In this document: positions 1 to 41,582 of the stretch, one piece after another
Layout of the letters: each line of letters opens with the position of its first letter
Position numbering within the stretch: the first letter of the stretch is position 1
Source: Neisseria sp.
Lineage (GTDB): Bacteria; Pseudomonadota; Gammaproteobacteria; Burkholderiales; Neisseriaceae
Direction: 5' to 3'
Assembly: GCF_030523955.1 (NCBI RefSeq)
Contig: NZ_JAUNHL010000023.1
Coordinates: 1 to 41,582 of the forward strand
Length of the DNA stretch: 41,582 bases
Translations under genes and position numbers: made by a program
The notes under the pieces: generated by a model
Seen by the model: only the letters and a program-made list of their open reading frames with translations
Database searches by the model: none
What the model was told of the DNA's origin: nothing

Positions 1-2
1 AC

Positions 3-116
3 TGCTTTATGGGCACCTCTTCGCATTTGTTGCACTTAGATTGTCAATTCAAGAGACAAAACACTGCCGTTGCGTCCATTGTCGATAGATCTTTAAGAAT
101 CGAAGAAAACGAATGA
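3..116 (+). CDS. possible 3' end of an unidentified gene
   Basis: One frame is open from the left edge to a TGA at 114-116, giving 37 residues ending in IEENE, and it is followed 7 bases later by a good terminator hairpin. That arrangement suggests the tail of a gene entering from the left. I do not recognise the peptide. Two other frames are also open for part of this stretch, so it could equally be an RNA gene 3' end or non-coding. Confidence 0.2.
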   Translation, partial: CFMGTSSHLLHLDCQFKRQNTAVASIVDRSLRIEENE

Positions 117-123
117 TTGGTTT

Positions 124-148
124 GCCCGCCTCTGTTGCGGGCAATTTT
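124..148 (+). terminator. intrinsic terminator
   Basis: GCCCGC at 124-129 pairs with GCGGGC at 137-142 around a 7-base loop, followed by AATTTT. It ends a rightward transcript entering from the left edge and faces the convergent rarA gene. Confidence 0.6.
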
Positions 149-205
149 GTATGCTGCCGGCTGATGTTTCAAAAGGCCGGAATCCGATGCAGTTTGGGAT
201 TAAGC

Positions 206-1513
206 TTATTGCTCACCGGCCTCGTCATCCAACTGTTTGAGCCAGGCGAGTTTTTCACCGATTTTGATTTCGAGGCCGCGCGGCACGGGTTGGTAGAAAT
301 CCGGCTCGGCCAGGCCGTCGGGCATATAGCTTTCGCCTGCGGCATAGGCATGCGGCTCGTCGTGGGCGTAGCGGTATTCGCGGCCGTAGCCCAGCTCTTT
401 CATCATTTTGGTGGGGGCGTTGCGCAGATGCACGGGCACTTCGTCGCTGGCATTGTTTTTCACGAAATCGCGCATTTGGTTGTAGGCCATATAGCCGGCG
501 TTGGATTTGGCGGCGGCGGCCAGATAGAGCACGGCCTGCGCCAGCGCGAGTTCGCCTTCGGGAGAACCTAGCCGCTCGTAAGTGGCGGCGGCTTCGTTGG
601 CCATCTGCATGGCGCGCGGGTCGGCCAGGCCGATGTCTTCCCAAGCCATGCGCACGATGCGGCGGGCGAGGTAGCGCGGGTCGGTGCCGCCGTCGAGCAT
701 ACGGCAAAACCAATACAGCGCGGCGTTGGGGTGGGAGCCGCGCACGGATTTGTGCAGGGCGGAAATCTGGTTGTAAAAGCTCTCGCCGCCTTTGTCGAAG
801 CGGCGGATTTGCGCGCCCAGGCTTTCGGCGAGAAACTCGGGGGTGAGTTCGTTCAGGCGGCGGGTGGCGGCTGCGCGCAGCAGTTGTTCCAACAGATTCA
901 GCAGCCGGCGCGCGTCGCCGTCGGCGGTGTTGCACAACAGTTCGCGGGCTTCATCGTTTATGGCAAAGCCTTGGTAATCGGGCAGGGCGAGCACTTTATC
1001 GATCAGTTGCTGCAAATCCTGCGCCGAGAGCGGCTGCAACACATATACCTGCGCACGGCTCAACAGGGCGGGGTTGACTTCGAACGAAGGGTTTTCGGTG
1101 GTAGCGCCGATAAAGGTGAGCAGGCCGCTTTCCACATGGGGTAGAAACGCATCCTGCTGGGCTTTGTTGAAGCGGTGCACTTCGTCGACGAACAAAATTG
1201 TCGAGCGCCCCTGTTGCAGGGCGGTTTCGGCTTTCAGAATGGCTTCGCGGATGTCTTTCACGCCCGAAAACACGGCCGACACGGGCAGAAACTGGGCGTT
1301 GAAACTCTGCGCCAGAATCCGCGCCAGCGTGGTTTTGCCCACGCCCGGCGGCCCCCACAGCAGCATGGAATGCGGTTTGCCGCCTTCCACCGCCACCCGC
1401 AGCGGCTTACCTTCGCCGATTAAGTGCCGCTGGCCGATCACGTTATCGAGCGAGTGCGGGCGCAGGCGTTCGGCGAGCGGGGCATCGGGCTGGCGGGAGA
1501 AGAGGTCTGGCAT
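206..1513 (-). CDS. rarA: replication-associated recombination protein A (AAA+ ATPase RarA/MgsA)
   Basis: This 435-residue AAA+ ATPase acts at stalled replication forks and is related to clamp loaders and eukaryotic WRNIP1. The Walker A motif GPPGVGKT is at residues 54-61 and the Walker B motif ILFVDE at 106-111, followed by HRF. The C-terminal half has the conserved MgsA tetramerisation region (DPRYLARRIVRMAWEDIG) typical of RarA. The length is normal for the family. The ATG has a purine-rich AAAGAA upstream. A host-dialect DUS lies just upstream of the start, at 1542-1553. The gene appears to be transcribed alone, convergent with whatever enters from the left edge. Confidence 0.96.
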   Translation of the reverse strand: MPDLFSRQPDAPLAERLRPHSLDNVIGQRHLIGEGKPLRVAVEGGKPHSMLLWGPPGVGKTTLARILAQSFNAQFLPVSAVFSGVKDIREAILKAETALQQGRSTILFVDEVHRFNKAQQDAFLPHVESGLLTFIGATTENPSFEVNPALLSRAQVYVLQPLSAQDLQQLIDKVLALPDYQGFAINDEARELLCNTADGDARRLLNLLEQLLRAAATRRLNELTPEFLAESLGAQIRRFDKGGESFYNQISALHKSVRGSHPNAALYWFCRMLDGGTDPRYLARRIVRMAWEDIGLADPRAMQMANEAAATYERLGSPEGELALAQAVLYLAAAAKSNAGYMAYNQMRDFVKNNASDEVPVHLRNAPTKMMKELGYGREYRYAHDEPHAYAAGESYMPDGLAEPDFYQPVPRGLEIKIGEKLAWLKQLDDEAGEQ

Positions 1514-1541
1514 GGCGGTTCTTTCTTTTTAAGACAGGTTT

Positions 1542-1553
1542 TTCAGACAGGCA
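1542..1553 (-). repeat. DNA uptake sequence (TG-wadDUS)
   Basis: A perfect reverse complement of TGCCTGTCTGAA lies just upstream of rarA. It is a single copy without an inverted partner, so it acts as an uptake signal rather than a terminator. Confidence 0.85.
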
Positions 1554-1666
1554 TCGGCATGTTAACCCCCCCTACATCGTTTGGAAAAACATTCGGATCA
1601 AGCTTGGGGAGGCTGATGGGCTGGCGTTTAAATTTTGACAGACTGCTACATTTTCAAGCATATGTT

Positions 1667-1678
1667 TTCAGACAGGCA
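1667..1678 (-). repeat. DNA uptake sequence (TG-wadDUS)
   Basis: A second perfect single copy in the divergent space between rarA and the acetyltransferase gene. Nothing else in 1554-1797 is identifiable apart from a possible -10 box, TACAAT, at 1765-1770, about 27 bases before the next start codon. Confidence 0.85.
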
Positions 1679-1797
1679 TGTTGAAAACGGTTAGAGGGAT
1701 TATAGCGCGTATCGATGTACCGGCGGTATGCCGTACAAATGATGCCGACGATGCCGCGATGTTGTACAATGTTTCCTTTTTGTAAACGGGATGGGCG

Positions 1798-2403
1798 ATG
1801 TTGGGTGATCGTGAAAAAATGCTGGCCGGTTTGCCGCACAAACCGATGGATGCAGAGCTAACGGAAGAGCGTGACCGTGCGAAAGAACTGCTGCATGACT
1901 ACAACGTTATGACGCGCCCGGGCGATATGGCGGCGCGCGACCGTATTATCCGCGAACTGTTGGGCAAGGCGGGCAAGGATGTCTTCATTACCCAGCCGTT
2001 TTATTGCGATTACGGCACTTATATCGAGGTTGGCGATTATTTTTACACCAATTTCAACTGCACCATTCTGGATGCGGGGGGCGTGAAAATCGGCAATAAT
2101 GTCTTGCTGGCGCCCAATGTCGGCTTGTATACCGTCGGCCACCCGCTGGATGCCGGTTTGCGCAACCAGGCTTGGGAAGATGCCAAACCGATTACCATCG
2201 GCAACAACGTATGGATCGGTGCGCACAGCATCATACTGGGTGGGGTAAGCATAGGCGACGATTGCGTGATTGCGGCGGGCAGCTTGGTGACCAAAGATAT
2301 TGCGGCCGGCTCGCTGGCGATGGGTTCGCCTTGCAAAGTAGTGCGCAGTATTACGGAGGCGGACCGCGAACAATATTTGGCGCGGATATGCGATGCCGGA
2401 TAA
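1798..2403 (+). CDS. sugar O-acetyltransferase, maltose/galactoside acetyltransferase family
   Basis: This 201-residue protein is a left-handed beta-helix (hexapeptide repeat) acetyltransferase of the Maa/LacA/NodL group. The N-terminal helical Mac domain spans roughly residues 1-55 (it opens MLGDREKMLAG). Hexapeptide repeats such as IGNNVLLAPNVG and IGNNVWIGAHSII follow from about residue 75. The expected catalytic histidine is H115 in YTVGHPLDA. Such enzymes move acetyl from acetyl-CoA to a sugar hydroxyl in the cytoplasm. The exact acceptor cannot be told from sequence. The upstream TACAAT at 1765-1770 suggests its own promoter. It appears to be monocistronic. Confidence 0.9.
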   Translation: MLGDREKMLAGLPHKPMDAELTEERDRAKELLHDYNVMTRPGDMAARDRIIRELLGKAGKDVFITQPFYCDYGTYIEVGDYFYTNFNCTILDAGGVKIGNNVLLAPNVGLYTVGHPLDAGLRNQAWEDAKPITIGNNVWIGAHSIILGGVSIGDDCVIAAGSLVTKDIAAGSLAMGSPCKVVRSITEADREQYLARICDAG

Positions 2404-2521
2404 AGCCGGCGGTTGCGTGTTTTTGTATATTCTTTAGGCTTTACGGCAAGGTGCGGCGGTAGCGAAGCAGAAGATATCCGCTGTTTTTTAATGTATATTT
2501 AACCCGGATTAGGGGGAATTC

Positions 2522-2896
2522 ATGAAACGTATTTTGGCAACTTTATCTCTTTCTTTGTTTTTGGGCGCTTGCGCTTCCGGCAGCGGCACCGATGTGTTCG
2601 GCGGCAACAGCGGCGGTGGTTTGGGCGTGAATTCAATGGTGAAAATGGCGGTGGACAACCAATGCCGCACCGAGTTGGCCAATCGCAACGAATGGCGCGT
2701 GATCGCTTTGGCAATGACGGCGGAAAAACAGCGCGAATGGGAAGATAAAATCTGCGGCTGTGCCAGCGAAGAGGCAATGCAGCAGATTACCGCCAACGAT
2801 ATGATGCAGATGGTCAATACGTCCACCCGCAATCAGGCGGTGGCCGGTATTACTGCCAGAACGGTTACTGCTTGCGTGAAACGTTTATACCGCTAA
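2522..2896 (+). CDS. small predicted lipoprotein
   Basis: The 124-residue product begins with a lipoprotein signal peptide whose lipobox is LGAC at residues 14-17, so Cys17 should be lipidated. A glycine- and serine-rich tether follows (about 18-36) and then a mostly helical domain with four cysteines. The start ATG has a strong GGGGGAA ribosome binding site 5-10 bases upstream. I recognise no enzymatic family. It is a conserved-hypothetical type of envelope protein. It stands alone and ends at a DUS-pair terminator. Confidence 0.75.
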   Translation: MKRILATLSLSLFLGACASGSGTDVFGGNSGGGLGVNSMVKMAVDNQCRTELANRNEWRVIALAMTAEKQREWEDKICGCASEEAMQQITANDMMQMVNTSTRNQAVAGITARTVTACVKRLYR

Positions 2897-2904
2897 AAAA
2901 AATT

Positions 2905-2946
2905 TTCAGACAGGCATATTTAAAGATAGCAGAATGCCTGTCTGAA
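2905..2946. terminator. bidirectional terminator made of an inverted TG-wadDUS pair
   Basis: TTCAGACAGGCA at 2905-2916 and TGCCTGTCTGAA at 2935-2946 are perfect inverted copies, giving a 12-bp stem. It lies just after the lipoprotein stop codon. Confidence 0.8.
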
Positions 2947-2996
2947 ACCATTATCACTTTATTGATCAACCGCTTTAATTAATCGGAAACGGTTTT

Positions 2997-4406
2997 ATGA
3001 AATACATCAGCACCCGCGGCCAAACCGCACGCAAACAGTTCAGCGAAGTTCTTCTGATGGGCCTGGCGCCCGACGGCGGCCTGATGCTGCCGGAATCCTA
3101 TCCGGAAATCGGCCCGGCCATTTTGCACGAATGGCGCGGCTTGAGCTATCCGGATCTGGCATTTTCCATCATGAGCCTGTTTGCCACCGATATTCCGCCG
3201 GCGGATTTGCGCGATATTATCGACCGTACTTACAATGCCGAAATTTTCGGCAGCGACGAGATTACGCCGGTACGCACCTTACGCGACGGCATCCGTATCC
3301 AAGCTTTGTCCAACGGCCCGACGCTGGCGTTTAAAGACATCGCCATGCAGTTTCTCGGCAATGCGTTCGAATATGTATTGGCCAAAGAAGGCAAGTCGCT
3401 GAATATTTTGGGCGCCACCAGCGGCGATACCGGCTCGGCGGCGGAATACGCATTGCGCGGCAAGGACGGCGTGAATGTGTTCATGATGTCGCCGGAAGGC
3501 AAAATGAGCGCTTTCCAGCGCGCGCAGATGTACAGCCTGCAAGACGAAAACATTCATAATATCGCCATTGAAGGAATGTTCGACGATTGCCAGGATATCG
3601 TGAAAGCCTTGCAGAACGATGCGCACTTTAAAGAAGAATACCGCATCAGCACGGTTAACTCGATTAACTGGGGCCGCGTGTTGGCGCAAATCGTGTATTA
3701 CTTCTACGGTTATTTCCGCGCCACCACCAGCAACGAACAAAAAGTGAGCTTCTGCGTACCCAGCGGCAATTTCGGTAATGTTTGCGCCGGCCACATCGCC
3801 CGCCAAATGGGCTTGCCGATTCACCGTCTGATTGTGGCGACCAATGAAAACGACGTGCTCGACCAGTTTTTCAAAACCGGCGAATACCGCCCGCGCAACG
3901 CCTCGCATACTTATGTTACCTCCAGCCCGTCGATGGATATTTCCAAAGCCTCCAACTTCGAACGTTTCATCTTTGATCTGATGGAGCGTGATGCCGACGA
4001 GGTGCAAACCTTGTGGGCGGAAGTCGGCGTCGGCAAAGGCTTTGATTTGGGTTTTATGCTCGATACCATTCATGAAAAATACGGCTTCGTTTCCGGCAAG
4101 AGCCTGCACCGGAACCGTTTGGAAGTTATCCGCCAGGTGTACAAGGAAGAGGGCGAATTACTCGATCCGCATACCGCCGACGGCGTGAAGGTGGCGCGAG
4201 AGTTGCGCGAAGCGGGCGAAACCATTATTTGCTTGGAAACCGCGCTGCCGGCCAAGTTTGCCGAAACGATTGCCGAAGCCGTCGGCGAAGTGGAGATTCC
4301 GCGCCCGGCCAAGCTGGCGAGCTTGGAAGATTTGCCGCAGCGGGTAACGGTGATGCCGGCCAATGCCGAAGCGGTGAAACAACTGATTCGCGACACGCTG
4401 GCCTGA
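2997..4406 (+). CDS. thrC: threonine synthase
   Basis: This 469-residue PLP enzyme converts O-phospho-L-homoserine to threonine, the last step of threonine biosynthesis. The start MKYISTRGQ and the length match the bacterial long-form ThrC. The PLP-binding lysine is K113 in SNGPTLAFKD, and the phosphate-binding region GATSGDTGSAA follows at about 140-150. The CVPSGNFGNVCAG motif is characteristic of the family. The gene is expected to be monocistronic, being bracketed by DUS terminators. All key motifs are intact. Confidence 0.97.
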   Translation: MKYISTRGQTARKQFSEVLLMGLAPDGGLMLPESYPEIGPAILHEWRGLSYPDLAFSIMSLFATDIPPADLRDIIDRTYNAEIFGSDEITPVRTLRDGIRIQALSNGPTLAFKDIAMQFLGNAFEYVLAKEGKSLNILGATSGDTGSAAEYALRGKDGVNVFMMSPEGKMSAFQRAQMYSLQDENIHNIAIEGMFDDCQDIVKALQNDAHFKEEYRISTVNSINWGRVLAQIVYYFYGYFRATTSNEQKVSFCVPSGNFGNVCAGHIARQMGLPIHRLIVATNENDVLDQFFKTGEYRPRNASHTYVTSSPSMDISKASNFERFIFDLMERDADEVQTLWAEVGVGKGFDLGFMLDTIHEKYGFVSGKSLHRNRLEVIRQVYKEEGELLDPHTADGVKVARELREAGETIICLETALPAKFAETIAEAVGEVEIPRPAKLASLEDLPQRVTVMPANAEAVKQLIRDTLA

Positions 4407-4429
4407 TAAAAGTTGTTCATACCGGCTCA

Positions 4430-4471
4430 TGCCTGTCTGAAAACCGCCCGCATTGTTGCTCCGGCGGTTTT
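4430..4471 (+). terminator. TG-wadDUS followed by intrinsic terminator, with embedded msbA promoter
   Basis: A perfect TGCCTGTCTGAA lies at 4430-4441. AAAACCGCC at 4440-4448 pairs with GGCGGTTTT at 4463-4471, ending thrC. A plausible promoter for msbA overlaps it: TTGTTG at 4453-4458, a 17-bp spacer and TACAAT at 4476-4481. Confidence 0.7.
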
Positions 4472-4509
4472 CACCTACAATCCCGCTTTCATCGAATAAG
4501 AGAATTTTT

Positions 4510-6261
4510 ATGCAACGCCAGCCCGAAACTTCGGCGTGGGAGCTTTACCGGCGCCTGGCCATTTACCTGAAAGGTTATTGGAAAGTCTTTTCCGCCGCCG
4601 TATTGGCCATGCTGGTGGTAGCGGCAACGGCGCCGTTGTTCGCCTATCTGATCAAGCCTTTGATTAACGAGGGCTTCGTCGAGAAAAATATGGAAAAAAT
4701 GACCTGGCTGCCTTTGGCGATTGTCGGGTTGTTTTTGGTGCGCGGCTTATTCAATTTTATCAACGAATACGCCACCAGCTATTTGGCCAGCCATTTGGTC
4801 AAGCGTATGCGCGACGAAATGTTTGCCAAGCTGTTGCGGCTGCCGACCGGTTATTTCGGCGAACACGCCAGCGGGCGCGTGATGTCGCGTATTCTGAACG
4901 ATGCCAACCAGATTGCCGATGCCGGCTTTGGCGTGATTACCGTGTTGGCTAAAGACGGCGTGAGCGTAATCGGCTTGCTCGGTTTGCTGCTGTACCTTGA
5001 TTGGCACCTGACCCTGATTACGTTTGTGACCCTGCCGGTGGTCGGTTTGTGCGTACGCATCGTCAGCAAGCGGTTGCGCGGCCTGTCGCGCCAGAACCAG
5101 CAGCAAATGGGCATGATGACCGAAGTGCTGAACGAAACCATAGACGGCTCGCGGGTAGTGAAAATCTACGGCGGCCAGCAGCGCGAAAGCGCCCGTTTCG
5201 ATCACGCCGCCGACGGCGTGCAGCGCAATCTGGTGAAACAAACCGCTGCCGGTTCGGCCAGCAGTGCGATTACCCAGCTGATGATTGCGATTGCGCTCGC
5301 TTTAATTCTTTATTTTGCCGCACGCCAAGCCAGCAGCGCCGATTTCAGCGCCGGTGATTTTATGTCGTTTTTATCGGCGATGCTGATGATGTTCGACCCG
5401 ATTAAGCGGATGACCGGTATCATGCAATCGTTGCAGCGCGGTTTGGCCGCGGCCGAGAGCGTGTTCGGTTTCCTTGACGAACCCGACGAAGTAGACGGCG
5501 GTACGATGGATTTGAGCCGGGTGGAAGGCGATATCCGTTTTGAAAACGTGGTGTTCCGCTATCCGAATGCCGAAAGGGACAGCCTCAAGGGCGTGGACTT
5601 AACCGTGCCGCACGGCAAGGTGGTGGCTTTGGTTGGCGCATCCGGTTGCGGTAAAACGACCTTGGTTAATCTGTTACCGCGCTTTTTCAATCCGACCGAA
5701 GGAGCGGTGAAAATCGGCGGTACCGACATCCGCGAATACAGCTTGAAAAGCCTGCGCTCGCAAATGGCGCTGGTCAGCCAAGACGTGGTGCTGTTTAATG
5801 ATACGGTGGCCAATAATATTGCCTATGGCCAGTTGAGCCGGGTGAGCAGCGAAGCGGAGATCATACAGGCGGCTAAGGCAGCCAATGCTTGGGCATTTAT
5901 TCAGGCGATGCCGCAAGGCTTGCAAACCGAAATCGGCGAAAACGGCGTGAAGCTCTCCGGTGGCCAGCGCCAGCGCTTGGCGATTGCGCGCGCTTTGCTG
6001 AAAAATGCGCCGATTCTGATTTTGGACGAGGCCACCAGCGCGCTGGACAACGAATCCGAGCGCTTGGTGCAGGCGGCTTTGGAAAAGTTGATGCAGGACA
6101 GAACCACCATTGTGATTGCACACCGCCTCTCCACTGTCGAGAATGCCGACAATATCGTGGTGATGCACGAGGGCCGTATCGTCGAGCAGGGCAGCCACCA
6201 CGAATTGCTGGCCAAAGGAGGCCGCTATGCCGATTTGCACAGCTTGCAGTTTCAAGAATAA
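4510..6261 (+). CDS. msbA: lipid A export ATP-binding/permease protein MsbA
   Basis: The 583-residue half-transporter flips core-lipid A (lipooligosaccharide) across the inner membrane, powered by ATP, working as a homodimer. Six membrane helices fill roughly residues 20-310 and an ABC ATPase domain the rest. The Walker A motif GASGCGKT is at 376-383, the signature LSGGQ at 482-486, Walker B ILILDE ends at E507 and the switch histidine is H538. I chose the ATG at 4510, with AAGAGA upstream. An in-frame start at 4453 would place the terminator and promoter inside the gene and add 19 non-conserved residues. It ends at a DUS-pair terminator, so it is probably monocistronic. Confidence 0.95.
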   Translation: MQRQPETSAWELYRRLAIYLKGYWKVFSAAVLAMLVVAATAPLFAYLIKPLINEGFVEKNMEKMTWLPLAIVGLFLVRGLFNFINEYATSYLASHLVKRMRDEMFAKLLRLPTGYFGEHASGRVMSRILNDANQIADAGFGVITVLAKDGVSVIGLLGLLLYLDWHLTLITFVTLPVVGLCVRIVSKRLRGLSRQNQQQMGMMTEVLNETIDGSRVVKIYGGQQRESARFDHAADGVQRNLVKQTAAGSASSAITQLMIAIALALILYFAARQASSADFSAGDFMSFLSAMLMMFDPIKRMTGIMQSLQRGLAAAESVFGFLDEPDEVDGGTMDLSRVEGDIRFENVVFRYPNAERDSLKGVDLTVPHGKVVALVGASGCGKTTLVNLLPRFFNPTEGAVKIGGTDIREYSLKSLRSQMALVSQDVVLFNDTVANNIAYGQLSRVSSEAEIIQAAKAANAWAFIQAMPQGLQTEIGENGVKLSGGQRQRLAIARALLKNAPILILDEATSALDNESERLVQAALEKLMQDRTTIVIAHRLSTVENADNIVVMHEGRIVEQGSHHELLAKGGRYADLHSLQFQE

Positions 6262-6273
6262 GATTTCCGATTT

Positions 6274-6309
6274 TTCAGACAGGCATATATAACGGAATGC
6301 CTGTCTGAA
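6274..6309. terminator. inverted TG-wadDUS pair terminator after msbA
   Basis: Perfect copies at 6274-6285 (reverse) and 6298-6309 (forward) form a 12-bp stem with a 12-base loop. The stem is preceded by a T-run, which allows leftward termination as well. Confidence 0.8.
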
Positions 6310-6347
6310 AACCTGTTTAAAAAATTGATCATGATTGAAAGATAAAA

Positions 6348-7124
6348 ATGGCAGCATTTAACGTACAGAAAGTTTTATCCGTCCACCACTGGACCGATGC
6401 CTATTTCACCTTTACCTGCACCCGCGACGATTCGTTGCGTTTCGAAAACGGCCAATTCGTGATGGTCGGCCTTATGGTGGATGGCAAACCGCTGATGCGT
6501 GCCTACAGCGTGGCCAGCGCCAACTGGGAAGAGCATCTCGAATTTTTCAGCATCAAAGTGCAGGACGGCCCGCTGACCAGCCGTTTGCAACACCTGAAAG
6601 TAGGGGATGAGGTATTGGTGAGTAAAAAGCCCACCGGCACCTTGATTTGCGGCGACCTGAATCCCGGAAAAAACCTGTATCTGCTCTCCACCGGCACCGG
6701 TATCGCACCGTTCTTGAGCATCACCAAAGATCCGGAAGTGTACGATCAATTTGAAAAAGTAATTTTAGTGCACGGCGTGCGTTATGAAACAGACTTGGCT
6801 TATTACGACCGTTTCACCAAAGAGCTGCCGGAACATGAATATCTGGGCGAATTGGTCAAAGAAAAACTGATTTACTATCCCGTGGTGTCGCGCGAAGAAT
6901 ATCCGCACCGCGGCCACATCACCGATTTAATGTTGAGCGGCAAAATGTTCCAGGACATCGGCTTGCCGATGATGAATCCGGAACACGACCGCGCCATGTT
7001 GTGCGGCAGCCCGGCGATGCTCAAAGACGTGAGCGGAGTGCTCAACGGCTTTGGTTTGAAAGTGTCGCCGAAAATGGGCCAGCGCGGCGATTATCTGATC
7101 GAGCGTGCATTTGTCGACCAATAA
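6348..7124 (+). CDS. fpr: ferredoxin--NADP+ reductase
   Basis: The 258-residue flavoprotein moves electrons between NADPH and ferredoxin or flavodoxin, supporting iron-sulfur enzymes and redox defence. The FAD-binding motif RAYS is at residues 51-54 and the NADP-binding GTGIAPF at 116-122. The length matches the bacterial subclass (E. coli Fpr is about 250). The C-terminus ends in FVDQ rather than the long aromatic tail of plant enzymes. The start follows a purine-rich AAAGATAAAA. A weak hairpin terminator lies downstream. Confidence 0.93.
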   Translation: MAAFNVQKVLSVHHWTDAYFTFTCTRDDSLRFENGQFVMVGLMVDGKPLMRAYSVASANWEEHLEFFSIKVQDGPLTSRLQHLKVGDEVLVSKKPTGTLICGDLNPGKNLYLLSTGTGIAPFLSITKDPEVYDQFEKVILVHGVRYETDLAYYDRFTKELPEHEYLGELVKEKLIYYPVVSREEYPHRGHITDLMLSGKMFQDIGLPMMNPEHDRAMLCGSPAMLKDVSGVLNGFGLKVSPKMGQRGDYLIERAFVDQ

Positions 7125-7187
7125 CCGTTTGGAGGAAGTCCGGCGGCCGGCGCATTAAGGCGCGCAGGCTGTCGAACCCTGCCGTAG

Positions 7188-7205
7188 GCCGCTGTTGCGG
7201 CTTTT
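7188..7205 (+). terminator. weak intrinsic terminator after fpr
   Basis: GCCGC at 7188-7192 pairs with GCGGC at 7197-7201 around TGTT, followed by TTTT. The stem is short, so termination may be partial and lysO may also be read from the fpr promoter. Confidence 0.4.
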
Positions 7206-7231
7206 GCCATATTTGCCGCTAAGAAAGATTT

Positions 7232-8137
7232 ATGGACAGCCTGATTACCCTGATTTCGATTCTCACGCCTCTGTTTATCGGCTTCTTTATCCGTGTGCCG
7301 AAACACATTTTACGGTTGGTAGACAAAGGCTTGAACGCTTTGGTTTATATCATTCTCGGCCTGATCGGTATTTCGCTGGCGCAGGTGGACAATATCGGTC
7401 GCGAAATCGGTTTTATCGCAGGGGCGGGGGCTTTGCTTTTTGCTTGCGTTATCGGCATGAATCTCTTGATCTTGATGCTGTTTGACCGCAAACGGCCCTG
7501 GCAGAACGATTTGCAGGGGAGCGGCCGCAAGGCGCGCGTCAGCATTAGCGGCAGTTTGAAGCAGATCGCTTGCGTGCTGGCCGGTTTTGTATTGGGGCGG
7601 GCGTTAAAAGAGAGCTGGCTGCCGCCGGAATCGGCCAATACTTATGCGCTGATGCTGTTGGTATTATTGGTGGGCATACAGTTGGGCAGCAGCGGCATTA
7701 CTTTGCGCAAAGTGCTGATTAACCGGCGCGGTGTGGAAACCTTTGTGCTGATTACCGTGTCCGGCTTAATCGGCGGCGCATTGTTTGCATTGTTGATGCC
7801 GGGGGTGAAACTGAGCCAAGGATTGGCGCTGGCATCAGGCTTCGGCTGGTATTCGCTCTCCGGTATCGTGATGACCGGCGCTTACGGCCCGGTATGGGGC
7901 AGTGTGGCGTTGGTGAACGATTTGGCGCGTGAGTTTTTCGCCTTAATGTTTATTCCGCTGCTGATGCGCCGTTATCCCAGCGCAGCGGTCGGTGTCGGCG
8001 GTGCAACCAGTTTGGACTTTACCTTGCCGGTAATACAAAGTTCCGGCGGCTTGGCGGTGGTACCGCTGGCCATCAGCTTCGGCTTTGTGATTAATGTCTC
8101 CGCCCCGTTTTTAATGGTGTTTTTTTCCAGTTTTTAA
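7232..8137 (+). CDS. lysO: lysine exporter LysO family membrane protein
   Basis: The 301-residue inner-membrane protein matches the LysO/YbjE family in length and in its conserved C-terminal stretches (SGFGWYSLSGIVMTG and VNDLAREFFALMFIP, then a glycine-rich GVGGATSLDFTLP). LysO exports lysine and toxic lysine analogues such as thialysine. About eight hydrophobic segments are visible. Family membership is clear. The substrate is inferred from the E. coli member. It follows fpr by 107 bp with no strong terminator between them. Confidence 0.85.
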   Translation: MDSLITLISILTPLFIGFFIRVPKHILRLVDKGLNALVYIILGLIGISLAQVDNIGREIGFIAGAGALLFACVIGMNLLILMLFDRKRPWQNDLQGSGRKARVSISGSLKQIACVLAGFVLGRALKESWLPPESANTYALMLLVLLVGIQLGSSGITLRKVLINRRGVETFVLITVSGLIGGALFALLMPGVKLSQGLALASGFGWYSLSGIVMTGAYGPVWGSVALVNDLAREFFALMFIPLLMRRYPSAAVGVGGATSLDFTLPVIQSSGGLAVVPLAISFGFVINVSAPFLMVFFSSF

Positions 8138-8244
8138 ACGGTCGGAAAGTAGGATGGCGGCTGTGTTATCATGTAAAGAATATCTCCGTTGAAACAGATG
8201 TTTTCGAAAGATTTTTATAAACCGATATTATTGAAACCAACCTG

Positions 8245-9027
8245 ATGGCTCCGAAAATCAAACGACACGAACGCATTATTGCATTGGTACGCGAAAACGG
8301 CTTTATGCCGATCGAAGAGTTGGCGCGCCAGCTGGATGTAACCCCGCAAACCGTGCGCCGCGACATCAATCTTTTGTGCGAAGAGCACCTGCTGCGCCGT
8401 TACCACGGTGGGGCGGCTTTGGGCGAAGCGCTGGAAACCGAAGATTTCATGTTGCAAAAAAACAAGTTGCAAATCGAAAAAGCGCACATCGCTGATGCGA
8501 TTGCCGCGCATATTCCCGATAGAGCCACTCTGTTTTTAAGCATAGGCACCACTATCGAAGCGGTGGCCAATGCACTGGTGAAACAACGCAACGGGCTTAG
8601 CGTGGTGACCAACAATATCCATGTGGCCTCGATTTTGTCGGCGCGCAGCGATTATACCGTGATGATTACTTCCGGCGTGGTGCGTCCGGTCGACGGCGGC
8701 ATCACCGGCGTGGCCACGGTGGATTTCATCAACCAATTCAAAGTCGATTACGCCGTGCTGAGCGCTTCGGGTATCGAAGAAGACGGTACGCTGTTCGATT
8801 TCGATTACAAAGAGGTGAGCGTGATGCAGGCGATGATGCACAATGCGCGTACCCGCTATCTGGCTGCCGACAGCAGCAAGTTCGGCCGGCCGGCACTGGT
8901 GCGCATGGGTGATATTACCGAGTTTGATGCTTTGTTTACCGACAGTCCGATAGATGATGTGCTGGCCAAAAAGCTGGAGGATGCCGGGGTGGAGTGCGTG
9001 TTCGCCAGTCGTGAACTGGAGGGATAA
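8245..9027 (+). CDS. DeoR/GlpR-family transcriptional regulator
   Basis: The 260-residue protein has an N-terminal winged helix (residues about 5-58) with the diagnostic DeoR motif VTPQTVRRDINLLCEE and the RRYHGGA turn. A DeoR-C sugar-phosphate sensor domain follows, with LSIGTTIEAVANAL and the closing region TRYLAADSSKFGRPALVRMG. Such regulators respond to phosphorylated sugars or glycerol-3-phosphate. No target operon is adjacent, so its regulon is unknown. No in-frame ATG lies upstream before a stop at about 8218, which supports this start. It ends at a bidirectional DUS terminator shared with nhaD. Confidence 0.9.
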   Translation: MAPKIKRHERIIALVRENGFMPIEELARQLDVTPQTVRRDINLLCEEHLLRRYHGGAALGEALETEDFMLQKNKLQIEKAHIADAIAAHIPDRATLFLSIGTTIEAVANALVKQRNGLSVVTNNIHVASILSARSDYTVMITSGVVRPVDGGITGVATVDFINQFKVDYAVLSASGIEEDGTLFDFDYKEVSVMQAMMHNARTRYLAADSSKFGRPALVRMGDITEFDALFTDSPIDDVLAKKLEDAGVECVFASRELEG

Positions 9028-9065
9028 AACATTTCGGAACGGGTAACCGTGAGCCGGATTAAAAA

Positions 9066-9094
9066 TGCCTGTCTGAAAACTTTTCAGACAGGCA
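9066..9094. terminator. bidirectional TG-wadDUS pair terminator
   Basis: TGCCTGTCTGAA at 9066-9077 and its reverse at 9083-9094 form a perfect stem with a 5-base loop. A-runs and T-runs flank it on both sides. It separates the convergent regulator and nhaD genes. Confidence 0.85.
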
Positions 9095-9112
9095 TTTGTT
9101 TGGTTTAAATCA

Positions 9113-10531
9113 TCAGAACCATTGCCAGATAAAGAAAATAAAAGTATGTAATACAAACAACGGGCCCAAAATACCGAACGACCAGAGCATGTAACCGAAG
9201 AAGCTCGGCATCGCTACTTTACGCTGCTCGGCAATCGACTTCACCATAAAGTTCGGTGCATTACCGATATAGCTGAGTGCCCCCATAAATACCGAACCCA
9301 TGGAGATAGCCAACAGGGTATGGAAAAGCGGGCCGCTCATCAGGGATTGTGCGTCGCCACCAGCCATGTTGAAGAACACGAGGTAGGTTGGGGCGTTGTC
9401 GAGGAAGGCCGACAGGATACCCGTCATCCAGAAATAACGTGCATTAATCGGATCTCCGGCAGTATCGTGCACCAGAGAAATCAGGGGGGCAAAATGCCCG
9501 GCTTCACCGGCACGCAGGATGGCCAGTACGGGAGCAATGGTGATAAAAATACCGAGAAACAGCTTGCCGACCTCCAATATCGGATCCCAGTTAAATTCGT
9601 TGCCGGCACGTACCTGTTGCGGAGTCATTTTTAGTGAAACAATGGTTAGTCCGAGCAAAATCAGGTCGCGGGTAAGGTTTTGCAATTCATAAGGCGTACC
9701 ATAAATATCGAAGGAAACACCGGGTTTCCACAGACCGGACATCAACACCGCACCAACCACGCAGACCAATAATAGAAAATTGAATTTTCCATGGATTTGA
9801 GTAGGGCTGTCGGGAGTAGGGTCAAGCGGTTCCAGCTCGTCTTCCTTGCTGTAAAAATAGCAGTCGAGGAAGTAAAACAATACCAACAGAATCACGCTGC
9901 TGATCAATACGGGCGGCAACATATGTTTTACCGTCCACATAAAGTCCACGCCCTTCAAGAAACCGAGGAACAGCGGCGGATCGCCCAGGGGCGTGAGGCC
10001 GCCGCCGATGTTGGCCACCAGAAAGATGAAGAAAATCACTACATGTACCCGGTGCTTGCGGTTATCGTTAGCACGCAAAAGCGGGCGGATTAACAGCATG
10101 GCCGCACCGGTCGTACCCATAATCGAGGCCAGTACCGTACCGATGGCCAGAATGGCGGTATTGGTTTTCGGGCTGCCGTGCAAGTTGCCGGAAAGTAGAA
10201 TACCACCGGAAATGGTATAAAGTGCCAATAGCAAGATAATAAACGGGATATATTCGCCTACTAAGGCATGAACAACGGTACTTAATCCCGCGCTAAAACC
10301 AAATGTTGCGATAAAAGGCAATAAAAACAACAGCGTCCAGAAGGCGGTGATTTTTCCGAAATGATGATGCCATACATGCGGTAAAAACAGTGGAAATGTG
10401 GCGATAGAGAGCAGAATGGCGGCAAATGGCAGGCCCCATAAAAGGCTCATTTCCGCACCGTTCAATTCGGCGGAAAAAGCCAAACCGGGCATCAAACACA
10501 ATAAAGGCAATACAAGAGAAGACAGTCGCAT
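9113..10531 (-). CDS. nhaD: Na+/H+ antiporter NhaD family
   Basis: The 472-residue polytopic membrane protein belongs to the ion-transporter (citrate transporter-like) superfamily. It has the NhaD hallmarks: FPLFLPHVWHHHFGK near the N-terminus, ANIGGGLTPLGDPPLFLGF in the first transport repeat, and LDNAPTYLVFFNMAGGD plus GALSYIGNAPNFMVK in the second. A signal-like hydrophobic N-terminus precedes it. The function expected is Na+ or Li+ export in exchange for protons, for salt and alkaline pH tolerance. The ATG has AAGGAT at good spacing. Alternative: another cation antiporter of the same fold. Confidence 0.92.
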   Translation of the reverse strand: MRLSSLVLPLLCLMPGLAFSAELNGAEMSLLWGLPFAAILLSIATFPLFLPHVWHHHFGKITAFWTLLFLLPFIATFGFSAGLSTVVHALVGEYIPFIILLLALYTISGGILLSGNLHGSPKTNTAILAIGTVLASIMGTTGAAMLLIRPLLRANDNRKHRVHVVIFFIFLVANIGGGLTPLGDPPLFLGFLKGVDFMWTVKHMLPPVLISSVILLVLFYFLDCYFYSKEDELEPLDPTPDSPTQIHGKFNFLLLVCVVGAVLMSGLWKPGVSFDIYGTPYELQNLTRDLILLGLTIVSLKMTPQQVRAGNEFNWDPILEVGKLFLGIFITIAPVLAILRAGEAGHFAPLISLVHDTAGDPINARYFWMTGILSAFLDNAPTYLVFFNMAGGDAQSLMSGPLFHTLLAISMGSVFMGALSYIGNAPNFMVKSIAEQRKVAMPSFFGYMLWSFGILGPLFVLHTFIFFIWQWF

Positions 10532-10997
10532 TCGGGTATCCTTGTAGTGGGTGCAGCTTCCAAAAAGCAGAGAAAAGCGGCATCGGTTATTGTTGTAAGT
10601 GGGCGGTACATAAATCTATCAAGATAGTACCGTTACAGACAGAATCGGCGGCGTGATAAAGAAAAAGATAAGGTTTTTCTACAGCGACCCGCCTGCCGGG
10701 TTGACTGATTGTAGCGGAAAAGCGGGGGGGAAACTAGAAAACCGGCTGATTTTATTGCCTAGATGATGTTTCGTGCGGAGAGGTTTTTAGTTCAAATTCT
10801 ATTTAATATTAAATAAAACAATATATTATTTTTTATTTTTTCAGACAGGCATGATAGGAGGAGGACGCTTTAATCAAGCCGGATCAATGTAAATTCAAAC
10901 GTAAAGATTGAGATTCCGATAAACAGTCGGTAAAATCCCGACCTGTATCTTGTTTGGCATCTTGCCCCAAACCAGCTTGATTTTATAGAGAGAATCC
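10532..10997. other. intergenic region between nhaD and ptsN
   Basis: This 466-bp gap separates divergent genes. It contains one perfect TG-wadDUS in reverse orientation at 10840-10851 and an AT-rich stretch (10790-10840), presumably carrying promoters for both sides. I find no convincing open reading frame, RNA gene or riboswitch. Confidence 0.5.
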
Positions 10998-11447
10998 ATG
11001 AGTCTGATTGGCGATATCCTCCCTTTATCCCATATAGTCCTTGATTTGGAGGTCAGCAGTAAGAAGCGCCTGTTTGAACAGGCCGGATTGTTGTTGGAAA
11101 ACGAAGCCGGCTTAGCGCGAGCCGATGTGTTTGATTGCCTGTTTGCCCGTGAAAAACTCGGTACGACCGGTTTAGGACAGGGAGTAGCGATTCCGCACGG
11201 GCGCCATGCTTCGGTGAAAAAAGCCATCGGCGCTTTTATCCGTACTCTGGAACCGGTAGCCTTTGATGCGCCGGATGGCAAGCCTGTGTCTTTGGTGTTT
11301 GTGCTGTTGGTACCGGAAAATGCTACCGGCGAGCATCTGGAAGTCCTTTCAAAATTAGCCGGCAAATTTTCCGTTAAATCCGTTCGTGAAGCTTTATTGG
11401 CGGCACAGACGGCCGAAGAAGCCCACCGTATCTTGGTTGAAGAATAA
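10998..11447 (+). CDS. ptsN: PTS IIA-like nitrogen-regulatory protein PtsN
   Basis: The 149-residue EIIA-Ntr domain is the last phosphoacceptor of the nitrogen-related phosphotransferase chain. Its phosphorylated histidine is H67 in GVAIPHGRH. It regulates rather than transports, for instance potassium uptake and central metabolism. It is followed 3 bases later by hprK, and rapZ overlaps hprK, an order common in beta- and gammaproteobacteria near rpoN. The start follows TAGAGAGAATCC. It leads the apparent ptsN-hprK-rapZ-ylqF transcription unit. Confidence 0.93.
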   Translation: MSLIGDILPLSHIVLDLEVSSKKRLFEQAGLLLENEAGLARADVFDCLFAREKLGTTGLGQGVAIPHGRHASVKKAIGAFIRTLEPVAFDAPDGKPVSLVFVLLVPENATGEHLEVLSKLAGKFSVKSVREALLAAQTAEEAHRILVEE

Positions 11448-11450
11448 TTT

Positions 11451-12413
11451 ATGCCCAGTATTTCCGTCCGCCGTCTCTATCAAGACAACCAGCACAAGCT
11501 GCAATTGGCTTGGTCGGCAGGAACGGCGGGTGCCGATAACCGTATCGGAGTGGAAGCCGACAAGCCCGTGCTGGCGCTTGTCGGCCATTTGAATTTTATC
11601 CATCCTAATCAGGTACAGGTGTTGGGCGTAGCGGAAGTCGAATATTTCAAACGGTTGGAAGCCGGAGAAAGCGATTTCATCTTCGGCCGCAATATCGAAT
11701 TGCAAACTTCATTGGTAATCGTTGCCAACGGTCTGCCGGTTCCGCCGATGCTGCGCGATTATTGTCATACCAGCAATATCCCCTTGTTGACCTCTAAGCT
11801 GGAAAGCCCGCATCTGATGGATGTTTTGCGCATTTATCTACAGCGGGCGCTCGCAGTGTCGGTGGTTAAGCACGGTGTATTTCTGGATGTTTTTGAAGTA
11901 GGCGTATTGATTACCGGCCATTCGGGTTTGGGTAAGAGCGAGTTGGCGTTGGAGTTGATCTCGCGTGGCCACAGCCTGGTGGCCGATGATGCGGTGGAAT
12001 TGCACCGTACTGGGCCTGAAACGCTTGAAGGCCGTTGCCCGGCCATGCTGCGTGATTTTTTGGAGGTGCGCGGGCTGGGTATTTTGAATATCCGTCATAT
12101 CTTTGGCGAAACCTCCATTCGCCCGAAAAAAAATCTACAATTAATTATTAATTTGGTGCCGGCCGATGATGAATATATGAAACAAATCGACCGCTTGAGT
12201 ATACGTACCGAAACCGAATCCATTCTTAATGTCAATATCCGTTCGGTCATGTTGCCGGTGGCGGTGGGCCGTAACTTGGCGGTATTGGTGGAGGCGGCGG
12301 TACGCAATTTCATCTTGCAGCTGCGCGGCAAAGACAGTACCAAAGAATTTTTGGAACGGCACCAAACCATGTTGAAGGAAGACGAACTCAACCATGAAGA
12401 TAGTATTGATTAG
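11451..12413 (+). CDS. hprK: HPr kinase/phosphorylase
   Basis: The 320-residue bifunctional enzyme phosphorylates and dephosphorylates a regulatory serine on HPr, linking the phosphotransferase system to cell state. The C-terminal catalytic domain has the P-loop GHSGLGKS at 156-163 and the preceding HGVFLDV with H141. The family signature [11 protein letters not shown] follows near residue 205. The length is normal. The start lies 3 bases after the ptsN stop and the end overlaps rapZ by 20 bases, implying translational coupling. With no sugar permease in view, a purely regulatory role is likely. Confidence 0.94.
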
Positions 12414-13248
12414 CGGCTTGTCCGGTTCAGGCAAGTCGGTTGCACTCAAACTTTTGGAAGATTTAGGTTATTACTGTGTAGACAATATGCCGCTGGAGAT
12501 GTTGCCGGAATTGGTAACGTTTCATTTGGAGCGTGGTGGTGAAGAACATCTGGGTATCAGTGTCGATATCCGTTCCAGCATCAGCTTGCAGCAGACTAAG
12601 AGCCAGATTGAACTGTTGCGCGGCTTGGGTCATGAAGTTGATTTATTGTTTTTAGAAGCAGCAGAAGATGTATTGATGCGGCGTTTTTCCGAAACGCGCA
12701 GAAGCCATCCCTTGGCAGGCAAACGACTGACTTTGCTCGAAAGTTTGCGGCAAGAGCGCGACTGGTTGTTTCCGTTGCGTGATTTGGCTTATTGCATCGA
12801 TACATCCAAGATGAATGCCCAGCAATTGCGTTACAGCGTATTGCAATGGTTAGATGTTCATAATGAGGGCATGCTGGTCATTATCGAGTCGTTCGGTTTT
12901 AAATACGGAGTGCCGACGAATGTCGACTTCGTATTCGATATGCGCAGCCTGCCCAATCCTTATTACGATCCCGAATTAAGACCGTTCAACGGTATGGATA
13001 AGCCGATTCAGGAATATCTTGACCAGCAGCCTTTGGCACAAGAGTTATTGGACGATATCGAACATTTTATGAGCCGCTGGCTGCCGCGTATGGAAGTAGA
13101 AAGCCGCAGTTACGTTACCATAGGCTTGGGCTGTACCGGCGGGCAGCACCGCTCTGTTTATATGACCGAGCGTTTGGCCGAACGCTTGCGCGGCAAATAC
13201 CATGTATTGATCCGCCACCGCCAGTTGGCGAAATTGGCCGAACGTTGA
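12394..13248 (+). CDS. rapZ: RNase adapter protein RapZ (YvcJ family)
   Basis: The 284-residue P-loop protein has GLSGSGKS at residues 8-15 and the C-terminal RapZ signature [18 protein letters not shown]. In E. coli, RapZ binds glucosamine-6-phosphate and delivers the small RNA GlmZ to RNase E, setting glmS levels. Whether Neisseriaceae have a GlmZ is not evident here, so the RNA target is uncertain. The start overlaps the end of hprK by 20 bases in another frame, a typical coupled arrangement. The next gene, ylqF, starts 24 bases downstream. Confidence 0.94.
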
Positions 13249-13272
13249 TAGACCGGACGAAAGAATCAGATT

Positions 13273-14208
13273 ATGGCCATTCAATGGTATCCCGGGCACA
13301 TGCACAAGGCGAAGAAAGCCATTGTCGAGCGCCTCAAGTCGGTGGATATGGTGATTGAAGTGCTGGATGCCCGCCTGCCGGCTTCCAGTGAAAATCCGCT
13401 GTTGGCCAAATTATCGGTTGGCAAACCCAAATTGAAGATTTTGAATAAGCAGGATTTGGCCGATCCGGATCGTACCGAAGCTTGGATGGCTCATCTTCAA
13501 GAGCGCCCCGATACGTTGGCGATTGCGCTGGATGCCTCTGATACGGGAGCTGCCCAGAAAATCGTCCGTGCCTGCCGAAGTTTGTTGCCGAACCGACAGG
13601 GAATCGATAAACCTTTGCGTGTTCTGATTTGCGGTATTCCCAATGTCGGAAAATCCACGCTGATTAACGGTATGCTCGGTAAAAAATCGGCCAAAACCGG
13701 TAATGAGCCGGGTATTACCAAAGCAGAGCAACGGCTGTTTCTAGCGGATGATTTCTGGCTTTACGATACGCCGGGGATGTTGTGGCCTAAAATCATCGTG
13801 GAAGAATCCGGCTATAATCTGGCCGCCAGCGGTGCAGTCGGCCGTAATGCTTTGGATGAAGAAGTGGTTGCTTTGGAACTGCTTGATTATTTGCGCCGCC
13901 ATTACCTTCAGGAATTACAAATCCGTTATCAGGCGGATAAAGACGCCAGCAGCCATTGGCGTGACGAAGAATGGTTGGAGTGGATAGGCAAAAAACGCGG
14001 TGCGCTGTTACCGGGCGGCCGCATCAATTATCAGAAAGCCGCCGAAGTGGCGCTTACCGACTTTCGCGACGGCCAAATCGGCCGGATCACGCTGGAAACG
14101 CCTAATCAATGGGCGATTTGGTTAAAGAAGGCGCAACAGAACGAAGCGGCACTCAAAGCTGCCCGCGAGGCGAGAAAAGCAGAACGCAAAGGTGGGGGTA
14201 GATCCTAA
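13273..14208 (+). CDS. ylqF: ribosome biogenesis GTPase YlqF (RbgA family)
   Basis: The 311-residue protein is a circularly permuted GTPase. The G4 motif NKQD (58-61) comes before the G1 P-loop GIPNVGKS (121-128) and the G3 motif DTPG (165-168). RbgA/YlqF helps the late assembly of the 50S subunit. The conserved N-terminus QWYPGHMHKAKK is present. The C-terminal region is a helical RNA-contacting domain with a basic tail. It lies 24 bases after rapZ and probably ends the ptsN operon. A lone DUS lies downstream. Confidence 0.93.
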   Translation: MAIQWYPGHMHKAKKAIVERLKSVDMVIEVLDARLPASSENPLLAKLSVGKPKLKILNKQDLADPDRTEAWMAHLQERPDTLAIALDASDTGAAQKIVRACRSLLPNRQGIDKPLRVLICGIPNVGKSTLINGMLGKKSAKTGNEPGITKAEQRLFLADDFWLYDTPGMLWPKIIVEESGYNLAASGAVGRNALDEEVVALELLDYLRRHYLQELQIRYQADKDASSHWRDEEWLEWIGKKRGALLPGGRINYQKAAEVALTDFRDGQIGRITLETPNQWAIWLKKAQQNEAALKAAREARKAERKGGGRS

Positions 14209-14274
14209 CCGTTTATCTAAATAAATAGCATAATATTGTGAAAAGTGTATGTTTTTGGTTGGTAAAGGCAATAA

Positions 14275-14286
14275 TGCCTGTCTGAA
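14275..14286 (+). repeat. DNA uptake sequence (TG-wadDUS)
   Basis: A perfect single TGCCTGTCTGAA lies between ylqF and the GNAT gene. A partial second copy (CAGGCAT) follows at about 14298, but it does not form a convincing terminator. Confidence 0.8.
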
Positions 14287-14361
14287 ATATATTTGTTCAG
14301 GCATAATATGATTTTACATTGGTAAGAATTTACCGCATGAGAATACCGAGGAGAATATGTC

Positions 14362-14934
14362 ATGAAAAACAACCTCTTGTTGCGTGTGGCAGATGAGGAT
14401 GATGTGGATGATATCGCCGACTTGCTCAATACCTGCTACCGCGGTGAGGGAGGTTGGACCAACGAAGCCAATATCATCAGTGGCCAGCGCATCAGCCGCG
14501 ATGATGTTGCGGCCATGATTGAGGGCAAAAAACATTATTTCTTTGCCTTCGACAATTTCGGCCAAGTACCCGAAGCCGGCAGTCTGCTCGGCTGTATTGT
14601 GGTGGAATTGGATCTGCAGGGGCAGCAATCACAAGAAGACGAAGAACATTCCGCTTGTGTTGAGATGGTGGCCGTGCACCCCGCCGTCCAAAAGCAAGGT
14701 ATAGGCGGCGAAATGCTGGGCGCAGTGGAAAATTTTGCCGTACAGCATTTGAAGCAGGGCTGGATGCGGATGAGTGTGGTCGATAAGCGCCCCGAATTGG
14801 TGGCTTATTACCAGCGCCGCGGTTACGAGTTGACCGGTACTTCGCGCCCTTTCCCGGATGAGGGCCATTGGGGTATGCCTTTGGAAAAAGATTTGCAATT
14901 ATTGGATTTACACAAACGCCTGTCTGAAAAATAA
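14362..14934 (+). CDS. GNAT family N-acetyltransferase
   Basis: The 190-residue protein has the GNAT fold. The acetyl-CoA-binding loop is visible as VAVHPAVQKQGIGGEML (motif A, Q/RxxGxG/A) at about 108-124, and AYYQRRGYELTG marks motif B. The N-terminus LLRVADEDDVDDIADLLN is the usual first strand and helix. The substrate cannot be deduced. An acid-rich loop (about 93-100) separates the halves. The ATG has GAGGAGAA upstream. The gene's own 3' end carries an 11/12 DUS match at 14917-14928, overlapping the last codons. Confidence 0.85.
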   Translation: MKNNLLLRVADEDDVDDIADLLNTCYRGEGGWTNEANIISGQRISRDDVAAMIEGKKHYFFAFDNFGQVPEAGSLLGCIVVELDLQGQQSQEDEEHSACVEMVAVHPAVQKQGIGGEMLGAVENFAVQHLKQGWMRMSVVDKRPELVAYYQRRGYELTGTSRPFPDEGHWGMPLEKDLQLLDLHKRLSEK

Positions 14935-14960
14935 ATCAGATAAGCCGTGATACTTCTTTT

Positions 14961-14989
14961 TTCAGACAGGCATTTAATGCCTGTCTGAA
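14961..14989. terminator. inverted TG-wadDUS pair terminator
   Basis: Perfect copies at 14961-14972 (reverse) and 14978-14989 (forward) form a 12-bp stem with a 5-base loop, preceded by a T-run on the + strand. Confidence 0.8.
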
Positions 14990-15084
14990 AATATTTGGAA
15001 TAGGTACATCGTGATGATTGCGAGCAGATAATCTTTGATTGTTTGTTCCTGCTGTTTTGGTTACTCCAAGTGAGGGTAAACAAC

Positions 15085-15435
15085 ATGAAAACCATTTTGG
15101 CAACGGTTTTGGCTATTGGTCTGCTCACTGCCTGCACTTTGGCCGGACAGCGTGAGGACGCTAGGATACGGGTTTATAAACCCGACGGTTCCCGCCAATG
15201 CGAAGAAGGCAGCGGTATCGGCGCGCAAGCCATGAAACAAGAGTTGCACGGTATACGCGTATATGCCGCTGAAAAACAGATGTTGTACGGTGTGATGTTT
15301 CCCACTGTGTGCGGCGGCCAAACCGGGAACATCAATGTGTATACCATTGCGGCCAAAGATCAGGCAGAAGCGCAAAAACGCGGTTTTGCCGTGTTGCCGG
15401 AATCCAAGCATAAAACCGGATTTTCTATTGATTAA
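15085..15435 (+). CDS. small predicted lipoprotein
   Basis: The product is 116 residues when started at the ATG at 15085, which has GTGAGGG about 9 bases upstream. An earlier in-frame ATG at 15043 would add 14 residues ahead of the signal peptide and lacks a ribosome binding site. The lipobox LLTAC ends at Cys17. The mature part is hydrophilic with two further cysteines (in RQCEEGSG and TVCGGQTG) that could form a disulfide. I recognise no family. It is probably an envelope protein and stands alone between two DUS-pair terminators. Confidence 0.75.
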   Translation: MKTILATVLAIGLLTACTLAGQREDARIRVYKPDGSRQCEEGSGIGAQAMKQELHGIRVYAAEKQMLYGVMFPTVCGGQTGNINVYTIAAKDQAEAQKRGFAVLPESKHKTGFSID

Positions 15436-15438
15436 GTT

Positions 15439-15475
15439 TTCAGACAGGCATGGAGGGTTTCTATGCCTGTCTGAA
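15439..15475. terminator. inverted TG-wadDUS pair terminator
   Basis: Perfect copies at 15439-15450 (reverse) and 15464-15475 (forward), followed by AAAAATAAT. It lies between the lipoprotein gene and scpB. Confidence 0.8.
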
Positions 15476-15487
15476 AAATAATAAAAC

Positions 15488-16123
15488 ATGACCGAAAAAC
15501 TTTCCCCAGATGCGTTGATAGAAGCAGCGCTGCTCACCCAAACCGAACCGTTGAGCGAAAAAGAGATGCGTCAGTTGTGCGAGCCGCCATTGTCGTCGGA
15601 TAAATTAATCGATGTACTGGCCAATCTCAAAGCACGCTGGCATAACCGTGCGCTGCAATTGGTGCATACTCATGAAGGTTGGCGTTTTCAGATTGCCCAA
15701 TCCGCTTTCGAGCGCTTGGGCAGCCTGCAGGAGCAGCGCACCCCGCGCTATTCGCGTGCAGTGATGGAAACACTGGCGATTATCGCCTATCAGCAGCCGG
15801 TTACCCGCGGCGACATCGAAGGTATACGCGGAGTAACCGTATCGCAAAATGTGATGCAGACGCTGCAAGACAGAGGTTGGATTGAAATTATCGGCCACCG
15901 TGATTCAGTGGGCCGTCCTGCTTTGTGGGCGACTACCGATGTATTTTTGAGCGATTTGCAACTGGAGAGCTTGGAAGAATTGCCGCCGCTAACCGCCTTG
16001 GGCGAGTTGGTGCTGCCGGATGTAATCGAACCGGCCGACAGCGGCAACGAAGAGTCCTCGGAAACGTCTGAACAGGAGCCTGAAAAGCTAACAGGCGAAG
16101 ATACTGATATCCGTTTGAATTGA
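15488..16123 (+). CDS. scpB: segregation and condensation protein B
   Basis: The 211-residue protein is the kleisin-associated winged-helix subunit of the SMC-ScpAB condensin, which compacts and resolves chromosomes. The family core is intact: IEAALLTQTEPLSEKEM at the start, TPRYSRAVMETLAIIAYQQP, and TRGDIEGIRGVTVSQNVMQTL. The end is an acidic, disordered tail (about 180-211). scpA is not next to it, unlike in many genomes. The ATG lies 12 bases after the DUS terminator, so its promoter must be upstream of or within that hairpin. Confidence 0.94.
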   Translation: MTEKLSPDALIEAALLTQTEPLSEKEMRQLCEPPLSSDKLIDVLANLKARWHNRALQLVHTHEGWRFQIAQSAFERLGSLQEQRTPRYSRAVMETLAIIAYQQPVTRGDIEGIRGVTVSQNVMQTLQDRGWIEIIGHRDSVGRPALWATTDVFLSDLQLESLEELPPLTALGELVLPDVIEPADSGNEESSETSEQEPEKLTGEDTDIRLN

Positions 16124-16201
16124 TTTTCAGGAAGCCTGAAATACAATATCGGCGGTTTTGAAAACTTTTTAGCAACCCGACCTGCCGCAGAAGAACCGTT
16201 T

Positions 16202-16303
16202 TATAGTGGCTCAATTTCGGAATAGTACAGCTACCGTACTGTCTGTACTCTCTTCGGCTCGGCACCTTGTCCTATTGTCCTATTCTGAATCTAAGCCACT
16301 ATA
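16202..16303. repeat. Correia-like miniature inverted-repeat element (CREE/NEMIS type)
   Basis: A 102-bp segment begins TATAGTGGCTCA and ends with the matching inverted AAGCCACTATA. The arms extend about 24 bases with a few mismatches to inner GGAATAG/CTATTC. The length, TATAGTGG termini and TA target fit the short class of Correia elements in Neisseria. It has no coding capacity. It lies between scpB and rluB and could provide a promoter, or an RNase III site in a read-through transcript. Confidence 0.8.
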
Positions 16304-16335
16304 TTTTTCGCTAAAACGCGTTAGGAGACTCCAAA

Positions 16336-17349
16336 ATGCCTAAGAAAACCTTAAGTAAGCGCGAATTTCGCGATGGCGTGAGCAAAAAAAGCCCGCGTAA
16401 AACTGTTGAAAAGGGTAGCAGCCTGAAAGCAAAGCGTACTCGTGAGGACACAGGTTTGCAGGAGGATAAAACCGTTGCGCCGAAAACGCAGGCCGCGCGT
16501 GCTAAAAAACTGGTGGTGCGCAACCCCAACCAAAAAATCATGGAACGTGCCCGCGATTTGAAAGAAAAACGTGCCGATTTGGATAACTTCGAGCCGGTGC
16601 GTTTGCAAAAAGCGCTGGCCGCATCGGGCGTGGGTTCGCGCCGCGAGATGGAGGAATGGATTACCCAAGGTTTGGTAACGGTAAACGGCAAAACTGCGCA
16701 ATTGGGCGACAAAGTATTGCCCGATGATCAGGTGTTGGTGAAAGGCAGCGTGATCAAGCTCAAATGGCCGGATCGCTTGCCGCGGATTATTTTGTATTAC
16801 AAACAGGAAGGCGAAATCGTATCGCGCGACGACCCGCAAGGGCGCGTGAGTATTTTCGACCGCCTGCCGCAGGCCGCCAGCAGCCGTTGGGTGGCCATCG
16901 GCCGCTTGGACATCAATACCAGCGGCCTATTGATTCTCACTACTTCGGGCGAACTGGTAAACCGCTTTGCCCACCCAAGCTTTGAAGTGGAGCGCGAATA
17001 CGCCGTGCGCGTGCTCGGCGAATTAACGGCCGAACAAATGAAAACGCTTACCGAAGAGGGCGTGATGCTGGAAGACGGCTTGGCGAAGGCTGAGCGTATT
17101 TACGAGCAGGGCGGCGAAGGGGCGAACAAATGGTATAACGTGGTGATTAAAGAAGGCCGCAACCGTGAAGTGCGCCGCATTTTCGAACATTTCGGACTAA
17201 CCGTCAGCCGCTTGGTGCGCGTGGGCTTCGGCCCCATCGGCCTGCCTAACCGCCTCAAGCGCGGCCAGTTTTACGAGCTGAACCCCGCCGAAGTGGCCAA
17301 TATCATGAAATGGGCGGATATGCCGCTGCCGGGCAGCCGGCGTCGTTAA
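16336..17349 (+). CDS. rluB: 23S rRNA pseudouridine(2605) synthase
   Basis: The 337-residue protein has a lysine-rich N-terminal extension (about 1-85), an S4 RNA-binding domain (RLQKALAASGVGSRREMEEW, about 90-150), and a pseudouridine synthase domain. The catalytic aspartate is D192 in GRLDINTSG. The C-terminal REVRRIFEHFG and RVGFGPIGLP motifs match the RluB/RsuA branch, so uridine 2605 of 23S rRNA is the likely target. The long basic N-terminus is common in Neisseria. A GGAGA ribosome binding site precedes the ATG. The Correia-like element lies 32 bases upstream and may influence expression. Confidence 0.92.
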   Translation: MPKKTLSKREFRDGVSKKSPRKTVEKGSSLKAKRTREDTGLQEDKTVAPKTQAARAKKLVVRNPNQKIMERARDLKEKRADLDNFEPVRLQKALAASGVGSRREMEEWITQGLVTVNGKTAQLGDKVLPDDQVLVKGSVIKLKWPDRLPRIILYYKQEGEIVSRDDPQGRVSIFDRLPQAASSRWVAIGRLDINTSGLLILTTSGELVNRFAHPSFEVEREYAVRVLGELTAEQMKTLTEEGVMLEDGLAKAERIYEQGGEGANKWYNVVIKEGRNREVRRIFEHFGLTVSRLVRVGFGPIGLPNRLKRGQFYELNPAEVANIMKWADMPLPGSRRR

Positions 17350-17378
17350 GAAATTTATTCAGAACCATTGGTTTGTGA

Positions 17379-17418
17379 TGCCTGTCTGAAAAGACCGTAT
17401 GGTTTTTTCAGACAGGCA
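17379..17418. terminator. inverted TG-wadDUS pair terminator
   Basis: TGCCTGTCTGAA at 17379-17390 and its reverse at 17407-17418 form a perfect 12-bp stem after rluB. Confidence 0.8.
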
Positions 17419-17844
17419 TTGTTTTTATCAATATGTTTTATGGCACCTAAATAACCGTTGATGCAATATTTCTATGCGCTGGGGATAGGGTTTTATTGTG
17501 CTTAGCCAAATGTAGTTAATATATAAAAAACTATCTTTTGGATAGTGAAATGTGTGATTTTCCATATAATCAACCATGCTTCTTATCTGATAAGTTTGCA
17601 AATTCTAATTTTTAAAATTATAATCAAAATGGAAGTTTCATTTAAATATATTATTTAAAGTTATTATTTAATTTGATATTTTCTTCTGAGGCAAATATTT
17701 TATTGGGGCTGATACCAGGAAAAAACGAATACGTTTGATAGGCTTTTACAGCCTATATCCTATATCTGGCGGGGCAAACAAGATCATCGGCATAAAATGT
17801 GGCCGGTGCCTCTATTGTTTATGAAGTAAAGATAAGGAAGATTT
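17419..17844. other. AT-rich intergenic region upstream of the CheA-like kinase
   Basis: The 426 bp are strongly AT-rich at 17500-17700 and contain no credible gene. A small hairpin GATAGGC/GCCTAT(ATC) lies at 17737-17759. The leader probably holds the promoter of the kinase operon. AAGGAAG precedes the ATG at 17845. Confidence 0.45.
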
Positions 17845-19977
17845 ATGTCTAAGCGAGCGATTGATTCACAAAATATAGGGTCTTCATTTAAACGCTATAA
17901 AAGCGTCACCATTTCGATCGCTGTTTTTCTACTGTTTGCTTCGGGAGTAATGTATGCGGCTACGCATATTTCCGGGCAAATTCAAGAATACCAAGTGCAG
18001 ATTGATGCGGCTGGTGTGTTAAGCGACAGCAGCTATGATGTTTTAGTGGCGGTTCAATCTGTTCATCAGGAAATGCTGGAACAGGAGTTGTCGAAAGGAA
18101 GGCGTCATGAGGGCGGTGATGATGCTGTGGCCGAGCAACAGGCCGCATTGACCGAAGCGGTTCAGTCTTTTGATGAAATGTTCACTAAGTTAGAGCAGGG
18201 CGGTGATTATGACATTATCCGCGGAGTGGATTGGGTAGAACCCTTAAGCTCCTCCGAAACAATAGCTGTATTGCAAAAAATTAAAACAATCTGGCAGCAG
18301 CGCAAGCCGGATATTCAAACGTTGGCCGAATATAAGCCAACAAACATCAATCATGATTTGATTCATGATATGACAACTTTTACGCCGGAAGAACAGGGTG
18401 TGATTTATGAGGAAATCGATAAAATCATTGTTGCCCTGAATGCTGATATCGCAAAAAAAACCGATACGTTGCATTGGGTTCAGCGTAGTGGCATTGCTGC
18501 ATCCTTGATTTATTTCTTGTTCTTTATCGGCTTTTTCATGCGTCGTTTGAGTAAATCGGACGAAAAGGCGGAAATTGCGCGCCGTGAAACCGACGAGATT
18601 ATGCAAACTGTCAACAACGGTCTTTTTCTATTGGATAAAGATTTGAATATCGGTTCGCAGTATTCGGCCGAGCTGGAGCGTTTGTGGGGCAAGAAGGAGT
18701 TGGGCGGTAAAAATATGTTGGATGTATTGTCTGACATGGTAGATTCCCAAGAAAACCTCGAAACCGCGGGCAGCTTTGTGAACCAGCTATACAACCCGCG
18801 AACCAAAGAGCGTTTGATCCGCAGCCTGAATCCTTTGATACGTACACAGATGACGGTAACCAATGATGCCGGTGTTAAAGAAACACGTTATCTCGATTTC
18901 AAATTCAACCGTGTTTATCAAGGCCAAGAGATCTCACATGTATTGGTCAGTGTAAGTGACGTGAGTGATGCGGTGAGATTGGAGGAAAAAATCCAGCGGG
19001 AGCGTGAGCAGAGCGACCTTCAGTTGGAAATGTTGGGCTCCATTTTGAAAACCGATCCGAATATGATGGCCGACTTTATCGCGAATACGGAAAAGCGCAA
19101 TCAGAGTATCAATGAAAAATTAAAAGAGCCGGTGAGGGTGCAATCCGATTTCTTTAACAAGCTGCTGTTTATTTTCCGCGAAGTGCATGGATTGAAGGGT
19201 GACGCCAGTTCTTTAGGTTTACAAGGTTTTGTGGTGATTGCTGAAAATTTAGAACATACCTTGAAGGATCTGCAAAGCAGAAATAAGTTAACGGGAGAGG
19301 ATTTTCTGCCTTTAACGGTTTCGCTTGAAGAGCTGTTCAGTTTGACGCAAACCATCGGTGATTTGAGCCAACGTATTATCGGCAATAACGTACCAATTTC
19401 CCCGAGTGCAGCAACCAAGTCCGAGCCGGTTAAGACGCAGCTGAATAAGTTTGTCGCCGAAGTAGCGGAACGGAATGGTAAGTTGGTTGACTTTACCTGT
19501 ATCGGCATGGATAACATATCGTTTAATATCAATACCCGAACTAATTTACGCGAATTGGCCATTCAGCTACTGCGTAATTCGATCGTGCACGGTATCGAAG
19601 AACCTGACGAGCGTGTCGGAAAACATAAGCTGCCGGCAGGGCATTTGAGAGTTGAGATGCGTGAAAACGATGATTCCGTTTTGTTGAGTGTGCAGGATGA
19701 CGGTACAGGGATTGATTTGGAAAAAATCCGTCAAAAGTTGGCAAAAGAAGGCTTCCACTCGTTGGAAACCATCAGAAACATGGATGCCAAGTCTTTGATT
19801 AAGCAAATCTTTGTGCCGGGCTTTTCTACTCGTGATCACAGTGATGAAGATGCGGGCCGAGGTGTAGGCATGGATATTGTGCATGATCGTGTTAAACAGA
19901 TGAATGGCAAGATTTCCATCGCTACGCGAGCAGGGGCATACACACGGGTTACCATTATGGTTCCTAAAAATCATTAA
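17845..19977 (+). CDS. membrane-anchored CheA-like histidine kinase with HPt domain
   Basis: The 710-residue sensor has a first membrane helix at about 21-40, a periplasmic domain to about 212 and a second helix at 216-234. A PAS-like segment (about 250-370) is followed by an HPt domain with phosphorylatable H448 in VHGLKGDASSLG. The ATPase domain has an N-box around N578 and H582 (LLRNSIVHG), a G1 box DDGTG at 618-622 and a G2 box GRGVGMD at 671-677. This is the CheA layout with HPt before the catalytic domain, but with its own sensor and no CheW-like domain. It therefore needs no chemoreceptor array. It heads an operon with a CheY-like and a CheX-like gene. Confidence 0.88.
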   Translation: MSKRAIDSQNIGSSFKRYKSVTISIAVFLLFASGVMYAATHISGQIQEYQVQIDAAGVLSDSSYDVLVAVQSVHQEMLEQELSKGRRHEGGDDAVAEQQAALTEAVQSFDEMFTKLEQGGDYDIIRGVDWVEPLSSSETIAVLQKIKTIWQQRKPDIQTLAEYKPTNINHDLIHDMTTFTPEEQGVIYEEIDKIIVALNADIAKKTDTLHWVQRSGIAASLIYFLFFIGFFMRRLSKSDEKAEIARRETDEIMQTVNNGLFLLDKDLNIGSQYSAELERLWGKKELGGKNMLDVLSDMVDSQENLETAGSFVNQLYNPRTKERLIRSLNPLIRTQMTVTNDAGVKETRYLDFKFNRVYQGQEISHVLVSVSDVSDAVRLEEKIQREREQSDLQLEMLGSILKTDPNMMADFIANTEKRNQSINEKLKEPVRVQSDFFNKLLFIFREVHGLKGDASSLGLQGFVVIAENLEHTLKDLQSRNKLTGEDFLPLTVSLEELFSLTQTIGDLSQRIIGNNVPISPSAATKSEPVKTQLNKFVAEVAERNGKLVDFTCIGMDNISFNINTRTNLRELAIQLLRNSIVHGIEEPDERVGKHKLPAGHLRVEMRENDDSVLLSVQDDGTGIDLEKIRQKLAKEGFHSLETIRNMDAKSLIKQIFVPGFSTRDHSDEDAGRGVGMDIVHDRVKQMNGKISIATRAGAYTRVTIMVPKNH

Positions 19978-20028
19978 TGAATGAATTTCAATGATTGGAT
20001 GGAGAATTTTGATCACTCAGGAAGAAGC

Positions 20029-20391
20029 ATGCCGACGATTATGATCGTAGATGACTCCAATGTCATCCGTAACCGCATTGCGCGCGGTTCGGAAAGTATA
20101 GAGTTGGAAGTGGTGGCAACCGCCGGTAACGGTAAAGATGCCGTACAGCTATATGATTTACTGCGTCCGGATTTGGTGACCATGGATCTGACCATGCCGC
20201 AGATGGACGGCTTGGAGTGTATTCAGAAGATTATCGATATCAATGAAGATGCGAATATTTTGGTAATTTCCGCTTTGGCCGATAAAGCTACAGGTATCCG
20301 GGCTTTGGAATACGGTGCCAGAGGATTTATCTATAAACCGTTTAGTGATGAAGAACTGTTCAGTGCGTTGCGGGAATTACTGGAGGATTAA
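20029..20391 (+). CDS. CheY-like response regulator (single receiver domain)
   Basis: With the ATG at 20029, the protein is a stand-alone 120-residue receiver domain. The acidic pair is D8-D9, the phosphoacceptor D53 in VTMDLTMPQMDG, the switch serine S81 and the lysine K103 in IYKPF. I prefer this start because AGGAAGAAG lies just before it and no ribosome binding site precedes the earlier ATG at 19981. With no output domain it must act by binding a partner. Its place between the CheA-like kinase and CheX-like gene suggests it is phosphorylated from kinase H448 and dephosphorylated by the CheX-like protein. Confidence 0.9.
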   Translation: MPTIMIVDDSNVIRNRIARGSESIELEVVATAGNGKDAVQLYDLLRPDLVTMDLTMPQMDGLECIQKIIDINEDANILVISALADKATGIRALEYGARGFIYKPFSDEELFSALRELLED

Positions 20392-20397
20392 TAAACA

Positions 20398-20850
20398 ATG
20401 AAAGAAGATGAGTTACAAGTCTTTCTGGAAGGGGTTCAAAATTATTTTGCCCAGATGGCAGGGGAAGAAATTTTTGTCGGTACGCCTTATTTGATTGAAA
20501 ATGACGTGCCGGAGGCGCAGCAGTATTCCGGGGTGATCGCGATTACCGGCCGTCATAAAGGGGTAGTATATTTTACTGCTCCGGCCGATATGGTGCGCCG
20601 CCTGCTGGGATTGATGGGTGAGCCTGATGTTTCCGAGAGCAATATAATGGATTTGGTTGGCGAAGTTGCCAATACGATTGCCGGTAATGCGCGCAAAAAA
20701 TTTGGCGATCGGTTTGAAATCTCCGTACCGTTTGTTGTTCACGGGGCACCGGATGAAAGCATATTGCCGCGCCAAGACCGCTCGTTTGTGATTCCATTGG
20801 AGTGGAAAATGCATCGGGCGGCTATAGTGGTTTCTTTGCATAAAGAATAA
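20398..20850 (+). CDS. CheX-like chemotaxis phosphatase family protein
   Basis: The 150-residue protein matches the CheC/CheX/FliY phosphatase fold. The signature ESNIMDLVGEVANTIAGNA (about 80-98) carries the paired glutamate and asparagine (E-x-x-N) that act on the receiver phosphate. In CheX this removes phosphate from CheY-P. It starts 6 bases after the response-regulator stop, so the two are co-translated in effect. It completes a three-gene kinase-regulator-phosphatase unit. The organism group lacks flagella, so the output may be twitching, surface sensing or another process. Confidence 0.82.
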   Translation: MKEDELQVFLEGVQNYFAQMAGEEIFVGTPYLIENDVPEAQQYSGVIAITGRHKGVVYFTAPADMVRRLLGLMGEPDVSESNIMDLVGEVANTIAGNARKKFGDRFEISVPFVVHGAPDESILPRQDRSFVIPLEWKMHRAAIVVSLHKE

Positions 20851-20861
20851 AGAATTTTCTT

Positions 20862-20903
20862 TTCAGACAGGCAACCGCACGAAGTACATCCGTGCGGTTT
20901 TTT
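20862..20903 (+). terminator. TG-wadDUS plus intrinsic terminator
   Basis: A reverse DUS lies at 20862-20873. ACCGCACG at 20874-20881 pairs with CGTGCGGT at 20891-20898 and is followed by TTTTTT, ending the signalling operon. A TATAAT at 20944-20949 may belong to the pabBC promoter. Confidence 0.8.
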
Positions 20904-20980
20904 CCGTCTATGCTTTTCCATACCTATTTGCGTTGAATTTCACTATAATCGCCGCTTACTGAAAACTCTCACTTGCTGAT

Positions 20981-22789
20981 ATGTCTTATTTTGTTTTGCT
21001 TGATGATGCCGTTGCCGATAGTGCAACCCTGTTTTCCCGCTATGTGAACAGCGAATTTTTACATGCTGACAACATGGCAGATTTAGATGGACGTTTGCAG
21101 CAAGGCTGGGAAAAAGGGCAACATGCGGTATTGTTTGCAGATTATGAATTCGGCTTTCAGCTGCAAAATCTGCCTGAACAGGAGGGGGGATTGGCATTAC
21201 ACTGGTTTGGGCAGAAAGAAAAAATATCCGATCCGATGGGGTGGCTGCAAGCGCGGGAACAAGCGCAGCCAAGCGGTATTTCCACGCCGGTTTTCCAAAC
21301 AGGAAAGGCCGATTATCATCGCGCCATAACAGAGATTAAAAGCGCCATTGCACGAGGCGATTGCTACCAAATCAATTACACCACCCGTTTGCATTTTGAA
21401 GCATACGGAGATCCTATCCGGCTTTACCGCCGTCTCCGCCAGCCGGTGCCTTATGCCGTGTTGGCTTCGTTGCCCGATAAAGCCGGGCAGGCTGAATGGA
21501 CTTTATGCTTTTCGCCGGAATTATTTTTGCGCATAGAGCGCGACGGCAGCATGACCACTGAGCCGATGAAAGGCACGGCACCTGCCGGCGACAACAGCGA
21601 AGATACCGCCGAAGCTTTGCGTAACGATCCGAAAAACCGCGCAGAAAATATCATGATTGTCGACTTGTTGCGCAACGATTTGGGCAAAATTGCCGAAACC
21701 GGCAGCGTGAATGTTCCCGAACCGTTTAAAGTCAGCAGGTTCGGCAGCGTCTGGCAGATGACCAGTGCGATTTATGCCCAAGCCAAAAGCGGTACCGGCG
21801 CCGCCGATGTTTTGCAGGCCGCCTTTCCCTGCGGATCGATTACCGGCGCACCCAAGCGCATGAGCATGCAATTGATCCGGCAGCTGGAAAGCAGCCCGCG
21901 CGGTTTGTATACAGGCAGTATCGGCCATTTGCAATCTTGCGATAGCGGCTTGGGTTTTAGCGGTGTGTTGAATGTTGTGATTCGTACCGTTCAATTACGA
22001 AAAAAAGAAGAGGGTGCTGCACCTTGGCGCGGGGTATACGGAGTCGGCTCCGGAATCGTATGGGACAGTGATGCCGAGGCCGAATATACGGAATGCGGTT
22101 GGAAAGCCCGATTTCTCAGTAATTTGCGCCCGGAATGCGGAATATTCGAAACCTTGCGGGTTGAAAACCGCCGATGTGTTTTATTGGCGCGTCATCTAAA
22201 GCGTTTACAGCTCAGCGCCGCTGCCTTGAATATTCCGTTGGATGCCAAACAAGCCGCTGAATATTTCGCCGCCGCCGTCGCCGCCCAACCGCCGCAAATG
22301 CGCCGCCTGAAAATCAGCTTGGCCGCCGATGGCAAGCTTAGTTACGAAGCGGCCGACAGTTTACCGCTTAACGCCCACCAGCAAACGATCATTGCCGCTG
22401 AATCTTTGCCGGATTGTGATTATTTGCGCCGTTTTAAGACCAATCATCGCGCAGCCTACGACCGAGGCTGGCAGCAGGCCGTTGAGCGGCAAGCTTTCGA
22501 CAGCCTCTTCTTCAACCAAAGCGGTATCTTGCTGGAAGGCGGTCGCAGTAATGTGTTTGCATTGATAAACGGTTGTTGGCAAACGCCCGCTTTGGATTTG
22601 GATATTCTTAACGGTGTGATGCGGCAAGAGATAATGGATAATCCGCAAATTTATCTGTCGGCCAATAAGGTAGTGGAAAGCCATATCACCTTGACGGATT
22701 TGCAAAACGCCGAAAAAATCTTGTTGAGTAATGCCCTGCGCGGGGTATTCGAGGTAAGTTTGAATACGGAGCATGAAAGGCCTGTCTGA
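20981..22789 (+). CDS. pabB: fused aminodeoxychorismate synthase component I / 4-amino-4-deoxychorismate lyase
   Basis: The 602-residue protein joins two steps of p-aminobenzoate and folate synthesis. Residues 1 to about 375 form the chorismate-binding PabB part, with RGDCYQINYTTR, EPMKGTAPAGD, IVDLLRNDLGKIA and PCGSITGAPKRMSM. From about 378 the PabC-like class IV aminotransferase part follows (GIFETLRVENRR), with the expected PLP lysine K486 in RRFKTNHR and LLEGGRSNVF. The amidotransferase PabA must be supplied elsewhere. This fusion is common in Neisseria. An 11/12 DUS match overlaps the stop codon at 22779-22790. Confidence 0.93.
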   Translation: MSYFVLLDDAVADSATLFSRYVNSEFLHADNMADLDGRLQQGWEKGQHAVLFADYEFGFQLQNLPEQEGGLALHWFGQKEKISDPMGWLQAREQAQPSGISTPVFQTGKADYHRAITEIKSAIARGDCYQINYTTRLHFEAYGDPIRLYRRLRQPVPYAVLASLPDKAGQAEWTLCFSPELFLRIERDGSMTTEPMKGTAPAGDNSEDTAEALRNDPKNRAENIMIVDLLRNDLGKIAETGSVNVPEPFKVSRFGSVWQMTSAIYAQAKSGTGAADVLQAAFPCGSITGAPKRMSMQLIRQLESSPRGLYTGSIGHLQSCDSGLGFSGVLNVVIRTVQLRKKEEGAAPWRGVYGVGSGIVWDSDAEAEYTECGWKARFLSNLRPECGIFETLRVENRRCVLLARHLKRLQLSAAALNIPLDAKQAAEYFAAAVAAQPPQMRRLKISLAADGKLSYEAADSLPLNAHQQTIIAAESLPDCDYLRRFKTNHRAAYDRGWQQAVERQAFDSLFFNQSGILLEGGRSNVFALINGCWQTPALDLDILNGVMRQEIMDNPQIYLSANKVVESHITLTDLQNAEKILLSNALRGVFEVSLNTEHERPV

Positions 22790-22824
22790 AAAAAACGCCC
22801 CGAAGACGACCGAACAGCCGATAT

Positions 22825-22852
22825 TTGCCAGTTCAAACGGTTGTGGTACAAT
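22825..22852 (+). promoter_or_regulatory. promoter of the CAU tRNA gene
   Basis: TTGCCA at 22825-22830, a 16-bp spacer and TACAAT at 22847-22852 lie 18 bases before the mature tRNA 5' end. The spacing and match are good for a sigma-70 promoter. Confidence 0.65.
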
Positions 22853-22870
22853 AGCGGTCTTTTCTGACCG

Positions 22871-22946
<76 letters not shown>

Positions 22947-22989
22947 ATAAATCAATAGGTTGAGAATATAAATCTTGAGGTGTTGTATT

Positions 22990-24000
22990 TTAGTGTGCCA
23001 AATTTGTGCCATTTACCAAAACCATCTCATCAAGCAATGCTGCATGACCGTGTAAATGCTCGGTTGATAAATGGGCATATCGGCGAACCATCTCTATACT
23101 CTCCCATCCACCCATTTCTTGTAACGCAGCTAATGGCACACCGGCCTGAACCAACCAGCTCGCCCAAGTATGACGTAAGTCATGCCATCGAAAATCTGAG
23201 ATTCCCGCTTCCTCCAAAGCATTTCTCCAAATTCTCGAACTGATACTCTGAACCTTATTGCCGCTCGTGTTGGTAAATACATAACGGGCATGTTTGCCTT
23301 TCTGTTTTTCCAACACATCAACCGCCGTATTGTTCAATGCCACACCTAAAGCCTTACCCGACTTGCTCTCATCAGGAGAAACCCAAGCCGTCCGACTAGG
23401 CAAATCCACTTGTGACCAAGTCAAATCCATGACATTACGCTGCCGTAATCCTGTTGCCAAACTGAATACGACCATATCCGCCATATAAGGAGGCAATACT
23501 GCAATCAAACGGCTTGCCTCCTCTTTAGTTAGCCAACGGATACGTCTCTTAGGTTCCTTGTATAGTGTCAAGTGAGGGGCTCTATCCAACCAACCCCATT
23601 CTTTGACAGCCTTATTGAGTATTGCTCGGATAAGCGCAAGATAACGGTTTTTTGTGCTGTTGGAACACTTTTTTTGAGCAACTACGGCCATAATGAAATC
23701 ACGACTTAAGTGATGCAAATAGATTCCACGCAGTTCAGGTAAACCGCGCAATCTTGATAAATCCTTATCGATACTCTTTTTCGCGCCCATTTCATCGATC
23801 CACCGTATTGCCGCCTCTTCCCACAGTTTCCTCGGTTTCTCGTCAAAATGATTGGAAGACCATAATTCGTACTTCAATTTGTCGTAGAGTCTGAGGGCTT
23901 CTTCCTTGCTTTTGGTGCCAGTCGATTGTCTAATTCTTCTGCCGCTCTTTGTGGAAAGATCAACGTACCAGAATCCATTTTTTCGTTGATATATCGACAT
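22990..24000 (-). CDS. tyrosine-type site-specific integrase
   Basis: The 336-residue recombinase has the complete catalytic set: R186 (ATGLRQRN), H273 and R276 (WHDLRHTW), W299 (GGWES) and the nucleophile Y308 (VRRYAHL). The N-terminus is an arm-binding domain (YQRKNGFWYVDLSTKSG), followed by a SAM-like core-binding region (about 60-150). It is intact and of normal phage/island integrase length. It reads toward the adjacent tRNA and is overlapped at its 5' end by the excisionase-like gene, so int and xis are expressed together. Confidence 0.95.
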   Translation of the reverse strand: MSIYQRKNGFWYVDLSTKSGRRIRQSTGTKSKEEALRLYDKLKYELWSSNHFDEKPRKLWEEAAIRWIDEMGAKKSIDKDLSRLRGLPELRGIYLHHLSRDFIMAVVAQKKCSNSTKNRYLALIRAILNKAVKEWGWLDRAPHLTLYKEPKRRIRWLTKEEASRLIAVLPPYMADMVVFSLATGLRQRNVMDLTWSQVDLPSRTAWVSPDESKSGKALGVALNNTAVDVLEKQKGKHARYVFTNTSGNKVQSISSRIWRNALEEAGISDFRWHDLRHTWASWLVQAGVPLAALQEMGGWESIEMVRRYAHLSTEHLHGHAALLDEMVLVNGTNLAH

Positions 24001-24203
24001 TTTTTTTCACTCCTATTTTCGAGTGAAGCCTGCAATTGAATATTTTCCAAACCAATAAGGAACGCGTCAAGAGCGGGCTGGGTTATACAATACTTCCTAC
24101 CGGGTTTTGAGGCAGCGAGGCGCCCTTCACGGATATGCTCCCGAATCGTTTCGGGATGACATTTACAATACACGGCGGCCTCTTCAACGTCGTAGGTTTT
24201 CAT
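23874..24203 (-). CDS. excisionase-like helix-turn-helix protein
   Basis: The 109-residue product begins with a MerR/excisionase-type winged helix (YDVEEAAVYCKCHPETIREHIREGRLAA, residues 4-31), then GRKYCITQPALDAFL. Such proteins sit beside tyrosine integrases and direct excision. The last 42 codons overlap the integrase start in a different frame (23874-24000), an unusually long overlap. Only the first 60 or so residues look like a conserved domain, so the C-terminal tail may be incidental. An alternative is a transcriptional regulator of the element. Confidence 0.75.
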   Translation of the reverse strand: MKTYDVEEAAVYCKCHPETIREHIREGRLAASKPGRKYCITQPALDAFLIGLENIQLQASLENRSEKKCRYINEKMDSGTLIFPQRAAEELDNRLAPKARKKPSDSTTN

Positions 24204-24208
24204 TTTAC

Positions 24209-24478
24209 TTACTCATACTTGGTTTCGTACACGGTGTACGTCGCAGTTTTTAAAAATTCAGCCAGTTTTTTAATTGCCAAATGCCGTTTGATTTTTGGAT
24301 CCAGAATCAAAAAATCTTTGGCGGATATATAAAAAAACAGGCAATAATATTTGCCTGTTTCTGTATGTATCGGTAGCAATCGGTAATGTGGATAGTTTTC
24401 TTCCGGCGGGGTAAATGACGGGCTGACAGCTATAGGATGAATGGAAGGAGTGGCTTCAATTAACATTTGAGAGTCCAT
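24209..24478 (-). CDS. hypothetical protein of the integrated element
   Basis: The 89-residue product has no domain I can name. It is proline-rich near residues 10-27 and contains an aromatic stretch (YYCLFFYISAKDFLILD) and a basic helix (KIKRHLAIKKLAEFLK). It ends 5 bases upstream of the excisionase-like gene and starts 3 bases after the stop of the preceding membrane protein gene, so it sits within a tight minus-strand operon. This spacing is the main reason to accept it as a gene. Confidence 0.55.
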   Translation of the reverse strand: MDSQMLIEATPSIHPIAVSPSFTPPEENYPHYRLLPIHTETGKYYCLFFYISAKDFLILDPKIKRHLAIKKLAEFLKTATYTVYETKYE

Positions 24479-24481
24479 ATT

Positions 24482-24895
24482 CTAAACTTTGCCCATTGCT
24501 ATAATTTTTTTTATTAAAAAAGTAACTGTGTAATAAATGGCGAAAATTACAACATGGGCTGTAATAAGATAACAATAAATGGCTAGATAACTATTCTTTA
24601 TGTTCGATACATCGAGATAAAACAAAGTATTATATACAATATATATTTGAATAAATGGCAAGAATGCGACTGCCGTTAGTGTTAATCGAGACCTAAAACT
24701 ATCGAGGTTTCTTGATTTTTCACCCAACACTTTTATAAAAAAAAGTGGAAACGAAAATAAAATACAGTATCTAATAATATTAATACTAGCCAGTACAGTC
24801 ATCACAAACAGAGATAAAAGAAATCGAGGAGCTCGTAAAATTAATCGTTTTACTCCTTTGAAAAAATATCTAATGTTTGCAGCAGAATTTTCCAT
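24482..24895 (-). CDS. hypothetical multi-pass membrane protein
   Basis: The 137-residue product has about three to four hydrophobic helices (about 22-55, 70-95 and 105-132) with positively charged ends (KKGVKRLILR- like N-terminus and LIKKII C-terminus). No family is recognised. Its AT content is higher than that of the neighbouring conjugation genes. It lies in the minus-strand run from traM toward the integrase and may be an entry-exclusion or cargo membrane protein, though this is only an inference from position. Confidence 0.6.
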   Translation of the reverse strand: MENSAANIRYFFKGVKRLILRAPRFLLSLFVMTVLASINIIRYCILFSFPLFFIKVLGEKSRNLDSFRSRLTLTAVAFLPFIQIYIVYNTLFYLDVSNIKNSYLAIYCYLITAHVVIFAIYYTVTFLIKKIIAMGKV

Positions 24896-24971
24896 TTAAC
24901 TACCCTCTTTTACTTTTCAAGTAAGCATAGGTTCTAACGATTGGATCGCTAGGAGCCATACCACCCCACAC

Positions 24972-25412
24972 TTACAGCTTAAGAATGAAAACCGCTACCA
25001 ACAGTAACAAGGCCCAAACTACGGTTGCAGTAAACAAATAGCGTTTCAAGGTCAACAATAGTTGGTTGACCTTACCCAACTCCGCAGTGATACGCCCAGA
25101 CACAGAGGCCACAATCTTATCCTCGACTTCAGACTGTAAACGATCAGCATGTGCTTGAATATCAGACAAGATCGCCGCTTTATATCCTCGGAGTTCAGCC
25201 GCGTCGCGGTTAATTGATTCCATGTGTCCCGCCAGATCGGCAATAAATGCTTGTCGTTCCAGCGACTGACGCTCCTCCATTGCGGATAACGACTCCTGCG
25301 TGGAGGTCAATTGCAACAGCAACACCGCCAAAATGGGATCATCATCCGTCAGACGTATACCCGAGATACGGAAAACCTCGCTGATAACTTTAGCCTTGTC
25401 CATATCAGCCAT
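24972..25412 (-). CDS. traM: TraM-like conjugal transfer protein
   Basis: The 146-residue protein is helical and coiled-coil-like over about 35-120, with a single C-terminal membrane helix (LFTATVVWALLLLVAVFIL, about 125-144). This layout and its position directly after traL match TraM of the IncP/RP4 relaxase operon (traK-traL-traM). Its start codon overlaps the traL stop by one base (TAATG), giving tight coupling. The precise role of TraM in conjugation is poorly known. The identification rests mostly on gene order and topology. Confidence 0.65.
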   Translation of the reverse strand: MADMDKAKVISEVFRISGIRLTDDDPILAVLLLQLTSTQESLSAMEERQSLERQAFIADLAGHMESINRDAAELRGYKAAILSDIQAHADRLQSEVEDKIVASVSGRITAELGKVNQLLLTLKRYLFTATVVWALLLLVAVFILKL

Positions 25413-26170
25413 TATTCGTCGCCTAAGTCGGAATTGGCCAAAACAGGCAATACGGCCATACGTTCAAATAAGTCTCGTTGCACATTGCGAAGGCGCTGGC
25501 GGGGCATCAGAGTAAAATCAGGTGATTGCTGCACTTCTGCAAAAGTCAGGTTAAGCGATGTCATGCGATCAATGTCTGCACCATAGGTGTCGGGATTGCG
25601 GTTGACGATGTGCACGATGCCAATAAAGCGCTGTTCATGGCTCTTATAGACCTTGAAGTCAGTAAACGTCTTACCGTCTCGCTCGACCTTGCCGTTATGA
25701 TCATTGATCCAAACGACCACCTCGGCATCGCTATCGATGTTGTTTAGGATATGGGCCAAACCCTCCATACAATCGGGGAGAGCCTGGCCGCCAGTTAAAG
25801 GCACATGAAGAATCAGGCGCACACCTGATTCACGCAGCAATTCCGGCACGCGGTTTTCTGCGAGGTATCCCATCAGCGGCACAAAAGTGGCCGCGCCGTT
25901 GTCGACCACACCAATCCCATCAAGCTCGATTATTTTTTCAATCAACGAGTCGAATCGGATGGAGTTAATGTTGTTGTGCTCGTCCATGATGTTGACGATT
26001 TCAGCATTGAGCGCTTTATAGCGTGAAAAAGTGCTGTTTACCGGATCCGTGTCATAGCAGTGTATGCTTTCATCGGGCAACTTGGTTTTCATATATTGAG
26101 CAATGATGGTGGAGATCAGTGATTTACCGACACCGCCTTTGCCCTGCACGATCAAATGTACTTCTTTCAT
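25412..26170 (-). CDS. traL: TraL-like ParA-family ATPase of IncP conjugation systems
   Basis: The 252-residue protein has a deviant Walker A motif QGKGGVGKSLIS at about residues 9-20, a DTDP motif near 41 and a GVVDNGAA Walker B-like segment. These features are shared by ParA/MinD ATPases and IncP TraL. It is followed by a traM-like gene in the RP4 order. RP4 TraL is an accessory of DNA processing whose exact task is uncertain. A partition ATPase remains an alternative, but the traM neighbour favours TraL. It is intact. Confidence 0.75.
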   Translation of the reverse strand: MKEVHLIVQGKGGVGKSLISTIIAQYMKTKLPDESIHCYDTDPVNSTFSRYKALNAEIVNIMDEHNNINSIRFDSLIEKIIELDGIGVVDNGAATFVPLMGYLAENRVPELLRESGVRLILHVPLTGGQALPDCMEGLAHILNNIDSDAEVVVWINDHNGKVERDGKTFTDFKVYKSHEQRFIGIVHIVNRNPDTYGADIDRMTSLNLTFAEVQQSPDFTLMPRQRLRNVQRDLFERMAVLPVLANSDLGDE

Positions 26171-26259
26171 CTTTATTTCCTTTTTTCAAACGCGGCATGG
26201 CCGCAAATTTACACATAAAAATCAGCCTTTTCAGACAGGCTTTTATCTGTAAATCAGAA

Positions 26260-26295
26260 GAAAAAGCCGACGGAGAAAGGTGAAAACTCCGTCGG
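26260..26295 (-). terminator. intrinsic terminator downstream of trbM-like gene
   Basis: CCGACGGAG at 26267-26275 pairs perfectly with CTCCGTCGG at 26287-26295. Read on the minus strand it is followed by CTTTTTCTT. A near-DUS (11/12, TTCAGACAGGCT) lies just beyond, at 26230-26241. Confidence 0.75.
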
Positions 26296-26348
26296 AAAAA
26301 TTGACCCCGGCTGGATACTGGAGGAGGAAAACCGGAGTCGGAGTGAAA

Positions 26349-26882
26349 CTATTGAACATCAACCCATTTGCCACCGTTCTTTTCCTCACCGACGTATTTG
26401 ACTCGTTCCGCGGCAGTGGTCCATTCGTGGTCAAAATAGGCGGCGCAATACGCCGGTTTGGTGTTGCGGATATAGGTCACCGCCACATCGTCATACCAGC
26501 CTTCACGGCCGCCTTTGCCAGCACGCACATATTTTTTGACGGTGTAGGTCGCCCGTCCCATGCGGTTGAGTTCGGCGGCATCACAACGACCGGCACCATT
26601 TACCAGTGCGTTTACCAGCGAATTCATATTCTGGTCCTGGTCACGTGGACACATATTTAAAAAGTCGCGGCGGGCGGAAAGAGTTTTATCCAAGCGTTTA
26701 TGCTTGATTGAAAAATACTTCTGAATAGACTCGTTGCACTCGCTCGGACGAGTGCCGCTAGACAAGCAGAGAATGGCTTCACAAGCCAACTTCGTATCAC
26801 CAGTGAGTTCTTCAGCTTGCGCAAAGGGAGACATAAAAAAAACGGCAACCGCCGTGGATACTGCGAAAATCTTTTTTATCAT
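26349..26882 (-). CDS. trbM: TrbM (KikA)-family conjugal transfer protein
   Basis: The 177-residue product has a clear Sec signal peptide with likely cleavage after AQA (residues 21-23). The mature start ELTGDTKLACEAILCLSSG and the cysteine pattern match the TrbM/KikA family encoded in IncP and related mating-pair regions. The protein is probably periplasmic and disulfide-bonded. It stands apart from traL by about 180 bases with a terminator between, so it is separately transcribed. Other mating-channel genes are absent, so this is a remnant or a mobilisable rather than self-transmissible element. Confidence 0.75.
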   Translation of the reverse strand: MIKKIFAVSTAVAVFFMSPFAQAEELTGDTKLACEAILCLSSGTRPSECNESIQKYFSIKHKRLDKTLSARRDFLNMCPRDQDQNMNSLVNALVNGAGRCDAAELNRMGRATYTVKKYVRAGKGGREGWYDDVAVTYIRNTKPAYCAAYFDHEWTTAAERVKYVGEEKNGGKWVDVQ

Positions 26883-26947
26883 TGCGTTACTCCGATTAAA
26901 AATGGATAATTGCCATACCCCTATGGATCGTTATCCGATTCAACAAG

Positions 26948-26973
26948 ACCGCTCTGGAAACAGAGCGGTTTTT
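26948..26973 (+). terminator. hairpin with T-run between trbM and the small paralogous genes
   Basis: ACCGCTCTG at 26948-26956 pairs perfectly with CAGAGCGGT at 26961-26969 around GAAA, followed by a T-run on the + strand. The adjacent genes run on the minus strand, so its orientation suggests either leftover sequence or RNA 3'-end protection. Confidence 0.45.
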
Positions 26974-27149
26974 CATTGCCATTTAACGGCAGTAGCCGTA
27001 TAGCCGTGCTCGCCAGAAACGATATTGGCCGAGATAGCCGAATCTTGGCGTTTCAAATAGAGGTCAACTTGCTTTGATGCGGCCTGAATGGTCTTGTATA
27101 CCCCGATGACATTGACAATGACCGGCTTTGATATACGTCGTTTAAACAT
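26973..27149 (-). CDS. small protein, tandem paralogue B
   Basis: The 58-residue protein starts at the ATG at 27149, which has GAAAGGA at proper spacing. A GTG start 15 bases earlier would place that site inside the gene. The segment KPVIVNVIGVYKTIQAASKQ aligns with its upstream neighbour (27169-27324), sharing KPV, V-IG-Y and AAS-QVDL. It has a beta-strand then helix pattern and no known domain. It follows the paralogue by 19 bases, consistent with duplication and one transcript. Confidence 0.65.
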   Translation of the reverse strand: MFKRRISKPVIVNVIGVYKTIQAASKQVDLYLKRQDSAISANIVSGEHGYTATAVKWQ

Positions 27150-27168
27150 GATTTTTCCTTTCACAAAC

Positions 27169-27324
27169 CTAATTGTTCAATTTGCTTCCTTGTTTTTCTT
27201 CTTCACCGGCATCAGGGTCTTGTTTGAGCATAAACAGGTCAACCTGCCGTGATGCTGCTTCGAGCGAATCGTAGGTGCCGATAACGGATACCGGCACGGG
27301 TTTGCGGGCGTGGGCATTGAGCAT
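27169..27324 (-). CDS. small protein, tandem paralogue A
   Basis: This 51-residue reading frame starts at the ATG at 27324 behind a strong AAAGGAG and ends at the TAG at 27169-27171. It reads KPVPVSVIGTYDSLEAASRQ, clearly homologous to the next gene (26973-27149), which confirms this frame. A longer reading frame in another phase (27177-27389) covers it, lacks a ribosome binding site and is a shadow. The C-terminus is charged and differs from the paralogue. Function unknown. Confidence 0.65.
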   Translation of the reverse strand: MLNAHARKPVPVSVIGTYDSLEAASRQVDLFMLKQDPDAGEEEKQGSKLNN

Positions 27325-27353
27325 GGTGGTTCTCCTTTAAAGTTGGTGGATAA

Positions 27354-27399
27354 AAAGGCCGTCTGAAAATCTTGTTTTTCAGACGGCATTGGCGGATAG
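27354..27399. repeat. 46-bp repeat, copy 1, containing an AG-DUS/AT-DUS inverted pair
   Basis: AGGCCGTCTGAA at 27356-27367 and reverse ATGCCGTCTGAA at 27378-27389 form a terminator for the minus-strand gene at 27408-27599. The whole 46 bp recurs at 29236-29281 with a single mismatch (27388). This is a foreign DUS dialect for this genome. Confidence 0.85.
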
Positions 27400-27407
27400 T
27401 GTTGTTA

Positions 27408-27599
27408 TTAATAAAATAACAAAGGAAACAAAGGAAAAAAATAGTCCACTAGCTTATCTACCACAGGCTCTATTTCGATATACAGATAAATAACAAGAGC
27501 AATTCCTGGTACAACGAGTACGAATCTAAATACGAACTCTATCAAGCCGACCCAAGTGAATTCTATTTTCTCTAGTTGAGACAATATTACTTTTTTCAT
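27408..27599 (-). CDS. small membrane protein
   Basis: The 63-residue product starts at the ATG at 27599, with AAGGAGGT upstream at ideal spacing. An earlier ATG at 27623 would add eight residues and overlap that site. One long hydrophobic helix spans about 17-40 and a second hydrophobic patch closes the protein (YFFPLFPLLFY). No family recognised. It ends next to a DUS-pair terminator and lies between gltX and the small paralogues. AT-rich compared with gltX. Confidence 0.5.
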   Translation of the reverse strand: MKKVILSQLEKIEFTWVGLIEFVFRFVLVVPGIALVIYLYIEIEPVVDKLVDYFFPLFPLLFY

Positions 27600-27717
27600 T
27601 TCAGCTACCTCCTTCAATCCCATACTTTTTCAGTTAATAAAAAGGTATTCATAATTCTTACCCATACTTTTTCATTCATCTTCTTCGTTTCATTGAAAGT
27701 TTTTGTATATATTCTAG

Positions 27718-27747
27718 AGGCCGTCTGAAAAACTTTTCAGACGGCCT
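27718..27747. terminator. inverted AG-DUS pair, terminator of gltX
   Basis: AGGCCGTCTGAA at 27718-27729 and TTCAGACGGCCT at 27736-27747 form a perfect 12-bp stem. It lies 26 bases beyond the gltX stop codon. The dialect differs from the TG-wadDUS used in the rest of the chromosome. Confidence 0.85.
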
Positions 27748-27773
27748 CTTGGTTTGGCTTGCGCCCTTAACCT

Positions 27774-29168
27774 TTAACTGCGGATCCGCTTCAACACTTC
27801 TTCTTTGCCGATTAGGGCCAGCACCGCGTCCACGCTGGGGGTTTTGGCCGTGCCGCATACGGCCAGGCGCAGGGGCATGCCGAGTTGGCCCATTTTGATG
27901 CCTTCGGCTTCGCAGAAGGGTTTGAATAAATCATGGATGGCCTCGGCATTCCAATCGGGCAGCGCTTCGAGCAGATCGGCGAAGCGGTGCATACGCGCGG
28001 GGGCTTCTTCGCTCCAGTGTTTCTGCACGTCTGCTTCGGCGGGTACGGCTTTTTGGTAGAAATACACGCACTCGTCGGCCAGCGTATTCAAATCTTGGGC
28101 ACGGTCTTTCACCAATGCCAGCACGTCTTCCAGCGCGGGTTTGTCGAGCACTTCCACGCCGCGCACCGCCAAGCGGGGTTTCACCAGCGCGGCGAGCGTG
28201 TCGTTGGGGGTGATTTTGATGTGTTCGCCGTTAATCCAATAGAGTTTTTTCAAATCCATGCGGCTGGGTGAGGGGGAAACGTCTTTCAAATCAAACCATT
28301 CGACAAATTGCTGCATGGTAAAAAATTCGTCGTCGCCGTGCGCCCAACCCAAGCGCGCCAGATAGTTGAGCATGGCTTCGGGCAGAATGCCCATTTGGCA
28401 GAAATCGGTGATGGACACGGTGTCGCCGCTGCGTTTGGAGATTTTTTTGCGGCGCTCGTTCAAAATCATCGGCAGGTGGGCATATTCGGGCAGCTTGGCG
28501 CCGATGACTTTTAAGATATTGATTTGTTTGGGGGTGTTGTTGACATGGTCGTCGCCGCGGATAACATGGGTGATGCCCATGTCGCAATCGTCCACCACCA
28601 CGCAGAAGTTGTAGGTGGGCGTGCCGTCGGCGCGGGCGATGATGAGGTCGTCGAGCGCTTCGTTGGGGATGCTGATTTCGCCTTTCACCAAGTCGTGCCA
28701 TTTGGTTACGCCCTCCAACGGGGTTTTGAAGCGGACAACCGGTTCGCGGCCGGCGGGGATTTCGGGCAGGGTTTTGCCAGGCTCGGGGCGCCAGCGGCGG
28801 TCGTAGGTGGCGGTGCCTTCTTTTTCGGCTTTCTCGCGCATGGCTTCCAGCTCTTCTTTGCTGCAATAGCAATGGTAGGCGTGGCCTTGCGCCAACAGCT
28901 CGGCAATCACTTCTTTATAGCGGTCGAAGCGGCGGGTTTGGTAGATAACGTTGTCGGCGTTGTCGTAATCGAGGCCTACCCAGTTCATGCCGTCTAAAAT
29001 GATGTTGACCGATTCGGCGGTGGAGCGCTCCAAATCGGTATCTTCGATGCGCAGCAGGAATTCGCCTTTGTGTTTTTTGGCAAAAGCCCATGAAAACAGG
29101 GCGGTGCGCACGCCGCCGATGTGCAGGTAGCCGGTGGGGCTGGGGGCGAAACGGGTTTTAACGGTCAT
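27774..29168 (-). CDS. gltX: glutamyl-tRNA synthetase
   Basis: The 464-residue class I synthetase charges tRNA-Glu with glutamate. The HIGH-type motif PSPTGYLHIGG is at about 9-19 and the KMSKS-type motif KISKRSG near 243-249. CYCSKEELEAMR and the C-terminal anticodon-binding domain are complete, so the gene looks functional. It is GC-rich and neisserial in style, unlike its AT-rich neighbours. It sits between two 46-bp repeats and is surrounded by AG-DUS. It could be the native copy replaced by recombination, or a second, acquired copy. Confidence 0.97.
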   Translation of the reverse strand: MTVKTRFAPSPTGYLHIGGVRTALFSWAFAKKHKGEFLLRIEDTDLERSTAESVNIILDGMNWVGLDYDNADNVIYQTRRFDRYKEVIAELLAQGHAYHCYCSKEELEAMREKAEKEGTATYDRRWRPEPGKTLPEIPAGREPVVRFKTPLEGVTKWHDLVKGEISIPNEALDDLIIARADGTPTYNFCVVVDDCDMGITHVIRGDDHVNNTPKQINILKVIGAKLPEYAHLPMILNERRKKISKRSGDTVSITDFCQMGILPEAMLNYLARLGWAHGDDEFFTMQQFVEWFDLKDVSPSPSRMDLKKLYWINGEHIKITPNDTLAALVKPRLAVRGVEVLDKPALEDVLALVKDRAQDLNTLADECVYFYQKAVPAEADVQKHWSEEAPARMHRFADLLEALPDWNAEAIHDLFKPFCEAEGIKMGQLGMPLRLAVCGTAKTPSVDAVLALIGKEEVLKRIRS

Positions 29169-29235
29169 GATGTGGCTCTCGGTTATTTCGAAAAGGCTTT
29201 ATTGTAATGTAAGGGGTTTGGGGGCACTATAAGTT

Positions 29236-29281
29236 AAAGGCCGTCTGAAAATCTTGTTTTTCAGACGGCCTTGGCGGATAG
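29236..29281. repeat. 46-bp repeat, copy 2, containing an AG-DUS inverted pair
   Basis: AGGCCGTCTGAA at 29238-29249 and its reverse at 29260-29271 form a hairpin. Including flanks, 45 of 46 bases match 27354-27399 in direct orientation, 1882 bp apart, bracketing gltX. Confidence 0.85.
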
Positions 29282-29351
29282 GCGGGCGTTTCTCCACCCG
29301 TGTTAAGATTGGATTTCCACATCTTCTCTTTACACAAAACAGGAAACGCCC

Positions 29352-29921
29352 ATGAAACTTGATCCATTAAACCTTGATTGGGATATTGAATACGAATTTA
29401 TTCTTAATAATGGTTCACCGATCGAACCCATCTTAATATTTGCCATACCTATCAGGAACAGAACGGTGTATATGCAACTCCCGTTTTACAAAGATTTATT
29501 TAGTGATGGTTACGTATTACTCATTGACCCATATAGATTTTTATCAGAATGGCGAAAATCTGAAGATGACAGCTACTTTTCAGGCTACCACCAAGGTAAC
29601 GAACAAATCTGGAGAGCAGACAAAAAATTCTCTTATTTGGAAGCGGGCTTCAGTAAAGGGGAAAAAATTTCCCATATCATCATAAACGGGCTTTTCTATG
29701 ATGCTCATACAGGAATAGGTTTCAATGATGGCTTAACAAGAACAATTTGGCTGCTGTCAAATGAAGCGGAATATATTCCTGTTTTTACCAATACACTTCC
29801 AAAAGCCGTAGATTTAAAAAAAATTGTAGGAAGAGAAAAATGCAGCATTTATTCTTGTGCAGACTTCCTTAATCATCATTTTGGGGTGCTGGATCAGGAA
29901 TATCAAAGGTTGATTCCTTAA
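29352..29921 (+). CDS. hypothetical protein, possible immunity or plasmid-interference factor
   Basis: The 189-residue product is acidic and aromatic-rich, with no signal peptide or membrane segment. It opens with MKLDPLNLDWDIEYEF and contains WLLSNEAEYIPVFT. The pattern faintly recalls plasmid fertility-inhibition factor-type proteins, but I cannot confirm this. The ATG follows AGGAAACGCCC. Its last 53 bases overlap the 3' end of the convergent gene at 29869-30252. AT content is higher than that of gltX, which suggests a separate origin. Confidence 0.6.
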   Translation: MKLDPLNLDWDIEYEFILNNGSPIEPILIFAIPIRNRTVYMQLPFYKDLFSDGYVLLIDPYRFLSEWRKSEDDSYFSGYHQGNEQIWRADKKFSYLEAGFSKGEKISHIIINGLFYDAHTGIGFNDGLTRTIWLLSNEAEYIPVFTNTLPKAVDLKKIVGREKCSIYSCADFLNHHFGVLDQEYQRLIP

Positions 29922-30252
29922 TTCTTCCTAAAAAATCATGAAACCGGTACCGCTCGGCAATCTGCGGGTTTTGCGACAAAAACCGCATCATGCAGCGGTG
30001 CGTATATTCCAAGTCGTCTGTTTCGTCTTTTCCGTAAGGCAGGTTATGCAGGGCTTCGGCCAACTGCCCGGCAATATTCAGATTTTGCCGTATCGCTTCT
30101 TCCGATGCTGCGGCAAGAGGAGGATTATCAGGATCGTCAAGCCCGTAACGCCCCCAACCCAAATTGCGGATAGCGGTAAACCCTTCGCGGGCAAGCAGCA
30201 GACAGGATATTAAAATTTCGATGTCTTTAGGTGTACAACGGATATATCGCAT
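29869..30252 (-). CDS. hypothetical small soluble protein
   Basis: The product is 127 residues from the ATG at 30252, which has AAGGAT at proper spacing. A longer version from 30303 lacks one. It appears helical and acidic (PPLAAASEEAIRQNLNIAGQ, PYGKDETDDLEYTHRCMMRF). No family recognised. Its size and its place next to a convergent unknown gene fit an immunity-type or orphan toxin-system protein, which is only a guess. The 3' end overlaps the opposing gene by 53 bases. It may be the last gene of the leftward operon. Confidence 0.55.
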   Translation of the reverse strand: MRYIRCTPKDIEILISCLLLAREGFTAIRNLGWGRYGLDDPDNPPLAAASEEAIRQNLNIAGQLAEALHNLPYGKDETDDLEYTHRCMMRFLSQNPQIAERYRFHDFLGRIKESTFDIPDPAPQNDD

Positions 30253-30610
30253 ACGGTAAATCCTTAAAAAGCAGGCATTCCACCCGCCCGAACCGTGTCG
30301 CAAGGTCTGTAAGCGTCTTCCTGCCCCTTTTCGGCCGGAGCAGGTCGAATCCGAAATGGCCTGATTGAGTGCGTTAACGCCGTGCCAAGGCGAACTGCGG
30401 TGTGCTAAAAAACATAACGGCAGGCCACACCCGAGCCGCTTGCTGCATCATCCCTGCCGAACGGGAATCAGCCCCAGCCTGCCGTTAAGGTTCGATTCGC
30501 AATAATCCTTCGCTCTAAATCATAAGCATCTCCTGTATCAACGACCGGAAAATACGGACTGGATTGCCGTTCGATAAAAAATGCTAAATCAAGCATGCTA
30601 AATGAAATTT
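30253..30610. other. gap with an inverted repeat, no supported gene
   Basis: No reading frame here is convincing. The arms TAACGGCAGGC at 30415-30425 and GCCTGCCGTTA at 30477-30487 are perfect inverted copies enclosing 51 bases. GC content is higher than in the flanking small genes. Short minus-strand frames upstream of 30252 look like degraded coding sequence but are interrupted by stops. Confidence 0.45.
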
Positions 30611-30925
30611 TTAGACGGTTTTCATATATTTGTTGCAGTCAGGCATGGTGGAACTATGGGTTGTTGTGCCGACGGCTATTGTACTGTTCCGTTCTTGCAG
30701 CTTCTGATTTTGGTACAACAGACAGTTTATCGTGGATTGAAGTGCATTAACCTTGGCAACTCCAAGCGCAATGTCATTTTTCTTTACGTCTATTTTTGTT
30801 AGCATCTCTTGTCTTACTTCATATTTTTTCGAGGTTTGGTAGGTAGAAAACAATTGGACAGACAACGATAACAGTCCAACGAAAATACAAACAGCCAAAA
30901 CCGAATTACCAATTTTACAAATCAT
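30611..30925 (-). CDS. small membrane-anchored protein
   Basis: The product is 104 residues from the ATG at 30925, with AAGGAG 9 bases upstream. The in-frame GTG 9 bases earlier directly abuts that site and is unlikely. One N-terminal membrane helix (SVLAVCIFVGLLSLSVQLF) is followed by a helical, probably coiled-coil region and a polar tail. No family recognised. The gene is AT-rich and lies in the leftward series of small genes controlled from the phage-type early promoter region. Confidence 0.55.
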   Translation of the reverse strand: MICKIGNSVLAVCIFVGLLSLSVQLFSTYQTSKKYEVRQEMLTKIDVKKNDIALGVAKVNALQSTINCLLYQNQKLQERNSTIAVGTTTHSSTMPDCNKYMKTV

Positions 30926-30960
30926 TTTTTCCACTCCTTCACAACCAACAATTTTAAAAC

Positions 30961-31176
30961 CTATTTGAAAATACTGTCTCTTAACCGTTGGTTGTCATCG
31001 TCGGCTCGGCAGGTACGCATGACATAATCGATATCATCAAGCGTTACTGAGTGTGCATATCCTTGATTTTCCACGCATCGTTTTATCATTACGTTTTGTT
31101 TGTCCGTACCATAAAAACTTATATTTTGAACGCCGGAATTCATATAAGAAAAATTTAATAACAAAAGGAATCCCAA
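30961..31176 (-). CDS. small secreted or membrane protein, start uncertain
   Basis: About 71 residues are open, with no ATG at the beginning. The frame continues upstream as a hydrophobic, signal-like stretch (CAFSLAWLGFLLLLNFSYMN) before a stop at about 31220. The start may be a TTG or CTG, or the 5' end may be damaged. The hydrophilic part (CVENQGYAHSVTLDDIDYVM) reads like a genuine protein. No family recognised. Confidence 0.4.
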   Translation of the reverse strand: MGFLLLLNFSYMNSGVQNISFYGTDKQNVMIKRCVENQGYAHSVTLDDIDYVMRTCRADDDNQRLRDSIFK

Positions 31177-31205
31177 CCAAGCAAGGGAAAATGCACATTT
31201 ACTTC

Positions 31206-31349
31206 TCAGTGAACTATTTCATAGTTATCAGAAAGCATAAAAGCAATGCCGGACATGAAAACAGCAAAACAGCAAAAGGCAAACACTGTAATGCCAATTG
31301 TGGTATCCAGACCATAATCATCCTTGAAATAACGAAAAACAAACTTCAT
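31206..31349 (-). CDS. 47-residue single-pass membrane protein
   Basis: An ATG at 31349 preceded by AAGAGAG opens a 47-codon frame ending at the TGA at 31206-31208. It has a charged N-terminus (MKFVFRYFKDDYGLD), a central hydrophobic helix (ITVFAFCCFAVFMSGIAFML) and a short acidic tail. It lies between two other small genes on the same strand with short gaps, which supports translation. Function unknown. Confidence 0.45.
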   Translation of the reverse strand: MKFVFRYFKDDYGLDTTIGITVFAFCCFAVFMSGIAFMLSDNYEIVH

Positions 31350-31370
31350 ATTTCACTCTCTTTCTTATTC

Positions 31371-31658
31371 TTATTCATTTTTTGAGCTTAAAAAAGCAGC
31401 AAACCTTTCTTTAAAATCGTCGGCTTCTTTTTTAATATCGATCTCAAGCTCTTCAATCAACGGTGACTCGTCTAAATACCATTGGAACTTTTGCAGATAC
31501 ATTTCCGCAACCGATTGTTCTGTGAACACGTCTGAAAAATCATTGTGATTCAGATTGAAAATCCCGCTGCCCGAACGCACATAAAAATCAGCTCTGTTAG
31601 CAAAATGTTCTACTACTATTGCTGCCTTATCTCGCAGCTTTTCGATTTCAATTTTCAC
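31371..31658 (-). CDS. hypothetical helical protein
   Basis: The 95-residue product starts at a GTG at 31658, with GGAGGG 6 bases upstream. Codons further upstream cross the DUS-like hairpin and are not credible. The protein is acidic and helical (KIEIEKLRDKAAIVVEHFAN, ELEIDIKKEADDFKERFAAF), with no domain recognised. It is the first credible gene downstream of the leftward operator-controlled promoter at 32210-32238, though a structured region and a hairpin lie in between. Confidence 0.55.
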   Translation of the reverse strand: MKIEIEKLRDKAAIVVEHFANRADFYVRSGSGIFNLNHNDFSDVFTEQSVAEMYLQKFQWYLDESPLIEELEIDIKKEADDFKERFAAFLSSKNE

Positions 31659-31689
31659 CTTAAACCCTCCACAGTTTTTTATGAAAACA

Positions 31690-31719
31690 AGGCTGTCTGA
31701 AAAATGTTTCAGACAGCCT
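31690..31719. terminator. inverted pair of a variant uptake-like sequence (AGGCTGTCTGAA)
   Basis: AGGCTGTCTGAA at 31690-31701 and its reverse at 31708-31719 form a 12-bp hairpin. It differs by one base from AG-DUS and by one from AG-simDUS, so it is a third dialect in this window. Confidence 0.7.
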
Positions 31720-31762
31720 TTTAAAAACATTCTAATTGCCACAAAAAAGTAACTTTCGTTAT

Positions 31763-31787
31763 TTGTATCACCGAATCGGTGTACAAT
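31763..31787 (+). promoter_or_regulatory. dyad-symmetric promoter/operator for a rightward RNA
   Basis: TTGTATCACCGA and ATCGGTGTACAA are near-perfect inverted halves (31763-31786), and the right half merges into a -10 box TACAAT at 31782-31787. No good -35 element is spaced correctly, so activity would need an activator or a weak -35. Confidence 0.4.
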
Positions 31788-31794
31788 GGCAATA

Positions 31795-32070
31795 CCCATA
31801 CTGAAACCCGCTGTTAAAACGGGCTTGGGTCTGGGTACAGACCGAAGACGGTGTGCGAGACCGTCTTTTGGAAGTGCGCCAACGCCGGCACACGAAAGGG
31901 CTTTTTAAGCCCTAAATCTGCCCGCTAAGAGGCAGTCTCAAAAATGTCAGATGTAGTTTGGAGCTTGTCCGTAGATTATCGCTCCTTCATCGGGGATACG
32001 CCCCGATTGTTTCCGTTCAACTAGCCGCTTGACCCGGACGCTTTGCGCAACCCGGTTAGTCGGCTTTTTT
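31795..32070 (+). ncRNA. candidate structured RNA (rightward) or structured leader of the leftward operon
   Basis: Consecutive hairpins fill this stretch: 31804-31826 (6 of 7 pairs), 31828-31843 (6 bp, tetraloop), 31845-31867 (8 bp), 31897-31913 (7 bp), 31989-32007 (7 bp) and a long stem at 32023-32065 followed by six T. No open frame of credible quality lies on the + strand. Because stems are symmetric, the same region could instead fold in the minus-strand transcript from the promoter at 32210-32238. I do not recognise a known RNA family. Confidence 0.45.
32023..32070 (+). terminator. strong intrinsic terminator
   Basis: A 15-position stem with two mismatches runs from AGCCG at 32023 to CGGCT ending at 32065, with an inner CGC/GCG mini-hairpin in the loop, followed by TTTTTT. 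It is oriented to end a rightward transcript. Confidence 0.65.
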
Positions 32071-32209
32071 CTTTGGCACGTTGACAGTGCCCGCAACCAT
32101 TTGTTCGACTTACCCAAAGACTACCACGCCTTTTCTTTCTGTCGATTCGTTGAATCGCCGAAGGCTGGTTGCTGCGTTACCAAACTTTTAAAGAGCTTTA
32201 CTAGCCTCT

Positions 32210-32260
32210 ATATTAGCTATAGGTAACAATTATTGCAAGTAAATTATTAGCTGTAGCTAA
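32210..32260 (-). promoter_or_regulatory. leftward early promoter (PL-like) with two repressor operators
   Basis: On the minus strand TTGCAA (32238-32233), 17 bp and TAATAT (32215-32210) form a near-consensus sigma-70 promoter. Operator TTAGCTATAGGTAA at 32213-32226 overlaps the spacer and -10. Operator TTAGCTGTAGCTAA at 32247-32260 lies just upstream of the -35. The same 14-bp motif recurs at 33118-33131, upstream of the cro-like gene. Confidence 0.7.
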
Positions 32261-32367
32261 TAATTTACATTTCATATTGCATAACAATTTGATTATTTTT
32301 TTGTTTTTTTGGTTTAAGCGAAATAAAAAAACAGATTCGAATTATCGAATCTGCGCTTAAATATCAT

Positions 32368-33051
32368 TTAAAACCTCTGAAATATTTGAGATTGCCCCAA
32401 TAGAACTTTACCAACTACTATCATTCTGGCTCTATCTTTTAATGAAATTTCCCAACTCTTATATTGTTTATTATCTGATATAACCAACAAATTGCTACCT
32501 GCCATTTGTAATCTTTTTAAATGAAGGTGGTTACCAACAATAAAAAGATATACACCATCACCATCGTATCGATTTATAGATATATCTACAAACACCAAAT
32601 CCCCAGTTTCTAGTGTTCCCGACATATTATCGACTTTTATATTTGTCAATCTTAGACTACTAGGAGTCTTAGCAGTAAAAATTCTTCGGTATTGATCTTC
32701 AGTATATTCAATATATGCGATATTGGCTGTGATATCAGATGTATTGATAACGTATTGTCCAAGAATATCGTCACCGAGCATTTTGATGGTAAATGGTGAG
32801 GGGGCGGTTTCATGAGCTCCAATATTTCCAGCCGTGTTGGCCCAAAAGCCCTTTCCGCTAGCTAGCCAATCAGGGTCGCACTCTAAAAATTGTGCAGCAC
32901 GAAGTAAATTTTGACCTTGTAATGTTTTTGTACCCCCATTCAGCCATTTAGATACTGATGGGGGCTTTACTTTACAATACTTGGCTAAATCCGCTTGTGA
33001 TTTATTCAGATATGAAAGGCGTTGTTTAATTCTATCGGCAAGTGTACTCAT
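32368..33051 (-). CDS. phage CI-like repressor (XRE helix-turn-helix plus S24 peptidase domain)
   Basis: The 227-residue protein has an N-terminal lambda-type helix-turn-helix (KSQADLAKYCKVKPPSVSKW, about 17-36) and a C-terminal LexA/CI-like domain. The nucleophile serine is in VDNMSGTLETGDLVFVD and the general-base lysine lies in the NHLHLKRLQ region. An Ala-Gly pair (NTAGNIG, about residue 74) could be the self-cleavage site. It should hold the element silent and be inactivated after DNA damage. It faces the divergent cro-like gene, and 14-bp operators lie on both sides. Confidence 0.9.
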   Translation of the reverse strand: MSTLADRIKQRLSYLNKSQADLAKYCKVKPPSVSKWLNGGTKTLQGQNLLRAAQFLECDPDWLASGKGFWANTAGNIGAHETAPSPFTIKMLGDDILGQYVINTSDITANIAYIEYTEDQYRRIFTAKTPSSLRLTNIKVDNMSGTLETGDLVFVDISINRYDGDGVYLFIVGNHLHLKRLQMAGSNLLVISDNKQYKSWEISLKDRARMIVVGKVLLGQSQIFQRF

Positions 33052-33105
33052 AATTTAATTATCTATGCCATTTATTTTCCTTTGGGTAACTGGTTTAACT
33101 CATAA

Positions 33106-33137
33106 TTGATTTATTTATTAGCCATAGGTAATATAAT
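33106..33137 (+). promoter_or_regulatory. rightward early promoter (PR-like) with repressor operator
   Basis: TATAAT at 33132-33137 is a perfect -10 box 32 bases before the cro-like start. Operator TTAGCCATAGGTAA at 33118-33131 abuts it. TTGATT at 33106-33111 is a possible -35 with a 20-bp gap, longer than ideal. Confidence 0.6.
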
Positions 33138-33169
33138 GGCTGTATTTTTAATATTTTTAGGACAATTGC

Positions 33170-33388
33170 ATGAGCGAATACACATTGCAACAATGGCTGA
33201 AACAGCAAAGAGGGCGTCTAAAAGAAATGGCTGAAGCTCTAGATATTAACTACACATGGATATCTCAAATAGCAAATGGGAGAAAGAAAGCACCACTTGA
33301 AACCGCCATAAAAATTTCAGCATACACCAAGAACCAAGTAACAGTCGAAGCTATTGCAAAAGCATACAAACCGAACAAAAAGGTTTAG
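33170..33388 (+). CDS. Cro-like/YdaS-type DNA-binding protein
   Basis: The 72-residue protein is a small helix-turn-helix regulator: TLQQWLKQQRGRLKEMAEAL then NYTWISQIANGRKKAPLETA as the recognition region. This matches Cro/YdaS-type proteins that oppose a CI repressor. The ATG follows AGGACAATTGC. It is divergent from the repressor and is followed 5 bases later by the replication gene, the normal order in lambdoid early regions. Confidence 0.85.
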   Translation: MSEYTLQQWLKQQRGRLKEMAEALDINYTWISQIANGRKKAPLETAIKISAYTKNQVTVEAIAKAYKPNKKV

Positions 33389-33393
33389 TTCTA

Positions 33394-34167
33394 ATGCTTA
33401 TAGCCGACCTGCGCCACCATATGAACTCCAACCTCACTGTAATGTACGGTGAGTTTATGGCTATTTGCGGGCCAAACTTACAGGCGGCATCTCTTTTATC
33501 CAATTTGTTTTGGTGGTTGGATGTGGCCGATAAAAAATATCCTGAACGGCAGGGTTGGATTTACAAAACGGCCGAACAGCTGGAAGCAGAAATCGGTCTG
33601 ACTCGGCGCGGGTATGAAAAAGCCAGAAAGATGTTACTCAATCTGGGAATCATCAAATATAAACGCGCCCAAGTACACGGCAAGATGTTTTGGGCAATCA
33701 ACCGTGAAAAACTATTCGAGCTAATCTACAAAGTGCGTGGCGAAACGCCGCCCGACTTCGAGAGCGAGTATTACTCCGATGCCGACGGCTTTATGCTCAA
33801 TAAATGGATTCCCGAAGATCTCTGGAATGCCTATCTGAAAATGCGCCATCAGAAGAATGGCCGCCACGTCTCTCAAGCATCGAAAAAAATCCTCTACAAC
33901 CAACTCAGCGAACTGCATAAGAAAAACATCAACCTGCGTCAGGTGATGGAAAAGGCCATTGCAGGCGGCTGGGGCGGTTTTTATCCGCCAAATAAGGACT
34001 ACAACGCTCCGTCGCAGAAACAAGATACCCAACGCGAAGCGGAAGCAATCTGGAGCGGTCTGAAAGCCGACATAAAGGCACGCGAAACCAAGCCGCCGGA
34101 CAAAAAAGACCCTGAAAATCCCGGGCGGAAATCAATCCTTCAATTTATCAAAAAATCAGACAAATAA
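33394..34167 (+). CDS. replication initiation-like protein (winged helix)
   Basis: The 257-residue product has an N-terminal winged-helix region (KTAEQLEAEIGLTRRGYEKA, about 65-84) preceded by an aromatic helix (LLSNLFWWLDVADK), as in phage or plasmid replication and DnaD/O-type proteins. The C-terminal half is basic and disordered from about residue 205. It lies immediately after cro, where lambda has its replication genes. GC content is higher than that of cro. I cannot identify the exact family. An in-frame ATG 30 bases later is an alternative start. Confidence 0.65.
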   Translation: MLIADLRHHMNSNLTVMYGEFMAICGPNLQAASLLSNLFWWLDVADKKYPERQGWIYKTAEQLEAEIGLTRRGYEKARKMLLNLGIIKYKRAQVHGKMFWAINREKLFELIYKVRGETPPDFESEYYSDADGFMLNKWIPEDLWNAYLKMRHQKNGRHVSQASKKILYNQLSELHKKNINLRQVMEKAIAGGWGGFYPPNKDYNAPSQKQDTQREAEAIWSGLKADIKARETKPPDKKDPENPGRKSILQFIKKSDK

Positions 34168-34212
34168 GCCCTGATGGCCTTGTTGCGTCTTCTGATCACC
34201 AAAACACCCCTC

Positions 34213-34280
34213 AAAGCCCGAATTTCCGGGCTTTTTTCTTATTTCCAACGGCCTTTGTACTGCATAGGCCGTTTTTTTTT
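34213..34280 (+). terminator. two tandem intrinsic terminators
   Basis: AAAGCCCG (34213-34220) with CGGGCTTT (34227-34234), followed by T-run to 34237. Then AACGGCCT (34247-34254) with AGGCCGTT (34265-34272), followed by T-run to 34280. They end the cro-replication transcript. Confidence 0.8.
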
Positions 34281-34306
34281 GGATGCTTATTTTCTGGCAG
34301 CACAAA

Positions 34307-34318
34307 TGCCTGTCTGAA
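34307..34318 (+). repeat. DNA uptake sequence (TG-wadDUS)
   Basis: A perfect host-dialect DUS lies after the replication gene, the only exact one to the right of the tRNA. It suggests that part of the mosaic has adapted to, or came from, the host lineage. Confidence 0.8.
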
Positions 34319-34391
34319 ACCGTTTATTCTGCTTATATTTTAAGCAAACTAGGTTAAAAATATTTATTCCGAAAACCTTTTAAAATCATAT

Positions 34392-34495
34392 CTTTGTACT
34401 TTTTGTACAAAGTACAATGCACAAAAATAACAAAGTACAATGTACGAAAACGCCAGATACTATATAAGAGACAGAGACCACTATCAGAGACCACT
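34392..34495. repeat. iteron-like repeats, candidate replication origin
   Basis: ACAAAGTACAATG occurs at 34407-34419 and 34430-34442, exactly 23 bp apart. CTTTGTAC at 34392-34399 is an inverted copy of the core. CAGAGACCACT is repeated at 34472-34482 and 34485-34495 (13 bp apart). The region is AT-rich and follows the replication gene. Confidence 0.5.
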
Positions 34496-34633
34496 TCATA
34501 CAATATAGACGGCGCGAGCGCCGAGCGATTATTTTTTCAGCAATCTTGTTTTTATTGTGGAGATAAGCGTTTAGCTTGACTGGCAGGTAAGATATTCACG
34601 TTTTGTGTGGATAGATTGGGGTTAGGTATATGA

Positions 34634-34672
34634 TTGACAGCATTTAATCATGTATCTACAATGTAGATACAT
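34634..34672 (+). promoter_or_regulatory. promoter and palindromic operator of the mazE gene
   Basis: TTGACA at 34634-34639, 17 bp and TACAAT at 34657-34662 form a strong promoter. A 23-bp perfect palindrome at 34650-34672 (arms ATGTATCTACA/TGTAGATACAT around one A) covers the -10. This fits autorepression by an AbrB-type antitoxin complex. Confidence 0.75.
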
Positions 34673-34697
34673 AAATTACTCTAAAAGGATGCTTGCG

Positions 34698-34940
34698 ATG
34701 AAATTACAAAAATGGGGAAACAGCGCGGCGGTGCGCTTTCCCAAAGAGATTATCAGCCAGCTCGGATTGGAAATCGGCGATGAACTGGAAACTGAAATAC
34801 AAGGGCAGACGATTGTGATTAAAGCGGCCAAACGCCCGAAGTACAAACTGTCTGACCTGCTCGCAGAAATGCCCGATGGTATCCCCCGTGTCGAGGGCTG
34901 GGATAAAATGTCCGATATTGGCATGGAGGTGGCGAAATAA
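34698..34940 (+). CDS. mazE: MazE-family antitoxin
   Basis: The 80-residue protein has the AbrB/MazE swapped-hairpin N-terminus (LQKWGNSAAVRFPKEI, then LGLEIGDELETEI) and a toxin-wrapping C-terminal tail (LSDLLAEMPDGIPRVEGWDK). The ATG at 34698 is preceded by AAAGGA. An upstream in-frame frame opening at 34650 runs through the operator and is rejected. The stop overlaps the ATG of the mazF remnant by one base, the typical coupled layout. Since the toxin is deleted, it is now an orphan antitoxin. Confidence 0.85.
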   Translation: MKLQKWGNSAAVRFPKEIISQLGLEIGDELETEIQGQTIVIKAAKRPKYKLSDLLAEMPDGIPRVEGWDKMSDIGMEVAK

Positions 34941-35031
34941 TGTATGTCCCGGACAAGGGCAGGCATCGGCGGCACGCCGTATACTTTCTACATTGCTTGG
35001 AGCTAGTTTTAAAGGCCGTCTGAAAGCATAA
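34940..35031 (+). pseudogene. mazF toxin remnant with large internal deletion
   Basis: The ATG at 34940 overlaps the mazE stop. The first codons read MYVPDKG, the usual MazF/PemK start, but then unrelated codons follow. In another frame, RRILSTLLGASF before the TAA at 35029 looks like a MazF C-terminus. Some 90 residues of toxin core are missing between the two ends, so no active toxin can be made. Confidence 0.6.
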
Positions 35032-35051
35032 TTTCCGCTTTCAGACGGCCT
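35013..35051. terminator. inverted AG-DUS pair terminator
   Basis: AGGCCGTCTGAA at 35013-35024 and its reverse at 35040-35051. It serves the rightward mazE transcript and the leftward HTH gene ending at 35055. Its left copy is embedded in the mazF remnant. Confidence 0.85.
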
Positions 35052-35054
35052 TTG

Positions 35055-35390
35055 TTAAATATAATCATCGAGGTTGAATTCTTCATTTTTCCATCCTGAT
35101 GAAGATTGATCGGTATTGCCGCCGGGGGAGGATGGCCTTTCTCCAGCTGGGGAGATTTTTGTTTGTACCTTTTTTTGAGGTGTCTTTTTATCAGATCGGT
35201 TACGGATAAACCAGTTCAACGTTGTCATTCCGACGACAACGTCATTCATTTTCAGGAAATCCAAGATCTGCTGTTGTGTATAGCCATGTGTTTTTAGTAA
35301 CAGGATGTCATCTTGAAACGGATCCAGTTTTGATTTTCTACCGGTTTGGTTTTCCTTTTTCATGAACTCTTGTGCAGATATTTTAGCCAT
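35055..35390 (-). CDS. small HTH DNA-binding protein, StbA-like in layout
   Basis: The 111-residue protein has a basic N-terminus (TGRKSKLDPFQDD), one helix-turn-helix at about 26-66 (THGYTQQQILDFLKMNDVVV then TTLNWFIRNR), a disordered proline/serine linker and a short acidic tail (NEEFNLDDYI). This is the layout of plasmid StbA and TraK-type DNA-binding proteins. Its start codon sits 10 bases from a roughly 320-bp array of helically phased ATCTA-like sites, strongly suggesting that it binds them and controls its own promoter. StbA of R388 likewise binds 11-bp-spaced repeats beside its own gene and secures plasmid segregation. The assignment is an inference. Confidence 0.55.
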   Translation of the reverse strand: MAKISAQEFMKKENQTGRKSKLDPFQDDILLLKTHGYTQQQILDFLKMNDVVVGMTTLNWFIRNRSDKKTPQKKVQTKISPAGERPSSPGGNTDQSSSGWKNEEFNLDDYI

Positions 35391-35400
35391 TTAAAATCCA

Positions 35401-35722
35401 ATCTATTAATATCTATAAAAATCTATTAAAAACATATTTATAACTATTATAGACTAAAAGCATCTATTTGTATCTATAAATAATCCAAATTAAATCCAAA
35501 TAAATAACAATAAATATCTAATATAAACAATATAAATCTATATTAATAAATTTACCATCTATATATATCTACCAAATAACTATATAATTAACCATATATT
35601 ATCTATATATATCAACATAGTATCAATAATTAACAGCTTAAAATCGAATATAAATCCAATTATTATCTAATATAATCTATTTATATCTACTAATATCAAT
35701 CAAAAATCTATCGTTATATCTC
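35401..35722. repeat. helically phased array of ATCTA-like pentamers (candidate partition site)
   Basis: ATCTA begins at 35401, 35411, 35421, 35462, 35472, 35516, 35536, 35557, 35567, 35601, 35665, 35675, 35685 and 35706. ATCCA begins at 35483, 35494 and 35654; ATCAA at 35611, 35622 and 35695; ATCGA at 35643; ATCTC at 35718. Weaker forms fill the gaps at 35431, 35442, 35452, 35506, 35526, 35578, 35590 and 35632. Thirty units, all in one orientation, are spaced 10-12 bp (mean about 10.6), with one slot empty near 35546. The stretch is over 80% A+T and has no gene. Confidence 0.85.
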
Positions 35723-35744
35723 AAAATAAAAAGGCAACTTCTCC

Positions 35745-35756
35745 GTACGCGCGTAC
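35745..35756. repeat. 12-bp perfect GC-rich palindrome next to the array
   Basis: GTACGCGCGTAC lies 23 bases after the AT-rich array and contrasts sharply with it. A second small palindrome, GGCAC-GAG-GTGCC, lies at 35821-35833. They may mark a protein site or the array boundary. Confidence 0.45.
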
Positions 35757-35886
35757 CTCCTTCTTGCTTTTTAACGAAAAATCAGCCCAATACAACCATT
35801 ATTAAACTAAACGCAGGATAGGCACGAGGTGCCAAAAAACGCCCTAGGGTCTGTCGACATTCAAGTTTTCAGTGTATCCTATCCAC

Positions 35887-36255
35887 ATGACCAGATATAT
35901 TCTTACCGATGCACAGTGGGCAAAAATTGAGCCTTTATGCCAAGGAAAAGTTGGCGATGCCGGCCGAACCGCTGTCGATAACCGATTATTTATAGAAGCC
36001 ATACTATGGATTATCCGTACCGGCAGTCCTTGGCGCGATCTGCCCGAAGAGTTCGGTAATTGGAAAAGTATCCACAAACGCTACCGCAGATGGGTCTTGG
36101 CCGACCGTTTTCATCATATTTTTGAAGAACTGAACCGTGATCTCGATATGGAGTATGTCATGATTGACGGCACAATCATCAAAGTTCACCGCCACGGTCA
36201 GGGTGCAAAAGGGGGACTCGAAATCAGGCCATCGGCCAATCCAAAGGCGGGATGA
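35887..36255 (+). CDS. IS5-family transposase, N-terminal part (ORF A)
   Basis: This 122-residue frame starts at MTRYILTDAQWAKIEPL, the usual beginning of IS427-group transposases. It contains the helix-turn-helix region (WRDLPEEFGNWKSIHKRYRR) and the first catalytic aspartate in VMIDGTIIKVHRH. The frame ends just after GAKGG. Slipping back one base at the G-run continues into the ORF B sequence TRNQAIGQSKGG, restoring the family consensus. An in-frame ATG at 35872 is less likely as a start. Confidence 0.85.
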   Translation: MTRYILTDAQWAKIEPLCQGKVGDAGRTAVDNRLFIEAILWIIRTGSPWRDLPEEFGNWKSIHKRYRRWVLADRFHHIFEELNRDLDMEYVMIDGTIIKVHRHGQGAKGGLEIRPSANPKAG

Positions 36256-36638
36256 CGACCAAGATTTTGGCTATGGTGGATGCTTTAGGGAACCTGATTG
36301 ATTTCAAACTAATGCCTGGTCAGCGCAATGATATTTGCGGCGTAGAGCCGCTGATTAAAGACAAGGAATTTGATGCTTTGTTGGCGGATAAAGCCTTTGA
36401 TGCCGACTGGCTGGTCGAAGAGCTGACCGAAAGGGGGAGTAAGGTGGTTATTCCGCCGCGTAACAACCGTAAATCCCAGCGGGAACACGACAAGATGATG
36501 TATTGCTGGCGGCATTTGATTGAGAACTTTTTTTGCAAACTCAAAGAATTCAAGAAGATTGCGATGCGCGCAGAAAAAACCGACCAATCTTTTGCTGCCA
36601 ATATTTACCTTGCGGCTGCCGTATTGAAATTAAGGTAA
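36252..36638 (+). CDS. IS5-family transposase, C-terminal part (ORF B)
   Basis: The 128-residue frame carries the rest of the DDE catalytic triad: the second aspartate in LLADKAFDADW and the glutamate in HLIENFFCKLKEFK with the following Y/R-type context KIAMRAEKT. It overlaps ORF A by 4 bases in the -1 frame. Expression is probably as an A-B fusion by programmed frameshifting rather than from its own ATG. No inactivating change is seen. Confidence 0.85.
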   Translation: MTTKILAMVDALGNLIDFKLMPGQRNDICGVEPLIKDKEFDALLADKAFDADWLVEELTERGSKVVIPPRNNRKSQREHDKMMYCWRHLIENFFCKLKEFKKIAMRAEKTDQSFAANIYLAAAVLKLR

Positions 36639-36658
36639 ACTTGAATGTCGGCAGACCC

Positions 36659-36719
36659 TAAAGGCGTTTTAAAAATTCCGCCCAAAGGCGGAAACGCCGC
36701 GAAAGCGGCTGTCCCATAA
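36659..36719. other. IS flank with small hairpins
   Basis: The right half of the interrupted hairpin (GGCGTTTT) is followed by TTCCGCC/GGCGGAA (36676-36692) and GCCGC/GCGGC (36696-36709). No gene. Confidence 0.4.
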
Positions 36720-36945
36720 ACAACCATCGGGGGCGGTAGCCGCCGCGTTGTTTCCTGATGTCTAAATTTCAAAGCGCCAAAAGTCCAGACCAAGACGAGT
36801 GTCTTTGCACGTCTTCCACCTTTTCCACCACGCCATAGGGGCGCACCGGACAAAGATGAAAGCCGCACAAAGCCAGTCTGGACTTTTGGCGCTTTGAAAT
36901 TCTTCACGACATCACAACGCGGCGGCTACCGCCCCCGATGGTTGT
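36720..36945. repeat. 226-bp long inverted repeat
   Basis: Arm segment 36720-36751 is a perfect 32-bp inverse of 36914-36945, and 36765-36790 is a perfect 26-bp inverse of 36876-36901. They are separated by short unmatched stretches. The central loop (36791-36875, 85 bp) has its own AAGACG/CGTCTT hairpin. No credible gene lies in it. It can extrude as a large cruciform or fold as a long RNA hairpin. Confidence 0.9.
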
Positions 36946-36986
36946 AAAGCATTGTTATTAATTTTGCATAAGAAATGGAGTGAATT

Positions 36987-37382
36987 ATGGGACTGGATAT
37001 GTACGGCTACACGATGCGCACGGAGTTTGCGGGAAGCAGACAAACCGATGTTATGCCGACCACCGAAGAAGAGCGCGAGCAGGCACAGATAACCGATATT
37101 GCCTACTGGCGGAAATTCAACCACCTGCACGGATGGATGGAAAATCTCTATCGGGAAAAAGGCGGGGTTGAGGTATTCAACTGCCGCACCGTCAGGTTGG
37201 AACTTGACGACTTGGAACGGCTTGAACAGGCATTGGAGAACAACGAGCTGGAACATACGCCGGGCTTTTTCTTCGGCGGTAAGGAGATATATCCCAAGGA
37301 TATAGAGGAAACCAAGAAATTCATTGTCGCCGCCCGCGCGGCTTTGGCGAACGGCTTGGCCGTCTTTTACTACAGTTGGTAG
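36987..37382 (+). CDS. phage/plasmid-type conserved hypothetical protein (MGLDMY family)
   Basis: The 131-residue protein begins MGLDMYGYTM and contains AYWRKFNHLHGWMEN and GFFFGG. These are marks of a widespread phage and plasmid protein family whose function is not established. It has been mislabelled as phosphoglycerate kinase in some databases. No membrane segment or signal. The ATG follows AGAAATGGAGTG. It starts the rightward accessory operon (36987-39081). Confidence 0.7.
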   Translation: MGLDMYGYTMRTEFAGSRQTDVMPTTEEEREQAQITDIAYWRKFNHLHGWMENLYREKGGVEVFNCRTVRLELDDLERLEQALENNELEHTPGFFFGGKEIYPKDIEETKKFIVAARAALANGLAVFYYSW

Positions 37383-37451
37383 TAATCAATTCTAACCCTG
37401 ATTCGGACGGCCTGAACAGGCCGCCCGAATAACAACAAAGGAAAAGACGAA

Positions 37452-38216
37452 ATGGGAAATATCCATCATGAATTAGTCAAAGGTTTCCAATCTTTCGGGG
37501 CGGCTTACCGCGTAGCCGACGTATTCAGGGATTTTGTCGAGTTGGCGGCCATTGCCTTAATCAACCAATACGCATTTGATACAGAGTGGGAGCAACGGGA
37601 AAGCCGCTATCACGAAATACGCCGAAAATACCCCGAAGCGGTTTTCAGTCTTTTCCCCGAAATGCTGGGCTTATTGGTGATTGCCATAAGCAATGCACAG
37701 AAACAGGGGGAGTTTGATGATTTTTTAGGCCGCCTGTATATGGATTTGGGGCTAGGCAACGAAAACAGAGGGCAGTTTTTTACGCCGTACAGCATAAGCA
37801 AATTAATGGCTGCTTTGGGCGGTTTGGATGTAGCTGAGAAGCTGAAAACGGAAAAGTTCGTCAGTGTTTTAGAGCCTGCGTGTGGCAGCGGTGCGAATCT
37901 GATTGCTTTTGCCGAGCATGTGCGGGAGGCGGGCTATACGCCGTCGCAGAGAATGGCAGCGCTAGGCGTGGACATCGATATTTTATGCGTGCAGATGTGT
38001 TTTATCCAATGCCAACTTTACGGCATTCCCGCAAAAATCGTACACGGTGACAGCCTAACCCGTGAATTTTGGTCAGCGTGGTGTACTTCAGATTGGATAT
38101 TGGGCGGTATTGCTCAAGCTATGGAGGAAAAAATCGCCGCCGAACGCGGCGGAGAAACAGCGGCGGCCGTACCGGCCGAACTCATCACGCTTGAGGAACA
38201 GCTTGTTTTATTTTGA
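37452..38216 (+). CDS. N-6 DNA methylase-like protein lacking the catalytic NPPF/Y motif
   Basis: The 254-residue protein has the type I HsdM-like features FFTP (109-112), the SAM-binding motif I EPACGSG (141-147), and aspartates at 174 and 176. After the HGD at 198-200, where (N/D)PP(Y/F) should follow, it reads SLTREFWSAWCTSDWILGGI and no such motif appears. This short, motif IV-less form resembles plasmid-encoded N-6 methylase-like proteins. It may be non-catalytic, perhaps an anti-restriction or DNA-binding factor. The ATG has AAAGGAAAAG upstream. Confidence 0.75.
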   Translation: MGNIHHELVKGFQSFGAAYRVADVFRDFVELAAIALINQYAFDTEWEQRESRYHEIRRKYPEAVFSLFPEMLGLLVIAISNAQKQGEFDDFLGRLYMDLGLGNENRGQFFTPYSISKLMAALGGLDVAEKLKTEKFVSVLEPACGSGANLIAFAEHVREAGYTPSQRMAALGVDIDILCVQMCFIQCQLYGIPAKIVHGDSLTREFWSAWCTSDWILGGIAQAMEEKIAAERGGETAAAVPAELITLEEQLVLF

Positions 38217-38276
38217 CGGTTTCGGACGGCCGTCGAGCCGTCTGAAACCACCAGAAAAAATGACCGGAGTGGAACA

Positions 38277-38624
38277 ATGAAAAATCAGTTTATGCAAAAA
38301 GTAGTCTGCTACCGCTTTAGCGATACCGCCGCCGCCGAGCCGCCGACGAACTGCTATGCGGCGCGTTTAATGGAAAAGGTGAACAGCGGCGGCTGTCTGA
38401 ATCGTGAAGATAAAAACTATATAACCCGAGCCGTGAGAAACAACAGCTTTTCACGGCGCGGCATACCCGTGATGGGATGGATGTTTGATTTTTCGCCCGT
38501 GCTTAAGCGTTATCTGTTTAGCCAATACGGACAATGGTACGAACTTTGCGCGGCAGATAAAACCGCTTTGCGCCATGCGGTTTACGGGCGCATTCATGAA
38601 ATTGTCGAAATAGGGAGAATCTGA
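38277..38624 (+). CDS. hypothetical protein of the accessory operon
   Basis: The 115-residue product is basic and rich in aromatic residues (MGWMFDFSPVLKRYLFSQYG), with no signal peptide or domain recognised. GGAGTGGAACA precedes the ATG, a good ribosome binding site. It lies one base upstream of the next gene, indicating one transcript and coupled translation. A DUS core (GCCGTCTGAA, 38237-38246) lies in the gap before it. Confidence 0.6.
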   Translation: MKNQFMQKVVCYRFSDTAAAEPPTNCYAARLMEKVNSGGCLNREDKNYITRAVRNNSFSRRGIPVMGWMFDFSPVLKRYLFSQYGQWYELCAADKTALRHAVYGRIHEIVEIGRI

Positions 38625-38625
38625 A

Positions 38626-39081
38626 ATGAAATATCATTTTGAATACGACGCGAAAGGCCGCCGCTTGTTTGTAGCTGAATTGGATGAAGAACTGGATAAC
38701 ATCGATGCCAGTGATGAAGAAATTGTAGACTGTACGGGAGAATGTTTTCAGGACATGACTGTTATTTTTGATGTAGACCGATATATAAACTTGTATCAGG
38801 CTTTAAGGGGATTGATGAAGATTGAACGGGAATTTGGAATAGTACAGATGACAGCCACCATTCGAAGTATTAGCGGTTCGCTTGAATTTGCTTTAATCGG
38901 GTGCTGTGTTGAAGTTTATTCGTTTGGCAATTTGGACATTACCGCCAAATGGTTTTGGCAAAATACCCCGGTTGATTTTAGTGTGGTTTTGGATTTTCCG
39001 GCTGATTTTTATATTGACCCTGCGGCATGGTTCGAGCGTGAAATGGAAAAAATGGGGGTACAGCCTTATGTCAAACTTTAA
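38626..39081 (+). CDS. hypothetical protein of the accessory operon
   Basis: The 151-residue product is acidic, with a mixed alpha/beta pattern and no membrane segment. It includes EIVDCTGECFQDMTVIFDVD and an aromatic C-terminal part (FPADFYIDPAAWFEREMEKM). I do not recognise it. It starts directly after the previous gene, with GGGAGAA upstream. It is the last gene of the rightward run before a small stem-loop and the IS630-type element. Confidence 0.6.
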   Translation: MKYHFEYDAKGRRLFVAELDEELDNIDASDEEIVDCTGECFQDMTVIFDVDRYINLYQALRGLMKIEREFGIVQMTATIRSISGSLEFALIGCCVEVYSFGNLDITAKWFWQNTPVDFSVVLDFPADFYIDPAAWFEREMEKMGVQPYVKL

Positions 39082-39088
39082 GCTTTGC

Positions 39089-39151
39089 TGGAAAATGCGT
39101 TCCAAATCGGAGCCAAACCCTAAAAAGTTGCATAAATGCAACGCATTTCCA
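39089..39151 (+). terminator. nested hairpins after the accessory operon
   Basis: TGGAAAATGCGTT (39089-39101) pairs imperfectly with AACGCATTTCCA (39140-39151). Inside, GTTGCAT/ATGCAAC (39127-39142) forms a perfect 7-bp hairpin. The T-run is weak, so termination is uncertain. Confidence 0.4.
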
Positions 39152-39236
39152 AAATTTAAAGAGAAAATATATTTATGATATGGGTGTTTTTAATATGAAA
39201 AATCAATTAAAAATAGAGGATTTTAGGGCGTTATAG

Positions 39237-39836
39237 TCAATTAAAATAAGAACCCCGTAGCAATGCAGTCATAAAATCCCCCGCGGCAGGTAAAACTTTC
39301 CGCAAATGCTTTTTAATATTCGCCCATACCTGTTCAATCGGATTAAGCTCGGGTGAATAAGGAGCAAGGGGCAATACTTTATGTCCCTGCTTCTGCGCCA
39401 TTTCAGTCAAAACCGCCATACGGTGGAAACGGGCATTGTCCATAATGATGACGGATTTCTCCGTCAGTTCGGGCAGCAGCATTTGCTCAAACCATGCTTC
39501 GAACAGGCTGCCGTCCATGGTGCCGCAATAGGTCATGGGTGCAATCAGGCTGCCTTTACCTTGGATTTGTGCCGCAACCAATGAAATACGTTGGTATTTT
39601 CTGCCGCTGATTTGTGCTTTGACGGGTACGCCTTTTTTCGAGTAAGCGTAAGGGCGGTAAAAAAAGGTGTCGAACCCTGTTTCATCAAGAAAAACTGCTT
39701 GATAGTCAGTATATTGGCTCAATGCTTGTTGATAAGCGGCTACTTGTTCGGGCTTTTGTTCTTTGTATGTGGTGGTCTTTTTTTTCGTGTGATGCCCATG
39801 ACTTTGAGCAGGTAGCTGACATTTGGGGCGCTGCAC
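39237..39836 (-). CDS. IS630-family transposase, catalytic part
   Basis: The 199-residue frame holds the DDE superfamily core: VFLDETGFDTFFYRPYAYSK with the first aspartate, VIIMDNARFH with the second, and LPLAPYSPELNPIEQVWAN with the final acidic residue. The real product probably joins the preceding frame by a -1 slip on the A8 run, entering near KKKTTTYKEQ. Residues before that point are probably untranslated in this frame. No damaging mutation is seen. Confidence 0.88.
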   Translation of the reverse strand: MQRPKCQLPAQSHGHHTKKKTTTYKEQKPEQVAAYQQALSQYTDYQAVFLDETGFDTFFYRPYAYSKKGVPVKAQISGRKYQRISLVAAQIQGKGSLIAPMTYCGTMDGSLFEAWFEQMLLPELTEKSVIIMDNARFHRMAVLTEMAQKQGHKVLPLAPYSPELNPIEQVWANIKKHLRKVLPAAGDFMTALLRGSYFN

Positions 39837-40090
39837 CCTAAATGTTCTGCGATTTCGTGCAGGTAGGCATCAGGATGCTGTTCGAGATAGTCTGAAAGCT
39901 GTTGCCTGTCTATTTTTGTGGCATTACCACCTTTGACTTGATGCGCCAGTGAACCTGTTTGTTCATAGAGTCGCAGCCAACTGCTCAGCGTTTTGTCGCT
40001 GATACCGTATACACGGCAGACTTGGCTTGCATTTTTGCATTGCCGGTAATATTCGATTGCTTTTTGTCGGAGTTCTATTGGGTAGGCCAT
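39740..40090 (-). CDS. IS630-family transposase, DNA-binding part
   Basis: The 116-residue frame opens MAYPIELRQKAIEYYRQ and has two helix-turn-helix units (NASQVCRVYGISDKTLSSWL and HEIAEHLGCSAPNVSYLLKV), which bind the terminal repeats. It overlaps the catalytic frame, and the ribosome is expected to slip at RKK to make the full transposase. If no slip occurs, a short binding protein that could act as an inhibitor is produced. Confidence 0.85.
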   Translation of the reverse strand: MAYPIELRQKAIEYYRQCKNASQVCRVYGISDKTLSSWLRLYEQTGSLAHQVKGGNATKIDRQQLSDYLEQHPDAYLHEIAEHLGCSAPNVSYLLKVMGITRKKRPPHTKNKSPNK

Positions 40091-40193
40091 TTTTTTTGCC
40101 GGTGAGGGGGTTGGACTAAGGTTTGGAACTCTTATTTTAACTCACTATATATCCTGAAACAGGGTAGACGATAGATTGTGTTATCGAGCCTTA

Positions 40194-40237
40194 AAAACAG
40201 AAAGGCCGCCGGCCTGTTCGGGCGGCCTTTCTGTTTT
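40194..40237. terminator. strong bidirectional terminator
   Basis: A perfect 17-bp stem (40194-40210 with 40221-40237) has A-run and T-run ends and a 10-base loop. It separates the IS630-type element from the minus-strand gene at 40339. Confidence 0.85.
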
Positions 40238-40338
40238 AAACCGGCAGGCAGAAAAAAAGGTATCGGAATTCCAAGGCAAGCCCAAGCCAGACTTGCCCCC
40301 TCCTGCGGGAATTGTTATATCGTTAAGCAAGGAATTAG
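40238..40338. other. short spacer before the last complete gene
   Basis: No gene or repeat is seen in these 101 bases. Confidence 0.4.
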
Positions 40339-41124
40339 TTATTGAATAGCAATGGCAAACTGATTCGGCTTAAGACCGTACTTAGTTTCACGCTCTATCA
40401 GATTGATGTGCTTGCGAGCAAAGGATAGCGTTTGCTCTTGGAAACTTCCGATAAGCACAACGTCATAAAGACTGTTTGTAGAAACATCATCTTGATGAAT
40501 CCCCCGATAAATTCGATATTTTTTACCACTGGTAGTCTCGATGTGCAGATAGAAAATAGTTTTTTTCGCAGGATCGTCATTAGGTTTGATTTCAACCTCT
40601 AGTTTTGCTCCTTTTGCATAAAAAGCATACAGTAAATCAGCGTCTTCTTTTTTTAATGTTTTATCAAGATTCCGGCGCGGAAGAGAGCGGCGAACACGGG
40701 AGGATTGATTATCGTCGAACTCCAAAACAAACGGATTATTACTAGGCCCGGGGACATAACTACTACCAGCACCACCGACGTTGTTTTGTCTGTTTAACAT
40801 TCTCAGGATTGAGGCCATCTTATCCTGAACCTGACTATCACTCAGCCGCTCAAAGTAAGCTCTGGTACGTCTTGTAGAGGATACGTCATATTTGTATGAA
40901 CAGCCTAGATCATGCTGGTTCGCATCAATCGCGCTTAAAAAAGCTCGGTGGCTCTTTGCTTCAGGCGTAAATTTCAGTTCAGCCTTTGTGCATTCGGGGC
41001 AGAATATATTTCCGTCATACTTTCCCCGGCTATCATACGTTTTATAAAATTCCTCAAGCACCTCGAATTTTTCGTTATCGTTGATTGGGGGAAAATAAAA
41101 CTCATCATACATTACTTTGGACAT
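40339..41124 (-). CDS. hypothetical protein with N-terminal zinc-binding motif
   Basis: The product is 261 residues from the second of two adjacent ATGs, which is better spaced from AAAGGAGG than the first (41127). A CxxC pair (FCPEC, near residue 43) followed by a His and Cys (QHDLGC, near 72-76) suggests a treble-clef or zinc-ribbon fold, as at the start of CoiA-like and some defence proteins. The middle is a disordered GGAGSSYVPGPSNNP linker, then a basic RRSLPRRNL segment and an alpha/beta C-terminal domain. No enzyme motif recognised. Its place at the edge of a mobile region hints at a defence role, which is unproven. Confidence 0.65.
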   Translation of the reverse strand: MSKVMYDEFYFPPINDNEKFEVLEEFYKTYDSRGKYDGNIFCPECTKAELKFTPEAKSHRAFLSAIDANQHDLGCSYKYDVSSTRRTRAYFERLSDSQVQDKMASILRMLNRQNNVGGAGSSYVPGPSNNPFVLEFDDNQSSRVRRSLPRRNLDKTLKKEDADLLYAFYAKGAKLEVEIKPNDDPAKKTIFYLHIETTSGKKYRIYRGIHQDDVSTNSLYDVVLIGSFQEQTLSFARKHINLIERETKYGLKPNQFAIAIQ

Positions 41125-41133
41125 CATGCTCCT

Positions 41134-41205
41134 CCTTTGTTATTAAATTAAATATGCAAATTCATTTTACATCAAAATTATTCATATTTAATTTAATAAC
41201 AAAGG
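41134..41205. repeat. 23-bp perfect inverted repeat spanning the ribosome binding site
   Basis: Arms 41134-41156 and 41183-41205 are exact inverse copies separated by 26 AT-rich bases. Each arm ends in AAAGG, read outward. The left arm includes part of the Shine-Dalgarno of the minus-strand gene, so a transcript starting to the right would bury it in a hairpin. Confidence 0.85.
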
Positions 41206-41480
41206 CAGCTCGTTCAGTCTGTTTGAATAGCAGAGGCCAAGTATGCTGCGATCATTTTTAATTGAGTGCACAGACTTTTGGAAACGAAAAAAATGCGGCG
41301 GCGGCTAAACCTTTCCTGTATACGATCTATCGCACACATAATCGTCACTCGGCATCGGTTCGATCTGTAAGGGAAACTGATTGCATACCGAATCAACTCC
41401 CGTCAGCTTGATATTAAACCGCCACTGTTTTTGATAACACTTTGTACTGTGTGAATAACGTTGAAATTTGCTGCAAACCC
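41206..41480. other. gap with no supported gene
   Basis: A 60-residue minus-strand frame (41214-41396) lacks a ribosome binding site and recognisable features. I see no repeat or RNA gene. Confidence 0.4.
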
Positions 41481-41582
41481 TTAATGAAAAAGCTTTTTCC
41501 TGATCTCGTCTTGCCGCTCAGGCACACTTAACACACCGCTGTTCTGCAATAGCCGGATATAAGCATTAATATGACTATACCG
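41481..41582 (-). CDS. 3' end of a gene running off the right edge
   Basis: The minus strand is open from the edge to the TAA at 41481-41483, giving 33 residues, including HINAYIRLLQNSGVLSVPER and ending RKKLFH. It reads like the amphipathic C-terminus of a real protein. The family is not recognised from so little sequence. Confidence 0.45.
   Translation of the reverse strand, partial: RYSHINAYIRLLQNSGVLSVPERQDEIRKKLFH

Follow-up and report, generated by a model that had tools for sequence, protein, structure and literature searches.

The element around the array

The window, by which we mean the whole stretch of 41,582 nucleotides that was analysed, is contig C53 of a Neisseria sp. genome and encodes, besides an S24-type repressor, the genes and features collected in Table 1. 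From its place inside the mobile element, the fertility inhibition factor may hinder other conjugative elements. The element also carries a second glutamyl-tRNA synthetase gene (gltX, 27774-29168, minus strand), which is 96% identical to one on contig C81 and has no blastn match within the compared region of the related genome G010.

Table 1. Features of the window discussed in the text and the basis of their assignment
Feature	Position	Strand	Basis or remark
tRNA-Met at element end	22871..22946	+	same end in the element of G010
Tyrosine integrase of the ICE	22990..24000	-	PF00589, E 7.3e-35
Gene directly after TraL, TraM/StbC position	24972..25412	-	no convincing family match
TraL/StbB-type ParA-like ATPase	25412..26170	-	NF010461, E 5e-74, 248.7 bits, under the 360-bit cut-off
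TrbM	26349..26882	-	PF07424, E 2.7e-45
Plasmid fertility inhibition factor	29352-29921	+	PF22162, E 1.9e-20
Lambda-O-like replication initiator	33394..34167	+	phrog_678, E 9.2e-19
MazE-type antitoxin	34650..34940	+	PF04014, E 4e-11
StbA/TraK-like HTH protein, 111 aa	35055..35390	-	predicted helices 6-14, 23-34, 39-48, 55-65
Array of about 30 words phased one per turn, TAGAT in the sense of the gene (ATCTA on +)	35396..35722	-	computed from sequence
MOBP-type nic core GCCTATCCTGCGT	35811..35823	-	motif; only copy in the genome
Small hairpin GGCACCTCGTGCC, sharing 3 bases with the nic core	35821..35833	-	seen in sequence
IS4/IS5-type insertion sequence, two overlapping transposase ORFs, 24-bp ends	35845..36660		

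Contig C28 of the same genome carries genes for VirB4, for VirB6/8/9/10/11-type proteins, for a coupling protein and for a relaxase, the last 80% identical to the relaxase of G010, which itself scores 97.1 bits against MobP1, below the 200-bit cut-off. Using blastn matches of at least 150 bp, positions 7351-32096 of C28 and 38230-22871 of C53 form a single collinear run on the G010 chromosome, with the exception of one short out-of-order C28 match and one short inverted C53 match. The integrase, relaxase, coupling protein and VirB4 are all present in the genome on these two contigs, and the G010 counterpart is found on a single contig. We infer that C28 and C53 are one element split over two contigs, for which the best reading is an integrative conjugative element (ICE) at tRNA-Met that has a MOBP-type relaxase and a T4SS of the virB type. 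The plasmid context implied by the earlier note was wrong, as the integrase adjoins tRNA-Met and the element matches one that is integrated in the G010 chromosome. An IME without a T4SS of its own was also rejected, on account of the secretion, coupling and relaxase genes of C28 and their collinearity with G010.

Among picked genomes, VirB4 was present in seven of eight that carry the HTH gene and in neither of two that do not. With about 1.46 Mb between them, VirB4 and the HTH gene of G048 belong to different elements, and in G049, where the HTH gene is present, VirB4 was searched for and not found, so some relatives may be IMEs. ICEriNK and ICENmu are described as having an MPF-T secretion system, a MOBP relaxase and a terminal integrase (main text of PMC7371117), features that the element of the window shares, whereas ICEriNK lies at a different tRNA gene, tRNA-Asn instead of tRNA-Met. 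A word search of that main text gave no match for oriT or TraK.

The phased array and the HTH protein beside it

Between 35401 and 35722, 30 of 31 consecutive helical turns contain a C-centred word, mostly ATCNA, on a single strand. A walk along the sequence from 35403, advancing 10-12 bp at a time, met 30 such words and a single empty turn near 35549; 22 of the words are ATCNA or ATCTC and eight are weaker (seven AACNN and one GACTA), which reproduces the count given in the earlier note. Over 35392-35730, the phase power of C reached 18.5 at 10.7 bp and that of ATC 13.1 at 10.6 bp, against maxima of 9.9 (the best of 2000 dinucleotide shuffles, compared at periods of 10-12 bp) and 9.1, respectively, and the spectral peak was 10.65 bp for both. 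The one-turn spacing claimed from the sequence is therefore confirmed and stronger than in every shuffle. The same interval holds 23 copies of ATCNA on the plus strand and none on the minus strand (shuffle mean 8.2, maximum 18). When the 47 Cs of the array were placed at random, none of 20000 trials reached the observed power, and when a 330-bp frame was slid along the sequence in 1376 steps, the array scored 10.4 and the best of the 1353 windows outside it 6.3. The phased array is real. It is strongly biased in its strands (47 C versus 7 G) and also includes an additional ATCCA at 35396, shifted by 5 bp from the phase of 35401, and out-of-phase ATC at 35699 and 35710.

For the model of the adjacent HTH protein, in which the four predicted helices are followed by a linker and a tail of low confidence, the top PDB row was R388 StbA (7pc1), a weak match (rmsd 6.9), with two rows of other HTH proteins scoring within 1 Z of it; the VIA listing has no ParR or ParB row, which excludes neither. 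No family of Pfam or NCBIfam matched the protein, including PF17273 (TraK), which RP4 TraK does match, and NF041290 (StbA_2), on which R388 StbA itself reaches only 19.2 bits against a cut-off of 100. PHROG gave one family of unknown function with a weak match (E 0.022). The comparison of family profiles was likewise weak, with probabilities of 14% for StbA and 43.5% for TraK. Searched singly, the protein found nothing in viral contigs and three phage matches at E 0.8, and a profile search of 369 class-level genomes matched three, its own included.

Members of the family directly precede stbB/TraL in Sulfuriferula and Vibrio plasmids. The HTH gene of the window does not: TraL lies about 9 kb off and shares no operon with it, and the neighbours of the gene and array are the MazE-type gene and the insertion sequence, with no adjacent motor gene. 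These neighbours do not fit a ParABS or ParMRC centromere, where motor and adaptor genes are expected side by side. The element does carry a TraL/StbB-type ParA-like ATPase, contrary to the earlier assumption of a system with no ParA or ParM motor. Considering the weak fold match, the weak sequence similarity and the gene position in plasmid relatives, the HTH protein appears to work most like StbA/TraK, and we do not claim it as a formal member of the curated TraK or StbA families. The earlier description of the protein as StbA-like is supported on this basis.

A putative transfer origin and the words of related elements

The nic core, identified by motif, lies 88 bp past the far end of the array. 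We take TATCCTG|C to be the nic core consensus of MOBP plasmids, and the copy of RP4 is visible in its sequence. By this motif, the HTH gene borders a putative oriT whose nic is on the far side of the predicted binding region. The insertion sequence, about 20 bp past the nic core, cuts it off from the rest of the block that is conserved in relatives. In these relatives the ATCCTG core recurs upstream of the HTH gene: a (C/T)ATCCTG(C/T) core was present within 700 bp upstream at 33 of 52 distinct homologue places, and the 19 others include two with too little upstream sequence, while nine of them are plasmid records (L052, L074-L079) and class-level loci (L061-L062). Among 19 places that lack the exact CCTATCCTGC core and have sufficient sequence upstream, four (L015, L075, L076, L078) show a phased word that at most 1 of 60 shuffles reached.

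When the array DNA was compared with plasmids, four records matched, three of them in the nic block only (two of N. lactamica, one of Kingella) and one in the array (Psychrobacter). At a greater distance from the nic core, six loci (L005, L006, L008-L011) share a long inverted repeat around CGGGGGCGG, which contains an inner repeat AAAGTCCAGAC...GTCTGGACTTT and is a possible hairpin RNA or second recognition site. In L040, from the element of one relative, an abortive-infection-type gene (8329-9381, minus strand; phrog_2158, E 2.2e-51) is found some 0.3 kb past the nic core.

The position of the array bears on the idea that it serves only to autoregulate the HTH gene, as an operator without a role in transfer or maintenance. 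The near end of the array is 6-15 bp from the start codon, and the promoter probably lies inside it, although scanning 35300-35850 for promoters gave 5 promoter-like sites where 5.1 are expected, no excess over chance. We nevertheless judge this idea very improbable, as around 30 turns far exceed the need of an operator and as the distance from nic to array is alike in most of the loci measured.

In relatives, we searched the interval from the nic core to the HTH gene for phased words of any spelling. In 23 of 32 nic-to-start regions, no more than 5 of 100 shuffles matched the phasing of the top word; the 32 include the window's own region and near-identical relatives and are hence not independent. 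The clear words have periods near 10.4-10.8 bp. The nine other regions (L019, L020, L014, L031, L064, L023, L025, L027, L030) had no significant word, a null that is no proof of absence, because the same de novo search missed the known repeats of R388 (reached by 14 of 100 and 22 of 100 shuffles, not significant). GC-containing 5-mers exceeded a power of 4.5 in 25 of the 32 regions, and when GAT alone was tested over 350 bp upstream, 11 of 30 cases stayed at or below the limit of 15 in 300 shuffles. Among RP4-type plasmids, a phased word was found in three of nine regions, two of the nine being doubtful (the nic motif of L094 is 583 bp away and the region of L095 is just 105 bp long).

Six words could be set beside the recognition helices of their proteins: TAGAT with GMTT/GLTT, TAGAA with SKTALHH, TTGTA with SQQALNR, TTCGA with TQSTLNW, TGGTA with TRKTLHA and TGCAT with NQSTLHR. 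Five are from Neisseriaceae and the sixth, TGCAT, from Advenella plasmids, with only 3 exact copies in L053 and 6 in L054. In a matrix of 16 loci, picked for clear words, every group phases its own word only. The relation of helix to word is not one to one, since L017, with helix SQTALNY, also phases TAGAT. Using a Mantel-type test on the 25 of 32 loci above the power cut, array distance correlated with recognition-helix distance (r 0.60, reached by 0 of 5000 permutations); with the rest of the domain held fixed, this correlation was 0.27 (17 of 5000 permutations), and with the helix held fixed, that between array and rest of domain was 0.47. These correlations support a word that covaries with the protein as a whole, the effect of the helix beyond relatedness being only in part separable. 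The array expected by the earlier note beside homologues thus recurs as a layout, several relatives spelling the word differently, and the homologues without an array that would have spoken against it give a mixed picture that does not refute it.

These comparisons also bear on the two alternatives that the earlier note had itself raised. A curved-DNA element for H-NS-like host proteins, with the phasing of the word a mere by-product, would suit a sequence of 83% A+T over 327 bp in which TT dinucleotides are likewise phased at 10.65 bp (power 9.0), and it would suit RP4, where the phased word is AAA, and the four of 23 significant regions whose top word is AAA or TTT (L004, L026, L028, L068). 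However, AAA and AAAA in the array peak at 11.8 and 10.15 bp, off the period of the word, L004, L026 and L028 phase a GC-containing word as well, and other elements phase TTGTA, TTCGA or GCAT, so it is the word and not A-tracts alone that is kept. Curvature by itself leaves the differences of word between elements unexplained, and we think it most unlikely as the whole explanation.

The other alternative makes the array a replication origin of the excised ICE, as iterons or as a landing pad for an initiator, served by the lambda-O-like gene about 1.2 kb away; AT-rich repeats would fit an unwinding element. Against this, the phased words of the relatives examined sit between the nic core and the HTH gene (the sole interval tested there), they change together with the HTH protein, and a step of one turn is less than the length of the TrfA iterons of IncP-1, described as 17-mers (PMC2848598). 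We give a replication origin very little credence.

A predicted binding region beside a putative oriT

What was observed is a phased array that lies between the nic core and the HTH gene, in an order that relatives share. We consider it probable that the array is the binding region of the StbA/TraK-like protein beside the oriT of a Neisseria ICE, with cooperative coating, self-repression, control of oriT and upkeep of the excised circle. In R388, StbA is reported to bind its own repeats, two sets of five 9-bp repeats with 2 bp between them, and through these to affect transfer and, largely, stability (PMC3098194); in its sequence (L056, 702-831) we find 8 TGATGC-like words in one orientation, with 5 of 7 steps of 11 bp. 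The window shares with R388 an HTH gene beside oriT, one-turn direct repeats in one orientation and a ParA-like StbB in the same element, and StbA is the top fold row for its protein. It differs in having 30 turns with an AT-rich word of 5 bp at a period of 10.65 bp, in being part of an ICE, and in an HTH gene outside any TraL/StbB operon. TraK of RP4 is described as binding about 200 bp of curved oriT and repressing both flanking promoters (PMC7314908). The order nic, binding region, gene (traJ, nic, 235 bp, traK in RP4) is that of the window and, according to PMC3098194, also that of R388, and both RP4 and the window's element have a MOBP-type relaxase and TraL. By contrast, the C-terminal F-x-[FW] tail seen by eye in RP4 TraK and many family members differs in the window protein.

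In the mechanism that we propose, one HTH domain would sit on each turn of a single DNA face, and 20-30 copies would assemble cooperatively from about 90 bp past nic to the start codon. Such a filament would repress the promoter of the HTH gene itself, keep oriT silent or bent while the ICE is integrated, and act as a handle that prevents loss of the excised circular ICE; the TraL/StbB-type ATPase may counteract it and allow transfer, as reported for R388. The word would have diverged among ICE families along with its protein. The minimal segregation and autoregulation system first suggested is kept in part: autoregulation and cooperative binding appear likely, and a role in controlling conjugation is no less likely than one in segregation, because the array has a nic-like site on one side and the gene on the other. 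Because an ICE does not have to be segregated separately while it is integrated, controlling transfer is probably the chief everyday role.

It is already known that StbA-type proteins bind phased repeats beside oriT, and the diversity of words is the new part; in the open-access literature, outside which many subscription journals lie, we found no description of the array in Neisseria elements or of the spread of different words. Three genomes have two well-separated clear arrays, and in each the words differ (TAGAT and TAGAA in G029 and in G048, TAGAT and TTGTA in G016). Copies about 2 kb apart in one locus share a word (TAGAA twice in G029, a TAG/TAGA-type word twice in G050), as expected if they belong to one element. 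The G029 locus (L044, 8780-10761) has a tandem pair of HTH genes with TAGAA arrays, about 1.6 kb apart. We tentatively put forward, as possible though some way short of likely, that the ICEs of Neisseriaceae use distinct codes of one word per turn at oriT, each StbA/TraK-like protein polymerising on its own word only, so that co-resident ICEs avoid cross-silencing and cross-tethering.

The array indicates a likely oriT, with its complex for silencing and maintenance, in a kind of Neisseria ICE for which the published description makes no mention of oriT (main text of PMC7371117). Six words beside related HTH proteins amount to a natural experiment on how a short protein reads a code on one helical face, and matched and mismatched pairs would allow a test of the long-standing question of how proteins of the StbA/TraK kind can hold back transfer and also stabilise DNA. 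If the proposed codes are true, differing words would define compatibility groups of ICEs.
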